A stretch of 64,000 nucleotides of DNA from a bacterium. Its GTDB lineage: Bacteria; Armatimonadota; Fimbriimonadia; Fimbriimonadales; Fimbriimonadaceae. The stretch spans positions 489,632 to 553,631 of the forward strand of contig JAIXQR010000001.1 in NCBI GenBank assembly GCA_027485645.1. Reading direction: 5' to 3'. The notes beneath the pieces are model-generated. The model had not been told where the DNA came from. It ran no database searches and worked only from the letters and a program-made list of their open reading frames with translations. Every line of letters starts with the position of its first letter. Position 1 is the first letter of the stretch. The translations under genes and the position numbers were made by a program. Of this stretch, positions 1 through 64,000 are shown in pieces.

Positions 1-588
1 GGACCTAACGCCGGCCCGACGCCGAACATGAAATGCACCATCGCTGATGCCGCGTTCATGACCGGCATGGAGCGGAATTCGGACATCGTCGAGATGGCCT
101 GCTACGCGCCGCTGCTGGTCAACGTGAACCCCGGCGGCCGACAGTGGTCGCTCAACCTCATCGGTTACGACGCCCTCGAAAGCTTCGGATCGCCGTCCTA
201 CTATGCGCAGACGCTGTTCGCCCAGAACCTTGGGAACCGCACGGTGGAGCTCAAGCTATCCGGCGTTCCCGAACAGCGCAAAGGCACCCAAACCCTCCCC
301 GGCATCTTCGCCTCGGCCACCCGAGACACCAAGTCCGGCGCGCTGTACCTAAAGGTCGTTAACGCCCTGCCGGGATCGCAGTCAATCGACATCGACCTCC
401 AAGGCGCAAACCTTCAGCCAGATGGAACCTGGACGTACCTCACGGGCTACCTGAAGGACATGAACACCATCGCCGAACCGCTCAAGGTCGCTCCGATTAC
501 GAAGAAGCTGACCGGGCTTGGATCGAAGTTCCAGCAGCGGGTGCCCGGCTACTCGGTGAACGTGTTCAAACTTCAGACGAAGCGGTGA
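1..588 (+). CDS. Alpha-L-arabinofuranosidase (GH51), C-terminal part
   Basis: The reading frame is open from the first base, so only the last 195 residues are present. They contain AAFMTGMERNSD, VEMACYAPLLVN and, further on, PSYYAQTLFAQNLG, which are hallmarks of the end of the GH51 barrel and its C-terminal beta-sandwich. GH51 enzymes release terminal alpha-L-arabinofuranosyl groups from plant arabinans and arabinoxylans. The catalytic glutamates lie upstream of the window and cannot be checked. An internal ATG at 28 is not the true start, because family homology continues to the window edge. Family assignment is confident; substrate is inferred. Confidence 0.85.
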   Translation, partial: GPNAGPTPNMKCTIADAAFMTGMERNSDIVEMACYAPLLVNVNPGGRQWSLNLIGYDALESFGSPSYYAQTLFAQNLGNRTVELKLSGVPEQRKGTQTLPGIFASATRDTKSGALYLKVVNALPGSQSIDIDLQGANLQPDGTWTYLTGYLKDMNTIAEPLKVAPITKKLTGLGSKFQQRVPGYSVNVFKLQTKR

Positions 589-603
589 GGTTCGGAAAGA
601 GAT

Positions 604-629
604 GGGACCGCCGCGAATGCGGCTGTCCC
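604..629 (+). terminator. Putative terminator hairpin after the GH51 gene
   Basis: An 11-bp inverted repeat with one mismatch (arms 604-614 and 619-629, loop GAAT) is followed by a short pyrimidine stretch, TACTCTT. It lies 15 nt after the GH51 stop. The T-tract is weak, so termination is only plausible. Confidence 0.4.
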
Positions 630-673
630 TACTCTTACTGCAGCTTGGGTTCGCGAAATGAACGGGCATTGGC

Positions 674-679
674 TATGAT
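674..679 (+). promoter_or_regulatory. -10-like TATGAT, 6 nt before ATG 686
   Basis: TATGAT ends 6 nt before the start codon, which would put the transcription start on or next to the A of ATG. No Shine-Dalgarno sequence or convincing -35 is visible. Confidence 0.45.
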
Positions 680-685
680 GTTGGA

Positions 686-1315
686 ATGCCTGATCTACCT
701 CGGATTCTGGACCAACACATCGAAGCCGGCAAAATGCTTCATGCCATGGTTCCTTCCTGGGAAACGACGGACAGTGCGCTCGATGCCGTTGCAAAGAGCT
801 TTCCCAAAGACGATCTAGCCTCTTGCTTGGTTAAGGTTGTTACGGTCAATTCTCTGTACAACACCAATGTTTACGCGGTCTGGAGGATGGCCGAGCACGT
901 GCAGCAAGTACTGGCGGATCCGGGTCGGCCGACAGGACCCAAGCTGGTTGATTGCATTGCGGCGTTAGGGAACCGAAATCATCGAAGTTTCGCTTCAAAG
1001 TACGCGCACTTCTTTATTGATTCTGGATTTCCGATCCTCGATCAGTACGTGCTGAAGATGCTCGCCTATCACCTAGGGCAACGTCAGGTGTGGCCCACGG
1101 ACTACGTCCAGTTCTACGGCTGGTTTGAAAAGCTTCGCTCGCAGTGTGACGGGCAATTCAGCACAAAAGACATCGACCAGTACCTGTGGATGGCAGGAAT
1201 GTATCGTGAGTTCAAGCGGGTCGGACCGGGAATGCTGAGCAAAGACGTCGGGATACTTTTCGATTCCCACGATCCCCAAATTCAAAATGCGATAGCTCAG
1301 CTGGTCGAGAGATGA
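686..1315 (+). CDS. Uncharacterised 209-residue protein
   Basis: I do not recognise this protein firmly. It is soluble, mostly helical by composition, and has no signal peptide or membrane segment. The central stretch around residues 95-120 (GNRNHRSFASKYAHFFID, then FPILDQYV) resembles a motif I associate with small proteins of helix-hairpin-helix/DNA-glycosylase-like type, but this is a weak visual match and no catalytic residues can be assigned. It stands alone between the GH51 gene and a tRNA. The ATG at 686 is preferred because of the closely placed -10-like hexamer. ORF reality is supported by length and by the absence of a competing frame. Confidence 0.6.
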   Translation: MPDLPRILDQHIEAGKMLHAMVPSWETTDSALDAVAKSFPKDDLASCLVKVVTVNSLYNTNVYAVWRMAEHVQQVLADPGRPTGPKLVDCIAALGNRNHRSFASKYAHFFIDSGFPILDQYVLKMLAYHLGQRQVWPTDYVQFYGWFEKLRSQCDGQFSTKDIDQYLWMAGMYREFKRVGPGMLSKDVGILFDSHDPQIQNAIAQLVER

Positions 1316-1379
1316 TCTCTTCTGCCCTTCAAATCGTGTCGTCTGTGAGACAGTGCTGGGAAAAGCGGGGAGTTTGTTG

Positions 1380-1453
1380 TGGCTGCCGGACTAGGATTCG
1401 AACCTAGACGTACGGCACCAAAAACCGTTGTCCTGCCATTAGACGATCCGGCA
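1380..1453 (-). tRNA. tRNA-Gln (anticodon UUG)
   Basis: Read on the minus strand, acceptor arm TGCCGGA (1453-1447) pairs with TCCGGCA, followed by discriminator G and an encoded CCA (1382-1380). The anticodon stem is ACGGT/GCCGT with loop TTTTGGT, which places anticodon TTG at positions 34-36. The T arm contains GGTTCGAATCC. All arms fold normally, and the length is 74 nt including CCA. Confidence 0.95.
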
Positions 1454-1478
1454 CCGTCCGCTGGTGATTATACCGACG

Positions 1479-2828
1479 TCAGCGGGTGAAGGTCGTGAGG
1501 GTGCAGATGAAGATGAAGCTGAAGAAGATCGGCCAGTACAGGTAGTTCGGGATGGCGTTGTCTCGGTATTCCACGATCCAGATGTCGTCGCTCACGCCGA
1601 GGAGGATGCTGTTAAGCGAAACGAAGGCGGTGAGGATGTACAGGACGAAGTAGAAAAAGTCGAGGTAGATCAGACTTTCTGGCGCCAGGGTGGAGCGGAC
1701 GGTGGCGTGGTCGATGACGATGACGAAGAACAGCGCCGCGCAATAGCTGAGCACGGTGAAGATGTTGAAGCCGACGATCTCGCCCTTCTTCTCTTGCCGA
1801 CGAGTCAGATACAGCGCAGCATAAAGCAGCAGCGCCACCACGACAACCGGCACGATTCGGGTGATGAGTGGGCCGGTGACGTCACGTTTCAGGCCGACAT
1901 TGAAGTACAGCTCGGGGTGCGGCGGCGACTCAGAATACTTGCCCATGCCGAACGAAGACGAGTAACTGAAGGTTTGGTAGCTGAACCCGGTGTAGAGGGT
2001 CGTCCAGCCCTCACGCACGAATTCTTGGTCCAACCCAGACAGTGCCGCCGGGTTAAAAGGCTGGGTGTACGATTCCCAATCGGGGACCAAGAGGGCACCC
2101 TTACCGAAGTCGCGGTGCCAAAGCCGCAACCATACGTTTTGCCGGTCGATCGGGAACTTCTTGTACGTGTAGCGCTGCCGAAGGGTGCTGGTGAAGAACC
2201 AAACGTGAAGCTCGTAATCCTTCTTCTTGCCCCGGGAAACTTGCCGTAAGGTCAAGTTTTCTTCGTGAAAGGCATCCTTCGCTTCCGGGAGGACGAAGCC
2301 GCGCGCGAGATCCTTCGGCGTCCCGTTTGGATACTTCTGCCAGACGTACCCGGTGACGTCGACCTCAGTTCCACTCGTGAAGTGGATGGATTGAATAAAG
2401 ACGCCAGTTGGAATCACGGTCGGCTTGACCTTTGATGCCAAAACGTGGTTCTGCAGATACTCTTGCTGGCTCTTTTCGTCGGTGACCGAAGTGCCGTAGC
2501 CGAAGGAATCAATTGGTCGGCTGTGCTCGATTTCCCAAATGCAGAACGTACCGGCGGCACAAGTGAGCGAAACGATCCAGCTCAATTTTTTCATCTGCTT
2601 GAACCGGGCTCCCCGCAGGACAATCACGGTCGCAGATAGAAGAATGACGAAGAGTCCTATCCAGCCGATCAATCCGACAAAGTCTTGATTGAGCTGGCCC
2701 GCAGACACATTGGCCCAAACGGCGGTACTCGACGAAAATCGGCTGAAGCCCACGATGCTCAAGACCAGGGCCAAGCAAAGGCCACTAACCAGGCGAATCT
2801 TTCGTCGATTTTCCGGAGACTTGCTCAA
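1479..2828 (-). CDS. Pentameric ligand-gated ion channel-like membrane protein
   Basis: The 449-residue protein has three N-terminal hydrophobic segments (about 11-30, 53-72, 82-100), a soluble domain (about 101-318), and four closely packed C-terminal segments (about 319-341, 352-378, 386-410, 428-446). The soluble domain contains FPIDRQNVWLRLW at 225-237, resembling the conserved FP(F/I)D.Q strand of Cys-loop/pLGIC ligand-binding domains, and an earlier stretch at 142-164 resembling their first strands. Four C-terminal helices after such a domain match the channel fold. The three extra N-terminal helices are unusual. The start is TTG at 2828, 5 nt after the preceding stop. It is last in a unit with a transglutaminase-like and a DUF350-like gene. 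Ligand and ion selectivity are unknown. Confidence 0.55.
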   Translation of the reverse strand: MSKSPENRRKIRLVSGLCLALVLSIVGFSRFSSSTAVWANVSAGQLNQDFVGLIGWIGLFVILLSATVIVLRGARFKQMKKLSWIVSLTCAAGTFCIWEIEHSRPIDSFGYGTSVTDEKSQQEYLQNHVLASKVKPTVIPTGVFIQSIHFTSGTEVDVTGYVWQKYPNGTPKDLARGFVLPEAKDAFHEENLTLRQVSRGKKKDYELHVWFFTSTLRQRYTYKKFPIDRQNVWLRLWHRDFGKGALLVPDWESYTQPFNPAALSGLDQEFVREGWTTLYTGFSYQTFSYSSSFGMGKYSESPPHPELYFNVGLKRDVTGPLITRIVPVVVVALLLYAALYLTRRQEKKGEIVGFNIFTVLSYCAALFFVIVIDHATVRSTLAPESLIYLDFFYFVLYILTAFVSLNSILLGVSDDIWIVEYRDNAIPNYLYWPIFFSFIFICTLTTFTR

Positions 2829-2833
2829 GTTGA

Positions 2834-3697
2834 TTACTCATACGGCAGCACGCGCCGGGTCCACTCGATGGTAGTAACGAGCTTGCTCTTCTTGCCCATC
2901 GGCAAGCGAGCAAGGCCAACGGGCTCGCAAAGCACGTATTCCTCACCTTCAAACTGAATCGAGTCCTGCCCCGAAACGGCCTGGGCGCGAATGCCGACAA
3001 GCTGGTGCCCGGGGACCGCAACCATCACCATTTTGACGTTTGGATAAAAGGACATCAGAGCCCCGAATAGCGTCGCTTTCGAGTCGCAGTCACCCCAGCC
3101 CTGGCTCAGAACGCCCGCCGGAGGAAGCAAACCACCGTTGAACTTGCCGTCGATTTCGCTCGGCGGAATCCCGTAGGGAAGATCCTGACAAAAGTTGAGG
3201 ACGAAGTTCACGCGGTCGGTTAAGTTAGCTTCGGGCTGTTGGGAGTCGAAAAGCTGTGCCACCGTCTCAACGACCGGTCGGTTTGTCCGGATCAACTCCC
3301 GATAGTTCGGCCGCAAATGCGCCCCATCCTGACGGAAGCAACCAGCCAAGAGTGTCTTTTGCCGCTCGGCTACGACATCCGGCGTCGGCGAGTACGGGTT
3401 GAACATGGTCTTGGGAATCCCGTAGGCGCTCACAATGGCGTCAACTTGCGCCTTTGAATGGCTCCATGACCACTTCAGGTTCGCGGACTTCGGGCCCTTG
3501 AAGGCATAGTTCACCGAGTAAGCAGAGGCAGAAGTAGCGACTTCGTACTTAGCGTTGGGCGATGCCATGTACGATTTCGGGGTGATCTGGGCGCGAGGGT
3601 AGCGAAGCGAGTCGCCGTACGCTTCGACGACCTGTCCGTTGAGCCACATCACGCTACCGACGGACAGCGTGAGCGTTCCCAAGGCGCGAATGATCAT
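2834..3697 (-). CDS. Transglutaminase-like cysteine protein
   Basis: The 287-residue protein has an N-terminal hydrophobic segment (about 4-20), probably a signal peptide or anchor, so it is likely extracytoplasmic. The core shows a transglutaminase-like triad: Cys204 in GWGDCDSKATLFGALM, His231 in VPGHQLVGI, and an acidic residue near Glu258 in EYVLCEPVG. Such domains act as peptidases, amidases or cross-linking enzymes on proteins or wall peptides; the substrate here is unknown. Its ATG overlaps the stop of the upstream membrane-protein gene by 4 nt, and the channel-like gene follows after 5 nt, so the three are probably co-translated. Confidence 0.7.
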   Translation of the reverse strand: MIIRALGTLTLSVGSVMWLNGQVVEAYGDSLRYPRAQITPKSYMASPNAKYEVATSASAYSVNYAFKGPKSANLKWSWSHSKAQVDAIVSAYGIPKTMFNPYSPTPDVVAERQKTLLAGCFRQDGAHLRPNYRELIRTNRPVVETVAQLFDSQQPEANLTDRVNFVLNFCQDLPYGIPPSEIDGKFNGGLLPPAGVLSQGWGDCDSKATLFGALMSFYPNVKMVMVAVPGHQLVGIRAQAVSGQDSIQFEGEEYVLCEPVGLARLPMGKKSKLVTTIEWTRRVLPYE

Positions 3698-4299
3698 TCC
3701 ACGGACTCCGGCGCAACCGGGGTTACCGTCGTCGACGGTTCTGCCGCCGCTTGTCCGGCTTCCTGTCCAATCTTGTTCAGTAGGTCGTAGCTCACAAGAC
3801 CATCCAGCAAGGTTGCCAGCGCGGGACGAGCAATGATCGTTGTGGCAAGAATGCTCAGTCCGACAAACAGGGCGGTCGCAACGTTTCCAGCCCTGATCTC
3901 TGAGAGTTCATTCAGCTTCTTGGTACACAAGGTGATGACCTGGATCGTGGCCGCGAGGAGGATAAACCCGATCACGGCAGAAACGGCAAACAGGGCCAGG
4001 CTGTATCCCGCAGCAATCAAAAGCATTCGCGGTTCCAGAACGTCTTGCACCTGAACCATGGTGCGCAAAGCGTCTACGGATGGGTTCACGCTCTCTGCCG
4101 TGAGCCAGAGGAGACAGAACGCATAAATTCCGCTAAACAATGTGACGGCGTGATTCTTCGCTTCAATGGCCTCTTCAATGCCTATTCCGAGCATCTTCTC
4201 GGTTCGCTTGTAGATGATATAGATTGCGAGAAGTCCGAAGATGAGGGTGGAGACCAGCTCATAAAGGCCAAACACGACGAGGTGATAGTTCAGTTGCAT
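3694..4299 (-). CDS. DUF350-like multi-pass membrane protein
   Basis: The protein has about six hydrophobic segments in two similar halves. Each half carries a pattern of acidic residue, Asn and Ala-rich helix (EAKNHAVTLFSG, then EIRAGNVATALFVG), typical of the DUF350 (YjfL/UPF0719) family. Its biochemical role is unknown. The frame is open to a TTG at 4404, but ATG 4299 is chosen because it has AGGG about 7 nt upstream and precedes the first membrane segment. A TAAGAT hexamer lies further upstream within the extended frame. The C-terminal tail is rich in Ala, Pro, Thr and Glu. The stop overlaps the next start by 4 nt. Confidence 0.6.
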   Translation of the reverse strand: MQLNYHLVVFGLYELVSTLIFGLLAIYIIYKRTEKMLGIGIEEAIEAKNHAVTLFSGIYAFCLLWLTAESVNPSVDALRTMVQVQDVLEPRMLLIAAGYSLALFAVSAVIGFILLAATIQVITLCTKKLNELSEIRAGNVATALFVGLSILATTIIARPALATLLDGLVSYDLLNKIGQEAGQAAAEPSTTVTPVAPESVE

Positions 4300-4470
4300 A
4301 TAGGCCCTGCGGCGCGCGGCGGCAGACACTTCAAGAAAACCTGAAAATGAATACGTCCAAATCTTAGACCAAGCGAGTTTAAGCGGACGTAGCGAAATTG
4401 GCAACCGGTTGCGGGAAAGTTCACAATCCAGCCCCGGTTCCGGCGAAAGGACGGTGCCAAAATACGAGGC

Positions 4471-5556
4471 ATGTCACGCATCTGCCAACTTGCCGAGGTC
4501 CTTCGGAATAACCAGATCGATGCCTACTTTGCGCAGACTCCGATCTCGATGGGCTACTTACACGGCTTTTGGGAGTCGAGCCACGAGCGATTTCTGACCC
4601 TGGCGATCTCGGCTACCGGCGAAGTGCGACTGATCTGCCCATCCCTCTCGGCCGCGCAAGCGGCGCGGGTTGGCATTGCAGACATCCGGAGTTGGTCCGA
4701 CGGGGAGGACCCTTACGAGCTCGTCCGAGAACTCGCGGCCGATTGGAACTTGAAGACCGGGATTGTTGCCGTCGACGATGAGATGCATGCGGCGATGCTG
4801 CTCGGACTCGAGAACGCTTTGCCTACCGCGCTCTTTCGGGCGGGAGGAACTTCCATTTCTTCGGTGATGCGAAGCAAGGATGCCGATGAGCTTGACCTGC
4901 TGACCCGCTCTGGTTCAATCGCGGATCGAACTTACGATGCGCTCCTCAAGTTCCTTCGTCCCGGCCTCACCGAGCGCCAAATCGAACGATTCATCAACGA
5001 CTCGATGCTCGATCTCGGCGGCAAGCCGACGTTCTGCATTGTCGGCACCGGCAGCGGCGGGGCAGAGCCACACCACCTGACGGGCGCCTCGGTTGTCGAA
5101 GCTGGCGACACGATCGTACTGGACTTCGGTTGCAGCCTTCAGGGGTACCAAAGCGACATCACCCGCACCGTCGCCGTCGGACACGCTTCAGAAGAATCCC
5201 AGAAGGTCTACGACGTGGTTTATCGAGCCCACATGGCGGCCCGGGAAGTCATTCGTCCGGGAGTCACTTCTAGCGAAGTCGATGCGGCCGCACGGGCGGT
5301 GATTGAAGCGGCCGGTTATGGACCGCAGTTCTTCCATCGAACGGGGCACGGAATCGGGCTGCACGGCCACGAGGAACCGTATATCGCGCCAGGCAATCCG
5401 ACCGTTCTGGAAGTCGGTGACTGCTTTAGCATCGAACCCGGAATCTATCTCGAAGGCAAATTCGGAGTTCGAATCGAGAACATCGTCACGGTAACCGAAA
5501 CCGGTCATCGATCTTTCAACGATGAGCCATCGGCTTCGATTACCGTGGTCGCCTGA
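4471..5556 (+). CDS. M24 family Xaa-Pro aminopeptidase/dipeptidase
   Basis: The 361-residue protein has an N-terminal creatinase-like domain (about 1-135) and a C-terminal pita-bread metallopeptidase domain. All five dinuclear-metal ligands are visible: Asp218 in LDFG, Asp229 in QSDITRT, His293 in HRTGHGIGL, Glu322 in SIEPGIY and Glu336 in VRIEN. The family hydrolyses Xaa-Pro bonds in the cytoplasm during peptide turnover. Length matches bacterial PepQ/Xaa-Pro peptidases. It is divergent from the DUF350-like gene and convergent with the isocitrate dehydrogenase gene, whose stop is directly adjacent. Exact specificity cannot be told. Confidence 0.9.
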   Translation: MSRICQLAEVLRNNQIDAYFAQTPISMGYLHGFWESSHERFLTLAISATGEVRLICPSLSAAQAARVGIADIRSWSDGEDPYELVRELAADWNLKTGIVAVDDEMHAAMLLGLENALPTALFRAGGTSISSVMRSKDADELDLLTRSGSIADRTYDALLKFLRPGLTERQIERFINDSMLDLGGKPTFCIVGTGSGGAEPHHLTGASVVEAGDTIVLDFGCSLQGYQSDITRTVAVGHASEESQKVYDVVYRAHMAAREVIRPGVTSSEVDAAARAVIEAAGYGPQFFHRTGHGIGLHGHEEPYIAPGNPTVLEVGDCFSIEPGIYLEGKFGVRIENIVTVTETGHRSFNDEPSASITVVA

Positions 5557-7026
5557 TTACTGCCCTTGGCCAGCGCTGTACGCCATCTTGCCGTCGAACG
5601 CATAAAGGTTCTCGGTCTTGATGACGTCTAGCTGAATTCGGTTTAGGGCGATCAGCAGATTTACAACCCACAGCTGGCTGGCAGATTTGCTCGTGAAGCG
5701 GCATCGGTAGTGATCCACCAAGTGCGTTTCGGGCAAACCAGAGGGCCATACAACCACGCCTCGGTTGGAAATCATCTTGAGCTCAGACCCTTGCGGAACG
5801 ATCGTTTGCAGTCGCTTTGCAAGGTCCATCGGCTGCATGCGGCTCGAGATGAAGATGTCGACCCCTTCCAGATTTCGTCGAGGTGGGATCCCAGAAACGG
5901 GTTTTGTCTCAACCTTGATCGGCTTTGCGTCTGCCGGATAGATTGCAGCCGGCAGGCGTCGTGGCATCTCGCCCAGGCGATCACAAACGGCCCGAGCAAA
6001 CTCCATGGTCGAGAGTGGGTTCGTCTGGGTGAGGTCACCGGTTTGCTGACCGTCTTCGATGGTGCGTAGCCATGCGTTGTGGATCAGGGAAGCCGTTTCG
6101 GATTGCCCGATGTGCTGAAGCATCATCGTGCTGGCGAGCAGCATTCCGCTTGGGTTTGCGATCCCCTTTCCGGCGATATCTGGGGCGCTGCCGTGAATCG
6201 CTTCGAACACCGACATCTCGTTGCCAATGTTCGCACTCGGTGCCAAACCGACCGAGCCGCTGATCTCGGCAACCACATCCGAAAGAATGTCCCCGTATAG
6301 GTTTGGCGTGACAATCACATCAAACCGCTCTGGCTGGGTGGCCACCTTTGCCATGCCGATGTCGATGATCATGTGCTCTTTTTGAATCTGCGGATAGTCG
6401 GCACCGATTTCATCGAAGACCCGGTGGAAAAGGCCGTCGGTCATCTTCATGATGTTGTCCTTGGTCATGCAGGTGACCTTCTTGCGGCCGTTCTGCTTTG
6501 CGTACTCAAAGGCATAGCGAACGATTCGCTCACAACCCGGGCGCGTGATGAGCTTAAGGCATTGGTAAACGTCTTCTGACTGCCGGTGCTCAATTCCCGC
6601 ATAGACATCCTCTTCGTTTTCGCGGATGACGACGACATTCATTTCGGGATGCAAGGTCGAGATGTAGGGAGCAAACGACTGAACCGGTCGGACATTCGCG
6701 TAAAGACCCAGCGCTTTTCGCAAGGTGACGTTGACGCTCTTGAAGCCACCGCCTTGGGGTGTGGTGACCGGGCCCTTTAGCAGGATGCCGGTGCTGCGGA
6801 TGGCTTCCCATGCTTCGGGAGCGATGCCGTTGCTAGCGCCAGCGTTGTAGGACTCAAGGCCGATCTTGACCGGAGTGAAAGACACTTGAGCTTGCGCCGC
6901 GTCCAGGATGTGGAGCACCGCCTGGGTGATTTCTGGACCGATGCCATCTCCCTGCGCCAGCGCGATCGGAGTGCGAGTTCGGCGGAGGTAAGCAACCGGT
7001 GCAGGGCGGGAGAGTTCGTTTATCAT
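5557..7026 (-). CDS. icd: NADP-type isocitrate dehydrogenase, long C-terminal form
   Basis: This enzyme oxidatively decarboxylates isocitrate to 2-oxoglutarate in the TCA cycle. Visible signatures include QGDGIGPEI near the N-terminus, VTMR-equivalent NVTLRKALGLYANVRP, the catalytic Tyr/Lys region, and NLYGDILSDVVAEISGSVGLAPSANIG. The roughly 490-residue length with a C-terminal extension after residue 350 resembles Thermus/Rickettsia-type enzymes rather than the E. coli form. The ORF extends to an ATG at 7074, but ATG 7026 is preferred because TATTAT ends 7 nt before it and family homology begins after it. It is divergent from a small winged-helix gene. Confidence 0.88.
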   Translation of the reverse strand: MINELSRPAPVAYLRRTRTPIALAQGDGIGPEITQAVLHILDAAQAQVSFTPVKIGLESYNAGASNGIAPEAWEAIRSTGILLKGPVTTPQGGGFKSVNVTLRKALGLYANVRPVQSFAPYISTLHPEMNVVVIRENEEDVYAGIEHRQSEDVYQCLKLITRPGCERIVRYAFEYAKQNGRKKVTCMTKDNIMKMTDGLFHRVFDEIGADYPQIQKEHMIIDIGMAKVATQPERFDVIVTPNLYGDILSDVVAEISGSVGLAPSANIGNEMSVFEAIHGSAPDIAGKGIANPSGMLLASTMMLQHIGQSETASLIHNAWLRTIEDGQQTGDLTQTNPLSTMEFARAVCDRLGEMPRRLPAAIYPADAKPIKVETKPVSGIPPRRNLEGVDIFISSRMQPMDLAKRLQTIVPQGSELKMISNRGVVVWPSGLPETHLVDHYRCRFTSKSASQLWVVNLLIALNRIQLDVIKTENLYAFDGKMAYSAGQGQ

Positions 7027-7033
7027 ACGCTTT

Positions 7034-7039
7034 ATAATA
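7034..7039 (-). promoter_or_regulatory. -10-like TATTAT, 7 nt before icd ATG 7026
   Basis: On the minus strand TATTAT ends 7 nt before the chosen start. The same bases read TATAAT on the plus strand (7033-7038), so this short divergent region could serve both directions. Confidence 0.45.
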
Positions 7040-7069
7040 CGCGAAAAATAGTTCGTACGTTGCGTCGTG

Positions 7070-7075
7070 TACATT
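7070..7075 (+). promoter_or_regulatory. -10-like TACATT, 7 nt before ATG 7083
   Basis: TACATT is followed by seven bases and then the ATG of the winged-helix gene. TATAAT at 7033-7038 is an alternative -10 that would give a leader of about 38 nt. Confidence 0.4.
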
Positions 7076-7082
7076 GTGTGAT

Positions 7083-7376
7083 ATGGCGGAATCGTCGTCG
7101 TGGACTTTCTTGACCAATCATTCGCATGTTTTGGTGTGCTTGCTTCGTGATCCGACGTTACGGATGCGTGATGTGGCCGAACTTGTCGGGATTACCGAGC
7201 GCGCAGTGCAGCGCATCGTGAACGAGCTGAGTGAGGCGGGCTACCTGCACGTTGTAAAGGAAGGCAGAAGGAATATTTACGAGTTGCATCCAGAGTTGCC
7301 ACTCCGGCACCCGATCGAGTCTCACCGTAGCGTGGGTGAGTTGCTTGGTTTGTTGAAAACGGAAGGCGAGGCGTAG
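7083..7376 (+). CDS. Small winged-helix (MarR/ArsR-like) transcription regulator
   Basis: This 97-residue protein is essentially one winged helix-turn-helix. After a WTFLTNHSHVLVCLL helix come MRDVAELVGITERAVQRIVNEL (recognition helix) and a wing in AGYLHVVKEGRRNIYEL. It has no effector domain, so it is probably a simple DNA-binding regulator. The frame also has a TTG at 7074, but ATG 7083 fits the -10-like spacing. Its divergent position next to the isocitrate dehydrogenase gene suggests it may act on the shared region; this is inference. Confidence 0.78.
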   Translation: MAESSSWTFLTNHSHVLVCLLRDPTLRMRDVAELVGITERAVQRIVNELSEAGYLHVVKEGRRNIYELHPELPLRHPIESHRSVGELLGLLKTEGEA

Positions 7377-7379
7377 ACT
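7374..7379 (+). promoter_or_regulatory. -10-like TAGACT, 6 nt before ATG 7386
   Basis: TAGACT overlaps the stop codon of the preceding gene and ends 6 nt before the next ATG. There is no Shine-Dalgarno sequence. Confidence 0.4.
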
Positions 7380-7385
7380 TAAAAT

Positions 7386-8033
7386 ATGCTCCTACCTGCC
7401 TTGATCGTCTTTGCGGCTGCACCGGCCCCGAAGATCACGGTTCAGCTTCCCGTCGTCCGATCGAAAACGGTCGTTGCGGCGGCGGCCTTGCGAGACGCAA
7501 AAACTTGGGCCGCTGCAAAGAAGGTTTGGCTGTTAAGCACGGCGAAGCGGGACGCAAATGAGCCTTGGTACAAAGAGCTGACCTACCCTTACACGCTTGA
7601 AATCACGAGTTCGGTGTCGATGGATCACCCCAGCCTGCAGAGCTATCGCTTGATGGCCGGAACTTACACCGGCGGCGCGCACGGCAACGGACAGTACTTC
7701 ACTGTAAATAAGGTGATGACCCCGTCCGGTCAAGGAGACTTGATGCTCTCGCAACTATTTTTGCCCGAAATCGATTACCGTGCCGAGCTAGCCAAGGTGC
7801 TTCACCGCAAGCTCTCGGAGACGAATCAGGCGAGCTCGTTGGAAGATGGAACGGTTTCGGCAGAAAACGCCTTGAGTTCCGCTCAATGGACGGTATCAAC
7901 CCGCGGCATTGAGTTTGGCTTTGATAACTATGCGGTCGGTTCGTTCGCCGAAGGGATGCCGATTGTGACCGTCCCTTTCAGCGAACTCATTGGCCTGAAC
8001 CCAGCCGGACCGCTTCGGTTCCTGATGAAGTAG
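7386..8033 (+). CDS. Secreted DUF3298 (RsiV C-domain-like) protein
   Basis: The 215-residue protein starts with a short hydrophobic segment (MLLPALIVFAAAPA), a likely signal peptide. The body matches the DUF3298/DUF4163 pattern: YTGGAHGNGQYFTVN, DLMLSQLFLPE, and near the end GIEFGFDNYAVGSFAEGMPIVTVPFSEL. In RsiV this fold binds lysozyme, but many members have no known function and none is shown here. The gene lies 9 nt after the winged-helix gene and ends directly against the stop of a convergent response-regulator gene. Confidence 0.78.
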   Translation: MLLPALIVFAAAPAPKITVQLPVVRSKTVVAAAALRDAKTWAAAKKVWLLSTAKRDANEPWYKELTYPYTLEITSSVSMDHPSLQSYRLMAGTYTGGAHGNGQYFTVNKVMTPSGQGDLMLSQLFLPEIDYRAELAKVLHRKLSETNQASSLEDGTVSAENALSSAQWTVSTRGIEFGFDNYAVGSFAEGMPIVTVPFSELIGLNPAGPLRFLMK

Positions 8034-8471
8034 TTATTCTTCTGACTTGCTGGCCGTTTGCCAGAGATCGATCGTGCGCAGGTCTCGGCGCTTTCGCTCA
8101 AGGGCAAGATTGATCTTTTCCACCAGCACTTCGTAAGCATCGATTCCGGGAGCGTTCTTTTCGATGTAGTCGAAGGCTCCGCGTCGCATGCACTCGACGG
8201 CGTTTGCAACGTTGCCATAGGCCGTCATCACGATGACCTCAGCAAAGAGATCCCGTGTGAACGCGGCGTGAAGGACCTGGAGGCCAGACTCGGGGGAGTC
8301 CATGCTCATGTCGGTCACGACGGCGTCATACGGCGGATCTGATTCGAGGAGTTTTGCCACTCCGGAGTCAGCCGAATCGGCCGTGTCGACGGAGTGCCCG
8401 GCTCTTTCGAGTCGCCGCCGAATCGCGTTCAAAACGCCTTCTTCATCATCAATCGCGAGTACTCGTGCCAT
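8034..8471 (-). CDS. Receiver-only response regulator
   Basis: The 145-residue protein is one CheY-like receiver domain without an output domain. The acidic pair is in AIDDEEG (residues 7-10), the phosphoacceptor is Asp54 in VVTDMSMDSP, the switch Thr is Thr83 in VMTAYG, and the conserved Lys is Lys105 in YIEKNAP. No histidine kinase lies nearby, so its partner is elsewhere. A charged tail of about 25 residues follows. It is divergent from the MFS-HEAT gene and abuts the DUF3298 gene at the 3' end. Confidence 0.92.
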   Translation of the reverse strand: MARVLAIDDEEGVLNAIRRRLERAGHSVDTADSADSGVAKLLESDPPYDAVVTDMSMDSPESGLQVLHAAFTRDLFAEVIVMTAYGNVANAVECMRRGAFDYIEKNAPGIDAYEVLVEKINLALERKRRDLRTIDLWQTASKSEE

Positions 8472-8543
8472 AGCTTATGGACCCTAGCATATACGAATTC
8501 AAAGTAGGAAGGTTTCCGCACGAAGAATGGTGATAAGAGCAAA

Positions 8544-10844
8544 ATGAGTTCTATGAGTGTGCCGACCCCAAGTCGCCTGGAGAATTTGCGCACCCTTCGG
8601 AATGCCAATTTGGACATGGCATTCTCGATGTCCTTCATCACGCTCACGACCGGGGCGTTTTTGGTGGGCTTTGTTCAGCTTCTGGGCGGCTCCGATCTTT
8701 GGATCGGTGTATTGTCGGCCATACCGTCCTTGGTCGGCCTGCTTCAGATTCCTGGGGCCATCTGGGGACGAAGCTTTCCTTCTTATAAAAAGTTTGTGAC
8801 GCCGGGCGGTGCGATGTGGCGATTGCTGTATTTGCCGGTTGTCGCGCTGCCGCTGCTGCCGTGGCCAAACGAGGTTCGGCTGATTATTCTCGCCGTGCTG
8901 GTTGCGGTTGCCTCATCGTTCGTCACTTTTGTGAACCCGATCTATAGCGACTGGTTGGCAGAAATGGTGCCGAACAATTCGCGCGGTTGGTATTTCTCGC
9001 GTCGAAATGCGATTGGCGCAACGGTTGGTGCCGTCGCCGGAATCGTGGGCGCTTGGTTCCTCGATGCCGTTCGGGCGACGAATCCACAGCTAGGCTTTGC
9101 CGGCGTGTTCGGACTCGGGCTGGTCTTCGCGGGCGTCAGCATGTGCTTCTATCTGAAGATGACGGACCTGCCCCGGGAGAATCCGGTAAAGCAGAACCTG
9201 AAGCAAGGCATCCGCGCGATTGGAACGCCGTTCGGCGATCGGGAGTTTCGCAAGGTGCTCTTCTTCATCGCCATTGCGGTGGCCAGCCAGACGTATCCCG
9301 GGAACCTGTATGCCGCGTTCGCCCGGGAAACTCTGTCGCTCGATTTTCGTGTCATCCAGGGAACTGCCGTGTTTATGGCGGTTGGAAACGTTGCGGCCGC
9401 GCCACTTTGGGGGTTCTTCGCGGACAAGTTCGGCAACAAGCCACTGCTCGCCCTCGGGTGCTTGCTCCTTGCCACAAATCCGATTCCCTGGATGCTGTGC
9501 CGACCCAATGACACGCCGTTTAACGCGACCCTATTGCTCACCAGCCACGTTCTGATGGGGGTGGTGTGGGCGATGGTGAGCCTCACCCAGTTCAACCTCG
9601 TGCTGGCAACCGCCAAGCCAGAGGATCGCGCGAACTATATAGGCGCGGGAATGACGGTCACCGCAGTGGTTGGTGGTGTTGCTCCGCTGCTTGGCGCCGC
9701 GACAATGGCGTCCTTGCGTAGCGGCATGCCCGCCGAGTTTGCCTACAAGTGGATATTTGGAATCACGATTGTCCTTCGCTTGCTCAGCGCCGTAGTGCTC
9801 GTGCCCGTGCGCGAGTCTGGCGCAAGTGGCTTCAGGATGACGCTGAGCCAGCTCCGAAACGTGACGCCGGGCAGAATGCGCGCGATGCGCACGGTGACGC
9901 GGAGCGAGGACGTGGAAGCCCGTGCCGAAGCGATGCAGGACGTAGGACGCCAAAGTAACCGACTTGCCGCAGATGAAATCATCAAAGCGCTCCATGATCC
10001 GACGCCGAAGGTCCGGAGACAGGCCGCATCCACCTTGGCGCAGTTGCGGGATCCGCGTGCGGTTGATGAGCTGGTGCATCAAATTGAGATGCACCCAGAC
10101 TTGATTGAAGAGGAGATGATTGAGGCGCTGGGGCAACTCGGGGATCGCCGAGCCTCGCCGGTGCTCGCAGGGCTGCTGATGTCGCCGCGACCGATGCTGC
10201 GACGAGCGGCAGCGCGCAGCCTAGGCAGAATCGGAGCGCGCGAGCCGCTGCTGCTTCAGGCCGCAATGGACCCCAATGATCCAGATTTGCGGCGAGCCGC
10301 GTTGCAGGCGATTCGAATTTCCGGAGACCCGGATGGGCATCCAGCGATTCTGCAGGCGCTCCAAGATGCGCACCCGAGTGTCCGCATCGCCGCCGCCGAA
10401 GCGGTCATTGAGTTTGATCTCAAGGCAGGCGCGCCGGTCCTTCGAGAGTCGTTGCGACGACTGAATGACGAAGCATGTGCCGAGCTTGCCTATGCCCTTG
10501 GGTGCGTTGGGGATCTCTCGGACATTGAGCAGATTTGCGAGGTGGCGCGGAGGTCGGAATCGATGATCACGCGACGAAGATGCCTGCTCGGAATCGCGAG
10601 ATTGTTTGATGCGGAGCCGCTGGCTTACCGACTTTTGTTAACCGAGGGAATTGCCCGCGACACGCGACTCATCGAAATGTTGCGCCGCGTGAGCAACAGC
10701 CACGAGATTCTTGAAGCGTACAGCATCGGTGACGAAATCAACGCGATCCGGTACTTAAAGAAGGCGTATCCGGCTCTTGAAGCCTTCCCCGAGCAGGACA
10801 TTCCCGAGCTATTTCTGGTCGCCTGCGCAATGATTGCGCGATAG
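8544..10844 (+). CDS. MFS transporter fused to C-terminal HEAT repeats
   Basis: The 766-residue protein has an N-terminal major-facilitator domain of about 12 membrane segments (residues about 25-430). It is followed by about 310 soluble residues built from HEAT-like units such as ALHDPTPKVRRQAASTLAQL and ARSLGRIGAR, each with the usual Pro/Arg and Asp pattern. HEAT repeats are normally protein-interaction solenoids, so the tail may bind a cytoplasmic partner or regulate transport. The transported substrate cannot be read from sequence. The gene appears monocistronic. The fusion lies in one uninterrupted frame, so it is not an assembly join of two ORFs. Confidence 0.85.
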   Translation: MSSMSVPTPSRLENLRTLRNANLDMAFSMSFITLTTGAFLVGFVQLLGGSDLWIGVLSAIPSLVGLLQIPGAIWGRSFPSYKKFVTPGGAMWRLLYLPVVALPLLPWPNEVRLIILAVLVAVASSFVTFVNPIYSDWLAEMVPNNSRGWYFSRRNAIGATVGAVAGIVGAWFLDAVRATNPQLGFAGVFGLGLVFAGVSMCFYLKMTDLPRENPVKQNLKQGIRAIGTPFGDREFRKVLFFIAIAVASQTYPGNLYAAFARETLSLDFRVIQGTAVFMAVGNVAAAPLWGFFADKFGNKPLLALGCLLLATNPIPWMLCRPNDTPFNATLLLTSHVLMGVVWAMVSLTQFNLVLATAKPEDRANYIGAGMTVTAVVGGVAPLLGAATMASLRSGMPAEFAYKWIFGITIVLRLLSAVVLVPVRESGASGFRMTLSQLRNVTPGRMRAMRTVTRSEDVEARAEAMQDVGRQSNRLAADEIIKALHDPTPKVRRQAASTLAQLRDPRAVDELVHQIEMHPDLIEEEMIEALGQLGDRRASPVLAGLLMSPRPMLRRAAARSLGRIGAREPLLLQAAMDPNDPDLRRAALQAIRISGDPDGHPAILQALQDAHPSVRIAAAEAVIEFDLKAGAPVLRESLRRLNDEACAELAYALGCVGDLSDIEQICEVARRSESMITRRRCLLGIARLFDAEPLAYRLLLTEGIARDTRLIEMLRRVSNSHEILEAYSIGDEINAIRYLKKAYPALEAFPEQDIPELFLVACAMIAR

Positions 10845-10915
10845 CTTGCAAAACAAGAGCTTATTCATGGCATTCGCCCGGCACCGTAGGCTAGGCTGAG
10901 CGTCAGAGTTTTGCG

Positions 10916-13900
10916 ATGCTGCTAGCCCTCCTTGCGTCCGTCGTTTTGCAAGCGCCCGAAATCGCTTGGCTTGAGGGTGAGAAACCCCTGGCAACCAACA
11001 TGCCCATCGTTTCAGGCGCTTCTGCCAACAAAGAACGGCTGTCGGGCGAATCTTGGCTGCAAATTCTTGTTGAAGCCAACCAAGTCCAGAAAATCATGCC
11101 GCTTGGTGGGGCGATGGTTAGCTACGACTTTCCAATCTCAAAGGCGGGCGAGCGTCAGGTTTGGGCCCGCATCGGTTACGAGTTTGCCCGTGCCCCGTTT
11201 GAGTGGCGCATCGATTCCGGCCCATGGACGAAGGTTTCTCCGAACGATGTGACGACGGATGCGGTGCCGCTGACCGATTGGAACGAGGTCGCATGGCTAA
11301 AGCTCACCACCGCCGACCTTTTGATGGGGACGCACAAAATTGATTTTCGTATCCCCCGAAATCTAAACGCTAACGGCGAACCGCAGCGGACGCTGTTTGC
11401 CCTCGATGCCGTTGTGGTGGCGCAGAAATTTGAGCCGTTCGGCAAGTTTCAGCCGGGGCAAGATTGGAAGACAGACCGTGATCGTCAGGCCGCGCAGAAC
11501 GTTTTTCAGCTGCCTTCCGCTGGTTCTCCGCGACCGTCGGTGAAACTGGAAGGGGATTGGGAGATTGCCCGACACGACGAAGTGGCTCCGCCTTTTGACA
11601 TCGCGGTTCCGATTCCCGACCTTCCGACCGCCCCAAAGTGGACGGCCATTCCGGTGCCATCGGACCGAAACGTCTCTCGGCCGGACCTCACGCTGGCGCA
11701 CCGCATTTGGTACCGAACCCAGGTCAACGTTCCCGCTGATTTAGCCGGGCGTGGATTCCAACTGAAGTTCGGCCAGAACAACCTCAATACAACCGTTCTG
11801 GTCAACCGGACCTTCTGCGGATTCGAAAAGAACCCGCACGTCGCTTTCAATATCGACGTTTCGCGGGCGATCAAGCCGGGCAGGAACGAGATCCTCGTTG
11901 GCATTCGCGATCCGTGGTACGGCTTCTCGACGAACCCAAAGGACCCGATGAAGCTACGGCGGATGTTCACCTTGCCGGTCTCGTTTACGAAGAACGGCTT
12001 TTTGGATTTGGCCTATCCAGTCTGGGGAGCGTTCCAGTCAGGGATCCTAAACGCGCCGATACTTGAGGCCACCGGGCCCATTTACGCGAATGACGTCTTC
12101 GTCCAGCCGAGTGTCGAGAAGAAGTCGATCTCGTTAGATGTCAACGTCGTCAACCCCACCGGGCGCCCGCAAGCCGTGACGCTGGAGGCATCGGTGATCG
12201 ATGCCAAGACGGGCGAAGTGGCTAAGACTTTCGCAAACACCACTGGGACCACGGAAGGAGCAGATACCAAATACACGTTGACCACGAGTTGGGAGAACCC
12301 GAAGCTGTGGTGGCCCGACGAGCCGAATCTCTATCGAGTCCGCTTAAAGGTCACGGCTACTGGCGGGGTGGACACATCCGAAACCACCTTTGGTTTCCGT
12401 GAATGGAAAGCGAAAGGAAACCAGTTCACCCTCAATGGCATTCCGTGGAACGGGTGGGCCGAGCTTGTTGATGGCCGGACCAAGGAAGAGTTTCTTTCGA
12501 ACTACCGCGCGCGTGGCCAGCGGTTCTTCCGGATGATGGGGACAACGCAGAACGGCGGCACGCGATGGCAGGGCATGCCGTTTTCCGAAGCGCTGGACTG
12601 GTGCGATGCCAACGGGCTCGTCGTGCGCCGAAGCGGAATTCTGGACGGAGAAGCGATCGGATACATGGCGGTCGAGAACGATCCGGACCTGCGAGGCACT
12701 TACAACTCCAGGATCAAAATGCAGTTGATCAAAAACTGGCGGGACCAGATGGTCGCCCAGGTGAAGGCCGAGCGGAACCACCCGAGCATCCATCTTTGGT
12801 CGATCGAAAACGAGTTTCTGTACATCAACTGCATCAACTTGTATGGCGATTTGATGGACGAGTTCGAACGAGAAGTGGGCAAAGTCGGCGAGGCCGTTGC
12901 CCAGATCGATCCGACTCGTACCTGGATGGTAGATGGCGGCGGAGCTGCGAAGGACAACTCCTATCCGGTTCACGGCGACCACTACGTTTACAACAACGAA
13001 CCGAACGACTATCCGGCCTTGGCGTACGGAGACAACCCGGACGGCGGTGGGCGTGGCCGGTGGAAGTACGACAACTTGCGTCCGCGCTATGCGGGCGAGG
13101 ATTTCTTTGCCACCGGAATCAACCCGGCGGATTACGCCTGGATCAGTGGCGAGGAAGCCTTCGGCGGCAAAACGTCCGCTCATCGGGGAATTGCGCTCGT
13201 TCAGCGCATGCTCACCGAGGGGTACCGATGGTCCGGCAAAATGGCCTATCAGCACCTCTGGCTCGGCGATGAAGGGGCGAAGTTTGGAAAGCACATTTCG
13301 AACTACGAACGCGCCGCCTTCGTGCGAGAGTACGACTCGACCTTTGCTTCCGGAAGCAAGTTGCGGCGCACGATCGGGGTGTTTAACGATTCAAGGCAAG
13401 TTGAACCATTGACGCTAAAAGTAGCGCTGGTCAAGTCCGGCAAGGCTGCCGTCGAGACCTCGATTCCGGTTTCGGTACCGCCGGGCTCGAAGTCGGTAGT
13501 TCCCGCGGAGTTGCAGCTTCCGAAGGTGCAGGCACGCTGGGACGGGGAGCTCTTGATCACTCTCTCCGGAAAGACCGGAGTGGTGTTCACCGACAAAAAG
13601 CGAGCTTCGATCTTGCCAGAACCGAGTGCGGCGAGTTTGTCCCAAGCACGCGGATTAGTGGTCGTGGATCCCAAGAAAGCGGTTGCGACTTACCTTCGGT
13701 CGATCGGGGTTCCGTTCTCCGAAGTGGCATCCGTGGCCGCAATTCCCGAGAACGCGCGATGGGTGGTTGTCGGTCCAGACACGCTCGATGATGCGAGTTC
13801 TGTGCAGCCCAAGTTGGCTGCCTTAGCGGCCAGCGGCGCCCGGGTGGTTGTGTTAGAGCAAGCGACGCCGCTGCGATTCCAGGGCCTCCCGGTGCCAGTG

Positions 13901-15877
13901 AAATCTCAGAACAACCAAGGAGCCTTCAGCTTTATCGAGCGCCCGGAGCATTCGGTGCTCGCTGGCTTGGTGGACGGCGATTTTTGGGCCTGGCCAGGCG
14001 ACATTAGCTTCAAGAGCGCTTACGAAAAGCCGACGAAGGGCGCAAAGAGCTTGGTCCAATGTCACGCGAGATTGAACGCGAGTGCGCTGCTGGAGGTGCC
14101 GGTAGGTCCCGGCGTGATGTTGCTGAGCCAGCTTCAGATCGGTACCAAGCTGGCCGACACTCCGGTTGCTCGACACCTGCTGCTTAATCTCTTGAAGTAC
14201 ACCGCGAGCTACAAACTCTCCGAGCGGCCAGTCGCCCTCGTGGCAAGCAACGGCTCGCAGTTGGACTTTGTCCTCTCAGAAATCGGGATTACGCCGACCG
14301 TAGAGTCCCTGACCCAAGCCATCTCAAAACCGCAAATTGTGGTGGTCGAGGCAAGTCCAGACAACCTGAAAACCCTTGTTGATCAACGCGCGGCGATGGA
14401 TAAGTTCTTCGCCGCTGGCGGTGACTTGGTCCTCAACGGCCTGGAAGAAGACGGGCTAGCGATCTACAACAAACTCGTTGGCGTAGATCACGTGATTCGG
14501 CCGTTCCGGCGAGAGCGCACGGCGCTGCTTGCGCCGAAACATCCGCTCACCGCAGGCCTAAGTCAGGGTGACGCAGTGATGATGTCCAACCAGCGGCTCT
14601 TCGAGTGGACTCAGGACATGTTCATTGCCGACGACATCTTTACGGCAGTGGTGGACACGGTTGACGTTGCCCCGTTCGCGAAGCTGCCGAATGACTACCT
14701 TTACAACACCGTCAACGGCATGGTCAGTTCGGACGGCTGGAAGTACATCTTCTCGTTCGATTTGAATAACCAAAAGCCGGAGTACGAAATGGAGTTTCCG
14801 AAGCCGTACACCTTCCGGGAAATGGAGTGGATTGGCAACGGCTTTTACCACCTGGTCACGAAGCTCGAACTCGAGTTTGACGGCAAGGAGAAGCTGGTCT
14901 TTAACGTCAAGCCAAACACAGAGCCACAGCTTCTTGACCTTGCGGGCAAGTCGGGCAAGAAGGTGACGCTTCGAATTTTGGACTGGGAGCGCGTGCCGTC
15001 GAGTGGACAAAACGTGGTTGGCATCGACAACATTCGGATGAAAGTTGACCGGACTCCCGAGTGGAGCGGGGTTCAACCGCTGATGAATGTTGGCGGCATG
15101 GTGCGTTACCCGCGCGGCAAGGGCGGAATCACGCTGCTGAACTTTAACTTCCAAGCGCGCGAGGCCGTACCGGAAAACGCGGGCAAGAAGCGCCGGCTGT
15201 TTGCGGGTGTGCTTCGCAATTTGGACGCGAAGTTTGGTGGCAGCAATCTCCTCGTTGCCGGGGCGAGTACAAACCAGTACCAGTCGGTGGATCTGAGCAA
15301 GGTCGCAAACCAGTACCGAAACGACCGTGGATGGTTTGGCGATAAGAACCACACGATGAAGGACCTGCCGTTTGGCGCGCAGACCTTTGCAAATGTCCCG
15401 TTTGATGTCTTTGAATTCAAAACTTCGCCCGCACCGAACTGCGTGATGTTAGGAGGCAGCGACGTACCCGGGAACCTGGCCGAAAAGGTCGAGATTCCGG
15501 TGAATCAACTCGCATCTGGGCTCTTCTTCTTGCACACGGCACGTTTGGATCAAAGACGAACGGAGCCGGAGCTTGTAGAAGGGAAGGCGTTCGAATTCGC
15601 GGCGTACGTGGTCACTTACACGGATGGTTCAACTGTGCGAGTTCCTTTGCGGGGACAGCTAGAGGTGGATGACTTCCGTACAGAAACGCCAAAGGCGTTA
15701 CCCGGAGCCGTTGTTGGCTGGACCGGCAAGGACAGCACTTCGGGTCAGCCGAGCACGGCCTACATGATGACTTGGACGAACCCTAAGCCAAGCGTCGCGA
15801 TTCGAAGTGTGACTCTAACCTACGGGCCAGATCGTGTCGGAGTACCGGTACTGTTGGCGCTGACGCTAGCCAGATAG
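10916..15877 (+). CDS. Very large secreted GH2-family glycoside hydrolase
   Basis: The 1653-residue protein has a signal peptide (MLLALLASVVLQAP). After an N-terminal beta-rich module come a GH2 sugar-binding domain from about residue 210, an Ig-like domain (about 370-500) ending in FGFREWKAKGN, and a TIM barrel from about 505. The acid/base region is WSIENE at 628-633, with Glu633 the likely proton donor. SGEEAFGG near residue 742 is a candidate nucleophile region. Beyond about residue 900 lie two Rossmann/amidotransferase-like beta-galactosidase accessory regions and C-terminal beta-sandwiches. GH2 enzymes include beta-galactosidases, glucuronidases and mannosidases; the substrate is not determined. 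It is about 600 residues longer than typical LacZ. Confidence 0.85.
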   Translation: MLLALLASVVLQAPEIAWLEGEKPLATNMPIVSGASANKERLSGESWLQILVEANQVQKIMPLGGAMVSYDFPISKAGERQVWARIGYEFARAPFEWRIDSGPWTKVSPNDVTTDAVPLTDWNEVAWLKLTTADLLMGTHKIDFRIPRNLNANGEPQRTLFALDAVVVAQKFEPFGKFQPGQDWKTDRDRQAAQNVFQLPSAGSPRPSVKLEGDWEIARHDEVAPPFDIAVPIPDLPTAPKWTAIPVPSDRNVSRPDLTLAHRIWYRTQVNVPADLAGRGFQLKFGQNNLNTTVLVNRTFCGFEKNPHVAFNIDVSRAIKPGRNEILVGIRDPWYGFSTNPKDPMKLRRMFTLPVSFTKNGFLDLAYPVWGAFQSGILNAPILEATGPIYANDVFVQPSVEKKSISLDVNVVNPTGRPQAVTLEASVIDAKTGEVAKTFANTTGTTEGADTKYTLTTSWENPKLWWPDEPNLYRVRLKVTATGGVDTSETTFGFREWKAKGNQFTLNGIPWNGWAELVDGRTKEEFLSNYRARGQRFFRMMGTTQNGGTRWQGMPFSEALDWCDANGLVVRRSGILDGEAIGYMAVENDPDLRGTYNSRIKMQLIKNWRDQMVAQVKAERNHPSIHLWSIENEFLYINCINLYGDLMDEFEREVGKVGEAVAQIDPTRTWMVDGGGAAKDNSYPVHGDHYVYNNEPNDYPALAYGDNPDGGGRGRWKYDNLRPRYAGEDFFATGINPADYAWISGEEAFGGKTSAHRGIALVQRMLTEGYRWSGKMAYQHLWLGDEGAKFGKHISNYERAAFVREYDSTFASGSKLRRTIGVFNDSRQVEPLTLKVALVKSGKAAVETSIPVSVPPGSKSVVPAELQLPKVQARWDGELLITLSGKTGVVFTDKKRASILPEPSAASLSQARGLVVVDPKKAVATYLRSIGVPFSEVASVAAIPENARWVVVGPDTLDDASSVQPKLAALAASGARVVVLEQATPLRFQGLPVPVKSQNNQGAFSFIERPEHSVLAGLVDGDFWAWPGDISFKSAYEKPTKGAKSLVQCHARLNASALLEVPVGPGVMLLSQLQIGTKLADTPVARHLLLNLLKYTASYKLSERPVALVASNGSQLDFVLSEIGITPTVESLTQAISKPQIVVVEASPDNLKTLVDQRAAMDKFFAAGGDLVLNGLEEDGLAIYNKLVGVDHVIRPFRRERTALLAPKHPLTAGLSQGDAVMMSNQRLFEWTQDMFIADDIFTAVVDTVDVAPFAKLPNDYLYNTVNGMVSSDGWKYIFSFDLNNQKPEYEMEFPKPYTFREMEWIGNGFYHLVTKLELEFDGKEKLVFNVKPNTEPQLLDLAGKSGKKVTLRILDWERVPSSGQNVVGIDNIRMKVDRTPEWSGVQPLMNVGGMVRYPRGKGGITLLNFNFQAREAVPENAGKKRRLFAGVLRNLDAKFGGSNLLVAGASTNQYQSVDLSKVANQYRNDRGWFGDKNHTMKDLPFGAQTFANVPFDVFEFKTSPAPNCVMLGGSDVPGNLAEKVEIPVNQLASGLFFLHTARLDQRRTEPELVEGKAFEFAAYVVTYTDGSTVRVPLRGQLEVDDFRTETPKALPGAVVGWTGKDSTSGQPSTAYMMTWTNPKPSVAIRSVTLTYGPDRVGVPVLLALTLAR

Positions 15878-15879
15878 CG

Positions 15880-16458
15880 TTAGATCGTCTTCTTGGGGCT
15901 GTTTCGAAGTCGCACGTCGGTCGTCTGCGTGCTCGTCAAACCATCTCGGGTGATGGTGGCGGTAATACGGACACCGGCGATTTCTTTGAGCGCGGCGCCT
16001 GTAACGCTATTGCTCCAAGTTGTCGGGCTCGAAGTCGAATTGTAAGTCGCTCCCGTAATCGTGTAGTACTTGAACACGAGCGAGCTGACGTTAGGAATCG
16101 TCAAGCTTGCGGTTGTGCTCGAGCCTTCCAGACGTTGGAATTCCGTTCCGGTGAGCTTGAAGGTTCGAAGCGTTCCGCTTGATGCCACGTAAACCGCCAT
16201 CGAATTCGCGGCGGCCGAGTGAACAGCAGCATCCGTCGTGCAGCCAGTAGTGGCGGTGCAAAGGACAGCGTCCTTCACATCGTCCGCAACAAGCGTTACG
16301 AGGCGTAGGGCATCTTCCTGGACCGGGGGAAGGTTGGTTGCCGTCTTCTGAGCCGCACCTAGGCTGAGAAAGCCTTGGAAAGCGACCGAAGACAAGATCG
16401 CGAGGATCGCGACGGTGACCAGAAGCTCAATGAGGGAAAGGCCGCGAAGCTTGTTCAT
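15880..16458 (-). CDS. Minor prepilin, PilW/GspJ-like (cassette 1, gene 3)
   Basis: The protein begins MNKLRG, then LSLIELLVTVAIL: a type IV prepilin leader with the cleavage Gly and Glu at +5 of the mature protein, followed by a hydrophobic helix. The remaining 160 residues are Thr/Ser-rich with a CTATTGCTT cysteine pair. The protein is clearly paralogous to the gene at 18451-19032 (shared QRLEGS and LRNSP motifs). It overlaps the preceding prepilin gene by 1 nt and ends directly against the GH2 gene. It is probably a minor pilin of a type IV pilus or type II secretion pseudopilus. Confidence 0.85.
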   Translation of the reverse strand: MNKLRGLSLIELLVTVAILAILSSVAFQGFLSLGAAQKTATNLPPVQEDALRLVTLVADDVKDAVLCTATTGCTTDAAVHSAAANSMAVYVASSGTLRTFKLTGTEFQRLEGSSTTASLTIPNVSSLVFKYYTITGATYNSTSSPTTWSNSVTGAALKEIAGVRITATITRDGLTSTQTTDVRLRNSPKKTI

Positions 16459-16922
16459 CAGAGGCCATCCTTTGCCAGCACAGTTCCCATGACAAGAACG
16501 ACCGTATTGTTGGTAGGGTCCTTGACGGTTGTTGTGATCGTTCGCTTCGAGAAGCCGTTTAGGGTGTAGGTCGTACCAGAGACGGTGATCGGTGCATCTA
16601 CGATCTTGCGCTGCAAGCTGAGGTACGCACCGGTCGAGTTGCCTTGGGCAACGCCATTTTTGTCGAAGTACTCAACCGCGCCGTTGAAAGTGGCGCTTTG
16701 GGAGTCTCCCGCGATCGTGCCGAGCGGAAGGTTAGCGAAACCAACAATCTTCGCTCGTTCCACATCTGCTCGTGCGATTTGGGAAGCGACGGAGGTTTTG
16801 TATTGGGCTACGGAAAGTTTCATTCCGTAGACCCAAGCATTGGCTCCAACAACGAGAACCATGACAACGATGAGGCTGGAAATCAGCAGCTCAATCAACG
16901 ATACGCCGCGCTGTCGATTCAT
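16458..16922 (-). CDS. Minor prepilin, PilV/GspI-like (cassette 1, gene 2)
   Basis: The 154-residue protein starts MNRQRG followed by VSLIELLISSLIVVM, a class III prepilin signal with Glu at +5. The mature part is a single small globular domain with GTTYTLNGFSKRTITTTV, closely matched by GTTYTLNSLSKRTVTATV in the paralogue at 19022-19483. It lies 18 nt after the large anchor-A-type gene and overlaps the next prepilin. Its place between a large pilin and a second small prepilin recalls GspK-GspI-GspJ tip complexes. Confidence 0.85.
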   Translation of the reverse strand: MNRQRGVSLIELLISSLIVVMVLVVGANAWVYGMKLSVAQYKTSVASQIARADVERAKIVGFANLPLGTIAGDSQSATFNGAVEYFDKNGVAQGNSTGAYLSLQRKIVDAPITVSGTTYTLNGFSKRTITTTVKDPTNNTVVLVMGTVLAKDGL

Positions 16923-16940
16923 TTTGTGATCCTCGAGCGA

Positions 16941-18242
16941 TTACGAAGCGTTGTAGCTGCCAGCGAAGCCGACCGTTCCCGAAGCATTTGCGCCTGGGGT
17001 TGATGATCCGCCCGCAAGCGAACCTTCAAACTTGAAGCCCGTGAAGTGCAGTTCAGGTGCACCGTAGTTCTTCCAGTTGTTGACGATCATGTTGCCCTGG
17101 ATGTTGTTGTACTGGTTGACTCGAGCGTGTACGGCGAGCATCATGCCGGTGAAGGCACGGTTCTTAACCGTGATCGTGTCGGTACAAACGAAGTTCCAGC
17201 AAAGGCGGTTCTTGAACGGTGCGTTTACCGTCCATCCCCAGTCAACCGTTGGGCCGATGACGTTTACGACGACCGTGTCGTCCTTGGTCATGTTGTTGAA
17301 GTTGATCGTCTTCAGCGCCTTAACGTCGGTCGCGTTGACCCAGAAAACTCGAAGATTGCCGTTTAGCGTGTTTGCGCTGACGTCAACGTTGATGTTGTTC
17401 GGGTCGGAGACGTTGATGCGAAGGTCTGGGGTGGTTTCCAGGGTTTCGCTTCGGCTGGTCCAAAGCGACTGCTGCGCACCGATCCACGTGCCATCCATCG
17501 TTTTATAAACGGTGCCGCTTCCGAGCATTTGCAGCGTGTTCGTGATGCTTCCCGAGACGTAGGCATCATAGCCGTTAAAGACCTTCTTCACGTTTCCGGA
17601 CTTGGTTAGGTCTCCGCACATCCAAAGGCCGATGTTGCCGATAGTGTTGACCTTGCCAGGCGTGGTGTGCTGGTTGATTTCGTACGGACCCTGCCAGGTT
17701 CCGCAGACCGCGACTGGTCCTTCGCTGTGTCCGCCCTGGGTGGTCGCCGAGTTGAAAACGAGAGCGTTGAAGTCGCTACCGCTGGTTCCGGTTGGCGTGC
17801 CGGCGGCGATCTTAACTTCCATGGAAGCCTTTCGAACGGCTCCGCCAACAACGGCGGTGGAGTTCAAGTAAACGGGACCGGTTCCGGTCCATGGGGTGGT
17901 GCCGTATGGGGTGGTCGAAGCGTAAACCCAGAAGTCGCCGTTAGCGCCAGCAACCGTTCCTTTTCGTCCAGCATATGGCTGTCCACTGAGCTTGGTTGGA
18001 GTTGTAACCCAAGTGGATGCCGTTCCGGTTCCGGTCTTCGTTGCAATCAGGGCAAGCTCGTCGTTCAAACCAGCTTCTGCAACTAGCAGAGCGGCCTCCG
18101 AGTTTGCGCGGGACACGCTCAGGCTGTAGTGCGATCCTGCCGTAGTGAGCGAGCCCACCACGAGAGCGGAGCCGACGGCCGACATGATGAGAACTGCCGG
18201 AAGTACGGAACCCTTCTGATTAAAATTTAGCCCAACCTTCAT
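16941..18242 (-). CDS. GspK/PilX-like large pilin with choice-of-anchor-A domain (cassette 1, gene 1)
   Basis: The protein has a prepilin-like N-terminus (NQKG, then SVLPAVLIMSAVGSALVVG) lacking Glu at +5, as in GspK tip pseudopilins. A conserved stalk follows (SRANSEAALLVAEAGLNDEL). From about residue 160 a domain of about 270 residues matches the choice-of-anchor-A pattern: SDFNALVFNS, EGPVAVCGTW, VVNVIGPTVDWGW, LCWNFVCTDTITVKN, GMMLAVHARVNQYNNIQGNM and LHFTGFKFEG. ATG 18242 is chosen over ATG 18284 because the leader would otherwise be long and non-hydrophobic, and AAAGGG lies upstream. It is inferred to sit at the pilus or pseudopilus tip and bind a surface or substrate. Confidence 0.75.
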   Translation of the reverse strand: MKVGLNFNQKGSVLPAVLIMSAVGSALVVGSLTTAGSHYSLSVSRANSEAALLVAEAGLNDELALIATKTGTGTASTWVTTPTKLSGQPYAGRKGTVAGANGDFWVYASTTPYGTTPWTGTGPVYLNSTAVVGGAVRKASMEVKIAAGTPTGTSGSDFNALVFNSATTQGGHSEGPVAVCGTWQGPYEINQHTTPGKVNTIGNIGLWMCGDLTKSGNVKKVFNGYDAYVSGSITNTLQMLGSGTVYKTMDGTWIGAQQSLWTSRSETLETTPDLRINVSDPNNINVDVSANTLNGNLRVFWVNATDVKALKTINFNNMTKDDTVVVNVIGPTVDWGWTVNAPFKNRLCWNFVCTDTITVKNRAFTGMMLAVHARVNQYNNIQGNMIVNNWKNYGAPELHFTGFKFEGSLAGGSSTPGANASGTVGFAGSYNAS

Positions 18243-18401
18243 GAATATCTTCACATCCCTTTCGGGAATAGGTGAAGTATCCACCGGCGACAGCCAATAA
18301 TGACCCTTCGCGCTGACCTGTTATTGTGTGACACGCGAAAAGTTCAATCGCATCTAAACGGCGATTGGACGGAACTCAGGTTCAGTTTGTTCCGGAAAAC
18401 T

Positions 18402-18433
18402 GGTCAGCGCTTCAATTAGGGTAAGCGCTGACC
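18402..18433 (-). terminator. Intrinsic terminator after pilin cassette 2
   Basis: A perfect 11-bp inverted repeat (18402-18412 with 18423-18433, 10-nt loop) is followed on the minus strand by AGTTTTCC. It separates the second cassette from the first, which implies that each has its own transcript. Confidence 0.65.
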
Positions 18434-18450
18434 GCTTGGCAAGGGATGCC

Positions 18451-19032
18451 TTACGGAATGTAAGGACTGTTTCGGAGCCGGAAGTCCGTGGTGTAGGTTC
18501 CGGCGATACCGTTTCGCGACATCTCTACCGTCACACGAATCACGGTGATGTTTTTGACCGAGGTTCCGGTCACCGTGGTTGCCCAGTTTGTCGGCATGGA
18601 GGTCGCATTATAAGTGCCGCCGTCGATCGTTAAGTACCTGAAGGTTAGGCTGGTAACGTCCGACATCGAGTACGAAGGGGTGGTGTTACTGCCCTCTAAG
18701 CGCTGGAACGTGCCGTTCGTAAGCTTGAAGGTTCTCGTTGTACCGGTTGAGTTCACGTAGAACGTGATGGACGACGCATTGGCCGATTCGATCACGGAGT
18801 TCGTGGTGCAGCCCGAGGTTGCAGTGCAAGCCGGGGCTTCTTTCAGATCGTCGCTAATCATCGTGACGATGCCAACGCAGTCTTCTTGAATCGGAGGTAA
18901 TCCGGTCGTCGTCTTTTGCGCCTTCGAGATGCTGGTGAATCCTTGTAGCCCCATGCCAACGGCAAGGATCAGGATCGCGGCGGTCGCCAGCATTTCAATT
19001 TGGGAAAATCCACGTCGCACGTTAAACACCAT
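18451..19032 (-). CDS. Minor prepilin, PilW/GspJ-like (cassette 2, gene 3)
   Basis: From ATG 19032 the protein begins MVFNVRRG then FSQIEMLATAAILIL, a prepilin signal with Glu at +5. It is a paralogue of 15880-16458, with the same paired cysteines (ACTATSGCTT), QRLEGSNTT and a C-terminal DFRLRNSP. The frame extends to 19062, but that would put a charged Cys/Arg stretch before the leader. The chosen start overlaps the end of the preceding prepilin gene by 11 nt, as in a translationally coupled unit. It is the last gene of cassette 2, followed by a terminator hairpin. Confidence 0.83.
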   Translation of the reverse strand: MVFNVRRGFSQIEMLATAAILILAVGMGLQGFTSISKAQKTTTGLPPIQEDCVGIVTMISDDLKEAPACTATSGCTTNSVIESANASSITFYVNSTGTTRTFKLTNGTFQRLEGSNTTPSYSMSDVTSLTFRYLTIDGGTYNATSMPTNWATTVTGTSVKNITVIRVTVEMSRNGIAGTYTTDFRLRNSPYIP

Positions 19033-19483
19033 CCTTCGCGAGCACGGTGGCCATCGTGACAACGACTTTGCTCGGCGAGAGCGTTCGCACGGTTGCGGTG
19101 ACGGTGCGCTTCGAAAGCGAGTTCAAGGTGTACGTCGTGCCGCTGACCGTAATGCCGGTGTCGGTGACGGTTCTTTGAACCGAGAAGATCGCACCGGTGG
19201 AGTTTGCCAACGGCGCTCCAACGGAATTGAAGTACTCCAGGGAACCAGTGTGGGTGGCGGTGGTGCCGGAAACCGTGCCTAACGGCAGGTTTGCCCAGCC
19301 CAAGACCTTTGCCCGCTCAATATCGGCTCGAGCGAGTTGGGATCCGACCGACGTTTGGTGCTGCTGAACCGAAATGGTCATGCAGTATCCCCAGGCGTTT
19401 GCTCCCACGATAAGGGTGAGAGACGCGATGACGGTGGAAGCTAAAAGTTCAACTAAGGTGAGGCCGCGTAGCTTATTGCGCAT
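19022..19483 (-). CDS. Minor prepilin, PilV/GspI-like (cassette 2, gene 2)
   Basis: The protein starts MRNKLRG then LTLVELLASTVIASL, a prepilin leader with Glu at +5. The mature domain is homologous to the 16458-16922 product (VERAK/IERAK and GFANLPLGT/GWANLPLGT motifs). The ORF runs upstream to 19582, but ATG 19483 is the only start that places the leader at the N-terminus, and the extra codons lie inside the preceding gene. It overlaps that gene by 11 nt and the next by 11 nt. It is probably co-assembled with its two cassette partners. Confidence 0.85.
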   Translation of the reverse strand: MRNKLRGLTLVELLASTVIASLTLIVGANAWGYCMTISVQQHQTSVGSQLARADIERAKVLGWANLPLGTVSGTTATHTGSLEYFNSVGAPLANSTGAIFSVQRTVTDTGITVSGTTYTLNSLSKRTVTATVRTLSPSKVVVTMATVLAKDGV

Positions 19484-20747
19484 CGTAGTTACCTTTGTAG
19501 CCAATCGAGGTTGAGAACGTGGATTGGGCTGCGAACGCACCGGCGTACTTGAAGTTGGTGAAGTGCATTTCTGGAGCACCATAGTTGGACCAGCGCTTCG
19601 CGATCATCGTTCCCTGAATATTGTTGTACTGCTGAACGTGAGCTTTCGGAGCCAGCATCATCCCGGTGAGGTGTCGGTTTGCAACCTTGATGTTGGAGAC
19701 GTTTTGGAAGTTCCAAAGAATCCGGTTCTTGTACGGAGCGTTAACCTGCCAGCCCCAATCCACGTTAGATCCTTCGACGTTGATAATGACCGAGTCGCTT
19801 GCGGTCATGTTCTGAATGTCCAACGTCTTGAGCGGGGCGAGGTCTTTGTCATCGACCCAATACACCTTTACGTTTCCGTTCAAAGTGTTTTTGGTCACGT
19901 CCATGCGGATGTTGTTCATGTCCGAACAATCGAGTCGCATGTCGTTCATGGCACCGATCGTATCGGACTGGGTCTGCCACTTGGCTTCTTCGGTCGTAAA
20001 CCAGTTTGTGGAGGTCGTGTTGTAGATCGTCCCATTACCAAGCATGGTTAGGATGCAGTTGATCTGCCCGCCAATGTATGCGTTGAATCCGTTGAAGACC
20101 TTCTTAACCGCATTTCCTCGGGTGATCTGTCCACCGTTGTAAAGGCCTACCTTCGTGTCGGTGCCAATCTTGGCCGATGCCGAGTGCTGGTTGATTTCGT
20201 AGGGGCCGTTCCAGTTTCCGCCGACGGCGACCGGTCCTTCACTGTGGCCGCCCTTTGTATCGACGTTTCCAAAAACGATGGCGTTGAAGTCGCTTCCGGT
20301 CGTCGTCGGGTTGGACCCGGCGGTCTGGGTCACTTTGACTTGCAGACTTGCCTTCCGAATGGCGCCGCCAACTTTGGCGACGGAAACGAGATACAAGGGG
20401 CCGGTGCCAGTCCAAGCAGTTTTGGTCGTTGGGCTCGTCGTACCGTAGACCCAGTAGTTGCCGGTGACACCTGCGACCGAGCCCTTTCGTCCTTCGTACG
20501 GTTCGGCAGTCTGCTTAGAAGGAGTCGTGACCCAGGTTGACGCATCGGTTGCGCTGGTTTTCGACGCAATATTAATGAGCTCTTCGTTCAATCCGGCTTC
20601 CGCCAAGAGTAGAGCGGCTTCGCTGTTAGATCTTGAGACCGCCAGATTGAAGTTTGAGCCAGAAACCATGAGGGATCCGACAATAAGGGTTGCGCCAACG
20701 GCAGAGAGCACAACTACAGCAATGAGGGCGGAGCCTTTGATATTCAT
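19473..20747 (-). CDS. GspK/PilX-like large pilin with choice-of-anchor-A domain (cassette 2, gene 1)
   Basis: The 424-residue paralogue of 16941-18242 starts MNIKG then SALIAVVVLSAVGATLIVG, again without Glu at +5. The stalk SRSNSEAALLLAEAGLNEEL is nearly identical to that of cassette 1. The C-terminal domain shows SDFNAIVFGN, EGPVAVGGNWNG, VIINVEGSNVDWGW, ILWNFQNVSNIKV, GMMLAPKAHVQQYNNIQG and MHFTNFKYAG, the choice-of-anchor-A pattern. The family is usually found at surfaces of bacteria with diverse anchors; here the anchor is a pilin helix. It is the first gene of its cassette, with about 200 bp of upstream non-coding DNA. Confidence 0.77.
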   Translation of the reverse strand: MNIKGSALIAVVVLSAVGATLIVGSLMVSGSNFNLAVSRSNSEAALLLAEAGLNEELINIASKTSATDASTWVTTPSKQTAEPYEGRKGSVAGVTGNYWVYGTTSPTTKTAWTGTGPLYLVSVAKVGGAIRKASLQVKVTQTAGSNPTTTGSDFNAIVFGNVDTKGGHSEGPVAVGGNWNGPYEINQHSASAKIGTDTKVGLYNGGQITRGNAVKKVFNGFNAYIGGQINCILTMLGNGTIYNTTSTNWFTTEEAKWQTQSDTIGAMNDMRLDCSDMNNIRMDVTKNTLNGNVKVYWVDDKDLAPLKTLDIQNMTASDSVIINVEGSNVDWGWQVNAPYKNRILWNFQNVSNIKVANRHLTGMMLAPKAHVQQYNNIQGTMIAKRWSNYGAPEMHFTNFKYAGAFAAQSTFSTSIGYKGNYDAQ

Positions 20748-20910
20748 GACCAGACAGATTCAGGAATTGTGCCTTGGTTGCGAGATTCATCCGAGCAGAT
20801 GAAGGTAACGCTAAAGAAGGACACACTCCGATATGATCAATATTCGGCCGGAATGTTCGAGTTCTCTATGGTTGGAAATCGAGAATCGAAATTTTGAATG
20901 GTTATCAGAA

Positions 20911-20944
20911 GTTGGCTGCTGAAATTTCCGTTTCAGCAGCCAAC
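20911..20944 (-). terminator. Strong hairpin after the sugar dehydrogenase gene
   Basis: A perfect 14-bp inverted repeat (20911-20924 with 20931-20944, loop of 6) begins 7 nt after the stop codon of the minus-strand gene. No clear T-tract follows, so it may terminate with help or protect the 3' end. Confidence 0.55.
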
Positions 20945-20951
20945 ATCGGCC

Positions 20952-22460
20952 TTACTTAGCTGGGACTAGCCGAACGACTTTATCCGGCTGGTTGAGGGCA
21001 ACGTACACGAAGCCGTCTGGTCCGACAGCAACTTCTCGGATGCGGCCCATGCCGTGAATCAGTTCTTCTCGCTCAACGAGGTTGTCCCCATTCACTCGGA
21101 TTCGATCCAGGTTCTGGCCTGCAAGTCCGCCCGCGATGAGGTCACCGTTCCACTGTGGGAACGCCTTTCCGCGTCCGTAGTCCAGGCCGCTTGCGCCGAT
21201 GCTCGGCAGCCATCGGAAGACTGGAAGGGTGATCTTCTGTTCTGGTGCTGGCCAAGGAGTTTGGAACGGCGAGTCGTTGTAGTTGATGCTAAACGCAACC
21301 ACGGGCCAGCCGTAGTTCGCGCCTTTCTGGATTCGGTTGACTTCGTCTCCACCGCGTGGGCCGTGCTCCGTGTCCCAAAGGTTGCCCTTGGCGTCCATGA
21401 CCAAGCCTTGCTGATTTCGGTGGCCGAGGGTCCAGATTCCGGGAATGGAATCGGCGACGCCTACGAACGGGTTGTCCGTTGGAATCTTTCCGTCTTCCTT
21501 GACGCGGTAGATCTTTCCGTATGGGTTCGTCAGCTCCTGGGCGAGCATGTTGCCGCCGCGCTCGCCGACGGCAAAGAAGATGTTGCCCTTGCCATCAAAA
21601 ACGATTCGGCTACCAAAGTGCGCGCCAGAGCCGTTGTAGAACTTTTGCGGAGCTTCCCAAATCGTTTCCTCGCTGCCCCAAGTGGCTTTATCACCTGAGA
21701 ATTTGACTTTTCCGCGGACGATCTTGGTCATTCCACTGCGGTTCCCGTCCTTTGCCGGGTCGGTGAAGGACAGGTAAACCCAGCCGTTCTTCGCGTACTG
21801 AGGATGGACGGCGACTTCCATCATTCCGCCCTGGCCGAGCTCTAGACTCTTTGGCAAACCGTCGATCGTGCCGATGACCTTCCCGTCTTTGGCAACGGTG
21901 ATGCTTCCGGGTCGGTTCGTGATCATCATGTGGCCGTCAGGAAGCCAGTCGATTCCCCATGGAGTTTGCAGGCCGTTGCCCTGATCGATCACCGTCTCGA
22001 CTTTGTACTTGTGATACTTCGAGGTGTACACGCCGTCGGTGGCCTTTGGCGACCCGTTCATCTGGCGCAAGCCGCGGCCCTGAAGCTCTCGAATGTGGAC
22101 GACTAATGCCCAGCACTCTTTGTCCGAAAGCGTCTCGCCGTACGCGTCCATTCCCGCGCTGGCAACGCCGTTCTTGATGGCGTCATAGAACGGCTTGTCC
22201 CACTTCTGGTCAAACTTTTCGGCCTTGAGGAGCGAAGGCGTGCCGCCACCGCCGCCTTCGGCATTCTCGCCGTGGCATTTGGCGCAGGTGTCGTTGTACA
22301 ACCGCGTGACGTTAACCGCTCGCTGACCCTGTTCGGTCCGTGCAGCGGATGGCGTGTTCGCGTTAGTTTTGGCATTCGGAGCAGAATCTGCGCCGAGCAT
22401 ACAGGCCCAGGTTACGGTGCCTCCAGCGATGAGAGCAAGGGGAGCAAGCAGCTTTGCCAC
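20952..22460 (-). CDS. Cytochrome c-fused PQQ-type sugar (glucose/sorbosone) dehydrogenase
   Basis: The 502-residue exported protein has a hydrophobic N-terminus. A cytochrome c domain (about 45-130) follows with haem motif CAKCHG and a downstream Met, then a six-bladed GSDH-type propeller from about 155 (GLQTPWGIDWLPDG, GAHFGSRIVFDGKG, TLGHRNQQGLVMD, DTEHGPRGGDEVN). Such enzymes oxidise aldose sugars in the periplasm and pass electrons through haem. The fused haem domain makes a separate first acceptor unnecessary. It starts with GTG, supported by a TAAATT hexamer 6 nt before. A second cytochrome c lipoprotein is encoded 44 nt upstream on the same strand. Confidence 0.87.
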   Translation of the reverse strand: MAKLLAPLALIAGGTVTWACMLGADSAPNAKTNANTPSAARTEQGQRAVNVTRLYNDTCAKCHGENAEGGGGGTPSLLKAEKFDQKWDKPFYDAIKNGVASAGMDAYGETLSDKECWALVVHIRELQGRGLRQMNGSPKATDGVYTSKYHKYKVETVIDQGNGLQTPWGIDWLPDGHMMITNRPGSITVAKDGKVIGTIDGLPKSLELGQGGMMEVAVHPQYAKNGWVYLSFTDPAKDGNRSGMTKIVRGKVKFSGDKATWGSEETIWEAPQKFYNGSGAHFGSRIVFDGKGNIFFAVGERGGNMLAQELTNPYGKIYRVKEDGKIPTDNPFVGVADSIPGIWTLGHRNQQGLVMDAKGNLWDTEHGPRGGDEVNRIQKGANYGWPVVAFSINYNDSPFQTPWPAPEQKITLPVFRWLPSIGASGLDYGRGKAFPQWNGDLIAGGLAGQNLDRIRVNGDNLVEREELIHGMGRIREVAVGPDGFVYVALNQPDKVVRLVPAK

Positions 22461-22466
22461 GAACTG

Positions 22467-22472
22467 AATTTA
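22467..22472 (-). promoter_or_regulatory. -10-like TAAATT, 6 nt before GTG 22460
   Basis: On the minus strand TAAATT and six further bases precede the GTG of the sugar dehydrogenase gene. The gene could therefore be transcribed separately from the cytochrome upstream. Confidence 0.4.
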
Positions 22473-22504
22473 CCTAGTTGCCAAACGGCACCGGCATCTT
22501 TATC

Positions 22505-22900
22505 TCAGTTTTTCGCGCCGTCTTTAATCCAGGCTTCGACTGCCGCGATGTCTGCCTCGGGCAGTGGGCCCGAAGGTGGCATCTGCTTCTTGCCATTTCG
22601 CGCTCGAAGAACGTCGACCAAGACACTTCCTTCAGGCTTGCCGGCAACCAGAATCGGACCATGCGAACCGCCGCGCTGGATAGCCTCATACGAAACCATG
22701 CTGACGCCGTCCTTCGGGTTTGTGTCGCCGTGGCAACCAGCGCACTTTGAGGCAAACGTGGTTTGGACCGCGGCGAAGTTGGAGCCAACCGCAGCATTGT
22801 TCGTGCTTGCAGTAGTGGACGCGGCGGGAGCTTCTGAGCTGGACTGGCAGCCAACGATCACGATGGCAATGGCGGCGCAGATGGGCAGAAGCTTTTTCAT
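22505..22900 (-). CDS. Cytochrome c lipoprotein
   Basis: From ATG 22900 the protein begins MKKLLPICAAIAIVIVGC, a lipoprotein signal with lipobox cysteine, followed by a low-complexity Ser/Ala/Thr linker. One haem c motif, CAGCHG, is present, and MPPSGPL further on supplies the likely axial Met. The end (EADIAAVEAWIKDGA) fits small planctomycete/armatimonad-type cytochromes. It is probably membrane-tethered on the periplasmic side and may accept electrons from the adjacent sugar dehydrogenase. The frame extends to 22993, but those codons overlap the divergent peptidase gene and lack a leader. Confidence 0.85.
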   Translation of the reverse strand: MKKLLPICAAIAIVIVGCQSSSEAPAASTTASTNNAAVGSNFAAVQTTFASKCAGCHGDTNPKDGVSMVSYEAIQRGGSHGPILVAGKPEGSVLVDVLRARNGKKQMPPSGPLPEADIAAVEAWIKDGAKN

Positions 22901-22973
22901 GTGTTTCACGTTCTTACCCGGTACTCGCGCATTTAGGTGTGCATCGGCCAGAACGCTGCGCACACGAGGTGAG

Positions 22974-22979
22974 TAAATT
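22974..22979 (+). promoter_or_regulatory. -10-like TAAATT, 6 nt before ATG 22986
   Basis: TAAATT plus six bases directly precede the ATG of the M14 peptidase gene, with no Shine-Dalgarno sequence. Confidence 0.42.
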
Positions 22980-22985
22980 GGTTTG

Positions 22986-24668
22986 ATGCCCAATATCTCC
23001 TTTGACCACTACTACCGCTACGATGAACTGACCGAGCTTCTTCATGGCATCGAAGCGGAAAATCCGGGCTTCGTCACGCTCAGCAGCATCGGTAAATCGC
23101 ACGAGGGCCGGGACATTTGGCTGGTCACTTTGACGAACTCGGCAACCGGCGCGGCGAAGGATAAGCCAGCATTTTGGGCGGACGGCAACATCCACGCTAG
23201 TGAAGTCAGTGCGTCGAGCGCGGTTCTCAAAATCATCGAAAAGCTCCTCGGGGATCAGCGGGCAATCCTAGATGAGCGAACGTTCTATCTCGTGCCTCGC
23301 GTGAGTCCGGACGGCGCGGAGTGGGCCCTCGCCGACGTGCCGAAAATCGTCCGCAGCGGCACGAAGGCATATCCGTACGACGAAGATGACTATTACGGGC
23401 TAGAGCGGCAAGATATCGACGGAGACGGACGCGTTCTCAACATGCGCGTGCCCGACCCAAACGGCGCGTGGGTGATCAACGAGCAAGAGCCACGCCTGCT
23501 GCGACGCCGTGAGCCAGGCGAAAAGGCCGAGAAGACCTACCGGGTTCTCGCGGAAGGCATGTTCCACAACTTTGACGGCCTTAAGATGCGGACCAACCGC
23601 GTCAAGCAAGCCCTCGACTTCAACCGGAATTTCCCGAGTGCTTGGCGGCAGGAGCAAGACCAGATGGGCGCGGGTCAGTATGCGACCAGCGAGCCCGAAA
23701 TCCGAGCCCTCGTGCAAGCGATCTACGACCGGCCGAACATCTGTGGCGCGATTTGTTTCCATACCTATTCCGGCGTTTTGCTTCGCCCACCGAGCCGAAT
23801 GGCCGACACCGACATTCCCGCCGAGGATCTTTGGTCGTACCAAAAGCTCGGGGCAAAGGGCAAAGAGCTCACCGGCTATCCGGATATCTCGAACTACCAC
23901 GAGTTTCGCTATCACCCGAAGGAGATCATCACCGGCACTTTTGATGACTGGATGTACGAGCATCGCGGAGTCCACGCTTGGACGGTCGAGATTTGGTCGC
24001 CGCAGCGACAGGCCGGGATCACCGACTACAAGTACATCGACTGGTTCCGGGAGCACTCGATTGAGCAAGACATTCAACTGCTGCGCTGGGCGGATGAGAA
24101 GCTGGAAGGCAAGGGATACATCGATTGGTATCCATTTGAACACCCGCAGCTTGGCCCGGTGGAGCTTGGCGGATGGGACGCGCACTATGCCTTCCGAAAC
24201 CCGCCGCTTCCGTTCTTGGAAGCGGAAATCTCGCCGCTCGCCGATTGGGCGATTTGGCACGCGAACACCGGCCCACGGCTCACCTTCCGCGACTTGGTGA
24301 TCACCGAGGTCGGCGGTGCGTTCCGGGTTCGGCTCGCGGTGCAGAACTCCGGCTGGCTGCCAACAAACGTCACCGAGATTGCCAGCAAGCGAAAGCATTG
24401 CCGTGGCGTGATTGGCGAAGTCGTCCGAGCGGACGACGAGGACCGAGACACGACCCGGGAGCCAGAGTGGCTGGTGAGCGGCTTGCTACGATCCGTCGGC
24501 CAACAGCTGAAGGGGTACAGCCATATTGCCGCTGGAGGATGGGGCTGGAGCAGCGATGTGACCGACGATGTCGCGGTGTTTGAGTGGGTGTTGAAGCCCG
24601 GAACCTATGAACTCACCGCCCGGCACGAGCGTGCCGGAACGGTGTCGCGCACAGTGACGCTCGGTTAG
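22986..24668 (+). CDS. M14 family zinc carboxypeptidase
   Basis: The 560-residue protein has a carboxypeptidase A-like domain. SHEGRDIWLVTLT precedes the zinc ligands His and Glu in GNIHASEV (near residue 70) and the third ligand His in CFHTYSG. HAWTVEIW near residue 325 carries the catalytic Glu. A DFNRNFP motif and a C-terminal beta-rich region (about 430-560) are also present. No signal peptide is visible, so it is probably cytoplasmic. ATG 22986 is chosen over TTG 22983 because of the -10-like spacing. The gene ends overlapping the convergent DinB gene by 4 nt. Substrate peptides are unknown. Confidence 0.88.
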   Translation: MPNISFDHYYRYDELTELLHGIEAENPGFVTLSSIGKSHEGRDIWLVTLTNSATGAAKDKPAFWADGNIHASEVSASSAVLKIIEKLLGDQRAILDERTFYLVPRVSPDGAEWALADVPKIVRSGTKAYPYDEDDYYGLERQDIDGDGRVLNMRVPDPNGAWVINEQEPRLLRRREPGEKAEKTYRVLAEGMFHNFDGLKMRTNRVKQALDFNRNFPSAWRQEQDQMGAGQYATSEPEIRALVQAIYDRPNICGAICFHTYSGVLLRPPSRMADTDIPAEDLWSYQKLGAKGKELTGYPDISNYHEFRYHPKEIITGTFDDWMYEHRGVHAWTVEIWSPQRQAGITDYKYIDWFREHSIEQDIQLLRWADEKLEGKGYIDWYPFEHPQLGPVELGGWDAHYAFRNPPLPFLEAEISPLADWAIWHANTGPRLTFRDLVITEVGGAFRVRLAVQNSGWLPTNVTEIASKRKHCRGVIGEVVRADDEDRDTTREPEWLVSGLLRSVGQQLKGYSHIAAGGWGWSSDVTDDVAVFEWVLKPGTYELTARHERAGTVSRTVTLG

Positions 24669-25174
24669 TCTTCGTACTCTTCGGTTCGCCAGAGACCCCA
24701 AATGTGGGATTCTTCCCACTCCTCGGTGGTCTCGTGTCCGGCGAGTCGAAGCGCGGTGAGGATGAGGCCGACGTGCCAGCCTTCGTGCCAAACCATGTGC
24801 TGGAGAAACAGCACCGGGTTCTCGTAGGCCCCTTTTCCGATGGTGCCGTGGATGATAGCGTCGCTCACGGCGGCTCGGACAGCGGCTGCGCTGTCGTTCA
24901 AATGACTTTTAATCGCGGCGAGGTCATCGATCGGAGTGTCCCAGCCGTCGGTGAACGTTCGGCCAAGTTTTGCCGCGCGGTTTGGGTCGAAGTCCGAGAG
25001 CCAGTGGCGACGGACCAGGTGAATGTGGGCGAGTTGCTTGTCCAGCGGCCAGCCGTCGGGCGATGGCAGCGCCTTCCGGGTGTCTTCGGTCACCAGCTTG
25101 GCCACCGACGCTACGATTCGGGCTTGGCGATCCCACGAATCGAGAAGATCGTCGGTGAGTTCTTTGATGGTCAC
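24665..25174 (-). CDS. DinB-like four-helix-bundle metalloprotein
   Basis: The 169-residue protein fits the DinB/YfiT superfamily. Predicted metal-binding histidines lie in QLAHIHLVRRHW (near 48-58) and in VWHEGWHVGLIL (near 131-139). Members act as thiol transferases or metal-dependent enzymes in stress and detoxification, but function cannot be assigned. The start is GTG at 25174, only 2 nt after the stop of the PhyH gene, so the two are co-transcribed. The 3' end overlaps the M14 gene on the other strand by 4 nt. Confidence 0.78.
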   Translation of the reverse strand: MTIKELTDDLLDSWDRQARIVASVAKLVTEDTRKALPSPDGWPLDKQLAHIHLVRRHWLSDFDPNRAAKLGRTFTDGWDTPIDDLAAIKSHLNDSAAAVRAAVSDAIIHGTIGKGAYENPVLFLQHMVWHEGWHVGLILTALRLAGHETTEEWEESHIWGLWRTEEYED

Positions 25175-25176
25175 GT

Positions 25177-25986
25177 TTACTTGCCCTCGTTTGCGCTGCT
25201 ACGGGTGGCGTGAGCGTTCCATCCCTTCAGAGCAAGCCTCTCGTTCGGGTGGTTGAAGCCCGGCTCCATCACGTCGTTTCCGGCGTGAAGTTGGACGAGG
25301 ACGGTCTTGCGGACTTCGGACGAGCGATTGGGCATGGAGCCGTGGATGGTGAAGTAGTGGAAGAAAAGGACGTCTCCTGGCTCGGCTTCAACGATGGTCG
25401 CGTTCTCAAGGGGGTACTGAAGGAGCAGTTCGTTTTCCGCACTGCCGTAGGTGTCGTCGACTCGGCCAAGTTTATGTGATCCCGGATAGACCCGGAGGCA
25501 ACCCATCTCGTCAGTCGCCTTTGAGACATGGATGATGCCAGCAATCATGCTGTCGAGCTTGGTGGGGAAGTAGTTCCAGTCCTGGTGCATGGGGAACGGA
25601 GCACCGAGTTCACTTGGCTTTTGGAACAGCTTGCTGTGGTGCAGGATGATGTCGGGTCCGAGGATGTCAGCCGCGACGCCAAGAAACTTCTCGTGCATCA
25701 TGGCGCGCAGCCAAGCGGCGCTGTACTGCTGGACGTTGTGGGTGTGGATGACTACCAGGTCCTTCGCTCCGATTCGGTCGACTTCTGGGCCAGACCAGGC
25801 GGCGTTAACGTGCTCACCGCTGTTGAGAAGCTGGGAAACGATTCGGTCAAAGTCGGCTTCAAGCTCCGCGACTTCGGCCGGGGAGAAAACGCCTTTCGCG
25901 AGGTAGAAACCGTTCTCGGCGAACGATCGACCGATCTCGGTATCGGGGACGGGAGGAGTAAACGGTTGGGTGGCATCGACGGACAT
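25177..25986 (-). CDS. Phytanoyl-CoA dioxygenase (PhyH) family protein
   Basis: The 269-residue Fe(II)/2-oxoglutarate oxygenase has a double-stranded beta-helix fold. The iron triad is visible as HxD in PMHQDWNYF and the distal His in FTIHGSMPNRS; the following Arg residues probably bind 2-oxoglutarate. GCLRVYPGSHKLG and EPGDVLFFHY are classic PhyH motifs. Substrates in the family range from acyl-CoAs to small metabolites, and none is indicated here. It is first in a two-gene unit with the DinB gene and starts at an ATG with TAAGAT 7 nt upstream. Confidence 0.87.
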   Translation of the reverse strand: MSVDATQPFTPPVPDTEIGRSFAENGFYLAKGVFSPAEVAELEADFDRIVSQLLNSGEHVNAAWSGPEVDRIGAKDLVVIHTHNVQQYSAAWLRAMMHEKFLGVAADILGPDIILHHSKLFQKPSELGAPFPMHQDWNYFPTKLDSMIAGIIHVSKATDEMGCLRVYPGSHKLGRVDDTYGSAENELLLQYPLENATIVEAEPGDVLFFHYFTIHGSMPNRSSEVRKTVLVQLHAGNDVMEPGFNHPNERLALKGWNAHATRSSANEGK

Positions 25987-25993
25987 TGCCGCT

Positions 25994-25999
25994 ATCTTA
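25994..25999 (-). promoter_or_regulatory. -10-like TAAGAT, 7 nt before ATG 25986
   Basis: TAAGAT on the minus strand ends 7 nt before the PhyH start codon. Confidence 0.42.
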
Positions 26000-26045
26000 G
26001 ACCAAAGCCGCCCCGGTGCGAAGGGGGCAGGTACCGTCTTAGCGG

Positions 26046-26219
26046 ATGTTGCGCGAAGATGATCTGTTACTGGTGATGGGGATCATTGCGGGGGCCATTC
26101 TCACCGCGGTCGCGATTGGTGGCGTGTTCTTTTTGAAGTGGCGAAATCGGGACCGAGTTGTTCGTCAAAAGCAGAAGGAGCACGAAGTTGAGAAGGACGA
26201 ACGGACCGGAAACGCCTAG
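26046..26219 (+). CDS. 57-residue single-pass membrane protein before the MCE gene
   Basis: This short frame encodes MLREDDLLLVMG, a 20-residue hydrophobic helix (IIAGAILTAVAIGGVFFL), then a highly charged tail with KWRNRDRVVRQKQKEHEVEK. The charge pattern predicts a single membrane anchor with a cytoplasmic C-terminus. TACCGT lies 8 nt before the ATG. The gene ends 33 nt before the MCE gene, so it may be a small partner of that transport protein. It has no recognisable family. Support is composition, spacing and context only. Confidence 0.5.
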   Translation: MLREDDLLLVMGIIAGAILTAVAIGGVFFLKWRNRDRVVRQKQKEHEVEKDERTGNA

Positions 26220-26239
26220 GGCCGCAATTCTGTCGGTGC

Positions 26240-26245
26240 TAATCT
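26240..26245 (+). promoter_or_regulatory. -10-like TAATCT, 7 nt before ATG 26253
   Basis: TAATCT and seven bases precede the MCE start codon, so the gene may have its own promoter downstream of the small membrane protein. Confidence 0.38.
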
Positions 26246-26252
26246 ATCGGTA

Positions 26253-27701
26253 ATGCAGAGCGCGGCACGGGTCGGTTTTTTTGTAGTGATCTTTCTAGGC
26301 TTGCTGCTCGGCGCCTACGCCGTGCTGGGGCAAAGCGTGTTCGCGCCGAAGCTATCTCGCTACTACGCCGAGCTTGACGACGTTGCTGGCATGGCGCCTG
26401 GATCCCGCATTTTGGTGGCAGGCGTTAAGGTGGGGACCATTGGGGATGTGGAGCTGGTTTCTCCCACGAAGGCTCGTTTGACGCTGCTTCTGGACCCCAA
26501 ATTCAAGCTTCCTGAAGGGACCATCGCTGAAGTACCAACTTCGCTGATCGGATTTGGAGACAGCGCGCTTCTGCTCAAGCCACCGGTCGAATCCCGCGGG
26601 TTTGTCGCCGAGGGCGGCACCATTGCCGGGCGCAAAGCCGGAGCCTTGGACGGAATTTTGCCGGATACCGAGCAGACGATGAAGGAGCTTAACGCCACCT
26701 TGGTTGAAGCTCGAAAGGTGCTGGCCGATCCTGCGCTGACTAGCGACGTTAAGAAGTTGCTGAGCAACACCCAAAAGACCATCGGTAGTTTTGGCCGCTT
26801 GGCCGACCGAATGGACATGTTGCTCGCCAAGAATGACCGCTCGGTGAACCTCGCATTGACGCGCGGTGCAGCGGCCGTTGCCGACGTTCAGAGAATCACC
26901 GCTTCCGTCGCGAAGATGATGGAAGAGGGGACGATTCAGAAGGATACGAAACAGATCCTAGGTCAGCTAGTTGAGACGAGTAAGAAGGCGGATCAGCTGG
27001 TCGCTAACATGAATTCGCTGGTCGCCGATGGCAGCATCAAGCAGACAACGGCAAACGTGGCCGAGATCACGAACACCGGCAAGAGCATCGCGGCGAACGT
27101 TGACGAAATGACGAAGACCGGCAAGTCGATCGCCGAGAAGGCGGACAAGATCACGGAGAATGGCGTGGCCATTTCCGCAAACGTCGTCGACCTCACGGAG
27201 CGCACGAAGAAGGTGATTGATGGCGCGGTTGAGATTGAGGGGCAAGTGAAGGGGCTGCTCGATAAGCTGGGCGGCGTGCTGGGGCCGAACAAAGGGCCAA
27301 AGATTCCGCCGGTCACCACGACGATGGACCTGATGCGAGAAACCGAGCCAGGTCGGTACCGAACCGACTTCAATGCCCGAATCGGCATTGGCCAAGGAAA
27401 CACGATTGATATCGGCCTGTTCGATGGCTTTGAAGGGAACAAGCTGACCTTCCAGTACGGCACGCCCGTAGATTCAAAACTGAGCTATCGCTATGGCATT
27501 TATGCGGCAAAAGCGGGAGTTGGGGTAGATTATCAAATCGCGCCGAAGTTATTCCTGCGAAACGACCTTTGGAACATTAACAATCCAAGGTACGACGCTC
27601 GGCTTCGCGCAGATTTTGGTGGCGGGCTTTACGGCTGGATGGGCATGGATCGCATCTTCCAGAAGAACAGTCCGACCTTTGGAATCGGAATTCGACGATA
27701 G
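26253..27701 (+). CDS. MlaD/MCE-domain lipid-transport protein with long coiled coil
   Basis: The 482-residue protein has one N-terminal membrane anchor (about 8-28). An MCE/MlaD domain follows (about 35-125), with VAGMAPGSRILVAGVKVGTIG, SLIGFGDSALLL and GGTIAG. A helical region of about 200 residues (130-345) has repeats of NVAEITNTGKSIAANVDEMT type. The last 110 residues are beta-rich (YRTDFNARIGIGQGNTIDIG, KLSYRYGIYAAKAGVGVDYQ) and resemble outer-membrane-type strands. MCE proteins form hexameric tubes that shuttle phospholipids between membranes. No MlaE or MlaF gene is adjacent. The beta-rich end suggests contact with an outer membrane; this is inference. Confidence 0.85.
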   Translation: MQSAARVGFFVVIFLGLLLGAYAVLGQSVFAPKLSRYYAELDDVAGMAPGSRILVAGVKVGTIGDVELVSPTKARLTLLLDPKFKLPEGTIAEVPTSLIGFGDSALLLKPPVESRGFVAEGGTIAGRKAGALDGILPDTEQTMKELNATLVEARKVLADPALTSDVKKLLSNTQKTIGSFGRLADRMDMLLAKNDRSVNLALTRGAAAVADVQRITASVAKMMEEGTIQKDTKQILGQLVETSKKADQLVANMNSLVADGSIKQTTANVAEITNTGKSIAANVDEMTKTGKSIAEKADKITENGVAISANVVDLTERTKKVIDGAVEIEGQVKGLLDKLGGVLGPNKGPKIPPVTTTMDLMRETEPGRYRTDFNARIGIGQGNTIDIGLFDGFEGNKLTFQYGTPVDSKLSYRYGIYAAKAGVGVDYQIAPKLFLRNDLWNINNPRYDARLRADFGGGLYGWMGMDRIFQKNSPTFGIGIRR

Positions 27702-27764
27702 GTCCAATCTGGACCGAGCGTGACCCGGCATGCCTGGTCAAGCCCTGACGATACAAGGAGCAAA

Positions 27765-28268
27765 ATGAAAGTAATTCTCAAGCAAACCGTGCCTAAGGTT
27801 GGAAAAGAAGGCACCGTAGTCAATGTCGCGGACGGATTCGCCCGCAACTTCCTCTTCCCACGCGGACTCGCGTACCTCGCCGACAAGAAGCAGATCGAAG
27901 CGCTGAACAAGCGAAACGAGCGAGTTGCGGCTAAGACCGCCGGCCTCAAAGCCGACGCTGAAGCCCTCAAGGCGAAGATCGAAGGCAGCATCATCCGACT
28001 TCCTGGCCAGGTCGGCGCCATCCAAGGCAAGCTGTACGGTGCCATCACCGCACAGGACGTCACCGACGCGATCAAGGAACAGCTCGGTCTGTCCCTCGAA
28101 AAGAAGAACGTCGCGCTCGTCGAGCCAATCCGCCGCCTGGGCGAGTTCGCCGTCGAACTGGACCTTCACCGAGACGTCGATGCGAACATCACCGTCGTCG
28201 TCTTCGACCCGAACGCACCGGTAGTAGCCGCTCCGGTTGCCCCAGTCGAAGAAGCTCCGGCTGAGTAA
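27765..28268 (+). CDS. rplI: 50S ribosomal protein L9
   Basis: The 167-residue protein begins MKVILKQTVPKVGKEGTVVNVADGFARNFLFPRG in pieces typical of bL9, followed by the long central helix and a C-terminal domain (LEKKNVALVEPIRRLGEF). It binds 23S rRNA domain V and helps keep reading frame. The tail after residue 150 is an Ala/Pro/Glu extension. ATG 27765 is chosen over the frame start at 27720 because AAGGAG precedes it and family homology begins here. It stands apart from rpsF, ssb and rpsR, its usual neighbours, and ends in a strong terminator. Confidence 0.96.
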   Translation: MKVILKQTVPKVGKEGTVVNVADGFARNFLFPRGLAYLADKKQIEALNKRNERVAAKTAGLKADAEALKAKIEGSIIRLPGQVGAIQGKLYGAITAQDVTDAIKEQLGLSLEKKNVALVEPIRRLGEFAVELDLHRDVDANITVVVFDPNAPVVAAPVAPVEEAPAE

Positions 28269-28280
28269 GTACTAGCAAGC

Positions 28281-28322
28281 AAAAAGCGCGTCCGAGGGCT
28301 AAGTGCTCCGGACGCGCTTTTT
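28281..28322 (+). terminator. Intrinsic terminator of rplI
   Basis: A 14-bp stem (28281-28294 with 28309-28322) has its G+C core in GCGCGTCCG and ends in a run of Ts. It starts 12 nt after the rplI stop. Confidence 0.9.
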
Positions 28323-28382
28323 TGTTTGTGGAAGGTGATCTCGTAGATCGCACTTTTCGGTTTGCACGAGTTTTGCGTTGGA

Positions 28383-28739
28383 TTACACGCAGGCGATGCT
28401 GATTGTGCCCGAGCGATTTTCAGTGGCTTTAGTGTGAATCAGGATGTCCACGTTCAAACCCATGTTCAGCACTCGAGACAGCAGCCATTCGGTTGAAAAC
28501 TCGCTGAGGCGACCGCGGATGATTTTTGAGACCTTCGGCTGATCAGTTCCCATGAGTTCTGCCGCCTGTTGCTGCGTCAATCCCTGAGATTGGATGATCT
28601 CGTGAATTGTGCTCGCAAGCTTTGCCTTGGTGAGCCTTTCTTCCGGATTTGGCAGATCCATATCCGCGAAAACGTTTCCGCTTCCGAAGAACACGGTTCC
28701 TTCTTCACCTTCGGTCAACAGTTGCATTGGTTGTTCCAT
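28383..28739 (-). CDS. Orphan XRE-type (HigA-like, COG5606-like) regulator
   Basis: The 118-residue protein has an N-terminal GSGNVFADMDLPNPEERLTKAKLA segment (in two parts) typical of HigA-like antitoxins paired with Gp49/HigB toxins. An HTH follows (LTQQQAAELMGTDQPKVSKIIRG), then a dimerisation region (FSTEWLLSRVLNMGLNVDILI). ATG 28739 is preferred over 28766 because AAAGG lies about 10 nt upstream. No toxin-like ORF is present on either side, so it is an orphan or acts on a toxin elsewhere. The family relation is inferred from motif resemblance. Confidence 0.75.
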   Translation of the reverse strand: MEQPMQLLTEGEEGTVFFGSGNVFADMDLPNPEERLTKAKLASTIHEIIQSQGLTQQQAAELMGTDQPKVSKIIRGRLSEFSTEWLLSRVLNMGLNVDILIHTKATENRSGTISIACV

Positions 28740-28799
28740 TCTGCGAGCCTTTCGTCTGCGGTCCAACTCTGGCTTTAGTATCGCAGCCCCTCATAAATT

Positions 28800-28835
28800 G
28801 ACGGGTCAGTGTGGCACTCGCCATACTGACCCGTC
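28800..28835 (-). terminator. Hairpin after the tricorn-like protease gene
   Basis: A 16-bp stem with one G-T pair (28800-28815 with 28820-28835, loop ACTC) lies 26 nt beyond the stop of the minus-strand S41 gene. An AATTTATGAGG sequence follows, so the T-tract is weak. Confidence 0.6.
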
Positions 28836-28861
28836 TGATCTCAATGAACGGCTAACTCAGC

Positions 28862-31800
28862 TCAGTACCGAATGTCGATCTTCGTTCGATCTGGGTACGC
28901 GGGCTTGATCGGTTTTGGATACTTGAACGTCGCGGCTTCCTTTAGGACTTCGGCGACGGCTCGCTCAAGCTGCGCGTCTCGGCCTTGGCGCCAGAGGTAG
29001 GGGTCCATTTCGACCTCGATGTCTGGCTCCACGCCCCAGCCTTCAACGTCCCAGGTTCCGTTCGGGTTGTAGAACGCTACGTCCGGTGCTCGGACAACGC
29101 CGCCGTCAACGAGTTCGAAGCCGAAGGCTCGGACGAGGCCGCCCCAGGTTCGCTTGCCGACAAGCTTTCCGACCTTTTGGTTTCGGAAGAGCCATGGGAA
29201 CATGTCTCCGCCCGAACCGGCCCACTGGTTGATGACCATGATCTTAGGTCCAAAGACGCTGACGCCCGGGGTTGGTCCGTCCTTTCCACTTCTCGGGGCA
29301 AATACACCCTGGAGCGTTCGGGTCATCTCGAGAACCATGTAGTCGTTGATCAGTCCGCCCTGGTTGAACCGCTCGTCGATCACCATTCCTTGCTTGTTCG
29401 ACTGGGCGTAGTAGTACCGGTTGAAGCTCGTCCAACCGCCGACGGTCGTGTCGGGAACGTGGACGTAGCCAATCTTTCCGCCGCTAAGCTTATCAACGAG
29501 GCGACGATTGTCCTCTCGCCAAGCGAGGGCGCGAAGGCCATTCTCGCTCGCAACGGGCACGACCGTCACTTCTCGGGAGCCCGCGCCATCAGGCTTCGGT
29601 CCGATCTTGATCTTGACCTGTTTGCCCGCTTTGGCCTCTAGCTTTTCGTAGATATCGCCTTGTTCGGTAAGGTCCTTGCCATCGATAGCGAGGATGTACT
29701 CACCGGCCACGGCGTTGACGCCGGGAGCGGTCAGCGGAGCTCGCGCACCGGGGTTCCAGTTCTCGCCGTTGTAGACCCGGGTTAGGCGGTAGCGACCATT
29801 CTCAAACGAGTAGTCGGCGCCAAGTAGTCCACCCGGAATGAACGGCTTGCCTGGAATGTCGCCGCCGTCGATGAACATGTGGCCGATGCTGAGCTCGCCT
29901 AGCATGTCGGTGAACAGGTAGTTCAGGTCGGCGCGGCTCGCGATGTTCTTCAGGAACGGTTCGTACCGACGCTCCATCTCGCCAGCGTTGATGCCGTGCA
30001 GGTTCGGGTCATAGAAGAAGATTCGCTCGTTTCGCCAAACTTCTTTGAACATCTGTCGCCATTCCTGGCGAGGGTCGATCTTGATCCGCATCCCGCTGAT
30101 TTCGAGCGGGGTTGGCGGCGCGGGGGCCACTGTACTGAGGATCTGAAGCTGACCCGCTTGGAGGATCAGGGCTTTGTCGCCGTTTGCGCTGACGTCAAGG
30201 AGCTGTACTCCGGTTCCGACCGGTTGAGGTCGGCGAGTAGCGAAGCTAAAGCGAAGAAGCGTCACCTGCGCGGGCGACGTTAGAGTTGCCCGAGGGGAAG
30301 AGTAGACCGCCAAGAACGAGCCAGGCGTTGCCGCTTCCAGTGCGGAGTAGTCGGCCGTTGGCATCGGGAGGGCGAGGATTCGCTGTGAAATGTCTTCGAA
30401 GTCGATGCTCACTTTGACCGCGGGCCGCGGGCCTCTTGGTCCACCCGGAGGGCCACCAGCTGGCGGACCACCGGCAGGCGGACCTCCAGCGGGAGGGGCA
30501 GTTGGCGGAGTTGCAGGAGGCGTCGGTGGGGTTGGTTCTTTGACCGCTTCCTCGTCGCTCTCAGGGCCCAGCGGGTTCTCGCCGTCCTTCTTGAGGACGA
30601 TGGCGTAAACGCTGCTGACCACGTTGAGGTTGGTGTAGCTGCTGATGTCCAGGTAGCTCGCTGCAGGGCCCGTGTTGGTGCTGGCGACAAAGTAGAGATG
30701 CTTCCCGTCTCGGTCAAACACCGGGTACTTCGCGTTGCTCAGACCGTCCGTGATCTGCGTGGTCTTCGCGGAATCGAGGCTGTAAACAAACACCGCATTC
30801 AGGTGATTGTCGAGGTCTCGAGCCCAAGTGAGCCAGCGCGAGTCCGGCGCCCAGCGCGGCACGATGTTGGTGTTCGGGTCTTCGTAAGTCCCGGTGTCCA
30901 CCTTGATGTTTCGCCCGGTCGATAGTTCGTGAATCCAAACGTTCTTCTTGTTGTCGGTGTAGGCGATCGCCTTGCTGTCGGGCGACCACACCAAAGTCGA
31001 GAAATACGAAAGTCCCTCGCCGAGGCGAACGCGCTTTTCTTCCTTGGTCGCGGGGTTGTGGAGAATGAGTTCGTACCAGCCGGTGGAATCGCTGATGAAG
31101 GCAATCGTTTGCCCGTCGGGCGACCAAGCGGGGAATCGCTCAGCCACGCCCTGTCGGCCGGTCAGTTCACGGATATCACCCTTGCTGGCGGGAACGGTCA
31201 AGATGTGCCCGCGGGATTCAACCACAACGCGCTGGCCGCTTGGAGACAGGCTCGCTCCCGAAATTCGGTTCGATAAGTCCTTAAACTGAGTGCGAACCTC
31301 GGGGAAGTCGGCAGAAATCGTAATGTCGACCCGCTGGCTGGTTCGCGTCTTGGGGTCGAAAAGGTGAATCGAGCCGAGCTTTTCGTAAACGATGGCCCCA
31401 GCCCCGGCGGTCGCAGACTTGATGTCGAAGCCAGCCGGAGGTACTTCCTCAACGACCTGACCAGACTTCTCGTCGTAGCTGTAGAGGCTCACCGGACCCT
31501 TCTTGTCGGAAAGGAAGTAGATCCGGTCGCCGATCCACATCGGCTGTTCATCGTTGGTGTTCTTTCGTGGAATCTCCTTCCACTTCGAATCCTTTAGGTC
31601 TGCGATCCAGATGGCATAGGTTTGCCCACCACGGTATCGCTTCCAGGCGTCTTGCCACTTGATGCCCGCGACATACGCAATTCGCTGGCCGTCTGGCGAG
31701 AGGGAGCCCATGCTGCCGGAAGGCAAAGGTAACGGCTTTGGCGTTCCGCCATTAACAGCCACGGTGAAAAGCCGCGGAAGAATGGTGTTGAGAAGCATTC

Positions 31801-32203
31801 CCGAGGTGATCAGAGCGCTCTTTCCATCGGGTGTCCATCCCGCGGCTCGATCGGTAGTCGGGTGGAAGGTCAATCGCTTTGGACTGCCGCCGGTTGCCGG
31901 CATGACAAACACGTCCTGGTTGCCGTCATATTCGCCGCTGAACAAGATTTGCGTACCGTCTGGCGAGAAGAATGGCTCAGATTCGATTCCGGCATCGGTG
32001 GTCAATCGCTGGGCCGCGCCGCCGGATCTGGGTACCGACCACAAATCACCGGCATATTCGAAAACGATGCTGGTTGCATTGACGGTGGGATGCTTCATGA
32101 GCATCGGGTTCGGACCAGGGTAAAAGGGGTCGTTGGCTTGGGTGGAAGTCACCCCCGCGGTTGCGGTATTTGCCAAAAGGACCGCGAAGGTTCCTAAAGT
32201 CAT
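28862..32203 (-). CDS. Tricorn-like S41 family protease, secreted
   Basis: The roughly 1113-residue protein has a signal peptide (MTLGTFAVLLANTATAG). It has two N-terminal beta-propellers made of WD40-like/TolB units (repeated SPDGQRIAYV and SPDGTQILFS patterns), a low-complexity PPAGG linker, a C1-like helical region, a PDZ domain (AGEYILAIDGKDLTEQG) and an S41 peptidase core. The nucleophile is the Ser in NQWAGSGGDMFP, near residue 997. Tricorn proteases degrade oligopeptides to smaller fragments; bacterial secreted forms are common in peptide-using organisms. ATG 32203 is chosen over 32254 because of signal-peptide position and the -10-like hexamer. Family length agrees. Confidence 0.92.
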   Translation of the reverse strand: MTLGTFAVLLANTATAGVTSTQANDPFYPGPNPMLMKHPTVNATSIVFEYAGDLWSVPRSGGAAQRLTTDAGIESEPFFSPDGTQILFSGEYDGNQDVFVMPATGGSPKRLTFHPTTDRAAGWTPDGKSALITSGMLLNTILPRLFTVAVNGGTPKPLPLPSGSMGSLSPDGQRIAYVAGIKWQDAWKRYRGGQTYAIWIADLKDSKWKEIPRKNTNDEQPMWIGDRIYFLSDKKGPVSLYSYDEKSGQVVEEVPPAGFDIKSATAGAGAIVYEKLGSIHLFDPKTRTSQRVDITISADFPEVRTQFKDLSNRISGASLSPSGQRVVVESRGHILTVPASKGDIRELTGRQGVAERFPAWSPDGQTIAFISDSTGWYELILHNPATKEEKRVRLGEGLSYFSTLVWSPDSKAIAYTDNKKNVWIHELSTGRNIKVDTGTYEDPNTNIVPRWAPDSRWLTWARDLDNHLNAVFVYSLDSAKTTQITDGLSNAKYPVFDRDGKHLYFVASTNTGPAASYLDISSYTNLNVVSSVYAIVLKKDGENPLGPESDEEAVKEPTPPTPPATPPTAPPAGGPPAGGPPAGGPPGGPRGPRPAVKVSIDFEDISQRILALPMPTADYSALEAATPGSFLAVYSSPRATLTSPAQVTLLRFSFATRRPQPVGTGVQLLDVSANGDKALILQAGQLQILSTVAPAPPTPLEISGMRIKIDPRQEWRQMFKEVWRNERIFFYDPNLHGINAGEMERRYEPFLKNIASRADLNYLFTDMLGELSIGHMFIDGGDIPGKPFIPGGLLGADYSFENGRYRLTRVYNGENWNPGARAPLTAPGVNAVAGEYILAIDGKDLTEQGDIYEKLEAKAGKQVKIKIGPKPDGAGSREVTVVPVASENGLRALAWREDNRRLVDKLSGGKIGYVHVPDTTVGGWTSFNRYYYAQSNKQGMVIDERFNQGGLINDYMVLEMTRTLQGVFAPRSGKDGPTPGVSVFGPKIMVINQWAGSGGDMFPWLFRNQKVGKLVGKRTWGGLVRAFGFELVDGGVVRAPDVAFYNPNGTWDVEGWGVEPDIEVEMDPYLWRQGRDAQLERAVAEVLKEAATFKYPKPIKPAYPDRTKIDIRY

Positions 32204-32210
32204 TCCGTTC

Positions 32211-32216
32211 ACTGTA
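32211..32216 (-). promoter_or_regulatory. -10-like TACAGT, 7 nt before ATG 32203
   Basis: On the minus strand TACAGT and seven bases precede the chosen start of the S41 protease, supporting the shorter N-terminus. Confidence 0.42.
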
Positions 32217-32281
32217 CGGTTCACAGGGCGGAATACGCAAGTTCCGCCCGGCATATCCTGCCAAAAGACCCCAAATTTAGG

Positions 32282-33244
32282 TTATTTTCCGGCCGGTGCT
32301 GGCTCATCCGGGCGAGGTAGCGGTTTCGGCCCGGTTCCATACGGCGAAGCCGGAATGAGCTTCATGCGATGAATCTTGGGTGGGTCATTCGGGCGATCGG
32401 CTTTGCCCACCGGAACCGCCCCAATTTTGAGCACGACTTCGGCACCCTTGATCAGCTGTCCAAACGCGGCGTACCGGCTGTCCAAGTGCTTGGTTCCTGC
32501 CCGGCTGAGGCAGACAAAGATTTGGCAACCGTTCGTATTTGGGTCGGTACTTCGGGCGATTGAGATCACGCCGAAGTCGTGCGGGAGGGTGCTGTTTTCA
32601 AGCGGGTAAGCCCAGCCAGGTCCGCCACTCCCGGTCCCCGCGGGGTCGCCGCCTTGGATCACGAACGGCGTACCGTCCGCACGCTTGGCAACCACGCGGT
32701 GGAAGATGGTGTCGTTGTACAAGCCGCCTTCAACGAAGCCTCGCACGTTGAAAGTCGTATTCGGAGCGGCATCTGGGCGGAGCCGAAACTCCATCTTTCC
32801 GAAGCTTGTTTCGATTACCAAGTTTCGATCTTGATAGGCGCGGTAGCCAGCGAACTCCTGATCTTCGTCCGGCACGAACTCGACCGTTTTTCCATCCGCC
32901 GCGAGTCGGGAAATTTGTGGGCTCGTCATCGGTTGCAGGACAAGCGGAGCGTCGGTGGGCTTGCCGTCGGCGACCAGTTGAACGTATTTGACCCCGTTTG
33001 GCTTGCTCGTCCAGAGCTCTGGAAACAGCTTGGCAAGGTCTTGGGTGCCGGACGAAGCAGCCTTAGTCGAGATCGGTGTGGCCTTACCGGCATCCCAAAG
33101 TTGAAGTTCAATGCGTTCGGCGCGCAAGGGCGGGCGTACTTGGACCTTAAAGGGCCGGTTGATGCCGTTGTAAAGCTGACTTGGAACGATGTCTGCCGGG
33201 GCAAGGACCGGGAGCAGCAGAAGGGATAGGCAGAGCGAGCGCAT
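32282..33244 (-). CDS. Secreted cyclophilin-type peptidyl-prolyl isomerase
   Basis: The 320-residue protein has a signal peptide (MRSLCLSLLLLPVLAPA), an N-terminal domain of about 120 residues of unknown type, and a C-terminal cyclophilin domain (about 140-305). Catalytic-fold motifs are visible: IFHRVV (active-site Arg), FVIQGGDPAGTGSGGPG, ISIARSTDPNTNGCQIFV and DSRYAAFGQLIKG. It would speed proline isomerisation of exported proteins. The tail is proline-rich. The gene has its own -10-like element and ends 78 nt before the S41 protease start. Confidence 0.9.
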   Translation of the reverse strand: MRSLCLSLLLLPVLAPADIVPSQLYNGINRPFKVQVRPPLRAERIELQLWDAGKATPISTKAASSGTQDLAKLFPELWTSKPNGVKYVQLVADGKPTDAPLVLQPMTSPQISRLAADGKTVEFVPDEDQEFAGYRAYQDRNLVIETSFGKMEFRLRPDAAPNTTFNVRGFVEGGLYNDTIFHRVVAKRADGTPFVIQGGDPAGTGSGGPGWAYPLENSTLPHDFGVISIARSTDPNTNGCQIFVCLSRAGTKHLDSRYAAFGQLIKGAEVVLKIGAVPVGKADRPNDPPKIHRMKLIPASPYGTGPKPLPRPDEPAPAGK

Positions 33245-33250
33245 CCGGGC

Positions 33251-33256
33251 ATTGTA
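33251..33256 (-). promoter_or_regulatory. -10-like TACAAT, 6 nt before ATG 33244
   Basis: TACAAT on the minus strand ends 6 nt before the cyclophilin start codon. It is one of the best matches to a -10 consensus among these sites. Confidence 0.5.
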
Positions 33257-33324
33257 GCGGCAAAATCGCTGACCCCAGCAAGCCTTCGTGAAAGAGCATA
33301 GAATGGGGACGGAGTGGACGAAAA

Positions 33325-34206
33325 ATGAAAGTAATCATTGGCGTTGATGCAGGTGGCGGTTACCGTCCCGGAATGGACTTGTTCGTACGACTAGGCTTCA
33401 CCGGAGCCGAGGTCACGGTCGTTTCTGCGGTGGATACGACTCCTCCGATCGTTCCGCTTGGGCCGGGTGCACCGTTTGTGGCCACGGACTACGTGAGCCA
33501 GACCGATTCGGCCGCTCACCGGGCAGTGGCGCAAGCCGTCGAGAGTTTGGAAGCCGACGGCATCAAGGCGGAATCTGTTGTTCTCTTCGGCGCGGTCGTG
33601 CCGGTACTCCTTCGCGAAGCCAGCGAACTCAAGGCCGACCTTTTGGTCGTGAACTCTGTCGTTCGTGGTAAATGGATGAGCGCGATTCTGGGCAGCGTGA
33701 GCAACTCGCTCACCAACGAATCGGAGTCATCGGTGCTTGTTTCAAAGGGAGAATCGCTCCCAGAAGGACCTCTCAAAGCCGTTTTCGCGACGGATCACTC
33801 GGAATACGCGACTCGTGCGCTTGAGGAGTTCCTCAAGATGGCGCCGATGGGGCTGCAGCAAATCCACATTCTGACCGTCTACGACATCGACGAACTCGAA
33901 ACGAAGATGGTGCTCCGAAGTCTGCCCGACCTGCAGATTGACATGAAGGAATGGGTTGCGGAGCAGCTTACGGAGAAGTGCCAGGCCCTAGCGACCCGAC
34001 TGGGTGAATCCGGCTACGACGTCACCTTTAGCGTGGTTGCCGGAGACGTGAACGAACAGATTTCGAACACGATGACCGAGCAAGCCGCGAGTCTTCTGAT
34101 CCTTGGAGCGCAGGGGCACGGCCTCATCGAGCGCGTCTTCACGGGAAGTGTGGCCCTTCACCAGGTTGTGTCGGAGCCTTATCCGGTTTTGCTGATCCGG
34201 GCTTAG
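33325..34206 (+). CDS. Tandem universal stress protein (UspA-like)
   Basis: The 293-residue protein is made of two Usp domains (about 1-145 and 148-293). The first starts MKVIIGVDAGGG. The second starts LKAVFATDHSEYA and ends with the nucleotide-binding pattern LILGAQGHGLIERVFTGSVALHQVV followed by YPVLLIRA. The first domain has a less regular loop (SVVRGKWMSAILGSVSNSL). Such proteins bind ATP or AMP and act in stress tolerance without a single known reaction. The start has GGAG at moderate distance. The 3' end overlaps the convergent proteasome-like gene by 4 nt. Confidence 0.88.
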   Translation: MKVIIGVDAGGGYRPGMDLFVRLGFTGAEVTVVSAVDTTPPIVPLGPGAPFVATDYVSQTDSAAHRAVAQAVESLEADGIKAESVVLFGAVVPVLLREASELKADLLVVNSVVRGKWMSAILGSVSNSLTNESESSVLVSKGESLPEGPLKAVFATDHSEYATRALEEFLKMAPMGLQQIHILTVYDIDELETKMVLRSLPDLQIDMKEWVAEQLTEKCQALATRLGESGYDVTFSVVAGDVNEQISNTMTEQAASLLILGAQGHGLIERVFTGSVALHQVVSEPYPVLLIRA

Positions 34207-34874
34207 ATCCCTTCAACGGCCCGAAGCACTCGGAAGCGGTCCTCTCGCAGCGTATTACGCTCCATGAGGATCGCTTCTTCTTTGAGACCCTCAGGGACGG
34301 TTCCTTCGAAGCTGGAATCAAAAATGTCGGAGAGCTTCAAGATTGCTTCCTCGGGATCAGTAGAAGCCGGAATTGCCGCAAGCGCGGTCTCCAATTTGGA
34401 ACCCGACTCGAGCGTGCCAGCGATTGCCGACCGAAGCCGAGCCACAGCGTAATCACCATCGAAATCGATGACGTAGTACGTGTCTTTTTCGGGCGTTTCG
34501 CCCAGTTCACCGAACATCGAACGGGCAACAACCGGTGCGGTACGGAAGTCTGCAAAAGCCTGTTTGATCGGTCCGCTTACGGTTGTGGCGACGCGTTGTA
34601 CGGTCACGTCGTCTTCGCTGCGTTGATACCCCTCGCGACTCGCAAACTCAAGGGCGGCGGCTCGAATGGCTTCAAGGTCAGATTGCTGCCCAAGCCCGGC
34701 AAAGATGATTCGATCGTAGATCTCGAAAACCTTCCGGCTCTGGCGTCGACGGGAGTACATCAGCAATCCTTCATTCAGCGAGATGGCGAGGACGGGAAGA
34801 CCCTGAGCGAGTCGTCCTTCAATGTACTGGGCGCGATTACTGACGCCCTCTTGCCAATCGTATGGTGAGATCAT
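34203..34874 (-). CDS. Proteasome alpha-subunit-like protein
   Basis: The 223-residue protein matches bacterial 20S alpha subunits. The N-terminal stretch PYDWQEGVSNRAQYIEGRL, then VLAISLNEGLLMYSRRR, KVFEIYDRIIFAGLGQQSDLEAIRAAALEFA and DDVTVQRVATTVSGPI follow the order of PrcA (gate segment, first beta strand, YDRI motif, helix 1). There is no N-terminal Thr nucleophile, as expected for alpha. No beta subunit, ARC/Mpa ATPase or Pup/UBact gene is visible in the window. It is third in a row after M28 and 5'-nucleotidase-C genes, 18 nt from the M28 stop. Confidence 0.72.
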   Translation of the reverse strand: MISPYDWQEGVSNRAQYIEGRLAQGLPVLAISLNEGLLMYSRRRQSRKVFEIYDRIIFAGLGQQSDLEAIRAAALEFASREGYQRSEDDVTVQRVATTVSGPIKQAFADFRTAPVVARSMFGELGETPEKDTYYVIDFDGDYAVARLRSAIAGTLESGSKLETALAAIPASTDPEEAILKLSDIFDSSFEGTVPEGLKEEAILMERNTLREDRFRVLRAVEGI

Positions 34875-34892
34875 GTGTGCTTCTACGCGGGG

Positions 34893-35885
34893 TTAGCGCT
34901 TGAGAGTCCAAGGAGTTGGCTTTGTGAACCAGGTTTCCAGAAGTTTGCCGACTTTGCCGAGACTTTCGGCACTGCATTTGTCGGGAGTGTCCTGCAGGGT
35001 GTGCCAGTAGGGGTAGTCGAAGTCAATTAAGTCGATGGTCGGAACCCCGGCGCGGTTAAGGCTGAGATGGTCATCCAGGATTGGGCTCCCGATGACGTTG
35101 GGGAACGTCGAACGCATGTCAAGCGAAGCCGCGTGGAGATACAGGGCCTTCATCAGCTCCGGCGCGTAATAGTTGCTGTATTCCTCTTTCGGAATCGCAA
35201 GCTCGGCGTCCCCGATCATGTCCAGGAGAATCCCGTATTGCGGTTTCGGCGACGGGAGGTTTCGAGAAAGGTACTCGGCCCCAAGAAACATTTCGCTAAT
35301 GTCCGGCCCAAGGTCTTCTCCATCAACAAACGCGTAGCAAATACCTACCGAGCCGGTGCGCCCCTTAAGGGTCTTCATCAGTTCGAGGAGAACCGCAACG
35401 CCGCTGGCACCGTCATTTGCCCCCACGATCGGCTTAAGTCGATCTGACGGTCTTGCCTCCATATCGGCGCTTGGGCGAGTGTCCCAGTGGGCAAGCAGAA
35501 TCACCCGCGTGGTGGCTTTCTCCCAGTTTTGGAACGCGAGCACGTTGGTCATGTCGTAGACGTCGCGCGTCTTCGTCCAGCGGTGGGTGAAGTTTTGGAG
35601 CTCAACCTTATCGGCGTACTTCGTTGCTTCGTCCTGAATGAAGGTTTTGGCTTTCGCGTGCCCAACGGTTCCAGGAACGCGTGGACCGAACTCGCACTGC
35701 TGCTTCAGATAGGTGTAAGCAGCTTCGCCGCTAAACGGCTTGACAGAAGCTACCGGGTCTTGACTGTGCGGGACGCTCAGGAGCCCGAAGCCAACCAGCG
35801 TGGCGAGGAGTCGGTAACCCGCTTTCCGCGCAGGACTTCTTCCAAGGTTTGCGGCAGCGTCTTGGTGATTTTGCTCTTGTCCCAT
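34893..35885 (-). CDS. M28 family peptidase / glutaminyl cyclase-like protein
   Basis: The 330-residue exported protein has a hydrophobic segment (about 25-38) after a charged N-terminus. Metal-site motifs of the M28/QC fold are visible: LLAHWDTRP, GANDGASGVAVLLE, FVDGEDLG, LLDMIGD and a late His near DYPYWHTLQDTPDKC. Bacterial glutaminyl cyclases and aminopeptidases share this fold, and the PRVPGTVGHAKAKTFI start favours a QC-like member. The only ATG places the first 109 nt inside the upstream 5'-nucleotidase-C gene in another frame. The overlap appears real because both frames carry family motifs. Confidence 0.87.
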   Translation of the reverse strand: MGQEQNHQDAAANLGRSPARKAGYRLLATLVGFGLLSVPHSQDPVASVKPFSGEAAYTYLKQQCEFGPRVPGTVGHAKAKTFIQDEATKYADKVELQNFTHRWTKTRDVYDMTNVLAFQNWEKATTRVILLAHWDTRPSADMEARPSDRLKPIVGANDGASGVAVLLELMKTLKGRTGSVGICYAFVDGEDLGPDISEMFLGAEYLSRNLPSPKPQYGILLDMIGDAELAIPKEEYSNYYAPELMKALYLHAASLDMRSTFPNVIGSPILDDHLSLNRAGVPTIDLIDFDYPYWHTLQDTPDKCSAESLGKVGKLLETWFTKPTPWTLKR

Positions 35886-36367
35886 ATCTTGAAATAGCCT
35901 AACCCGCCGCGCCCAAGGTTTGCTGGCATGGCGATGGTGTACGTTCGAGCTTCATCCAGCTTGGATCCATTGGCGGTTACGCTTAGGACGCGTGAGTTTG
36001 CCGGAGCGGATCGGTTGAACGAGACTTCAAAGCCAGAAATTTGGAGGAAGCCGGAGTTTGGCTGAGGATAAAGTTGGATCGAGCGCTCGAAAGCCTGCTT
36101 CACTTGCGCGCCAGTGAGCGAGACGATGACGATCTGGTCGCTCGGAAACTCGAGAATGGTAGCGAGGTCCTCTTTGCTAAAGTTGGATTTGAGCAGACCG
36201 GCAGCAAGAAATGCCCCATCGGTCCCGGCGTGCTGACGTAGCGCATCGGCGGCACTTTGCGCCGAGGAGTCTGCTCCGGTGTCTGGTGACACGGAGGTTC
36301 CCACCTGAGCCAACGCTATCTGGCCAAAGGCCAGAAGAATCCCGAAGGAAAGAAGTCGAACTTTCAT
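35777..36367 (-). CDS. Stand-alone 5'-nucleotidase C-terminal domain protein, secreted
   Basis: The 196-residue protein has a signal peptide (MKVRLLSFGILLAFGQIALA). The rest is one 5_nucleotid_C domain: AADALRQHAGTDGAFLAAG, FSKEDLATILEFPSDQIVIVSLTGAQVKQAFERS, GFLQISGFEVSFNR and TYTIAMPANLGRGGLGYF. In full enzymes this domain binds the substrate base next to an N-terminal metallophosphoesterase domain, which is absent here. It is therefore unlikely to hydrolyse nucleotides alone and may bind a nucleotide-like ligand or partner. It overlaps the next gene by 109 nt. Confidence 0.75.
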   Translation of the reverse strand: MKVRLLSFGILLAFGQIALAQVGTSVSPDTGADSSAQSAADALRQHAGTDGAFLAAGLLKSNFSKEDLATILEFPSDQIVIVSLTGAQVKQAFERSIQLYPQPNSGFLQISGFEVSFNRSAPANSRVLSVTANGSKLDEARTYTIAMPANLGRGGLGYFKIWDKSKITKTLPQTLEEVLRGKRVTDSSPRWLASGS

Positions 36368-36394
36368 GTTCGTAACGATGAACAGACGCGCACC

Positions 36395-36417
36395 GGTCGG
36401 GTGAGTTACACCCGACC
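36395..36417 (-). terminator. Hairpin after rplK
   Basis: A perfect 9-bp inverted repeat (36395-36403 with 36409-36417, loop AGTTA) lies just beyond the rplK stop on the minus strand. There is no T-tract, so it may attenuate rather than fully stop transcription into the following gene. Confidence 0.5.
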
Positions 36418-36429
36418 AGGTCTAAAGGC

Positions 36430-36855
36430 TTAGTCTTCGACGCGAACGCCCATGGATCGTGCCGAACCGGCAACGATGCGCATAGCCATTTCTTCGTCGG
36501 TGGTGTTAAGGTCAGCCATTTTCTGCTTTGCAACTTCGCGAAGCTTTTCTTTGGTAAGGAACCCGGCTTTGTCGGTTTTGGCGTTTGCCGCACCGCGCTC
36601 GATTCCGGCGGCTCTCTTGATGAGATCCGTGACGAGCGGCTGGTTGATCTTGAAAGTGTAGGAGCGATCTTCGAAGACGGTGATTTCAACCGGCATCACG
36701 AAGCCCATGTTCGGGGCAGTCGTTTCGTTGAATTTCTTCAAGAACTCCATCATGTTGATGCCGGCCTGACCGAGGGCAGGACCTACTGGCGGAGCTGGAG
36801 TTCCCTTTCCGGCCGGGATGTTGAGCTTGATGTTCGCGGTAATTTTCTTTGCCAT
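36430..36855 (-). CDS. rplK: 50S ribosomal protein L11
   Basis: The 141-residue protein is a typical uL11: AKKITANIKLNIPAGKGTPAPPVGPALGQ in pieces, GINMMEFLKKFN, the linker and the C-terminal rRNA-binding domain ending IVAGSARSMGVRVED. It forms the GTPase-associated stalk base and is needed for elongation-factor function. AGAAGAGA upstream of the ATG can serve as a Shine-Dalgarno sequence. Its usual neighbours nusG, secE and rplA are missing: upstream is a HEPN-like gene and downstream a 5'-nucleotidase-C gene. Confidence 0.96.
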   Translation of the reverse strand: MAKKITANIKLNIPAGKGTPAPPVGPALGQAGINMMEFLKKFNETTAPNMGFVMPVEITVFEDRSYTFKINQPLVTDLIKRAAGIERGAANAKTDKAGFLTKEKLREVAKQKMADLNTTDEEMAMRIVAGSARSMGVRVED

Positions 36856-36926
36856 GGCAAATCTCTTCTGGTTTTTCGCCAGCGGGGAGAGGGAAGCATC
36901 GCCCGGGCAGAACGAAGAGAATACCT

Positions 36927-37433
36927 TTAGTAGCCTTCGAATATCAACAAATTGTCGAGCATGTCCATCAGGCTGAGCCGCTTTGATCTTGGGTACGAGC
37001 GGCTGAACGGATACTTAACGGGTGATTCGACCGTGGCCGCGACAATCCACGGATACTCAACATTAATTCCTGTGCCAAGCCGATTCGCGACCTGAGGGTT
37101 CAACCGTTCGATCTTTATTGCAAAGTCTTTAACTCTGTTGAATGACCGCAGAAGGCTACCAATAGGTCTTGGACCAGCATTCATCGAGATGGCGATCGGG
37201 ATGTGCGCGACGTAGGCAGAGAAAGCTGAATGCTGGAAACGAGGACGAAGACCAAGGTGCCTTGCTTCATACGCCTTCGCTACGCACTCGAGGGACATTT
37301 GCAAGCAATGTAATCTCTGGCATAAATCTCCTCCGGATGACTCAAGCTTGCTCGCCGCTGATAGAGCGCTTCTAGCCTGACGGAAGAATGCCGATTCCCA
37401 ACTGCTCGCTGGTGCTGCTGAATCAGGAGTCAA
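36927..37433 (-). CDS. HEPN-like uncharacterised protein
   Basis: The 168-residue protein is probably helical. Two helices (SWESAFFRQARSALSAASKL and LCQRLHCLQMSLECVAKAYE) resemble the opening helices of HEPN nucleotidyltransferase-partner or RNase proteins. RPRFQH at about 63-68 fits the RX4-6H form of HEPN RNases. NVEYPW near residue 125 recalls a frequent HEPN ending motif. It overlaps the upstream small gene by 4 nt (ATGA), the layout of a two-gene module. Toxin or RNase function is a hypothesis. No known family was matched with certainty. Confidence 0.5.
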   Translation of the reverse strand: MTPDSAAPASSWESAFFRQARSALSAASKLESSGGDLCQRLHCLQMSLECVAKAYEARHLGLRPRFQHSAFSAYVAHIPIAISMNAGPRPIGSLLRSFNRVKDFAIKIERLNPQVANRLGTGINVEYPWIVAATVESPVKYPFSRSYPRSKRLSLMDMLDNLLIFEGY

Positions 37434-37792
37434 GGGTCGTACGCCTTTCGCACTTCAGCCACAAGAGCTTTACCCTTCGGCGCTCGTTCAATGACAAGCA
37501 TCGGTTCATTCCAGCCCTCCGGCCAAGGAAGTTTCCCATCATCCTCAATTGCAATTAATGCAACCTCGCTTCGGTTAAATACTCCTTCCTCGGGAGCTGC
37601 CGCGAAGCTCCACGGGTGGATGTCGCTTTTCCCGAGCAAACCGGTTGGAATGACGTCTTTCGAAACGTGAATAATCCTCCACGTCTGGTCGGGCCCAGGA
37701 GCGAAAACGTAACTACGTTTGATTCCGCCTAAAACGCGCTGTTGATGCGTGGCATATTCCACGTCCGTATTCAAGCGTTTCACCCGAGACAT
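37430..37792 (-). CDS. Uncharacterised 120-residue partner of the HEPN-like gene
   Basis: The protein is soluble, has no signal peptide and no cysteine motif. The middle part alternates hydrophobic and polar residues (RSYVFAPGPDQTWRIIHVS, EVALIAIEDDG, EPMLVIERAPKGK), which suggests a small beta-rich or alpha/beta fold. I do not recognise the family. TATACT lies 6 nt before the ATG, together with GAGGA, so both leaderless and led translation are possible. Translational coupling to the next gene suggests that the two proteins act together, for instance as an antitoxin-toxin or sensor-effector pair. Confidence 0.55.
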   Translation of the reverse strand: MSRVKRLNTDVEYATHQQRVLGGIKRSYVFAPGPDQTWRIIHVSKDVIPTGLLGKSDIHPWSFAAAPEEGVFNRSEVALIAIEDDGKLPWPEGWNEPMLVIERAPKGKALVAEVRKAYDP

Positions 37793-37798
37793 TCCTCA

Positions 37799-37804
37799 AG
37801 TATA
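37799..37804 (-). promoter_or_regulatory. -10-like TATACT, 6 nt before ATG 37792
   Basis: A near-consensus TATACT on the minus strand ends 6 nt before the first gene of the HEPN-like pair. Confidence 0.48.
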
Positions 37805-37875
37805 TCGGCCGATTTTCCGAACTCCGGGTCTTCATGCCAAACTAGGTTTCATCCGCGCAGGCGCGGGAGAATGCC

Positions 37876-39030
37876 ATGGCCATCGTTTCCATTCAGATTC
37901 CGCAACTCGGTGAGGGCCTCCAAGAGGCTCGGGTCGTTTCCTTCCTAAAGAAGCCAGGAGACACGATCAAGCGTGACGAGCCGATCTACCAAATGGAGAC
38001 GGACAAGGCGGTCATGGATGTCGAGAGCCCCTACTCCGGCACTCTCGTTGAGTGGCTCGCGGCGGAAGATGATTTGCTCGCCATCGGCGCGGACATCGCG
38101 AGAATTGAGTCGGAGGACGAACAGCAGGTGACGTCGTCGCACGGTGCACCGAAAACCGAAGAAGTTGTCGAGACCGCGGCTGCATCTGGTGGCGTGCGCG
38201 GCGCAAATATTCCACCTCGAACCCGGGCTTACGCAAAGGAAAAGGGAATTTCTGATGCCGTCCTGGCCGAACTCGCGGAAGCGGCGGGCGGAAAGCTGAT
38301 GCCAGCCGATATTGATGCCCATCTCGGTGGCGCCTCAGCGCCGGCCAACGGCGCATTCGTCGATAGCGCCGTGCCAAGCAAGCAGCGACTCCTGTCGTCC
38401 CGCATGGTCCGCGGCAACGCGATTGTCGTTCCAGGAACCGAGATTGTTGTGGTCGACTGGACGCAGATCGAAACGCTCCGCGCCGAGATCAAGGCCTCGG
38501 GCAACGATTTCCAGCCGAGCGCATTCACGATGTTCGCCTTCGCGGTGACAAAGGCGCTTGCCCAGTTCCCAATCTTCCGGTCCAGCTTGGTCAACGATAC
38601 GACGCTTCGGACCTACAATCACGTCTCGCTCGGCATTGCGGTGAGCTTGCCCGGCGATGAGTTGGTGCTTGCGGTGGTCGAGGATGCGGACACGCTCGAC
38701 TGGCCAACATTCGCCCAGCGGACCCGCGAAAAGATTGAACTTGCGCGGCAGGGCAAGGATCAGGCGAACGAAACCGTCACCTTATCGCTGACCAACATGC
38801 AGTCGTTTGGTCTTCGCGATGCGGTTCCGGTCGTAGTTCCGCCTAGCGTGGGAACGCTGTTCTTGGGCGAGGCTTACAACGGCTTGGCACAGAACACCAC
38901 CGAACTCAAGCTGCAGCGATGTGCGAACCTAGCGCTCACCTTCGACCACCGGGTGGCAAACGGCGTGGGCGCGGCGCAGTTCCTCAACGCGGTTAAGAAG
39001 AACGTGGAGCACATTCGGGAGCTTCTCTGA
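37876..39030 (+). CDS. 2-oxoacid dehydrogenase E2 (dihydrolipoyl acyltransferase)
   Basis: The 384-residue protein has one lipoyl domain (1-80) with the lipoylated Lys in METDKAVMDVES, a peripheral-subunit-binding domain (IPPRTRAYAKEKGIS, about 112-150), and a catalytic acyltransferase domain. The active-site His is His358 in TFDHRVANGVG. The residue that is normally Asp in the HxxxDG signature is Asn362 here. Genes for E1 and E3 are not in the window. Co-transcription with a biotin carrier and HMG-CoA lyase points to the branched-chain 2-oxoacid dehydrogenase of leucine breakdown rather than pyruvate dehydrogenase. GGGAG precedes the ATG. Confidence 0.87.
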   Translation: MAIVSIQIPQLGEGLQEARVVSFLKKPGDTIKRDEPIYQMETDKAVMDVESPYSGTLVEWLAAEDDLLAIGADIARIESEDEQQVTSSHGAPKTEEVVETAAASGGVRGANIPPRTRAYAKEKGISDAVLAELAEAAGGKLMPADIDAHLGGASAPANGAFVDSAVPSKQRLLSSRMVRGNAIVVPGTEIVVVDWTQIETLRAEIKASGNDFQPSAFTMFAFAVTKALAQFPIFRSSLVNDTTLRTYNHVSLGIAVSLPGDELVLAVVEDADTLDWPTFAQRTREKIELARQGKDQANETVTLSLTNMQSFGLRDAVPVVVPPSVGTLFLGEAYNGLAQNTTELKLQRCANLALTFDHRVANGVGAAQFLNAVKKNVEHIRELL

Positions 39031-39032
39031 CG

Positions 39033-39755
39033 GTGTCGAAACCGATCATCGGCATCACGGGAGATGTCATCGAGGTTAAGGACGCGCGAACCGGTGGGGG
39101 GCGTGTCCAACTGAATCTGAACTACGCCGAGATGGTTGCGAGAGCAGGCGGTGTACCGTTGATCATTACTCCCCACAGCGATGCCGAAACGGTAGCGAAC
39201 TTGATTGACGGATTGCTTATTCCCGGTGGTCTTGACATCGACGCAAAAGAGTTTGGAGAAGAGAATCACATTGCCAACAAACTGCAACACCCAGAGCGAT
39301 TTCGCATAGAATCCCAGGTTTATAGGGCGCTTCCGCCCCAAACTCCCGTGCTGGGTATTTGCTATGGGTGCCAGTTCGTCAACGTGATGCAGGGCGGGAA
39401 ACTGGAGCAGCACACACCGGACCGAGTTGGATCGCACACACACTCAACGGGGGAGACACAGCAGTACGCTGTGGAACCAGATAGTCGCTTCGCCGGGGTA
39501 GTCGGTGCCGACACCATCCTCGGCCAGTCGTACCACCACCAGGCTGTTTCGGAAGTGGGACAAGGTCTCAAGGTCGTTGCGACACACGAAGACGGCACGA
39601 TTGAAGCCTTGGAAGGAACAACGGACCGATTCTGCATTTTGGTCCAATGGCATCCCGAGCGAACTCCGGATGATGAAGCGACCGTCCGACTTTTCCAGTC
39701 CTTTATAGAAGGGGCGGCCTGGTATCGCGAGCAAAAACATGCGACTGTATCTTGA
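39033..39755 (+). CDS. Class I glutamine amidotransferase-like (peptidase C26) protein
   Basis: The 240-residue protein resembles gamma-glutamyl-gamma-aminobutyrate hydrolase (PuuD-like). The triad is visible: nucleophile Cys in GICYGCQFVNV, and His and Glu in VQWHPERTPDD. GLLIPGGLDID is the conserved pre-nucleophile loop. The family hydrolyses gamma-glutamyl amides. Starting with GTG 2 nt after the E2 stop, it is part of a four-gene operon otherwise devoted to acyl-CoA metabolism, so its role there is not obvious. It overlaps the biotin carrier gene by 17 nt. Confidence 0.85.
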   Translation: MSKPIIGITGDVIEVKDARTGGGRVQLNLNYAEMVARAGGVPLIITPHSDAETVANLIDGLLIPGGLDIDAKEFGEENHIANKLQHPERFRIESQVYRALPPQTPVLGICYGCQFVNVMQGGKLEQHTPDRVGSHTHSTGETQQYAVEPDSRFAGVVGADTILGQSYHHQAVSEVGQGLKVVATHEDGTIEALEGTTDRFCILVQWHPERTPDDEATVRLFQSFIEGAAWYREQKHATVS

Positions 39756-40167
39756 CGGTGAACTCTTTGATGGCCAGACATCGGCTCGGATCGAGCCGGA
39801 TGGCGATCGATTTCGCTTGATCACCGATCAAGGTTCGGTCTCTGTTGCCGCCGTGAGGGTGGGCGACGAGGTGCTCGTGTCGCACCGAGGGTTCCAGTAC
39901 AAGTTTTCAACCAAACCTCCAAGCCGAACGGGGGCTGGTGCAGCCGCGAGTGGAGAGACTCGGGCGCCCATGCCTGGCCTTATCGTCGATGTCCGGGTTC
40001 AAGTCGGCGATGCGGTGACCAAAGGTCAAACCTTGGTGGTCCTTGAGGCGATGAAGACGCAGCAACCGTTTTTGGCGCCGTTTGATGGCGAGGTCTCGCA
40101 CGTTGGGGTTTCCACCGGACAACAGGTTGAAGATTCGGCGGTGCTATTCCGCGTCACACCTAAATGA
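39739..40167 (+). CDS. Biotin carboxyl carrier subunit of an acyl-CoA carboxylase
   Basis: The 142-residue protein ends in a biotinyl domain with MPGLIVDVRVQVGDAV and the biotinylated Lys in VLEAMKTQQP. The N-terminal 65 residues match the BT-like region that follows the biotin carboxylase in propionyl- or methylcrotonyl-CoA carboxylases. The biotin carboxylase and carboxyltransferase subunits are not in the window. Given the next gene, methylcrotonyl-CoA carboxylase is the most likely complex. The gene overlaps the C26 gene by 17 nt and the HMG-CoA lyase gene by 4 nt. Confidence 0.86.
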   Translation: MRLYLDGELFDGQTSARIEPDGDRFRLITDQGSVSVAAVRVGDEVLVSHRGFQYKFSTKPPSRTGAGAAASGETRAPMPGLIVDVRVQVGDAVTKGQTLVVLEAMKTQQPFLAPFDGEVSHVGVSTGQQVEDSAVLFRVTPK

Positions 40168-41045
40168 GAATTGTCGAAGTCGGCCCTCGCGATGGTTTGC
40201 AGAACGAATCGGTGCCGATTCCAACCCAGGTAAAGCTGGAGTTCATCAACGCCTTGGTGAAGGCCGGCATCCGCGAAATCGAAGCGACCAGCTTCGTCAG
40301 CCCAAAGTGGGTTCCGCAGCTTGCCGATGCGGCAGAGCTTTGGCCAATGCTGCCGCCGGCCCCAATGTTCAGTGCCCTGGTTCCGAACGTTCGGGGAATG
40401 CAGCGCGCGGTCGAAGTCGGCGTGAAAAGGTTCGCGATTTTTACCGCCGCAAGCGATGCCTTTACGCAAAAGAACATCAACATGACGATTGCCGAGTCGT
40501 TAGATGCCTTCCGCGATCTGCTCGCGTTGCGACCAGCGGGGAGTTGGGTGCGTGGCTACGTCAGCACGGCTTTCGAATGTCCCTATGCCGGAAAAGTTGA
40601 TCCCGCAAAAGTGATCGAAGTTGCAAATGCGCTAGTGGAACTTGGCTGCGACGAAATCAGCTTCGGCGATACGATTGGGGTTGCTGGGCCATCCGAGGTC
40701 CGTCAACTTGCAAAACGGGTGGCGACAGATCTCAATCCGACCGAAGTGTTTTGGCACTTTCACGACACGAACGGCACGGCCCTAGCAAATGTGTTTGCAG
40801 CCCTTGAAGCGACGCCAAACGCTGGATTTGATGCAAGCGCCGCTGGCTTGGGTGGCTGTCCTTATGCTCCCGGAGCGGCGGGAAATCTCGCGACGGAAGA
40901 CTTGGTGTATGCGCTGGAACGGGAAGGTGTCGCTACCGGAATTGACCTTGCTCAGCTGTCTGTGGCAAGCGCATCGATTTTGAACGCTTTGGGCCGCGCG
41001 CCTTCATCGAAGGCTCAGCTGGCGGCTTTGGCGGCTGCACGTTAA
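40164..41045 (+). CDS. mvaB: Hydroxymethylglutaryl-CoA lyase
   Basis: The 293-residue TIM-barrel enzyme cleaves HMG-CoA to acetyl-CoA and acetoacetate, the last step of leucine catabolism. Diagnostic motifs are VEVGPRDGLQNE at the N-terminus (metal and substrate site), WHFHDTNGTALAN (metal histidines) and the signature Cys loop GLGGCPYAPGAAGNLATED. Length fits bacterial MvaB. It is the last gene of the operon with the E2, C26 and biotin carrier genes. Its last 113 nt are antisense to the end of a minus-strand membrane-protein gene. Confidence 0.93.
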   Translation: MRIVEVGPRDGLQNESVPIPTQVKLEFINALVKAGIREIEATSFVSPKWVPQLADAAELWPMLPPAPMFSALVPNVRGMQRAVEVGVKRFAIFTAASDAFTQKNINMTIAESLDAFRDLLALRPAGSWVRGYVSTAFECPYAGKVDPAKVIEVANALVELGCDEISFGDTIGVAGPSEVRQLAKRVATDLNPTEVFWHFHDTNGTALANVFAALEATPNAGFDASAAGLGGCPYAPGAAGNLATEDLVYALEREGVATGIDLAQLSVASASILNALGRAPSSKAQLAALAAAR

Positions 41046-41922
41046 ATCGCCAAGCGAGAAGGCCGAGGCACACCACGGTGAGCACGATCGTCGTCAGCTT
41101 TTCTTCCGCGGTGAACTTGAATTCACGGTAGTTTGCCGCGAGAACCACGGCGCCGATTGGTAGGAGCGCGGGCAGGGCGCCCAGACTGATCGGTCCAATG
41201 CGAACGGAACCGAACAACAGGGTCGTCAGCAGGTAGCCGATCAACACCGGCGTGAGCCAAATCGCGGTTTGGCGGATCCGGAGTTGGAATCGATAAAGCA
41301 CGGCGAAGAACATCGCCATGAACAAAAAGTCAGCCGGCCCAACGTACGCCAGCGGCACCGCGCGTCCGTCCGTTGGTACGTTTGTCGGCCGGGGGAGCTG
41401 GTACGCGACCGTAGCAAGGGCCGTGTTGTTTCCTCGGGCGATCTGTCCGACGGGCCCTTCTGGGACAAAAACGAGCCAAACGTCAAACAGCGCAAGAAAG
41501 ATCGCGATCGGAACGATCAAATTCTTATCGTTGACCATCTGCGAAAGCAGAACGCCGAGCCCGAGGGTCCACACCACAAGCCCACCCTGAGAAATACCGT
41601 GGAGCACGGCGGCGACACCAGAAACGAACATCGGCGCGACGAACGCAAGGCCGAACTGGAGGACCAGTCCGAGCAAGAGCGCCAGCGCCGCGGCTTTGAT
41701 GCTCCACTTAAAGGCGGCTGCCCGGAAGAGTGCGGCAATGGGCAGGCCGACGAAAACCATGCTGATGATCAGGCTAACGGTCGGCACCATGCCCAGCGGC
41801 ACGGGGACGAACTGAACCAGCAACCGCAGAACGGTGAGCCCAATCAGCAGGAATAACCCGTCGAGTAATGGCTTGCGGTCCGCCGCAGTTCCCAGAGGCT
41901 GGATAGTTTCGTTATGGATCAA
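40933..41922 (-). CDS. Candidate presenilin/SPP-like intramembrane aspartyl protease
   Basis: The 329-residue protein has about nine membrane segments. Three features occur in the order and spacing of GxGD aspartyl proteases: an Asp in a membrane helix (LALFDVWLVF, Asp147), a second in a G-x-x-D loop (YVGPADFLFMAMFF, Asp198) and a PAL-type motif (GALPALLPIG, 251-256). The gaps of about 51 and 53 residues are close to those in presenilins and archaeal homologues. The canonical Tyr-Asp is Phe-Asp here and the GxGD glycine is Ala, so divergence is high. The start is TTG at 41922, overlapping the glycosyltransferase gene by 11 nt. The C-terminal tail is basic. Confidence 0.5.
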   Translation of the reverse strand: MIHNETIQPLGTAADRKPLLDGLFLLIGLTVLRLLVQFVPVPLGMVPTVSLIISMVFVGLPIAALFRAAAFKWSIKAAALALLLGLVLQFGLAFVAPMFVSGVAAVLHGISQGGLVVWTLGLGVLLSQMVNDKNLIVPIAIFLALFDVWLVFVPEGPVGQIARGNNTALATVAYQLPRPTNVPTDGRAVPLAYVGPADFLFMAMFFAVLYRFQLRIRQTAIWLTPVLIGYLLTTLLFGSVRIGPISLGALPALLPIGAVVLAANYREFKFTAEEKLTTIVLTVVCLGLLAWRFNVQPPKPPAEPSMKARGPKRSKSMRLPQTAEQGQFR

Positions 41923-43090
41923 GTTTTGCCTCTTTGCTACGGAACTCCGATATGACCTGACCGTACACCTGAAGCACGCGGTCTACCATCGCGGGAATGG
42001 ACCTAGGCAATTGTGAATGAAATCCCGCTTCTGCCAAACGGTTTCGGCTTTCGTTCGAACTCAGGACTTCAATCATTTTCTGACAAAAGTCCATACGGTC
42101 ATTTCGAGCCAGAAGTCCGTTGTGCCCATCGACGATGGTTTCACTCGCTCCGCCGCCGCTGACCACCACAACGGGCAATCGGTGAAGCATCGCCTCTTGA
42201 ACAACCAAGCCTTGGGTTTCGGTGACACTGGCGAAGACAAACAAGTCGGCTGCGCCATACACTTCCCCTACTGATGTTTGGCTGACAAAGCCCAAAAACT
42301 TCACGCGCGACCGGATTTTGAGTTGATCCACCAAGTCCTCGCAGGCTCCGCGATAGGGGCCATCCCCCATGAGCCATAGCTGAGCCTCTGGCCGCTCTCG
42401 CATAACGTCTGAGACGGCTTCGAGCAGAAGTCGGAGATTCTTTTCGGGTGCTAGGCGGCCAGCGTAGAGGAGCACGAGATCGGTTGGATTCAGCCCAAAT
42501 TTCGCGCGTAGCTCCGCTCGGTTTTGTGGCTTGGGAAGCGGGCTCCCGGTTGGAATAATCGTCGCGGAGGTGTGAACATCGTGCCGGCGCAGCCATTTGA
42601 GGCTCGCTTCGCTCGGCGTAATGACGTGGTTCACGCGGCTGTAATAGTAGTTGGTGTGCCGAGCGATTCGGTAACGGACGAACCTTGGCGGCAGAATTTT
42701 TACGTAGTGCGAGTACCGATCGTACAGCGTGTGATACGTGGAAACGATCGGTAACTCGTGCGACTCGGCCCAGCGAAGGCCGATCATGCCTACCGGGAAC
42801 GGCGTGTGAGTGTGGACGATATCGTACGGCCGAGCTCGAAATCGTTTGAGTTGGGCTCCGAGCGGAGGCATCGTGACCGGGTAGCCGCGCCAGAACGGAA
42901 TCTCCACCGCATTGAATCGGATGTTGTTGGGGTGGGTCTCAACAAACCCCGGAAACCGATTTGCGTACAAGTCGACGTCGTGACCGCGATCACGCAGTTC
43001 TTGAATTAAAGCCGCGACGGAAACGCTAACGCCGTTGATCAGAGGGAGCGCGCTATCTGAGAAGACCGCGATCCGCAACGGCATTGACAT
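41912..43090 (-). CDS. GT4-family glycosyltransferase
   Basis: The roughly 392-residue GT-B enzyme has an N-terminal acceptor domain (SDSALPLINGVSVSVAAL, DIVHTHTPFPVG) and a C-terminal nucleotide-sugar domain (LLYAGRLAPEKNL, LWLMGDGPYRG). The donor-site motif is in FASVTETQGLVVQEAML with the E-x7-E pattern. It resembles diacylglycerol glucosyltransferases and other envelope-lipid or polysaccharide enzymes; the acceptor cannot be assigned. The frame offers GTG 43096, ATG 43090 and ATG 43084. ATG 43090 has GAGGAG 5 nt upstream. It is the middle gene of a coupled HTH-GT4-membrane protein unit. Confidence 0.9.
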   Translation of the reverse strand: MSMPLRIAVFSDSALPLINGVSVSVAALIQELRDRGHDVDLYANRFPGFVETHPNNIRFNAVEIPFWRGYPVTMPPLGAQLKRFRARPYDIVHTHTPFPVGMIGLRWAESHELPIVSTYHTLYDRYSHYVKILPPRFVRYRIARHTNYYYSRVNHVITPSEASLKWLRRHDVHTSATIIPTGSPLPKPQNRAELRAKFGLNPTDLVLLYAGRLAPEKNLRLLLEAVSDVMRERPEAQLWLMGDGPYRGACEDLVDQLKIRSRVKFLGFVSQTSVGEVYGAADLFVFASVTETQGLVVQEAMLHRLPVVVVSGGGASETIVDGHNGLLARNDRMDFCQKMIEVLSSNESRNRLAEAGFHSQLPRSIPAMVDRVLQVYGQVISEFRSKEAKLDP

Positions 43091-43092
43091 GG

Positions 43093-43656
43093 TCACTCCT
43101 CAGGGAAGCGACCATGAACTTCGACGAACTGGACAAGATCACTCAGTCGAAACCGGCGTTGCCCGCCGGTCGTGCGGTGGCATTTTAGCCAGCCACGATT
43201 CGTGTATCGACGCACCGTTGCCGGGACGACCCCTAGCAGGCGACTCGTGTCTTCTAGGGAAAGTTCTGGATCGAGCAAGCGACGAATGAGTTCTTCTCGG
43301 GACTCTTTGAATTCGCCACGGTAGTAATTCTGGACGGAGGAGTCGTTGAAGTACTGAATCAAGAACTCAACGTTTTTTGGCAAAGAGCGCCAGACCGCTT
43401 GAATGGCGGGATCCATGGCAGAGTTGGAAGTCTTTTCTTCCGCCCGGCGAGGCCGCGGCGCTCGCATTTCGGTCTTGCGGAATTTCTGATTTGACTTAAC
43501 CGCCTTTCGGGGGACCTGAGTCAGATACTCCTGCAAATCAGGTAGGTCAAGTTCCATGCCATCTGGCACTTTTGGTTCGACCTTTTTGTCAAGAAAAGCG
43601 TTCTCAATGTACGAAATTGGATCAAAGTCCGATGGGGACATGTGGATAACCCTCAT
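43093..43656 (-). CDS. HTH protein with C-terminal MerR/excisionase-like domain
   Basis: The 187-residue protein has a mostly disordered, charged N-terminal half. A C-terminal winged HTH of the MerR/excisionase type follows (LSLEDTSRLLGVVPATVRRYTNRGWL, in two parts, then TTGGQRRFRLSDLVQFVE). The two hallmark pieces, the Arg-Tyr recognition helix and the GGQRRF wing, are both clear. There is no effector domain behind the HTH, unlike true MerR. It overlaps the glycosyltransferase gene at its 3' end and is probably its local regulator. ATG 43641 with AGGG upstream is an alternative start. Confidence 0.75.
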   Translation of the reverse strand: MRVIHMSPSDFDPISYIENAFLDKKVEPKVPDGMELDLPDLQEYLTQVPRKAVKSNQKFRKTEMRAPRPRRAEEKTSNSAMDPAIQAVWRSLPKNVEFLIQYFNDSSVQNYYRGEFKESREELIRRLLDPELSLEDTSRLLGVVPATVRRYTNRGWLKCHRTTGGQRRFRLSDLVQFVEVHGRFPEE

Positions 43657-43736
43657 TGCGCCAAGCTTCCTCGATCAGCTGTGTGATTCTACACCGATAT
43701 GTCTAGGGTTGACGGTAATTCTTATCCGGGATGCCG

Positions 43737-44777
43737 TCACTTTTCCGGTTCAGACTCAGAATTTATGATTAACATAGAATCACCGAAGCTCAGAAATCGG
43801 TACTCCGAACGCAGGGCGTGCTGATATGCCGTTTGGATGAGTTCTTTGCCAGCCATCGCTGAAATCATGAGCAGCATCGTTGTCCGCGGCATATGAAAGT
43901 TGGTGAACATGCCATCAACGATCTGAAATTCGTAGCCCGGCTGGATGAAGATCGAGGTGAGTTTTCGTCCCGTCTCAAGCTTCCGCTTGCCAATGGCGAA
44001 AGATTCAAGGGTGCGGACCGAAGTTGTGCCGACGGCGATGATTCTTCCTTTGGCGTTGGCGATCAAGTCTGCGGTTTCGGATGGCACGGCGCACCATTCG
44101 CCGTGCATGTGATGCTCTTCCACTTTCTCCGTGGCGATGGGGCGAAACGTATCGAGCCCAACATCGAGCGTCACGCGGGCAATGGTGACTCCCTTGTCCT
44201 GAATCTGGCTCAGGACCTCTGGCGTAAAGTGCAGTCCGGCGGTAGGGGCTGCGACCGAGCCGCCCTCGTTGGCATAAACCGTTTGGTAACGCTCTGGATT
44301 TTCTAGTTTGGTCGTGATGTACGGAGGTAGCGGAACCGAGCCGACTTCTCGGAGCCGATCTTCGATGTTCTCTCCGTGAAACTGGATCTCCCGCTGGCCA
44401 TCGGCAAGCTCGGCAACGATGGTGGCGGTTAGGCCAGCTTCAAATTCAATCTCGTAGCCGGTTTTTAGCCGCCGTCCGGGCTTGACCAAGGCGGTGAACC
44501 TTCCGTTGCCCAAGTCGCGGAGGAGAAGGGCCTCGACCTGCGCTCCGGTGGTCTTTGCGCCAAACAGCCGGAGTGCGCTGACCCGGGTGTCGTTTACCAC
44601 GAGGACATCGCCAGGGTGAAGAAGGGAAATGGCGTCTCGGAACCGCAGATCTCGGAGGCGGCGAGTGGCCGGGTCGACGTGGAGAAGCTTCGAACTGGCG
44701 CGATCTTCGAGTGGGACTTGGGCAATTCGATCTTCGGGCAGATCGAAGTCGTAATCCCTCAGTTCTTCGTGCGACAT
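43737..44777 (-). CDS. queA: S-adenosylmethionine:tRNA ribosyltransferase-isomerase
   Basis: The 346-residue protein transfers and isomerises the ribosyl part of SAM to make epoxyqueuosine in tRNA (Asp, Asn, His, Tyr). Typical motifs are YDFDLPEDRIAQVPLEDRASSKLL in pieces, VVNDTRVSALRLFG, KPGRRLK, PPYI, APTAGLHFT, EEHHMHGEWC and VGTTSVRTLES. Length matches the family. It is not beside tgt or queG. The ATG at 44777 is in line with the conserved N-terminus. The 67-nt gap upstream separates it from the divergent secreted protein. Confidence 0.96.
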   Translation of the reverse strand: MSHEELRDYDFDLPEDRIAQVPLEDRASSKLLHVDPATRRLRDLRFRDAISLLHPGDVLVVNDTRVSALRLFGAKTTGAQVEALLLRDLGNGRFTALVKPGRRLKTGYEIEFEAGLTATIVAELADGQREIQFHGENIEDRLREVGSVPLPPYITTKLENPERYQTVYANEGGSVAAPTAGLHFTPEVLSQIQDKGVTIARVTLDVGLDTFRPIATEKVEEHHMHGEWCAVPSETADLIANAKGRIIAVGTTSVRTLESFAIGKRKLETGRKLTSIFIQPGYEFQIVDGMFTNFHMPRTTMLLMISAMAGKELIQTAYQHALRSEYRFLSFGDSMLIINSESEPEK

Positions 44778-44870
44778 CCGGTTGGAAGGGTACCAAGTCG
44801 ACCAACGGACCTAATGCCCAGAAACTGACGCAACCGAAGTCGTAAAATGCCCGTCGAAATAGTGAAATCT

Positions 44871-45575
44871 ATGAAGACTTCTTTTAAGACTATCGGCTCG
44901 GCATTGGCCCTGCTCTCGATTTTGGCCGTCGCGGTCGCCGTTGATGGATTTACCTTCAAGCGAGCGCCGAAAGAAGGCGAAGTCGTCAAGTACCGAATCA
45001 AGGCAGACATCGCTCTGGCGGGCATCGAAGCGACTTTCTCCGGCCTGAATGAAGAAAAGGTCACGAAGGTTGAAGAGAACGGCAACTACACCGTCGAAAC
45101 CAAGGCGTCCGAGACGAAGCTTTCCGTTGCTGGGCAAGAGCAGGATGTTCCTGAGCAGCCAGCTACCCGAAGCACCTACAACACGCGCGGACTCCTCGTG
45201 GCCTATCAAGGCGCAGACAGCGGTTCTGGCACCTGGCGAATGGCGAACCTGAGCGGCTTCTATGTTCCAGAAGCTCCAGTTGCCGTCGGTCAGGGTTGGA
45301 CGTTCGAACAGGCAGCTGACGAAAAGAAGGAAACGCCTGCGTTCAAGGCCACTTTCAAAGTCCTCGCCGAAGAGAAGGTCAACAACGTTGACGTCGTAAA
45401 GGTCGAAGGCAAGGTTGAAGAGACCGGCTCCGACGCTGCTTCGATCACCAGCATCTTCTGGCTCGACAAGAAGGACTGGACCCCGGTTAAGGCCGAGGGC
45501 GATTGGAAGAACGTTCCCCTACCAGGCGCTCCTGGCCCGGTGAACGCAAAGTACACCCTCGTTCGCGAAGGCTAA
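44871..45575 (+). CDS. Secreted uncharacterised protein (DUF6263-like)
   Basis: From ATG 44871 the protein starts MKTSFKTIGSALALLSILAVAVAV, a clear signal peptide. The mature 210 residues are acidic and beta-rich, with repeating Lys/Glu strands and a PVAVGQGWTFEQ motif followed by VNNVDVVKVEGKVEETGS. This resembles exported DUF6263-type proteins, but the match is by impression only. No catalytic motif is visible. The frame continues up to 44847, but those codons are not signal-like. TAAAAT near 44843 may be a promoter. The stop overlaps the convergent thymidine kinase gene by 4 nt. Confidence 0.7.
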   Translation: MKTSFKTIGSALALLSILAVAVAVDGFTFKRAPKEGEVVKYRIKADIALAGIEATFSGLNEEKVTKVEENGNYTVETKASETKLSVAGQEQDVPEQPATRSTYNTRGLLVAYQGADSGSGTWRMANLSGFYVPEAPVAVGQGWTFEQAADEKKETPAFKATFKVLAEEKVNNVDVVKVEGKVEETGSDAASITSIFWLDKKDWTPVKAEGDWKNVPLPGAPGPVNAKYTLVREG

Positions 45576-46150
45576 CCTCGCAACTTAAAGCAGCGGCGGC
45601 AGCGCGCTTCGTACGACTCGGTGGCTCCGATGAGGATCACCGGGTCGTTTTTGTGGGCGGGTTTGCCGTCGATGATGCGCTGAGTATGGCTGGCGGGAGC
45701 GCCGCATTTGATGCAAATGGCCCGCAGCTTCACAACCTCGTCTGCCGCAGCCAACAATCCCGGCATCGGGCCGAATGGCTTGCGCCGAAAGTCTTGATCG
45801 AGCCCCGCGCAGATCACTTCACGACCTTCGTCCGCCCATTGGACGCAAAGCTCGATGAGAGAATCATCAAAAAACTGGGCTTCTTCCAGCAGGATGACCT
45901 CGGTGTCGCTCGCTACTAGGGTGCGAAGTTCGGCAACGTTTCGAACCGGAACGGCTTCGTGCTTGACCCCCATGTGGGTGACGACCATGCTTTCGTCGTA
46001 CCGTTTGTCGATGCTGGGCTTGAAGACTTGGACTTTGCGCTTGGCGTACAAGGAGCGGCGGGCGCGGCGGATGACCTCCTCACTTTTTCCGGCAAACATG
46101 CTGCCGCACACGACGATGAGTTTTCCTTCTGCCTTAAGTTTCTGCGCCAT
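45572..46150 (-). CDS. tdk: Thymidine kinase (type II)
   Basis: The 192-residue enzyme phosphorylates thymidine with ATP in the pyrimidine salvage pathway. Visible are the P-loop (VVCGSMFAGKSEE), the Asp/Phe lasso region (EVILLEEAQFFDD), and a four-cysteine zinc site, CIKC and CRRC, near the C-terminus. Length is standard for bacterial TdK. It stands upstream of no obvious partner on the minus strand; the FmdB gene ends 22 nt further on. The start ATG at 46150 leaves a short non-conserved leader. Confidence 0.95.
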   Translation of the reverse strand: MAQKLKAEGKLIVVCGSMFAGKSEEVIRRARRSLYAKRKVQVFKPSIDKRYDESMVVTHMGVKHEAVPVRNVAELRTLVASDTEVILLEEAQFFDDSLIELCVQWADEGREVICAGLDQDFRRKPFGPMPGLLAAADEVVKLRAICIKCGAPASHTQRIIDGKPAHKNDPVILIGATESYEARCRRCFKLRG

Positions 46151-46172
46151 CGGCGAAACGATGGTACACGAG

Positions 46173-46502
46173 TTATTCGACGTCTGCTAGCTCGCCGGCC
46201 ATGTCGGCTTCGAAGAGCTCTTCGATTTCGTCGGACACATCTTCGTCCATCGCCTTGCCGAGATCGCGGACGATTTCGCGCATGCCGGCCGCTGAATCGG
46301 GCTCACCCATCATTTCGAGCCGGTCGGCGATCTCATCAATCCGGTCGTCTTCGTTGCGATATCGGGCAAAGCGGCTGACCAGGCGATTGGCCTGCATTCC
46401 GCCGCATTTTGGACATTTGGTGTCTTCCTCGCCTGCCACCATTCCAACCAGCACGCGAAACTTTGCCTGGCAGGCGGGGCACCGATACTCGTAAACCGGC
46501 AC
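46173..46502 (-). CDS. FmdB-type zinc-ribbon protein with acidic tail
   Basis: The 109-residue protein has an N-terminal zinc ribbon with two CxxC pairs (YRCPACQAKFRV, CPKCGG), characteristic of the putative regulatory FmdB family (CxxC_CXXC_SSSS). The C-terminal half is strongly acidic (EDDRIDEIADRLEMMG, DEDVSDEIEELFEADMAGE) and unlike the Ser-rich end of typical members. The molecular function of the family is not established. Starting with GTG, it is preceded by TAACTT at a 6-nt distance and ends 22 nt before the tdk start, so the two could form an operon. Confidence 0.83.
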   Translation of the reverse strand: MPVYEYRCPACQAKFRVLVGMVAGEEDTKCPKCGGMQANRLVSRFARYRNEDDRIDEIADRLEMMGEPDSAAGMREIVRDLGKAMDEDVSDEIEELFEADMAGELADVE

Positions 46503-46508
46503 GCTTGG

Positions 46509-46514
46509 AAGTTA
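46509..46514 (-). promoter_or_regulatory. -10-like TAACTT, 6 nt before GTG 46502
   Basis: TAACTT on the minus strand ends 6 nt before the GTG start of the zinc-ribbon gene. Confidence 0.4.
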
Positions 46515-46643
46515 CCCGGAAGCCGGGGCCGCACAAAAAGTTCAGAAAGAATCGAGAAATCTGCCGAAACTAATTGTTATCAGAACGGATTCTGATTTTG
46601 TGAGCGCAAATGTGGCGCGCACAACTGAGTAGGGAGGCGGAAC

Positions 46644-46772
46644 GTGCGGGCGATTAAACAGGTCATCACCATATTGATTTTGTGTGCGGCGGTTGCCGTG
46701 GCGGCTTCTGGCTCTGGTCGGACGGAACCAAGACCAACTTTAACCGCGACATTTGCCAGCCAGGCTCGATAA
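46644..46772 (+). CDS. Small 42-residue exported peptide with strong ribosome-binding site
   Basis: A GTG start at 46644 is preceded by AGGGAGG, one of the best Shine-Dalgarno sequences in the window. The peptide starts MRAIKQVITILILCAAVAVAA, a likely signal peptide or membrane anchor, followed by about 20 residues rich in Thr, Arg and Pro. No family is known. The frame stops at 46772, 54 nt before the RNase E/G start. A translated leader peptide for the downstream gene is another possibility. Support rests on the ribosome-binding site and hydrophobic pattern. Confidence 0.45.
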   Translation: MRAIKQVITILILCAAVAVAASGSGRTEPRPTLTATFASQAR

Positions 46773-46826
46773 GTTGAAGTTGGATTCCGGGCAGTCGTCC
46801 GGTACACTGCTAGGCACCGATTGCTA

Positions 46827-48611
46827 ATGGCAAAACAACGTAACGTCCGCGGACGAAAAACCCGCACCCCCGGCGCACCGAAAGACTTTCGCGCCGCAAC
46901 CGGTGCCCCGCGAAAAGAAATCATCGTCAATGTTTCGAACCGGGAAACCCGAATCGCTTTACTTGAAGACAACGAGCTCATGGAGTATCGCGTTGAGCGC
47001 GAAGAGCGCGTTGTCGGCTCCATTTTTAAAGGCATCGTTCAGAACGTTCTTCCAGGCATGGATGCCGCGTTCGTGGACATTGGCCTCGAACGAAACGCTT
47101 ATCTGAGCATCGCCGACGTACTGCCGGAAGAATCGGGCAACGACAACAGTCCTGCCACGATGCGACGAAATGAGCTTCGCCGCCGAAAGATCAAGGACCT
47201 CCTTCAGTCGGGCCAGCAGATCATGGTGCAAGTCACCAAGGGTCCACGCGGCACGAAGGGCGCTCGAGTTAGCACCCGAATTGCCCTGCCTGGCCGATAC
47301 GTCGTGCTTATGCCCGAAGGGCACAACTGCGGTGTGAGCCGAAAGATTGAGGAGCGCGCCGAGCGAGAACGCTTGAAGCGAGTGGGCGACCATATTCGCC
47401 CCGACGGCTTTGGCCTGATTCTTCGCACCGAGTGCGACGGTCGAACCGAGCTTGAACTTCGACAAGACGTTGCCTACCTGCAGTCGCTTTGGACCGAAGT
47501 GCTACGAAACGCGAAAGCGCTTCGCGCCCCGGCTTGCGTTCATAAGGACCAATCGCTGCTCTTCCGAACCGTACGAGACCTGTTTGGCGAGGACATCTCC
47601 AAGATGGTCATCGACGATCCGGACGAGTACGAAAAGGTCAACTTGATCGCGGCGAAGGTTGCTCCGCAGTTGCTGGACAAGCTGACCCTCTACGATCGCG
47701 AGACGCCGATTTTCGACCACTTTGGAATCGAGAAAGAGCTCGACCGAATCATGCAGCACAAGGTTCCGCTCAAGTCGGGTGGCTCGCTTGTCATCGACGA
47801 GATGGAAGCGCTCACCGCCATCGACGTCAACACCGGAAAGCATGTCGGCAGCACCTCGCTCAGCGACACCATTCTTCACGCCAACCTCGAAGCCGCGAAC
47901 GAGATTCTTCGCCAGCTTCGGCTACGAGATATGGGCGGCATTATCGTGTGCGACTTCATCGACATGGAAGATGAAGCGGACCGAAAGCGTGTCATGGACC
48001 ACTTCTTGCGTGGCCTTGAGCGAGATCGTGCCCGAACAAGAATTGGAAAGATTTCCTCTCTGGGCCTGGTCGAGCTGACGCGAAAGCGAACGGGCGAAAG
48101 CGTGACCCAAGAGATCACGGAGATCTGCCCTATGTGCACCGGTGTTGGCCGAATTGCTAGCAAGGACACGGTTAGCCTTTGGATCGAGCGAGACATGTGG
48201 CGCAAGGTCAAGGAAGCGGGCAACGCATTTCTCGTGGAGTGCCACCCTTCGGTCGTGGAAGCCCTCATCGGCTCGGACGGCGAGAACGTTGAAGAGCTGG
48301 AGCACGCGATGCGGCGCGGAATCTACATCCGGGCCAACTTCGACATGGAGTACGAGGAGTACGACATTCAGTCGGGAACCATCGAGGAGTTCGACAAGCT
48401 GCTGATGGGCCTCCGACGGGCACAGGTGATGGAAGCCAACGTGCGAAGGTCGGCATTTGAGAATGCCAACAAGGCCGTCGGTTGGACGGATAACGGTTTC
48501 TACATCGAATTGCTGGACGGCATGGATTCGGTCGGCGGACGAGCAAAGGTGATGTTGCAAGACATCCGGCGCTCCTACGCGGTTGCCGACGTCATCATGC
48601 CTGGTCGCTAG
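46827..48611 (+). CDS. rng: Ribonuclease E/G family endoribonuclease
   Basis: The 594-residue protein has an S1 domain after a basic N-terminal tail (GIVQNVLPGMDAAFVDIGLERNAYL), RNase H-like and catalytic DNase I-like regions. The metal-binding acidic residues lie in TAIDVNTGKHVG and GIIVCDFIDMEDEADR. A zinc-link pair is seen as CPMCTGVGRI. It processes rRNA and degrades mRNA by 5'-end-dependent cuts. After the catalytic part is a C-terminal extension of about 140 residues, but there is no long RNase E scaffold. ATG 46827 is chosen over TTG 46821. Confidence 0.93.
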   Translation: MAKQRNVRGRKTRTPGAPKDFRAATGAPRKEIIVNVSNRETRIALLEDNELMEYRVEREERVVGSIFKGIVQNVLPGMDAAFVDIGLERNAYLSIADVLPEESGNDNSPATMRRNELRRRKIKDLLQSGQQIMVQVTKGPRGTKGARVSTRIALPGRYVVLMPEGHNCGVSRKIEERAERERLKRVGDHIRPDGFGLILRTECDGRTELELRQDVAYLQSLWTEVLRNAKALRAPACVHKDQSLLFRTVRDLFGEDISKMVIDDPDEYEKVNLIAAKVAPQLLDKLTLYDRETPIFDHFGIEKELDRIMQHKVPLKSGGSLVIDEMEALTAIDVNTGKHVGSTSLSDTILHANLEAANEILRQLRLRDMGGIIVCDFIDMEDEADRKRVMDHFLRGLERDRARTRIGKISSLGLVELTRKRTGESVTQEITEICPMCTGVGRIASKDTVSLWIERDMWRKVKEAGNAFLVECHPSVVEALIGSDGENVEELEHAMRRGIYIRANFDMEYEEYDIQSGTIEEFDKLLMGLRRAQVMEANVRRSAFENANKAVGWTDNGFYIELLDGMDSVGGRAKVMLQDIRRSYAVADVIMPGR

Positions 48612-48636
48612 AACTCAACGCCACCAGGCAGACGTC

Positions 48637-48642
48637 TAGGTT
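48637..48642 (+). promoter_or_regulatory. -10-like TAGGTT, 7 nt before ATG 48650
   Basis: TAGGTT and seven bases precede the start of the small membrane protein downstream of the RNase E/G gene. Confidence 0.38.
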
Positions 48643-48649
48643 CTGAACC

Positions 48650-49219
48650 ATGGACCCACTGAAAGAAAAGATCACCGGTCTGACTCTGGCAGTTGGCGTG
48701 GTGCTTGCGGTTTGCGGCTGTCTCAGCACGCTCGTTTTTGGGATGGGTGGCGTTTTCCGCGCCACTTACACCCGAACTCCGGTGACAAACCAGATTACGG
48801 ACGTGGGTCCGATGAACTGGATTCCGAACAGCCTCACGTGGTTTGCCATCGGCATGTTGATGATCGCTGGCAGTATTGGCTACGGCATTTGGTACAACCA
48901 CGCCTCGAAAGGGGGCACGCGAACAGTTTTCGAGAACGCCCGAGTGATGAGCCGGTACGGGATCGCAAAAGACGGCACGATGCTGAACTCCTCTTGGGAG
49001 TTTGAGATGGCGGAGAGCCCGCGATTCTACGTGCGCCTGCAAACGAGCCCCCACAACGCTAGTGAGTACGAATGTGACGAGCCGGTGTTTTGGCAGTGCG
49101 GCGAGGGCATGTACGGCGAGGCGGAGATTCAGCGAAAGTGGCTTGGGCGCTTTACGCCCTACATCGGCATGGTGCAAAGTGCGGATGATGTGGTCGATCC
49201 TTTCGTTCGGCCAAGTTAG
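48650..49219 (+). CDS. Two-helix membrane protein, uncharacterised
   Basis: The 189-residue protein has two hydrophobic segments (about 9-33 and 64-84) joined by a short loop. A soluble C-terminal domain of about 100 residues follows, containing ARVMSRYGIAKDG and YVRLQTSP. The topology predicts both ends on the cytoplasmic side. I do not recognise the family. It may have its own promoter and lies 41 nt before the next gene, which also has a close -10-like element. Confidence 0.65.
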   Translation: MDPLKEKITGLTLAVGVVLAVCGCLSTLVFGMGGVFRATYTRTPVTNQITDVGPMNWIPNSLTWFAIGMLMIAGSIGYGIWYNHASKGGTRTVFENARVMSRYGIAKDGTMLNSSWEFEMAESPRFYVRLQTSPHNASEYECDEPVFWQCGEGMYGEAEIQRKWLGRFTPYIGMVQSADDVVDPFVRPS

Positions 49220-49246
49220 GTCTCCCCTTTCTCGCGGTGCTCCGTC

Positions 49247-49252
49247 TATAAT
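49247..49252 (+). promoter_or_regulatory. -10 TATAAT, 8 nt before ATG 49261
   Basis: A consensus TATAAT ends 8 nt before the start codon of the DnaA domain I-like gene. Confidence 0.5.
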
Positions 49253-49260
49253 CGTGCGGT

Positions 49261-49869
49261 ATGCAGGACGCGGTTGCCATTTGGAAAGAGACTCTTCCCA
49301 CGGTACTTCACGGGGTAACCGGTCGTGGTGTATGGGCGGCCCTCAATGCGGCCGTTCCGATTGCGCTTGAAGAAGGCTTGTTGGTTCTTGGTGTTCCGCA
49401 AGGGGAGAACGAACTGGGCGGCCACCTTCGAATGCCGCAAACCCAGCGACTGATCGAGGTCACCGCCTCAAAGGCCGCGAATGCCGCCATTCGCGTCCGG
49501 GTGATTGACGGTACGACTTCCGAGGATTTCGAGCGATCTAAGCGCCGAGAAGCCGAACGCCGCCGAATGCAGGAAGCGGAGATGACCAAGCTCCGCGCCG
49601 AGATGGAGTCGCGGACGAACTGGGAAGGCGTTTACGAACAGCTCAGCCGTCGGTACGCGGCAATTACCAACAAGTCCCTCCCGCAAAACCGGGCGCGTTT
49701 TTATGAAGACGCCATCTCGCTGATTGCCGAAGCGCGGCAGAGTCAGGAGAAGTACGACGACATGGGAGAGCGCAACTTTGCCCGATGTTTGGAACGGCTG
49801 GCGCAGTACGCCGACGTTCCGGCCGCGATTGTGGCGGTTGAAGTTTTGAAGAAAGCGGGCGAGCTATAA
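49261..49869 (+). CDS. DnaA domain I-like protein without ATPase domain
   Basis: The 202-residue protein begins AIWKETLPTVLHGVTGRGVWAAL, then EEGLLVLGVPQGENELGG and IRVRVIDG. This order of helix, Trp, beta strand and LxVP motif is that of DnaA domain I, the DnaB/DiaA-interacting module. A long helical, charged region follows (SKRREAERRRMQEAEMTKL), then a C-terminal helical part. AAA+ and DNA-binding domains are absent. It may be a replication-linked adaptor or simply a domain cousin. The next gene starts immediately after its stop, so the two are translated together. Confidence 0.6.
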   Translation: MQDAVAIWKETLPTVLHGVTGRGVWAALNAAVPIALEEGLLVLGVPQGENELGGHLRMPQTQRLIEVTASKAANAAIRVRVIDGTTSEDFERSKRREAERRRMQEAEMTKLRAEMESRTNWEGVYEQLSRRYAAITNKSLPQNRARFYEDAISLIAEARQSQEKYDDMGERNFARCLERLAQYADVPAAIVAVEVLKKAGEL

Positions 49870-50631
49870 GTGGCCCGCGCGGTCATTCTTGGGTCCGGAA
49901 CAAGTAATGGCGTACCCATGCTGGGTTTCGACTACCCAGAGTCGTTTCTGCAGAATCCCAAGAACTGGCGAACTCGTGCATCCTTGCTCCTTAATGGAAG
50001 CAGTGGCAATGTATTAGTAGACTGCTCCCCGGAGATGCGGCTGCAGTTGCTGAAAGCCGATGTAAAAGACCTAGATTCGGTGATCATAACGCATACCCAT
50101 GCCGATCACGTGATGGGTATGGACGACTTACGCTCGTTAAGTGTTAAGACGAAGCGCGACATGCCGGTATATATCCTAGAGGAATACATGCCAGACATAA
50201 AGCGGATTTATCCTTACGCTTTTATGGAATTCCCGGAGGGAATCATGGTGCCACGGTTTGATTTACGGGTCGCGCGGCCGGTGATGGAACTGGGCGGGCT
50301 CACGATCAAATCCTTCGTTGTGCGGCATGGTCATTTGCCTTGTCTGGCACTTCGCGTCAACGACTTTTGCTATATGACGGACGTGAGCGAGATTCCGGAT
50401 GCGGTTTGGCCAGAGCTTGAGAACCTCGATATTTTGGTTCTCGATGCGGTCAGATTTAGTCCGCATCCCAACCACTTCCACTTTGACCGGGCGATGGAAG
50501 TGGCGGCAAAGATTGGGGCGAAGAGGACAATTCTGACCCACCTGAGCCATGACTATGACCACGACGATTTCAATGCCAAGCTGCCTTTTGGCACTGAACT
50601 TGCGTATGACGGGATGTCGCTTGAAATTTAG
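49870..50631 (+). CDS. PhnP-like metallo-beta-lactamase-fold hydrolase
   Basis: The 253-residue protein has the MBL motif THTHADHVMGMDDLRS, with further metal ligands in VRHGHLPCLA, MTDVSEIP and LTHLSHDYDH. The start ILGSGTSNGVPMLGF is the classic PhnP/RNase Z-like opening. PhnP hydrolyses cyclic phosphodiesters of ribose; other members are phosphodiesterases of unknown substrate. It begins with GTG exactly one base after the preceding stop codon. Lipoyl (LipB) genes, sometimes neighbours of this family, are not present. Confidence 0.88.
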   Translation: MARAVILGSGTSNGVPMLGFDYPESFLQNPKNWRTRASLLLNGSSGNVLVDCSPEMRLQLLKADVKDLDSVIITHTHADHVMGMDDLRSLSVKTKRDMPVYILEEYMPDIKRIYPYAFMEFPEGIMVPRFDLRVARPVMELGGLTIKSFVVRHGHLPCLALRVNDFCYMTDVSEIPDAVWPELENLDILVLDAVRFSPHPNHFHFDRAMEVAAKIGAKRTILTHLSHDYDHDDFNAKLPFGTELAYDGMSLEI

Positions 50632-50767
50632 CAAGAATCAGCATTGAAGGGATGCCATTTTTTGCCACCATACGCCGAACCCAATCGGTTTGCATCCTCT
50701 TGGTGATATAGTTAATGGGTCGGGGGACTCGTAACGGATTACGTGAACTTGGCGATGAGGAGATTTA

Positions 50768-51541
50768 ATGGCGCTTAGCCCAGATCAGTTGCAGCAAGCC
50801 TGGACAGATTATCATGTCTATGGTCGCTTGGATGCCCGCACCGAGCTGATTCATCACTATAGTTATCTAGTCAAAATCACGGTCGGTCGACTTGTTTCGG
50901 GACCGGTCGGCAGTTTGACTTTTGACGACTTTCTGAGCGCAGGCATCGTCGCCTTGATCAAAAGCGTTGATAATTTCGACCCAACGCGGGATACCAAATT
51001 TGAGACCTATGCCATCACGATGGTCCGGGTTGCCGTTCTAGAGTTGATTCGCCACGAGGACTGGGTTCCTCGAAGCACGCGAGACAAGCTTCGCTTGATC
51101 GAGCGCACGGAGAGCCTGCTTACGGTGCGGCTCGGCCGAGCGCCAAGCGGCGCCGAGCTCGCCGAGGCCGCGAGCATGGGGCAAGATCAGCTAGCTCAGC
51201 TCCAGGCACTTCAGTCCCGCAGTCACATCGGCAGTCTTGACGATCTCGTTCCTTCGGATTCGGACGATAACCTAACGTTCTCCGATCTGGTTGAAGACGA
51301 GTCGGCAAACGTTCGTGGCTTTGTTGAAGGCAAGGCGATTCGAAATGTTCTCGCGTCGTGCATCGATATGCTGAGTGATCGAGAGCGCACGGTGGTCGCG
51401 CTGCACTACTTCGATGGTCTCACTTTTTCTGAAGTGGCAAAAGTTCTTGAGATCAGCGAATCCCGGGCCTATCAGCTTCACTCTCAGGCCGTAAATCGCC
51501 TTCGCGGCATGGTTCGGACGCAGCTTGCGGTAGCTGCCTGA
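50768..51541 (+). CDS. Sigma-70 family factor, FliA/WhiG type
   Basis: The 257-residue protein has sigma regions 2, 3 and 4: SLTFDDFLSAGIVALIKSVDNFD and KFETYAITMVRVAVLELIR (region 2), LGRAPSGAELAEAASMG (region 3) and SDRERTVVALHYFDGLTFSEVAKVLEISESRAYQLHSQA in pieces (region 4). In other bacteria such factors drive flagellar, sporulation or stress genes; no flagellar genes are seen here. GAGGAG is placed 5 nt before the ATG, and a TATAGT hexamer lies at 50707-50712. No anti-sigma gene is adjacent. Confidence 0.92.
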   Translation: MALSPDQLQQAWTDYHVYGRLDARTELIHHYSYLVKITVGRLVSGPVGSLTFDDFLSAGIVALIKSVDNFDPTRDTKFETYAITMVRVAVLELIRHEDWVPRSTRDKLRLIERTESLLTVRLGRAPSGAELAEAASMGQDQLAQLQALQSRSHIGSLDDLVPSDSDDNLTFSDLVEDESANVRGFVEGKAIRNVLASCIDMLSDRERTVVALHYFDGLTFSEVAKVLEISESRAYQLHSQAVNRLRGMVRTQLAVAA

Positions 51542-51668
51542 ACCGGTTCATCTTCCTCACACGAATGGGGGACATTCGTGTGGGCACTATCCAGCTGCCT
51601 CTGATGTTGTAACCTATGCGTTGAGGGAGGGTTGCGTCTCGACCTCACCTTGTTCCGGAGAATTCGGT

Positions 51669-52667
51669 TTGAAGAAAGCACTTTATGTCCTTTTGCCCAT
51701 CGCGGCAGGTCTCATCGTCGGTTGCAACAGCGGATCTGCTACCGGTGGTCCCGTTGCCGTAGTCAACAACGAGCAGGTCACCAAGGATGAGTACTACAGC
51801 TATCTCGAACGAAAGCGTTCGGTACTCGCCATGACCCCGCAGGGACCGGTTGACGTGCAAGTTGCAGGCTCGCTTGGCTTACAGGCCCTCCGAGACCTCA
51901 TTAACCGCAAGTTGCTTCTCCAAGTTGCTAAGGACCAAAACGTCGCCCCAAACGATGACGCGATCAAGAAGGAACTCGACTTCCAGACGAAGCGCAATCC
52001 GCAGTTTGTAAAGAGCCTTCAGTCGGCAGGAATGTCGCTGGCCGAAATTCGCCAGGACCTCTCGATTGACCTTGCGCGATTCAACCTGATCTCCAAGGGC
52101 ATCACGGTCACCCAGGCCGACGTGGATGCGTTCATCAAGAACAACCCATCCAACTTCTTGACGCCAGCCCAAGCCGAGCTTTTCTACATCCAGGTCGGTT
52201 CTGAGCAGCTGAAGAACCAGGTGGATTCGGCGCTCAAGCAGGGCACGAGCTTCCCAGTCGCGGCGGCCCGATACAGCGAAGCACCAAACGCCCGCGCAAC
52301 CCAGGGTGCGTTCCCAATCCGCGCGGTGGACCAGATGCCAGCGCAGCTTCAGGCGATTGTAAACAAGACCAAGGTCGGCACCGCATCCAACTGGATTCCA
52401 GACGGCGGCAACTTCCTGAAGTTCTTCGTTCAGAACCGAACGGCGGCCGAGAAGATCAAGATCGACGAGACGGTCAAGGAAAGCGTTCGACGCCAGATCG
52501 CCGAAGAACGAGGCAGCCAGGCAAACGACCTCGGCAAGACCCTTCAGGAGCGACTGCGCACCGCTAAGGTCGATGTCAAGCTCTCCTACCTAGCCGACGG
52601 CTGGAAGTCCGCCATGGACGCCCTGAAGGCCGAAGACGCTAGCAGCAAGCCAGTTAGCACCAAGTAA
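51669..52667 (+). CDS. SurA/PrsA-like peptidyl-prolyl isomerase lipoprotein
   Basis: Starting at TTG 51669, which has GGAG at 51657-51660, the protein begins MKKALYVLLPIAAGLIVGC, a lipoprotein signal. It has a SurA N-like helical domain (VAVVNNEQVTKDEYYSYL to about residue 160). The following region resembles a parvulin-type rotamase domain (QAELFYIQVGSEQLKNQV, FPVAAARYSEAP) but is shorter than usual. The long C-terminal helix is rich in Lys and Arg. The protein is an envelope foldase or chaperone by family. The frame extends to 51621, but only the TTG gives a proper leader. Confidence 0.87.
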   Translation: MKKALYVLLPIAAGLIVGCNSGSATGGPVAVVNNEQVTKDEYYSYLERKRSVLAMTPQGPVDVQVAGSLGLQALRDLINRKLLLQVAKDQNVAPNDDAIKKELDFQTKRNPQFVKSLQSAGMSLAEIRQDLSIDLARFNLISKGITVTQADVDAFIKNNPSNFLTPAQAELFYIQVGSEQLKNQVDSALKQGTSFPVAAARYSEAPNARATQGAFPIRAVDQMPAQLQAIVNKTKVGTASNWIPDGGNFLKFFVQNRTAAEKIKIDETVKESVRRQIAEERGSQANDLGKTLQERLRTAKVDVKLSYLADGWKSAMDALKAEDASSKPVSTK

Positions 52668-52678
52668 GGACACACAAG

Positions 52679-52712
52679 AAAAGCCCAGCGCAGAAATGCG
52701 CTGGGCTTTTTT
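52679..52712 (+). terminator. Bidirectional intrinsic terminator
   Basis: A stem of at least 11 bp (AGCCCAGCGCA with its complement, loop GAAA) flanked by As on the left and a T-run on the right follows the SurA-like gene. Its symmetry allows use by the convergent minus-strand gene as well. Confidence 0.88.
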
Positions 52713-52728
52713 GTTTGCGTCAGCCTTT

Positions 52729-53031
52729 TTAGGCTACGGGAACTGCGGCGACGGCCGAAACCAACATGGCGACATGCTCGCTGCTGATCTCATCGGTCGA
52801 AACGAAGCTTTGTAGCGTCGTCTCCATGCCGTCGAAGTTAGGTGACGTCCAGATGCCGAACGGGCCTTTGTCGCTGTCCAGTTTGTAGAGTCCCAGCCGA
52901 AGTTGCTGAGATCCCTCTCGCTGTCCGAGACCCGCATCCAAAAGATCCGGGATGGACGTGTATACACCAATCACCTTCGATTGGCCGTTCGCTTCTACGA
53001 TTTCTGAAACCCAATAAAGTCTTCGAAACAT
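52729..53031 (-). CDS. Uncharacterised 100-residue protein
   Basis: The small soluble protein begins MFRRLYWVSEIVEANGQSKVIGVYTSIPDLLDAGL, a pattern of beta strand, loop and helix, followed by YKLDSDKGPFGIWTSPNFDG. I do not recognise the family. No membrane segment, cysteine or metal motif is visible. It is placed between the SurA-like gene (convergent) and speE (same strand, 69 nt upstream). A homologue search is the only way to assign it. Confidence 0.6.
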   Translation of the reverse strand: MFRRLYWVSEIVEANGQSKVIGVYTSIPDLLDAGLGQREGSQQLRLGLYKLDSDKGPFGIWTSPNFDGMETTLQSFVSTDEISSEHVAMLVSAVAAVPVA

Positions 53032-53100
53032 CCGTTGTTCAACCTTCGGCTCCGTTGCCGAAGCTCTAATTTACCCTTTACAGACGTTTTGGACGGCCCT

Positions 53101-54033
53101 TTAGGCGTCCCAAACGAACGGGTCAGCATCGGTGAGGAGTCGTCCCTGCTCTTCCACGGCTCGAAGCAAGTACTCAGGAAGAGTAAAGCAAGCCTGGTGG
53201 AATCGCGGCGTGTAGTACTTGTTTTTTACTCCGCGCTCGGCGTGTCGCTTGGCGATTTCTTCGACCGTGAGGGCCATTGGGTCGTATTTCTTCGAAGCCA
53301 AGACAAATCCCCATGGCTGGAAAAACGTGCTGACGATGCCGTAGTAGCCGTTGACGTACGGGAACACTTCTTTCATGTTCTCCAGCGTCTTGATGCAACT
53401 AGCCATGCACGCAGGGTAGTTCTCGTTGGCTGAGCCGGCTTGCATCGCGAACACGCCGTCTTCGCTCATGGCGTCGGCGCAGATTTGGAAGTACTCCTTG
53501 GTGAAGAGGAACTGGCCTGGGCCGTCTTCGTGGGGGTTCGGGAGGTCGCTGAGAACGACGTCGAAGTTGGCGCCTTTGTGGTCGGCCAGCCAAGCTCGGG
53601 CGTCGGTGTGAAGGAGGGTGGTTCGTGGGTCTTCGAAAGCGCCTTGGTGCCACTCGGGCATGTGGACCTTCACCATGTCGACCAGCTCTTCATCGATGTC
53701 CACCATCACGGCTTCGGTGACGGTGTTGTGGAAAAGGGCCTCTCGCAGGGTTGCGCCTTCGCCGCCGCCGCAAACCACAACCTTCTTCGGGTTCGGGTGC
53801 AGGGTCATGGCCGGCTGCGTCATGCATTCGTGGAAGATGTACTCGTCCAGGATGGAGGTCTGGATGTTGTAGTCCAGGAAGAGGGACTTTCCGAAGCGGG
53901 GGATATCGCAGATTTGGTAGGTCTGGTACTGAGTTTTGCCTTCCAAAAGCATCTTCTCAACGCGGTACTGCCAAATGGCCGCGCTGGTGTGGGTTTCGTT
54001 GATAAAGATGCCGGTGGCGTCGCTGTGAGACAT
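53101..54033 (-). CDS. speE: Polyamine aminopropyltransferase (spermidine synthase)
   Basis: The 310-residue enzyme transfers an aminopropyl group from decarboxylated SAM to putrescine. Motifs are KTQYQTYQICDIPRFGKSLFLD in pieces, the catalytic-site VVVCGGGEGATLREAL, the acidic MVDIDEELVDMVK and the DLPNPHEDGPGQFLFTKEY loop, with a conserved Asp where the proton acceptor is expected. ATG 54033 is used instead of the frame start at 54231 because homology begins after it and AGGGG precedes it. The extra upstream codons run into the end of the propeller gene. Confidence 0.93.
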   Translation of the reverse strand: MSHSDATGIFINETHTSAAIWQYRVEKMLLEGKTQYQTYQICDIPRFGKSLFLDYNIQTSILDEYIFHECMTQPAMTLHPNPKKVVVCGGGEGATLREALFHNTVTEAVMVDIDEELVDMVKVHMPEWHQGAFEDPRTTLLHTDARAWLADHKGANFDVVLSDLPNPHEDGPGQFLFTKEYFQICADAMSEDGVFAMQAGSANENYPACMASCIKTLENMKEVFPYVNGYYGIVSTFFQPWGFVLASKKYDPMALTVEEIAKRHAERGVKNKYYTPRFHQACFTLPEYLLRAVEEQGRLLTDADPFVWDA

Positions 54034-54054
54034 TGAGCCCCTATTATGAACCAC

Positions 54055-54091
54055 CCGCCCCTTGGGTTCCAGTGCTGAACCAGAGGGGCGG
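54055..54091 (-). terminator. Two-part hairpin between propeller genes and speE
   Basis: An inverted repeat of 8 + 5 bp with symmetric two-base bulges (54055-54062 with 54084-54091, and 54065-54069 with 54077-54081) follows the stop of the second propeller gene. It has no T-tract but is a strong G+C-rich structure. Confidence 0.5.
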
Positions 54092-54106
54092 ATGACGAAA
54101 GCCGGC

Positions 54107-56137
54107 CTATGGGGCAGGCGGGAAGGTGAAGTTGACGTCACGGAGGATGCCGTCGGTGTCGATCCGAGCGCGGTTGTCGCCGGGGAGGACGTCAAGTGCT
54201 CGGCTGTTCGACATCCGCTCTGCGCGTCCATCGGACAGGCGAGTTAGGGTGTTGCCAAACTCGTCGAAGTCGAAGAGCAGGTTGCCGCTTGGTGAGAGCC
54301 GCGCGTCGCGGTTGATGAACCGATTTGGAATCACGAGGGTGAACGCGTTTCGCGGGGTGTAGAACCGCCAGACCTGTTCCACGTTGCCCATATTGCTGAA
54401 GACAACCTTCGTGGCATCGGCAGAAATACCAAAGACTGAGGAGCTACTCCCCAGTGTTCCGGGGAAGGTTGGACTCGAAAGGCGATCCGTGGCAACGTCA
54501 TAGAGGTAGAGGCGGAAGCTCTGGGGCCCGTTAAAAAGATCGCGGTTGTTCGAGATGAACGCGATCAACTTGCCGTTTCCGGACAACCGCACCTGGCCAA
54601 CCGTGTTGATCGATCCCGTCCCGCTGATGTTCTTTGTGACGAGTCGAGACCGCCGCGCGAGGACGTCATAAATGTAGACCTGATCCACGCTGCTGATGGA
54701 CTGCCGGTACATGACGATCAACCCGTCACCGGAAATTTGGTGGTTGCTTGAATTCGGCAGGCTGATGGTGAGGTTTAGATCATCGTTCCGGTAAGTCGCG
54801 TTGTTGTTGTCACCAACAACATAGGCTTGGCCAGAATCCGACACTGCAAACGGCTCAAAATTGGTCGCCAGCTTTCGCGTGACGCCGGTGGACGTGTTCT
54901 TGATGAACACTCCCGCCGTTTGACCCGAGACGAATAGGTCAGGGGCTCGGAAGATGATTGACGTCCCCGAACTTGAGTTCCGATAGCGGAGCAGGCTGGC
55001 CTTCGGCGGGCCAGGGTACGGTCCGACGCCGGTTTCGAATCCAATATTGGTCGTGATATCGTGGCGGACAAGCCGACCGTCTTCCGTGATTCCCGCGATG
55101 TAGCGGCCATCTTCGCTGATGTGCTTGCTGATCGTGCGCAGATTGCTCAGGTCGATTTGCCGGGTTGGGTTCGGCGCGTACATGTTGTACGGCAGATCGA
55201 TGATGTCGGCCATTCCGTTGGTGTACTGAACCACGGTGAACCGCCCGTTGCGTGACGTGGCAACCGATCGAATGTTGGTGCCTGAAAGTTGGATGAGTCT
55301 GCGCTCGCCAGTAGCGGTACTCACTTGGTACAGGTCCGGTTCAAAATCGAAATCAAGCGGGCTTATTTGCTTGTTCGTAATGAACCGGGCTTCGATGGGG
55401 CCCGACATACCAGGGTCGTTCGAGACCCAAACCGGGCGGAACGTCTCGGCAATTCCGGCCGTGTGGAACAGCCAGAACCTGCCTGTTCGGGTGACGGCCT
55501 GGATGCCGGTCACGTCGGGGAAGCCGAAGGTTTGGTTTGCTAAACGGACGGTCGCGTCGCTGGAATAGACGGACGGTTGAACCTGGCCCGTGTAGCCTCC
55601 TTGAAAGTTAAATGAGCTGAACGGATCGAAGGTCTGCCCGAAAATCTGATCGTAAACCAGCGAAAGCCCGTCGTTCGAGAGGCCAGTGGCAAACCGGTTC
55701 GGGACCTGATTGACAATCTTTTGATCGAGCTTCGCTCGGTTTGCGGAGCGGCGAAAATCCGTTGGCGAGCCCGGAATGATTACCCGCCCGCTGGTGAAAG
55801 CGATGTGATGCCCACGATCTGAAATGAACGTGCCGCCTGCAACCTCCGGTATGTAATTCGTCCCATTCGCAAGTCGGTTAACCACCTTAACCACGCCACC
55901 GACGACATCGGCCCGCACAACGTCAAAGGAATCCACCTCGTCATACGCCCGGACATCCATGCGGTCGGTGATGAAGGAGATGTAGCGGCCGTCGCTGGAG
56001 ATTTCTGGCGAGTAGCTCGTTCCGGCTTTGGGGACTCCCGGGCCGGCAGGGAAGACGAGGGTGGACTGGCCGTAGATCAGGTCTGCGCTCGCAGAACCCG
56101 CAATGGCAACGCCGGCAAGAAGGAGGAGTCTTTTCAT
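54107..56137 (-). CDS. Secreted WD40-like beta-propeller protein (propeller 2)
   Basis: The 676-residue protein has a signal peptide (MKRLLLLAGVAIAGSASA). It is built of many TolB/PD40-like units such as SPEISSDGRYISFITDR, LSGNGKLIAFISNNRD and ISADATKVVFSNMG, which indicates one or two large propellers. No enzymatic motif is visible; a binding or scaffolding role is likely. It is a paralogue of the upstream 698-residue protein with only 2 nt between them, so the pair arose by duplication and is co-expressed. It begins with ATG at 56137. Confidence 0.8.
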   Translation of the reverse strand: MKRLLLLAGVAIAGSASADLIYGQSTLVFPAGPGVPKAGTSYSPEISSDGRYISFITDRMDVRAYDEVDSFDVVRADVVGGVVKVVNRLANGTNYIPEVAGGTFISDRGHHIAFTSGRVIIPGSPTDFRRSANRAKLDQKIVNQVPNRFATGLSNDGLSLVYDQIFGQTFDPFSSFNFQGGYTGQVQPSVYSSDATVRLANQTFGFPDVTGIQAVTRTGRFWLFHTAGIAETFRPVWVSNDPGMSGPIEARFITNKQISPLDFDFEPDLYQVSTATGERRLIQLSGTNIRSVATSRNGRFTVVQYTNGMADIIDLPYNMYAPNPTRQIDLSNLRTISKHISEDGRYIAGITEDGRLVRHDITTNIGFETGVGPYPGPPKASLLRYRNSSSGTSIIFRAPDLFVSGQTAGVFIKNTSTGVTRKLATNFEPFAVSDSGQAYVVGDNNNATYRNDDLNLTISLPNSSNHQISGDGLIVMYRQSISSVDQVYIYDVLARRSRLVTKNISGTGSINTVGQVRLSGNGKLIAFISNNRDLFNGPQSFRLYLYDVATDRLSSPTFPGTLGSSSSVFGISADATKVVFSNMGNVEQVWRFYTPRNAFTLVIPNRFINRDARLSPSGNLLFDFDEFGNTLTRLSDGRAERMSNSRALDVLPGDNRARIDTDGILRDVNFTFPPAP

Positions 56138-56139
56138 GT

Positions 56140-58236
56140 TCAGTTATAGAAAAAGTCGATGTTGACTTCGCACGGGTATCCGTGGTTGAGGAATCGTAAC
56201 GCTCGGGGATCCACCTTTCGGAACTTCGGCTCCTCCATTTTGTAAGGGTGCTTTAGCTCGAGGTAGGCCAGGTTGGAATCGGAGATGTTCACGAGGAACG
56301 ACCTTCGGAAATCGCCGAATGCGAGATAGGTGTTGTTGGTGTCGTGGAACTGCTCGGCAACGTGGCTGCCTTTGAACACCAGCTTATGGGTGGCCGTCGG
56401 CACGTAGTAGCGATACAGGTTTCGGTAGCAAGACTCGACCGAGCCGTAGATCAGCGTCGTACCGTCATACGAGACCGCCCGCACCCAGGTGCCGGGGTTC
56501 TCGATGTCGGTTTTCATGCGGATGAGCGACAGTTTGTCGGTCGCGGTTTCGTACTCGTAGGTGCTGTAGTACCGGTCGGCACCGGGGGCAACATCACGTG
56601 CGCTGGTGCTGAAGAAGATCTTGCTGCCGTTGCCCGCTACCACGGCAAGAACGCCGCTGGAACCGGTCGAAGGTGCGCCGGTGCGGGTTCGAGAAATGAG
56701 TTTGGTCACCCGGGTTTTCAGGTTTAGGTAGTACAGCTGCCGATCGGTGCGCTCGTAAGCGAGAACGTCGCCAGCGCCATCGAGGCGAACGATGCCGGTT
56801 GCCTGAGGGAGTTCAATGGTGCGCCCAGCGATGCCGTCTCGGAAGATCGTTTTGCCATCCCAGGTTCGATAAACCCACTTCGTTCCCGCGTCGTTGATCG
56901 CAATCGGGGTTTGGGCGGTGTTCACCCGCTTCACCGAGCGGTCGGGCATTCGGATGTAGAGTCCTTCGAGGTTGTTCGGCACATAGCCCTCAACCCCTCG
57001 GAAGAGAATCGCTTCTCCACCCGCAGAATGCACCATCTGGTTCAGCGGCTTTCGCGGTGGCGCGGGGTGGGGGCCGCTGTCGACAGTGAGTTGCGACTCG
57101 TTGATCGCGTTCACGCGCTTTGCGTGACCGTCGGAACCCGCGATGGCAAAGTATCGGCCGTCATCGCTCAGACGTCGCCCAAGCTGCTTCACGCCATAGA
57201 AGCGCGGGTTGCTAACGGCGCCGGTGGTTTGATCGATGTACACGTACGTATCGATGTCGAACTGGGAATTGTTGATATCGAATCCGACGAGGACATAACG
57301 TCCGCTTCTCGACGCGGCAATGGAGAGCTGGCTGGCATTGGTGGGCACGAGCGTGCCGAGATCGGTGAAACGATAGCTTCCGTCGGCGTTTCGTCGGTAA
57401 AGGTCATACCGAAGGTCGGTGTCGAGGGGGCTTAGGGGAGCATTCGTGATGAACGTTGCGTCGGTGAGCGTGTCGGAGATGTAGACCGGGGCGAGCGATT
57501 TATCGGACGGCACGGTTACTTCCGTGCGGGCTTGACCGGTGGTCATCACGGACTTCAAGCCCAACATGCGCTGTCCCGACTCGTCGAAGATGTTGGTGAG
57601 GAACATCCGGGCGGTCGCGGAATCGGAGAAAACGCCGCCGAAGTTGCCGTTGATGCCGTCGATGTCCTGGAAGGCGGGAATATAGAGACGCCCCGAACTG
57701 CCGTTCACGAGGTTCTTTGAGTTGCAGGTGCCTAAGTCGGTGAGATAGGCGAGTTGGGTCCCGTTTCGACCGAGTTCGCCGACAAACGAGCCCGAACCGA
57801 TGCGGGTGATGACGTTGGTTTCGAGGTTTGCGTGGAACGCGCTGAGGGTATTGCTTTGCGCATACGGTGTCAGAAGATTTGTTGGCGCGGTGAAGGTGAT
57901 TGCGCGGCCGCGATCAGAAATTCCGAGCCGTGGGTAGTAGCTCAGGATTGGGGCCGGGCTCTGGTCGGGCAACCGGTTCACCACTTTGAGCGCACCGGTT
58001 TCAGCGTCGGCCCGGATCACGTCGTACGTGGCGAGATCGTGCCCCTTGCGAACCGACGGTCGGGTGGTCATGAAGACAACGTATCGACCGTCCGGAGAAA
58101 TTTCCGCATCCACCGACTCCCCGGCAGACTCTTGCCCGGGTTGGGCCAGGAAGAGATACTCCAGCGGTCGGAAGTTCACCTGCGCGGTCGCCGCGGCACC
58201 GACGCTCACGAGAATTCCAACGGCGATCCACCTCAT
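56140..58236 (-). CDS. Secreted WD40-like beta-propeller protein (propeller 1)
   Basis: The 698-residue protein has a signal peptide (MRWIAVGILVSVGAAATA). Its body of PD40/TolB-like repeats (DAEISPDGRYVVFMTTR, LSDDGRYFAIAGSDG, VRAVSYDGTTLIYGS) parallels that of the downstream paralogue, including the TYDVIRADAETGALKVVNRL stretch. There is no catalytic domain. TAGCGT lies 5 nt before the ATG and there is GAGG within the same interval, so the start may be leaderless or led. It is first in the two-gene unit. Confidence 0.8.
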   Translation of the reverse strand: MRWIAVGILVSVGAAATAQVNFRPLEYLFLAQPGQESAGESVDAEISPDGRYVVFMTTRPSVRKGHDLATYDVIRADAETGALKVVNRLPDQSPAPILSYYPRLGISDRGRAITFTAPTNLLTPYAQSNTLSAFHANLETNVITRIGSGSFVGELGRNGTQLAYLTDLGTCNSKNLVNGSSGRLYIPAFQDIDGINGNFGGVFSDSATARMFLTNIFDESGQRMLGLKSVMTTGQARTEVTVPSDKSLAPVYISDTLTDATFITNAPLSPLDTDLRYDLYRRNADGSYRFTDLGTLVPTNASQLSIAASRSGRYVLVGFDINNSQFDIDTYVYIDQTTGAVSNPRFYGVKQLGRRLSDDGRYFAIAGSDGHAKRVNAINESQLTVDSGPHPAPPRKPLNQMVHSAGGEAILFRGVEGYVPNNLEGLYIRMPDRSVKRVNTAQTPIAINDAGTKWVYRTWDGKTIFRDGIAGRTIELPQATGIVRLDGAGDVLAYERTDRQLYYLNLKTRVTKLISRTRTGAPSTGSSGVLAVVAGNGSKIFFSTSARDVAPGADRYYSTYEYETATDKLSLIRMKTDIENPGTWVRAVSYDGTTLIYGSVESCYRNLYRYYVPTATHKLVFKGSHVAEQFHDTNNTYLAFGDFRRSFLVNISDSNLAYLELKHPYKMEEPKFRKVDPRALRFLNHGYPCEVNIDFFYN

Positions 58237-58241
58237 GCCTC

Positions 58242-58247
58242 ACGCTA
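58242..58247 (-). promoter_or_regulatory. -10-like TAGCGT, 5 nt before ATG 58236
   Basis: TAGCGT on the minus strand ends 5 nt before the start of the first propeller gene. It is the weakest of the set. Confidence 0.3.
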
Positions 58248-58269
58248 CCACCAACTAGGGCTAAGACAC

Positions 58270-58304
58270 AAAAAATGGGGCGGACAATTTCTTGTCCGCC
58301 CCAT
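58270..58304 (-). terminator. Intrinsic terminator of the prepilin-lipoprotein unit
   Basis: A perfect 13-bp stem (58275-58287 with 58292-58304, loop TTTC) is followed on the minus strand by six Ts. It lies just beyond the stop of the small lipoprotein gene. Confidence 0.9.
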
Positions 58305-58317
58305 TCAAGTTTGGCGA

Positions 58318-58470
58318 TTACTTATCGCCGTTATCGTCGGTTACCACGCCTTCAGGGCGCTTTTCCTTTACCTTTTCCCAATCTTTCGAGGGAGCTGGGT
58401 CTCCGCACCCCGAGAGGGCGAAGACCATTACTCCTGCGATCAGAAATACGACCAGTTTCTGGATATTCAT
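58318..58470 (-). CDS. Small lipoprotein (50 residues)
   Basis: From ATG 58470 the product is MNIQKLVVFLIAGVMVFALSGC followed by a short charged tail (DPAPSKDWEKVKEKRPEG). The lipobox ALSGC predicts acylation and anchoring at the cell envelope. The frame extends to 58563, but those codons lie within the prepilin gene and are not leader-like. The gene begins 7 nt after the prepilin stop, so the two are made from one transcript that ends at a strong terminator. Function is unknown; a role alongside the prepilin is inferred. Confidence 0.75.
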   Translation of the reverse strand: MNIQKLVVFLIAGVMVFALSGCGDPAPSKDWEKVKEKRPEGVVTDDNGDK

Positions 58471-58477
58471 CCCGAAA

Positions 58478-59392
58478 TTAGTTCGTGAAGTTACATGCAG
58501 CGGATGGGTTCGCTGGGCATGGAGTGGTGATCGCAGTCTGGAACCATCGAGCGATGTCGCCACAGGCCATGGTTGGTGGTTCTGGGGTGGTGTTCAACTG
58601 CGAGGTCGAACCGTCTTCGTCGTTGATGACTTCCGTTGGGTTTGCACAAAGCGTGTTTACGTCAATGTTTCGGAAGATGATGAATCGGTTGTTGAACGCG
58701 CCTGGGAGAACTCCGCCGCGAACTGCCTGTGCCTTAGCGTGACCGTCAACGTACACGTAGTTGAACGAACCGCCGTAGCGGAGACCAGCGTTGGTCAAGC
58801 CGTCGTAGGTGTCAGCAGCGAAGCCGAAACCAACGGTGGCTCGTGGCGTGTCGTAGGTGTCGCCGAAAGCAACGGTGGTTGCTGGGCCTTCAACGGTCGT
58901 TGCCGATCGTCCTCGGTTGATGTTGCCAAAGCCGCCGCCTGGTCGTGGAACGGCAACCTGTCGGTCGAGAAGGCCACCGCCGCGCCAGCCGAATGGGCCC
59001 CAGTTGTAGCCGTAAGCCGAAAGCTTGCGTGCACCGTAAACTCCGAATCGAACGCTGTCATTATCCGCTGCGTTTCGCTCGGAGCTGTAAATCAAGTCGA
59101 TGGACTTGAAGTAAGGGAAGAGAGGCATCCACCACTCGTTGGAGCAGCCATTGATGTTGGTTGGAGGGGTGCAGTTCGCAGGGTCGTTTCGTCCCCAGAT
59201 CGATGGCGTGGTGTCATCGTAGTCGCCAAGGTAGATCTGGAAAGCGGTCCCGAGGTTCTTGACGTTGGAAAGGGAAGAAATCTTCTTTGCAGAGAGCTTC
59301 GCCTGAGCGAAAACTGGGAAGAGGATGGCAGCGAGGATTGCGATAATCGCAATAACGACGAGAAGCTCGATAAGGGTAAATGCTTTTCGCAT
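58478..59392 (-). CDS. Armatimonad-type prepilin (H-X9-DG/DUF1559-like)
   Basis: From ATG 59392 the product starts MRKA then [19 protein letters not shown] and LFPVFAQAK, a prepilin leader and helix with Glu at +5 that is characteristic of this phylum. The roughly 300-residue mature protein has [22 protein letters not shown] after the helix and [12 protein letters not shown] near the end, the DGHAK-type motif of this pilin-like family. Such proteins are numerous in Armatimonadota and Planctomycetota and probably secreted or assembled as pseudopilins. The frame begins at 59425, but that gives a poor leader. The large plus-strand frame opposite is a shadow. Confidence 0.85.
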
Positions 59393-59424
59393 GGAAAACA
59401 CCAAGCACGAGTTTGTGTTTCCCA

Positions 59425-59470
59425 ATTGTTAAGATGCCGGTAAATATTTATCCAGCTTCAGATTGTTAAG
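59425..59470. repeat. Two 9-bp direct repeats upstream of the prepilin gene
   Basis: ATTGTTAAG occurs at 59425-59433 and again at 59462-59470, 37 bp apart (about 3.5 helical turns), in the non-coding region between the prepilin and rhamnulokinase genes. On the minus strand both read CTTAACAAT. They could be activator sites or -35-like elements, or coincidence. Confidence 0.3.
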
Positions 59471-59495
59471 GCGCGACGCTTCCCTTAACACGAAT

Positions 59496-60767
59496 TTAGG
59501 CCGATTTAAGCTGAAATCGCAGGTTTCCAACAATCGTCGCCTCGCTCGGCCCGAGCTCAATACTCAATCCAGCACGAGCTTGCAACTGCTCCCGGAACAC
59601 CGCGCTACGCGACGGCCCGCCACCGAGGCGAAGTGATGTGAACTCGCGGCCCGTACATTCTGCTAACGCCGGAATGTGCTCGGCAATTCCCTCTACAAGA
59701 CTAAGAAGTGCAATTCCGGCCCAGGTTTCGGCATTTTCTGGCTTTTTGCCGATCAAGGCAATACAGGCTTCCAACATCGAGTCCGGGTTGAAGAGTTCCG
59801 GCGCGTTCAGGTCGATCCGCTCGGTCGCGTCCAGATTGGCACTTGCGATCCAGTCGGGAACGGAAACCGGAATGTTCAACTCGGCGTGCAATCGGTTCAC
59901 CACCCAGAATCCAGGCACGTTTTTGAGAAAACGGACTTTGCCGTCAACGGTTCTCTCATTCGTGAAATTGCCCATTCGGGCGGCGTCGGTGACAACGGGG
60001 GCAGGAATCACCGTGCCCATGAGGGACCAGGTTCCGATGTTGAGAAACGCTGAAGTTTCGTCCAGCGGTTCGAGCCCAAGCACCGCCGAGGCCGTGTCGT
60101 GGCTCCCCACCGACATGAGGCGGACGCCATCGGCGATGTACCCGCCGATGTGACCGGCAAGCGACGGCTGAAGATCGGGCACTGGCCATCCGGCAAGGGC
60201 GAAAGCTTCCTCAGACCACGCATTATCTAGACCCATGAGCTGCGTGGTCGATGCTTCGCTCAGTTCGTACTGCGCCTGGCCTGTGAGCAGATAGCCAATG
60301 AGGTCCGGCAAAAGGAGCCAGCGATGGGTGTCATGGACAAGGTTTGGGTTCTCCGCGCGGCGGGCGATGAGTTGGCAAATCGTGTTGAACGGCTGATGCT
60401 GGATGCCGGTGAGTCGATAGAGTTCGTCCCGATGTGGGGCAAGCGACTCGAAAGCGGCTTCGTGCGAAGGGTCTCGGTAGGAGACGGGCGTTTGGATAAG
60501 GTTGCCCTGCCGGTCTAAAAAGCCATGATCAACGCCCCAAGCGTCGATTCCCAGGGTCGCCCGGCCGAATCGTACCGATCCGTACTCGGCCGCACGCTTT
60601 ACGAAAGCGACGAGGGCTTCGAAGTCCCAGACTATTCGGCCATTCTCAGTGCGCGTTTGGTGAGGGACCTGCTCGATGATCTCGTATTGCAGCTCGCCAT
60701 CTTCGAGCCAGCCAGCGGCAAAACGTGCGCTTGAAGCGCCCAGGTCGACAGCAATGGCACCGTTCAT
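59496..60767 (-). CDS. rhaB: Rhamnulokinase-like FGGY carbohydrate kinase
   Basis: The 423-residue protein starts GAIAVDLGASSARFAAG (phosphate-binding loop) and continues with GIDAWGVDHGFLD, PVSYRD, TGIQHQPFNTICQL and VGSHDTASAVLG, closely following RhaB. The late ATP-site motif is SLRLGGGPSRSAVF and the end SEATIVGNLRFQL. Rhamnulokinase phosphorylates L-rhamnulose in rhamnose use. It is shorter than E. coli RhaB by about 65 residues at the C-terminus, but the core is complete. Its ATG overlaps the stop of the CsoR-like gene by 4 nt. Other rhamnose genes are not in the window. Confidence 0.88.
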   Translation of the reverse strand: MNGAIAVDLGASSARFAAGWLEDGELQYEIIEQVPHQTRTENGRIVWDFEALVAFVKRAAEYGSVRFGRATLGIDAWGVDHGFLDRQGNLIQTPVSYRDPSHEAAFESLAPHRDELYRLTGIQHQPFNTICQLIARRAENPNLVHDTHRWLLLPDLIGYLLTGQAQYELSEASTTQLMGLDNAWSEEAFALAGWPVPDLQPSLAGHIGGYIADGVRLMSVGSHDTASAVLGLEPLDETSAFLNIGTWSLMGTVIPAPVVTDAARMGNFTNERTVDGKVRFLKNVPGFWVVNRLHAELNIPVSVPDWIASANLDATERIDLNAPELFNPDSMLEACIALIGKKPENAETWAGIALLSLVEGIAEHIPALAECTGREFTSLRLGGGPSRSAVFREQLQARAGLSIELGPSEATIVGNLRFQLKSA

Positions 60768-61099
60768 TTCAAAAATCGATTGAGCGTGACGCGAATTTCG
60801 GAGAGCCGCTCTTCCTTCGTTTGGTACTCGTGGCCGTGCTCGTGATCGTCGCCGTACACGCAGTTTTCTAAGTGGGTGGAGAGCATCAGCAACCCAAACT
60901 GATCGAGCGCAGCCCGGAGGGCAGATACCTGCGTGAGGATGTCCACGCAGTACCGATCCTCTTCGATCATCTTTTGCAGACCCGAAACTTGGCCGTTTAT
61001 CCGGGCAAGTCTCTTTCGGGCATCTTCTCGAGTTTCAGCAGGAATCACTGAAAGTAACTGTACACCGTTCACGATTCGGCAAAGTCGTGTTATACTCAA
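60764..61099 (-). CDS. csoR: CsoR-type copper-sensing repressor
   Basis: The helical protein matches the CsoR/RcnR family ([28 protein letters not shown] in pieces). The Cu(I) ligands are Cys51, His76 and Cys80 with spacing 25 and 4, as in true CsoR, and a His-rich tail (DDHEHGHEY) adds metal affinity. It would repress genes until copper binds. The given frame starts at TTG 61099, which has GGGGG upstream; GTG 61072 and GTG 61048 are alternatives, the last giving the usual family N-terminus. A CsoR-type palindrome lies directly upstream. It overlaps the rhamnulokinase gene by 4 nt, an unexpected partner. Confidence 0.85.
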
Positions 61100-61104
61100 T
61101 GCTC

Positions 61105-61122
61105 ATACCCCCTATAGGTACC
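61105..61122. promoter_or_regulatory. CsoR-type operator
   Basis: TACCCCCTATAGGTA at 61106-61120 is a pseudo-palindrome with a G/C-rich arm, A/T centre TATA and complementary arm, matching the known CsoR operator type (TACCC..TATAGGGTA). It lies between the csoR gene (minus) and the prepilin gene (plus), inside the likely promoter region of both. TATACT at 61091-61096 is a plus-strand -10 candidate. Autoregulation of csoR is inferred. Confidence 0.7.
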
Positions 61123-61125
61123 CAC

Positions 61126-61824
61126 ATGACCCAATCGAAACGCGGATTTACCCTCATTGAACTGCTCGTTGTGATTGCGATCATCGCGATTCTTGCCGCG
61201 ATCCTTTTCCCCGTTTTCGCCCAAGCAAAGGCCGCCGCTAAGAAGACCCAGGATCTCAGCAACTTTAAGCAGATCGCCACGGCGATCGTGCTCTATGCGA
61301 ACGACAACGATGACCTCAGCCTCATTTCGAATCACGATGTGGGCATCGAGTGGTTCCAGTCGCTATATCCGTACGTGAAATCGAACGACGTCTTCCGGAC
61401 TCCGGCATACACCCGAGTTGCGGTTGATCACGAAGGCGAACCTGAGACTCCCGAAACGGACTATGCGATCAACGGCCTTTGGACTCACGCTACGCCACTC
61501 ACCAATTCGAGTGCGCCAGCAGAACAGATCACGGTCGGACTCCGCGCACGCCTGAATGGTGAAATTGACTACCACCCGTGGCCTGCGCAAGCGGGGGGAG
61601 CATGGGATGACCTCACCACGTACTACGATCTGGATCACGATAACGAAGATTGGTTCTTGGAGCGCCTGGAAAGGACGCCTTGGAACAATCAGGGATCAAA
61701 CTTCTCGTTCCTTGATGGACACGCCAAGTATTTCAACTTCGACCGTACCGTCCGAAACACGTTTGCGCTGCCCGGTTTCCACAACGTAGACCGCATTTCG
61801 TACTTTGATCCAGTAGCGCCTTGA
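61126..61824 (+). CDS. Armatimonad-type prepilin (H-X9-DG-like), second copy
   Basis: From ATG 61126 the product begins MTQSKRG then [19 protein letters not shown] and LFPVFAQAK, the same leader and helix as the prepilin at 58478-59392. The mature 215 residues contain [21 protein letters not shown] and end with [13 protein letters not shown], the DGHAK motif. The body is acidic and aromatic-rich. It is divergent from csoR, with the CsoR-type operator in its 5' region, so copper control is possible. The frame's GTG at 61087 and ATG at 61099 would put non-signal residues before the leader. Confidence 0.87.
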
Positions 61825-61880
61825 TCTCTCGGTAACCGAATCAGAGGGTCGCCCGGTCTGCCGGTACACTTTGGATACCA

Positions 61881-63365
61881 ATGGCGGATCGGGCGTTTCG
61901 ATTACACGACACCATGTCGCGGCAGGTCAAGCCGCTCCAGACCTTAGAGCCAAAGCACCTTCGCTTTTACACTTGTGGCCCTACGGTCTATAGCTACGCG
62001 CACATTGGCAACTTCAGAAGCTTTCTGACCGCCGATCTCATCGTCCGCACGGCCAAGGCCATCGGCTGGAAAGTCACGTGGGCCGCGAACATCACGGACG
62101 TTGGACACCTCACCGAAGATGACGTTGCCGATGCAGGCGGCGAAGACAAGATGGAGAAAGCCCTGCGTAGCAAGGACGGCGAGAACTTCAACAACGTCTG
62201 GGAGCTGGCCGAGTTCTACACGGACAAATTCAAACAAGACTGGCAGCGGCTAAACCTGACCGAGCCGACCGTCCGACCGAAGGCAACTCAGCACGTTCGG
62301 GAGCAGATTTTGGCAACCGAAGAGCTCATCCGCAAGGGCAACGCGTACGAGACTCCGACCGGCGTCTACTTCAAAGTCGATAGTTTCCCGGCCTACGGCA
62401 AGCTCAGCGGTAACACGCAAGAGAACCTCCGAAAGGGCGTTCGAGATGTCGTTCAGGACGACAACAAGCGCGACTCCGCCGACTTCGCCCTTTGGAAGAA
62501 GGACGACAAGCACCTGATGCAGTGGTACTCGCCGTTTGGGTGGGGCTTCCCCGGCTGGCACATCGAGTGCACCGTCATGGCGCGCACCTACCTGGGGGAC
62601 ACGCTAGACCTGCACAGCGGCGGGGAAGACAACATGTTCCCGCACCACGAGTGCGAAATTGCGCAGAGCGAGGCGCTGACGGGCAAGACCTTCTGCGACC
62701 ACTGGGTTCACACCCGCTGGCTTCAAGTGAACGGCGAGAAGATGTCCAAGAGTTCTGGAAACTTCTACACCGTCCGCGGACTGATTGAGAAAGGGATCGA
62801 CCCGCTCGCCATTCGATATGCTCTCATCTCGGGCGTGTACGGCAAGCCGTACAACTTCACCGACCAGGGACTTATTGATGCTGGCGGAAATGTTGAACGA
62901 CTCCGACGTGCGCTTACGGCCTCGGACGCGGCCCTGGTGTCTGGTTCCGACGGACCAGACGAACTCGGCGCGGTGCTTGAGCCGATCTACGAAGGCGCTC
63001 TAGACGCGATGTGCGACGATTTGAACACTTCGGTCGCGCTTGCTAAGGCGCTGGAAGGCGCAAAGGTTATCAACCGAGACAGTGAAGCGATGTCGAAAGC
63101 CTCGGCCGCTTCGGCCAGAGCCTTCCTCCACAAGATCAATGCTCTACTTGGGATCGTGACGAGCGACTACGACCTGCCGGCCGAGTCGAACGAGGCTGGC
63201 CCGGATGAAGCCCGGATTGACGGCTTGATTGAAGAGCGGAATGCGGCCAAGAAAGCGAAGAACTTTGCTCGAGCCGACGAAATCCGCAAGCAGTTAACCG
63301 ATGAAGGTATCGAGCTTCGGGACACGCCCGAAGGGACAACCTGGACCCGAAAGCCGACCCTTTAG
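61881..63365 (+). CDS. cysS: Cysteinyl-tRNA synthetase
   Basis: The 494-residue class I synthetase charges tRNA-Cys. It shows the zinc-site start FYTCGPTVYSYAHIGNFRS with the HIGN signature, GWHIECTVMA, GGEDNMFPHHECEIAQSE and the KMSKSSGNFY motif. Zinc ligands are Cys and His in the CGPTVY and HxE/HECEIA regions. A C-terminal domain ends with NFARADEIRKQL and the WT pattern. TACACT is 10 nt before the ATG. The 3' end overlaps lexA, which is convergent, by 4 nt. It is typical in length and motifs. Confidence 0.96.
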   Translation: MADRAFRLHDTMSRQVKPLQTLEPKHLRFYTCGPTVYSYAHIGNFRSFLTADLIVRTAKAIGWKVTWAANITDVGHLTEDDVADAGGEDKMEKALRSKDGENFNNVWELAEFYTDKFKQDWQRLNLTEPTVRPKATQHVREQILATEELIRKGNAYETPTGVYFKVDSFPAYGKLSGNTQENLRKGVRDVVQDDNKRDSADFALWKKDDKHLMQWYSPFGWGFPGWHIECTVMARTYLGDTLDLHSGGEDNMFPHHECEIAQSEALTGKTFCDHWVHTRWLQVNGEKMSKSSGNFYTVRGLIEKGIDPLAIRYALISGVYGKPYNFTDQGLIDAGGNVERLRRALTASDAALVSGSDGPDELGAVLEPIYEGALDAMCDDLNTSVALAKALEGAKVINRDSEAMSKASAASARAFLHKINALLGIVTSDYDLPAESNEAGPDEARIDGLIEERNAAKKAKNFARADEIRKQLTDEGIELRDTPEGTTWTRKPTL

Positions 63366-63994
63366 AAGGATCGGCCTTCGTAGTCTCGAATCAGGCCAAC
63401 AACCTTGCCAATAACGCGTGAACCTTCTCGGTCTACCGGAATCGGCGCGTATTTGGGATTGCTCGAAAGCAACTTGATTGAGCCGTTTGGTTCGTAGTTG
63501 ATCCGCTTGACGGTCGCTTCGTCTCCAAGCAGGAAAGCCACGATGTCCATGTTGCGGGCGTTGGTCTGCGGACGAATGACCACGAGGTCACTTTCTAGGA
63601 TTCCGTCGCCGATCATCGAGTCTCCGATGACGCGGAGAAGGAACGCGTTGTCTGTCTCTTTAACCATCCCAGGTGGAACTGGGATCATGGCGTCTACATG
63701 TTCTTCTGCCAAGATCGGCTGGCCCGCCGCAATCGTACCAAGCAAGGGAAGTTGCATGATGCCCGCATTAGGTTGAAATTCGGGGTGAACAACCTTAATC
63801 GAGCGTGGCGTGTTGGATCGATTGATGTACCCCTTTCGTTCGAGAGCGTCTAGGTGTACGGTGACCCCTCTGAGGGATCCGATCTCAAATTGCTTGCCAA
63901 TTTCCCGGATCGACGGAGGGAATCCTTCCTTCGCGACGTAATCCCGAATGCACGCGAGTATCTCTTCTTGCCGCTTGGTAAGTCCTTTTGCCAT
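63362..63994 (-). CDS. lexA: LexA repressor
   Basis: The 210-residue SOS repressor has an N-terminal winged helix (LTKRQEEILACIRDYVAKEGFPPSIREI in pieces, then SLRGVTVHLDAL) and a C-terminal S24 peptidase domain. The self-cleavage bond is Ala90-Gly91 in TIAAGQPIL, and the catalytic dyad is Ser126 (IGDSMIGDG) and Lys163 (ATVKRI). RecA filaments trigger cleavage. The promoter with any SOS box would lie beyond the right edge of the window, so autoregulation cannot be examined. Only 6 nt upstream of the ATG are present. Confidence 0.96.
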   Translation of the reverse strand: MAKGLTKRQEEILACIRDYVAKEGFPPSIREIGKQFEIGSLRGVTVHLDALERKGYINRSNTPRSIKVVHPEFQPNAGIMQLPLLGTIAAGQPILAEEHVDAMIPVPPGMVKETDNAFLLRVIGDSMIGDGILESDLVVIRPQTNARNMDIVAFLLGDEATVKRINYEPNGSIKLLSSNPKYAPIPVDREGSRVIGKVVGLIRDYEGRSF

Positions 63995-64000
63995 GGCTAC

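Follow-up and report, generated by a model that had tools for sequence, protein, structure and literature searches.

Two tandem minor-pilin cassettes carrying a choice-of-anchor-A domain as candidate alternative type IV pilus tips in a Fimbriimonadaceae bacterium

Introduction

Minor pilins of the I, J and K kind start and cap filaments (PMC9934059), and in Streptococcus sanguinis modular pilins are described as tip adhesins (PMC8179133, PMC9934059). The closest described architecture to that reported here is ComZ from Thermus thermophilus (6qvi), in which a solenoid whose nearest relative is FfIBP is inserted between the penultimate and last strands; ComZ has Gly at position +5 and a GspI-like partner, PilA2 (PMC6561018). 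Regarding the choice-of-anchor-A (CAA) domain, a lectin of Acanthamoeba that contains it (one of the Jonah lectins) binds cellulose and, less well, chitin (PMC6541295). The evidence on CAA ligands comes from this one protist protein family, and the titles and abstracts of the two PF20597 papers show no pilus subject.

In the window, the whole 64,000-nucleotide stretch of DNA that was analysed, two tandem three-gene cassettes each encode a large prepilin carrying a CAA domain. As judged from its model, this protein resembles ComZ in combining a GspK-like pilin module, no Glu at +5 and an ice-binding-fold solenoid placed before the last pilin strand (PMC6561018), and its gene likewise adjoins small prepilins, one of them GspI-like. 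By contrast, the ComZ solenoid spans about 380 residues, ComZ binds DNA instead of glycans and has no significant sequence match to the large protein, while the window cassette is ordered large, small, small, has a CAA domain as its solenoid and is duplicated. PilB and PilC of S. sanguinis also present a binding domain on a minor pilin, within a proposed three-minor-pilin tip complex (PMC8179133, PMC9934059), but their vWA and lectin domains are C-terminal, after the pilin module, and PilC has Glu5. The GspK-GspI-GspJ pseudopilus tip shares the composition of one large and two small prepilins, which here would likewise form a tip complex; however, GspK bears an alpha-helical insert elsewhere in the sheet (PMC6561018), whereas the window protein is predicted to bear a beta-solenoid. 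The domain itself is common to this locus and to the CAA proteins (TIGR04215/PF20597), Jonah lectins included (PMC6541295), but nearly all those seen in the phylum are secreted with PEP-CTERM, while the carrier here is a prepilin.

With a probability of about 0.6, each cassette specifies a tip complex made of minor pilins, of the GspIJK/ComZ kind, in which the solenoid of the large (X) subunit has been exchanged for a CAA domain that binds a surface ligand, possibly a polysaccharide, the cassette having been duplicated before a species split to give two alternative tips.

Organization of the cassettes

The source genome comprises 3.19 Mb in 7 contigs. Six intact reading frames on the minus strand form the two cassettes, A (20747-18451) and B (18242-15880), each consisting of one large prepilin without Glu+5 followed by two small prepilins with Glu+5. 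The gene order and tandem duplication of the original prediction thus hold for all six genes:

19473..20747, minus strand: copy A large prepilin (X/K-type), 424 aa, no Glu+5; leader MNIKG|SALIAVV
19022..19483, minus strand: copy A small prepilin 1 (PilV/GspI-like position), Glu+5; 11-nt overlap with the large gene
18451..19020, minus strand: copy A small prepilin 2 (PilW/GspJ-like position), Glu+5; GTG start
18402..18433, minus strand: between the cassettes, an 11-bp hairpin with a short T run behind it; terminator-like, z -4.2
16941..18242, minus strand: copy B large prepilin (X/K-type), 433 aa from ATG, no Glu+5, Pro+4; leader ...NQKG|SVLPAVL
16458..16922, minus strand: copy B small prepilin 1 (PilV/GspI-like position), Glu+5; N_methyl above cut-off
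15880..16458, minus strand: copy B small prepilin 2 (PilW/GspJ-like position), Glu+5; N_methyl E 8.9e-7; 1 nt in common with small prepilin 1

The 1-nt and 11-nt overlaps initially described apply to two junctions, namely B small 1/small 2 and A large/small 1, respectively, while the other two are gaps, of 1 nt between A small 1 and small 2 and of 18 nt between B large and small 1. Between the copies, where a terminator had been proposed, the source genome has a strong hairpin and a short U tract; at the corresponding site in G082 (locus L049), a second species of the genus, nothing comparable was found. Scanning of the region for sigma-70-like promoters and terminators gave no excess over shuffles, and an Rfam search of it returned chance-level matches only. 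The cassettes are flanked by a GH2-type glycosidase gene and a sugar dehydrogenase gene; these flanking genes were looked for near other cassettes and are not near them. By their flanking genes, the cassettes are orphans.

Prepilin leaders and N-terminal profiles

Inspection of the N-termini indicated leaders ending in Gly and, in both large proteins, a class III leader with a hydrophobic helix. The division anticipated for Glu+5 was borne out, the residue being absent in 2 of 2 large proteins and present in 4 of 4 small ones. In profile searches, N_methyl (PF07963) scored above cut-off in both copy B small prepilins and below it in copy A small prepilin 1, and was not found in copy A small prepilin 2 or in either large protein. 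Profiles of the small prepilins gave no meaningful matches in the PDB.

The comparison of the large-protein N-termini with the PilX profile, proposed as a check of the original prediction, returned no PilX_N (PF14341) match up to E 1 in either of them, and their placement accordingly follows gene position, leader and fold, without PF14341 membership. A homologous X protein (locus L141) did match PilX_N at E 9.3e-5, below the curated cut-off. The assignment of the large subunit to the GspK/ComZ kind is supported by its best whole-model match, the GspK-like tip pilin ComZ. A survey of modular pilins (PMC8179133) required IPR012902, an N-terminal motif that the large proteins probably do not have, considering their lack of a PF07963 match; modular pilins of the X/K type can be missed by surveys that start from the Glu5 motif.

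Predicted architecture of the large proteins

The copy A large protein was modelled with AlphaFold from 36 sequences (mean pLDDT 80.2, pTM 0.63); its pilin module is backed by four close sequences, and pLDDT falls under 50 at residues 1-30, 141-150 and 407-419. Along the chain, the model has a helix at 26-61 and strands at 87-139; residues 141-150 form a weak linker to the beta-solenoid, which ends near residue 404, and a further weak stretch leads to a last strand at 415-423. The parts of the large proteins are as follows:

20328..20747, minus strand: copy A pilin module, residues 1-140; helix 26-61 and strands 87-139 in the model; the profile of the module finds the same module in other cassettes
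19536..20300, minus strand: copy A CAA domain, residues 150-404, predicted ice-binding-protein-fold beta-solenoid; TIGR04215 E 3.5e-34, PF20597 E 4.8e-41, ice-binding proteins Z about 16.5
19476..19505, minus strand: copy A C-terminal strand, residues 415-424, proposed to close the pilin sheet; modelled as a strand at 415-423, with ComZ and PilA4 alignments reaching residue 424
17031..17774, minus strand: copy B CAA domain; TIGR04215 E 1.4e-29, PF20597 E 1.7e-33

ComZ (6qvi) was the top PDB match of the model in Foldseek (E 7.3e-7) and aligned over residues 32-424 with Z 14.9, at 10.6 A rmsd, while the pilin PilA4 aligned weakly over residues 25-424 (Z 4.5). Both alignments extend to residue 424, suggesting that the C-terminal strand goes with the pilin part. 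The solenoid (residues 150-404) matched ice-binding proteins with Z 16.6-14.8. Reading the insertion point from secondary structure and alignment ranges, the large protein is predicted to be of the ComZ type, with a GspK-like pilin module and an ice-binding-fold beta-solenoid between the penultimate and last strands. The CAA domain had been envisaged as sitting on a pilin helix; it is indeed carried by a prepilin, but the model places it after helix and sheet and before the last C-terminal strand. As for sequence, phmmer with the window large protein gave no hit in the PDB to E 1, and a profile built from X proteins of the sister cassettes described below does not find ComZ.

The CAA domain and its ligand

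Both large proteins contain a CAA domain, as expected. TIGR04215 scores of 118.7 and 103.6 bits, covering profile positions 2-254 of 255, lie far above the curated cut-off of 29, and PF20597 (ice-binding-like adhesive domain) scores reach 141.8 and 117 (cut-off 23.8), respectively. The CAA profile also matches the antifreeze protein 3vn3 by sequence (E 3.8e-5). TIGR04215 has three matches in the source genome, the third (C3:248354-249094) lying in a protein that begins like a signal peptide and carries a PEP-CTERM motif; the genome also encodes an exosortase. Thus, the domain is found in one genome with more than one kind of anchor, a prepilin in the cassettes and PEP-CTERM in the paralogue.

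Pilin-borne CAA domains contain 8-9 Trp, versus 0-7 in secreted ones, and 11-14 Lys, versus mostly 0-9, an enrichment that fits a binding surface, for either glycan or DNA. The lysines, together with the architecture shared with a DNA-binding competence pilin and with the ComEC-type gene of the source genome, would agree with tips for DNA uptake, in which a ComZ-like solenoid on X binds extracellular DNA for natural transformation. We regard this as unlikely: ComEC is very common, Trp is enriched as well as Lys, the CAA domain also occurs in secreted, surface-anchored proteins without any pilus link, and sequence alignment to ComZ, with its DNA-binding lysines, is not significant. A pilus tip that binds a surface is ranked first and DNA uptake second.

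A phylum-wide cassette family and the origin of the domain

TIGR04215 matches occur in 45 of the 291 genomes of the phylum, and nearly all full-length loci that were read combine a signal-peptide-like start with a PEP-CTERM-like end. The few that deviate or are incomplete include a very long protein in one genome (G008) and the weak matches of family f22, at least one of the latter with an X-like prepilin start. A CAA domain above cut-off on a prepilin was found only in the source genome and G082 among the phylum genomes searched. A plasmid search gave a single CAA protein, from Halotia, which lacks the N-terminal part.

The cassette framework is much more widespread. Profiles of the pilin module (X), small prepilin 1 (V) and small prepilin 2 (W) showed that at least 13 further genomes of the phylum contain X-V-W cassettes with the genes contiguous; some genomes (G056, G055 and G070) have X genes in tandem, two or three at a time. 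X proteins of these sister cassettes carry another C-terminal region, which TIGR04215 did not find in the phylum search; of 9-10 scanned, one matched DUF7305 (Pfam) above cut-off and one below. One of them, from G084, was modelled with its non-CAA domain and showed the same plan, with Z 16.0 to an ice-binding protein and Z 15.8 to ComZ over the solenoid. The window cassettes belong to a group spread across the phylum in which the displayed domain is normally a solenoid of a different, DUF7305-like, family. Judging from gene order and structure prediction, the architecture described in Thermus extends to many genomes of a second phylum. Sequence homology between secreted CAA and DUF7305-like X proteins is not claimed (hhalign probability 1.4%, P 0.037).

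Trees were built separately for the framework (pilin module, V and W) and for the CAA domain; they are unrooted, and the CAA sample comes from one phylum. In the framework tree, CAA cassettes fall inside the cassette clade of the family (100/99). In the CAA tree, the pilin-borne domains form one clade, in a half (99/99) otherwise made up of secreted forms; their closest neighbour is the secreted CAA encoded in these two genomes (92/89, this nearest-neighbour branch not being starred). This discordance suggests that the CAA domain was exchanged into a standing pilin cassette, replacing the resident solenoid.

Alternatively, an old resident X solenoid might have diverged into a CAA-like sequence. 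CAA and DUF7305-like solenoids do share the ice-binding fold in the models, their C-terminal regions can be aligned, though weakly (hhalign P 0.037), and some f22 X proteins match TIGR04215 weakly. Nonetheless, pilin-borne CAAs share 42-43% identity with the secreted CAA protein encoded in the source genome and nest among secreted forms, while X proteins of sister cassettes escape TIGR04215, which makes such divergence quite unlikely. We lean instead, with some reserve, towards an exchange slot for interchangeable binding domains at pilus tips of the phylum: the X-V-W pilin framework would be kept, and the solenoid ahead of the last strand could give way to a domain from a different family, here one whose close relatives are exosortase-anchored, in which case a binding domain would have passed from cell surface to pilus tip.

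Conservation of both copies in a second species

G082 contains both cassettes, in the same order and with the same flanking neighbours, so that two diverged copies are kept in two species, in line with the two copies initially reported. Orthologues are 86-94% identical at the protein level across the six genes, versus 53-61% between copies A and B in all three proteins, indicating that the whole cassette was duplicated before the species split. A scan of 84,980 species genomes, which finds close relatives only, returned one locus (L048).

Values of dN are at most 0.09 in all six genes, and dS lies between 0.6 and more than 2, approaching saturation at the upper end; as far as these substitution rates tell, the six genes are under purifying selection in the species pair. 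For the two parts of each large protein dN/dS is 0.01-0.05, with rough estimates, some dS being near saturation, of 0.013 for the CAA part and 0.032 for the pilin part of copy A, and of 0.052 and 0.049, respectively, for copy B.

These figures bear on whether the three proteins only prime pilus assembly, the CAA domain being a passive steric cap without ligand. This reading draws on the role of IJK-type minor pilins as initiators of assembly (PMC9934059) and on the wide differences among the solenoids of X homologues encoded at one and the same place in the cassette. We consider it very improbable, since, within the roughness noted, constraint on the CAA part is no weaker than on the pilin part in copy A and similar to it in copy B, and two diverged copies are kept.

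Proposed function

The most likely function is that of two alternative type IV pilus tips with a ligand-binding, perhaps glycan-binding, domain. Each large X subunit would consist of a pilin helix and sheet, the ice-binding-protein-fold beta-solenoid and a closing C-terminal strand, and the small V/I-like and W/J-like prepilins would pair with it through their helices. These small prepilins would also start filament assembly, leaving the solenoid exposed at the end of the pilus. In the species pair, this solenoid would have been swapped for a CAA domain otherwise secreted and PEP-CTERM-anchored, and the whole-cassette duplication before the split would have provided the two tips, whose displayed domain most likely binds a surface ligand, possibly a polysaccharide. 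The locus offers a testable example of a pilus changing its cargo, with a constant framework, a different tip domain and two versions side by side, and with the same CAA domain on another anchor within one genome.

The original prediction had left a type II pseudopilus as an alternative to the pilus, with the cassettes encoding alternative I-J-K tips of a type II secretion system and the CAA domain recognizing secreted substrates. X, V and W do correspond to the K, I and J positions, and the source genome has such a system (locus L043). That locus, however, already includes a set of I-, J- and K-like genes, arranged I-J-K, which makes the pseudopilus less likely; moreover, the cassettes are on a different contig and in K-I-J order, and the ComZ-type solenoid is known from a pilus, so that we hold this alternative to be very unlikely.

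Turning to the pilus machinery of the source genome, PF01478 detected one prepilin peptidase, and several assembly ATPases are present. One type IV pilus locus, with about seven tandem pilins, has no V, W or X genes in the stretch that was read; another contains very large V-, W- and X-like genes.

Cysteine-Rich Displayed Domains

The displayed domains of the X proteins (large subunits of the X-V-W cassettes) from loci L141, L142, L143, and L145 (genomes G090, G095, G093, and G092, respectively) contain 25-37 Cys per ~400 residues, while the displayed domains of other X proteins have 0-6, and the pilin parts of the four Cys-rich proteins themselves only 1-2. This Cys-rich solenoid is unusual and occurs in one lineage.

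Surroundings and Divergence of the Cassettes

Two genes flank the tandem cassettes of the window, and both are also kept in G082, the second species of the genus:

Window 10916-15877, + strand: GH2-type glycosidase-like protein of 1653 aa, adjoining the cassettes and convergent with them
Window 20952-22460, - strand: glucose/sorbosone dehydrogenase that also bears a cytochrome c domain, immediately upstream of the cassettes

When window 15880-20747 was compared with L049, the G082 locus carrying both cassettes, dS was unequal among adjacent cassette genes, being 0.6 for the large gene of copy B versus ~2.2 for that of copy A, an unevenness that codon bias or recombination could cause.

Other Pilin Gene Runs and a Long CAA Protein

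Further features were located elsewhere:

G000 C4:95516-99045 (L044): about seven short tandem prepilin genes in a type IV pilus locus
L181 553-3735 and L042 12358-16556: further V-W-X-like run, adjoining pilB, pilT, and pilC genes
L061 3907-15714 (G008): reading frame of 3936 residues with choice-of-anchor-A (CAA) matches in its N-terminal part

Five of the approximately seven L044 prepilins share an identical N-terminal score. Products of the V-W-X-like run are very large (654, 745, and 1060 aa) and nearly devoid of Pfam matches.

Follow-up and report, generated by a model that had tools for sequence, protein, structure and literature searches.

The window, that is, the whole stretch of 64,000 nucleotides that was analysed, covers positions 489632-553631 of contig C3 in a genome of 3.19 Mb (7 contigs, 98.4% complete). 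It contained a gene for a proteasome alpha subunit, prcA, which lies downstream of a peptidase gene of the M28 family and, farther off, of the gene for ribosomal protein L11 (Table 1). The open reading frame of prcA runs without interruption from an ATG start to a TAA stop. In a survey of 56 prcA loci from relatives, several of which end at contig ends and one of which (L102) is a close relative of the window, the M28 gene was present in the fetched flanks of 17 loci (directly upstream and on the same strand in 11), and rplK in those of 22. A different setting was found at locus L136, with a tRNA-synthetase-like gene and, at a greater distance, an mnmG-like gene (both by sequence). Locus L003 contributed to none of the analyses. 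The 56 loci revealed no single conserved partner gene and no operon implying a new function for prcA. The window also harbors a gene for a tricorn-like protease. In Thermoplasma, tricorn trims the products of the proteasome. The proximity of the two genes here is probably a coincidence, because a tricorn match occurred in the fetched flanks of just 2 of the 56 loci.

Table 1. Genes at and near the prcA locus, in coordinates of the window.
Feature	Position	Strand	Remarks
prcA: proteasome alpha subunit	34203..34874	-	223 aa; first helix 4-22; pocket lysine K48
M28-family peptidase	34893..35885	-	18 nt upstream of prcA, same strand; signal peptide by eye
rplK (ribosomal protein L11)	36430..36855	-	named from sequence
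Tricorn-like protease	28862-32254	-	1130 aa; PDZ_Tricorn, Tricorn_C1 and S41 domains; signal peptide by eye; ~2 kb from prcA

The prcA product belongs to the alpha subunits of bacterial proteasomes (PrcA), as a divergent member. Among the proteasome-fold families, its best sequence match was PrcA: a phmmer search of the PDB placed Rhodococcus PrcA first (E 3.8e-9), a profile of 24 prcA relatives recovered PrcA at 1.2e-17, and a wider alpha profile of 40 rows recovered it at 1.1e-21. The 24-relative profile matched 29 PDB sequences at E<=1, including 27 proteasome subunits headed by PrcA and two weak, unrelated proteins. The NCBIfam model TIGR03691 (20S_bact_alpha) aligned with residues 11-156 (E 2e-17) at 63.4 bits, which is below its curated cut-off of 139.05, so that the equivalog rule does not confer the name; the match to Pfam PF00227 (Proteasome) was weak (19.6 bits, cut-off 22.4). 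The alpha subunit, the beta subunit and Mpa all scored below the curated cut-offs of the NCBIfam equivalog models, presumably because these models were built on Actinobacteria. Sub-threshold scores against curated models might also be expected if prcA were the decaying remnant of an alpha gene, but the open frame, the 34 invariant columns among 24 aligned family members, and the retention of an alpha gene in 55 of the 61 family genomes (a beta gene in 56) leave that explanation next to no probability.

The predicted fold pointed in the same direction. An AF2 model based on the 40-row alignment (mean pLDDT 95.1, pTM 0.91) contained the alpha-specific first helix ahead of the Ntn sandwich, with block pLDDT values of 94-97, and the strands and helices that followed came in proteasome order. 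The YDRI motif occupies residues 53-56, and inspection of the sequence revealed no N-terminal Thr nucleophile. The alpha-type N-terminal stretch, the motif and the missing catalytic Thr were therefore all as the sequence-only reading had described them. The best 50 of 1496 Foldseek matches (E<=10) were Mycobacterium or Rhodococcus proteasome chains. Among the VIA matches listed, 22 bacterial rows had Z values of 25.9-26.7, whereas the 28 archaeal and eukaryotic rows had 22.8 or less. The weak Pfam score would be compatible with HslV, Anbu or another Ntn hydrolase in place of a proteasome alpha subunit, and the sequence-only reading had stated that a closer similarity to such proteins would overturn its assignment. 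No such similarity appeared within the comparisons run, in which PrcA came first by sequence, by profile and by fold. HslV models did not match the prcA product at E<=10, although they did match the beta subunit of the same genome. No HslV was seen in that genome, where PF00227 at E<=0.001 reported PrcB alone, and no PDB match named Anbu was obtained at E<=1 when the family profile, in place of a dedicated Anbu model, was run against PDB sequences. Together with the extra first helix and the missing N-terminal Thr, the first rank of PrcA and the lack of a match to HslV models make an HslV, Anbu or other Ntn hydrolase very improbable.

None of PF00227 (E<=0.001), TIGR03689, PF03136 and NF033388 (each at E<=10) placed a partner gene inside the window, and in this respect the earlier description of a lone alpha gene was accurate. 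Genome-wide the description failed, since all four models found partners outside the window. A search of the rest of the genome for prcB, arc and UBact, which the same reading had proposed, recovered all three. Its suggestion of a split locus was thereby borne out, with UBact genes present; the relatives of this genome are Armatimonadota. A catalytic-type beta subunit was therefore present in the genome that carries prcA, along with a UBact that exceeded its cut-offs, Dop/PafA-type enzymes and an Mpa/ARC ATPase. The genes dop, UBact and prcB formed a cluster at C3:332.5 kb, ~190 kb (190,621 bases) from prcA, in which neighbouring genes share bases between stop and start codon (ATGA at one junction, TAATG at the other). 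PrcB scored 136.3 bits against TIGR03690, below the cut-off of 191.9, and its residues T30, D46 and K62, which we take to be Thr1, Asp17 and Lys33, were the same in all 14 betas aligned. A second gene of the Pup_ligase type was located at C1:328 kb. Both Pup_ligase genes exceeded the PF03136 cut-off and fell below the NCBIfam equivalog cut-offs; the assignment of the C1 gene as the ligase is unsure (285.1 bits for PafA, 274.6 for Dop). The Mpa/ARC ATPase was encoded at C6:581 kb (438 bits, below the TIGR03689 cut-off of 504.75). Among the other AAA matches of the Mpa search, one resembled FtsH and one a Clp ATPase by eye. The activator Bpa (PF10759) was not detected in the genome at E<=10, and 14 control genomes were also without a match over the cut-off, so that no positive control backs this negative.

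UBact comprised 60 amino acids (L002 10313-10495) and scored 79.9 bits against NF033388 (cut-off 35) and 78.7 bits against PF20513 (cut-off 27.8); NF033388 at E<=10 found a single UBact place in the genome. The protein ends in Gln, and according to PMC8142254, a Gln-ended Pup needs deamidation. By analogy, UBact of this genome would therefore need to be deamidated. The C-terminal residue varied among 30 family loci (L046-L075; Gln in 22, Glu in 8), and a near relative with an Mpa that is 97% identical (G044) has a UBact that ends in Glu. The need for UBact deamidation thus seems to flip easily.

The split between prcA and prcB is a family trait. Among the matches listed, the two genes were adjacent in none of the 70 Fimbriimonadaceae genomes that contained both: they were on different contigs in 54 and shared a contig, at distances of 18 kb to 1.9 Mb, in 16, which provide the strict evidence for non-adjacency and include 8 one-contig genomes. 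On the other hand, prcB was followed by prcA on the same strand, with a gap of 12-1049 bases, in 76 of 77 genomes from other families of the phylum, and the lone exception (G113) had the genes on two contigs. Within the order, both genes occurred in three further families, and the 18 genomes concerned all had them adjacent. These counts cover the 147 genomes for which places of both genes were listed (149 with beta places, among the matches listed); the beta gene of G106 is known from its genome table. Mpa and prcB were likewise separate in all 31 family genomes and in the one genome from the rest of the order, whereas they were within 6 kb of each other in 37 of the 52 genomes outside the order for which both places were listed. 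A tree of 18 family and 24 other alpha/beta pairs, in which the bootstrap had not settled (0.958), separated alphas from betas (100/100) and placed the family alphas (97/99) and the family betas (100/99) each on one side of a branch. The simplest reading is one relocation of prcA in the ancestor of the family, and, judging from the dispersal across the family, the system can apparently be kept without prcB and prcA being linked.

An alpha subunit that had left its operon might also have taken up a job independent of PrcB, for example as a scaffold or a chaperone ring, which was the other option offered by the sequence-only reading. The separation from prcB throughout the family and the recurrence of rplK and the M28 peptidase as new neighbours at part of the loci would be in keeping with such a change, as would the greater divergence of alpha than of beta. 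Mean pairwise identity, from pairs that are not independent, was 50.6% for alpha and 65.1% for beta in 18 family genomes, and 55.8 and 64.5%, respectively, in 24 other genomes; the somewhat greater divergence of the family alpha would fit mildly relaxed constraint as well. However, every genome listed with a match had one alpha match, and beta would therefore be left without any other partner. Alpha and beta were also retained or missing together. Recounted from the genome tables, each was present in 150 of the 237 phylum genomes, with both in 148, neither in 85, and four exceptions, namely alpha only in G059 and G127 and beta only in G020 and G116. Furthermore, the pocket lysine K48 was present in every one of the 40 aligned alphas (and in 42 of 42 in an overlapping set), and the end of UBact was located within the 1.5-kb flanks of prcB at 30 of 30 fetched family loci. 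These observations do not support a repurposed alpha-like ring, which we regard as very improbable. All 85 genomes with an Mpa match, out of 151 searched at E<=1e-80, a threshold that misses weaker or split Mpa genes, contained both alpha and beta; G072 contained alpha and beta and had no Mpa at this threshold. Two family genomes of 1.5 Mb that are 97% complete (G029 and G048) had no alpha, beta or Mpa match, so that a genus with reduced genomes has apparently lost the system. Two beta matches each were obtained in G078 and G092, draft assemblies with contamination values of 6 and 5 that are perhaps mixed.

Based on homology, predicted fold, the presence and conservation of partners, co-occurrence, and the family-wide separation, prcA very probably supplies a bacterial 20S proteasome, which belongs to a UBact conjugation-degradation system, with its structural alpha subunit. 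The apparent orphan in the window would then belong to a UBact-proteasome that is complete but dispersed. We infer the following scheme for the assembly of the rings, the chemistry of tagging, docking and degradation, and a single relocation of prcA. Seven PrcA subunits would form each outer ring of a 28-mer, and the cutting would take place in the two inner rings, built of PrcB in which processing has exposed Thr1. A PafA-type ligase would tag substrates with UBact, while Dop would deamidate Gln-ended UBact and remove the tags. An Mpa/ARC hexamer would unfold the tagged proteins and feed them into the proteasome through the alpha ring. As for prcA, its position after prcB would have been lost, most simply in a single event, with the gene still working in trans. 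The verdict is therefore of a known machine, the UBact-proteasome, with an ordinary role for prcA, an unusual gene arrangement across the family, and a possible, testable variant of activator docking.

For M. tuberculosis, PMC9599533 describes an alpha pocket that receives the GQYL tail of Mpa, where Lys52 can bind the terminal carboxylate and Arg26 or Glu119 the tyrosine, and where Asp144 and Ser146 of the neighbouring subunit can bind the tail glycine; Arg26 and Lys52 are reported there as essential. The invariant K48 is the equivalent of Lys52 in the 40-row pocket alignment, in which the group of 28 comprises loci that were fetched without prcB (the window included) and is not a taxon. With the other residues mapped through printed alignments (~20% identity, with two actinobacterial genera in them) and by an assumed numbering offset of our own, the Asp144-aligned position was D in 39 of 40 alphas and E in one, and the Ser146-aligned position was acidic in 39. 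In contrast to PrcA of M. tuberculosis, Arg was found at the Arg26-aligned position in one alpha of 40, and the Glu119-aligned position was V, L or I in all 40. The Mpa tails, read at 30 fetched loci out of the 85 genomes with Mpa, also differed from the mycobacterial GQYL, as none had a Tyr within the last six residues. The penultimate residue was I or V in all 30 and the last was I or V in 29 (Met in one), with R or K at -5 in 28 and at -4 in 26.

From these residue patterns, the tyrosine contact seems to be gone from tail and pocket alike, with the lysine and the hydrophobic end remaining; the correlation spans related genomes. We consider it possible, at somewhat below an even chance, that the UBact-type proteasomes of the phylum have a docking code of their own. 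Such a code would consist of a Tyr-less tail that is mostly basic-basic-x-[I/V]-[I/V] and a pocket that has dropped both aligned tyrosine partners and kept the lysine and the Asp144-aligned aspartate, activator and ring having moved away together from HbYX and GQYL; with the alpha gene also outside the operon in one family, ring stoichiometry would have to be set in trans there. Alternatively, a basic residue near Arg26 could replace it if register or geometry differs. Basic residues (R or K) occupied position 21 in all 40 alphas and position 23 in 10 of the 12 whose locus also included prcB, which counts against a separate docking code. The joint change in the tail of the ATPase and in the pocket of the alpha subunit provides a natural experiment on the contacts that open a bacterial proteasome gate. 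Neither the split of prcA and prcB nor a Tyr-less Mpa tail was described in the excerpts searched (PMC5666114, PMC7203096, PMC7947786, PMC8142254, PMC3511204, PMC8223512, PMC9599533, PMC11354881, and PMC11475706), which does not prove absence; the tail and the changed pocket are perhaps the newer point of the two.

PrcA of the actinobacterial Pup-proteasome (Mycobacterium, Rhodococcus) shares the fold, the first helix, the E-x-YDR motif, the pocket lysine, and the partner genes with the subunit described here, whereas the identity in structural alignments was 19-22% (among the matches listed) and the family prcA is not located beside prcB. The UBact, Dop/PafA-type genes, PrcB, PrcA, and Mpa of the UBact-proteasome system of Gram-negative bacteria (NCBIfam NF033388) are all present here too, but the family prcA is unlinked, unlike that of the rest of the phylum. 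The alpha and beta genes of the archaeal 20S proteasome are often unlinked, as in Fimbriimonadaceae. In contrast to the archaeal system, UBact tagging genes occur here, as does an ATPase of the Mpa type whose tail lacks Tyr, and the alpha is closer to bacterial PrcA by VIA Z. A prcA of the Fimbriimonadaceae type was also found in public records titled Methanoregulaceae archaeon (L121) and Chthonomonas calidirosea (L102), which are probably mislabelled or mixed MAGs.
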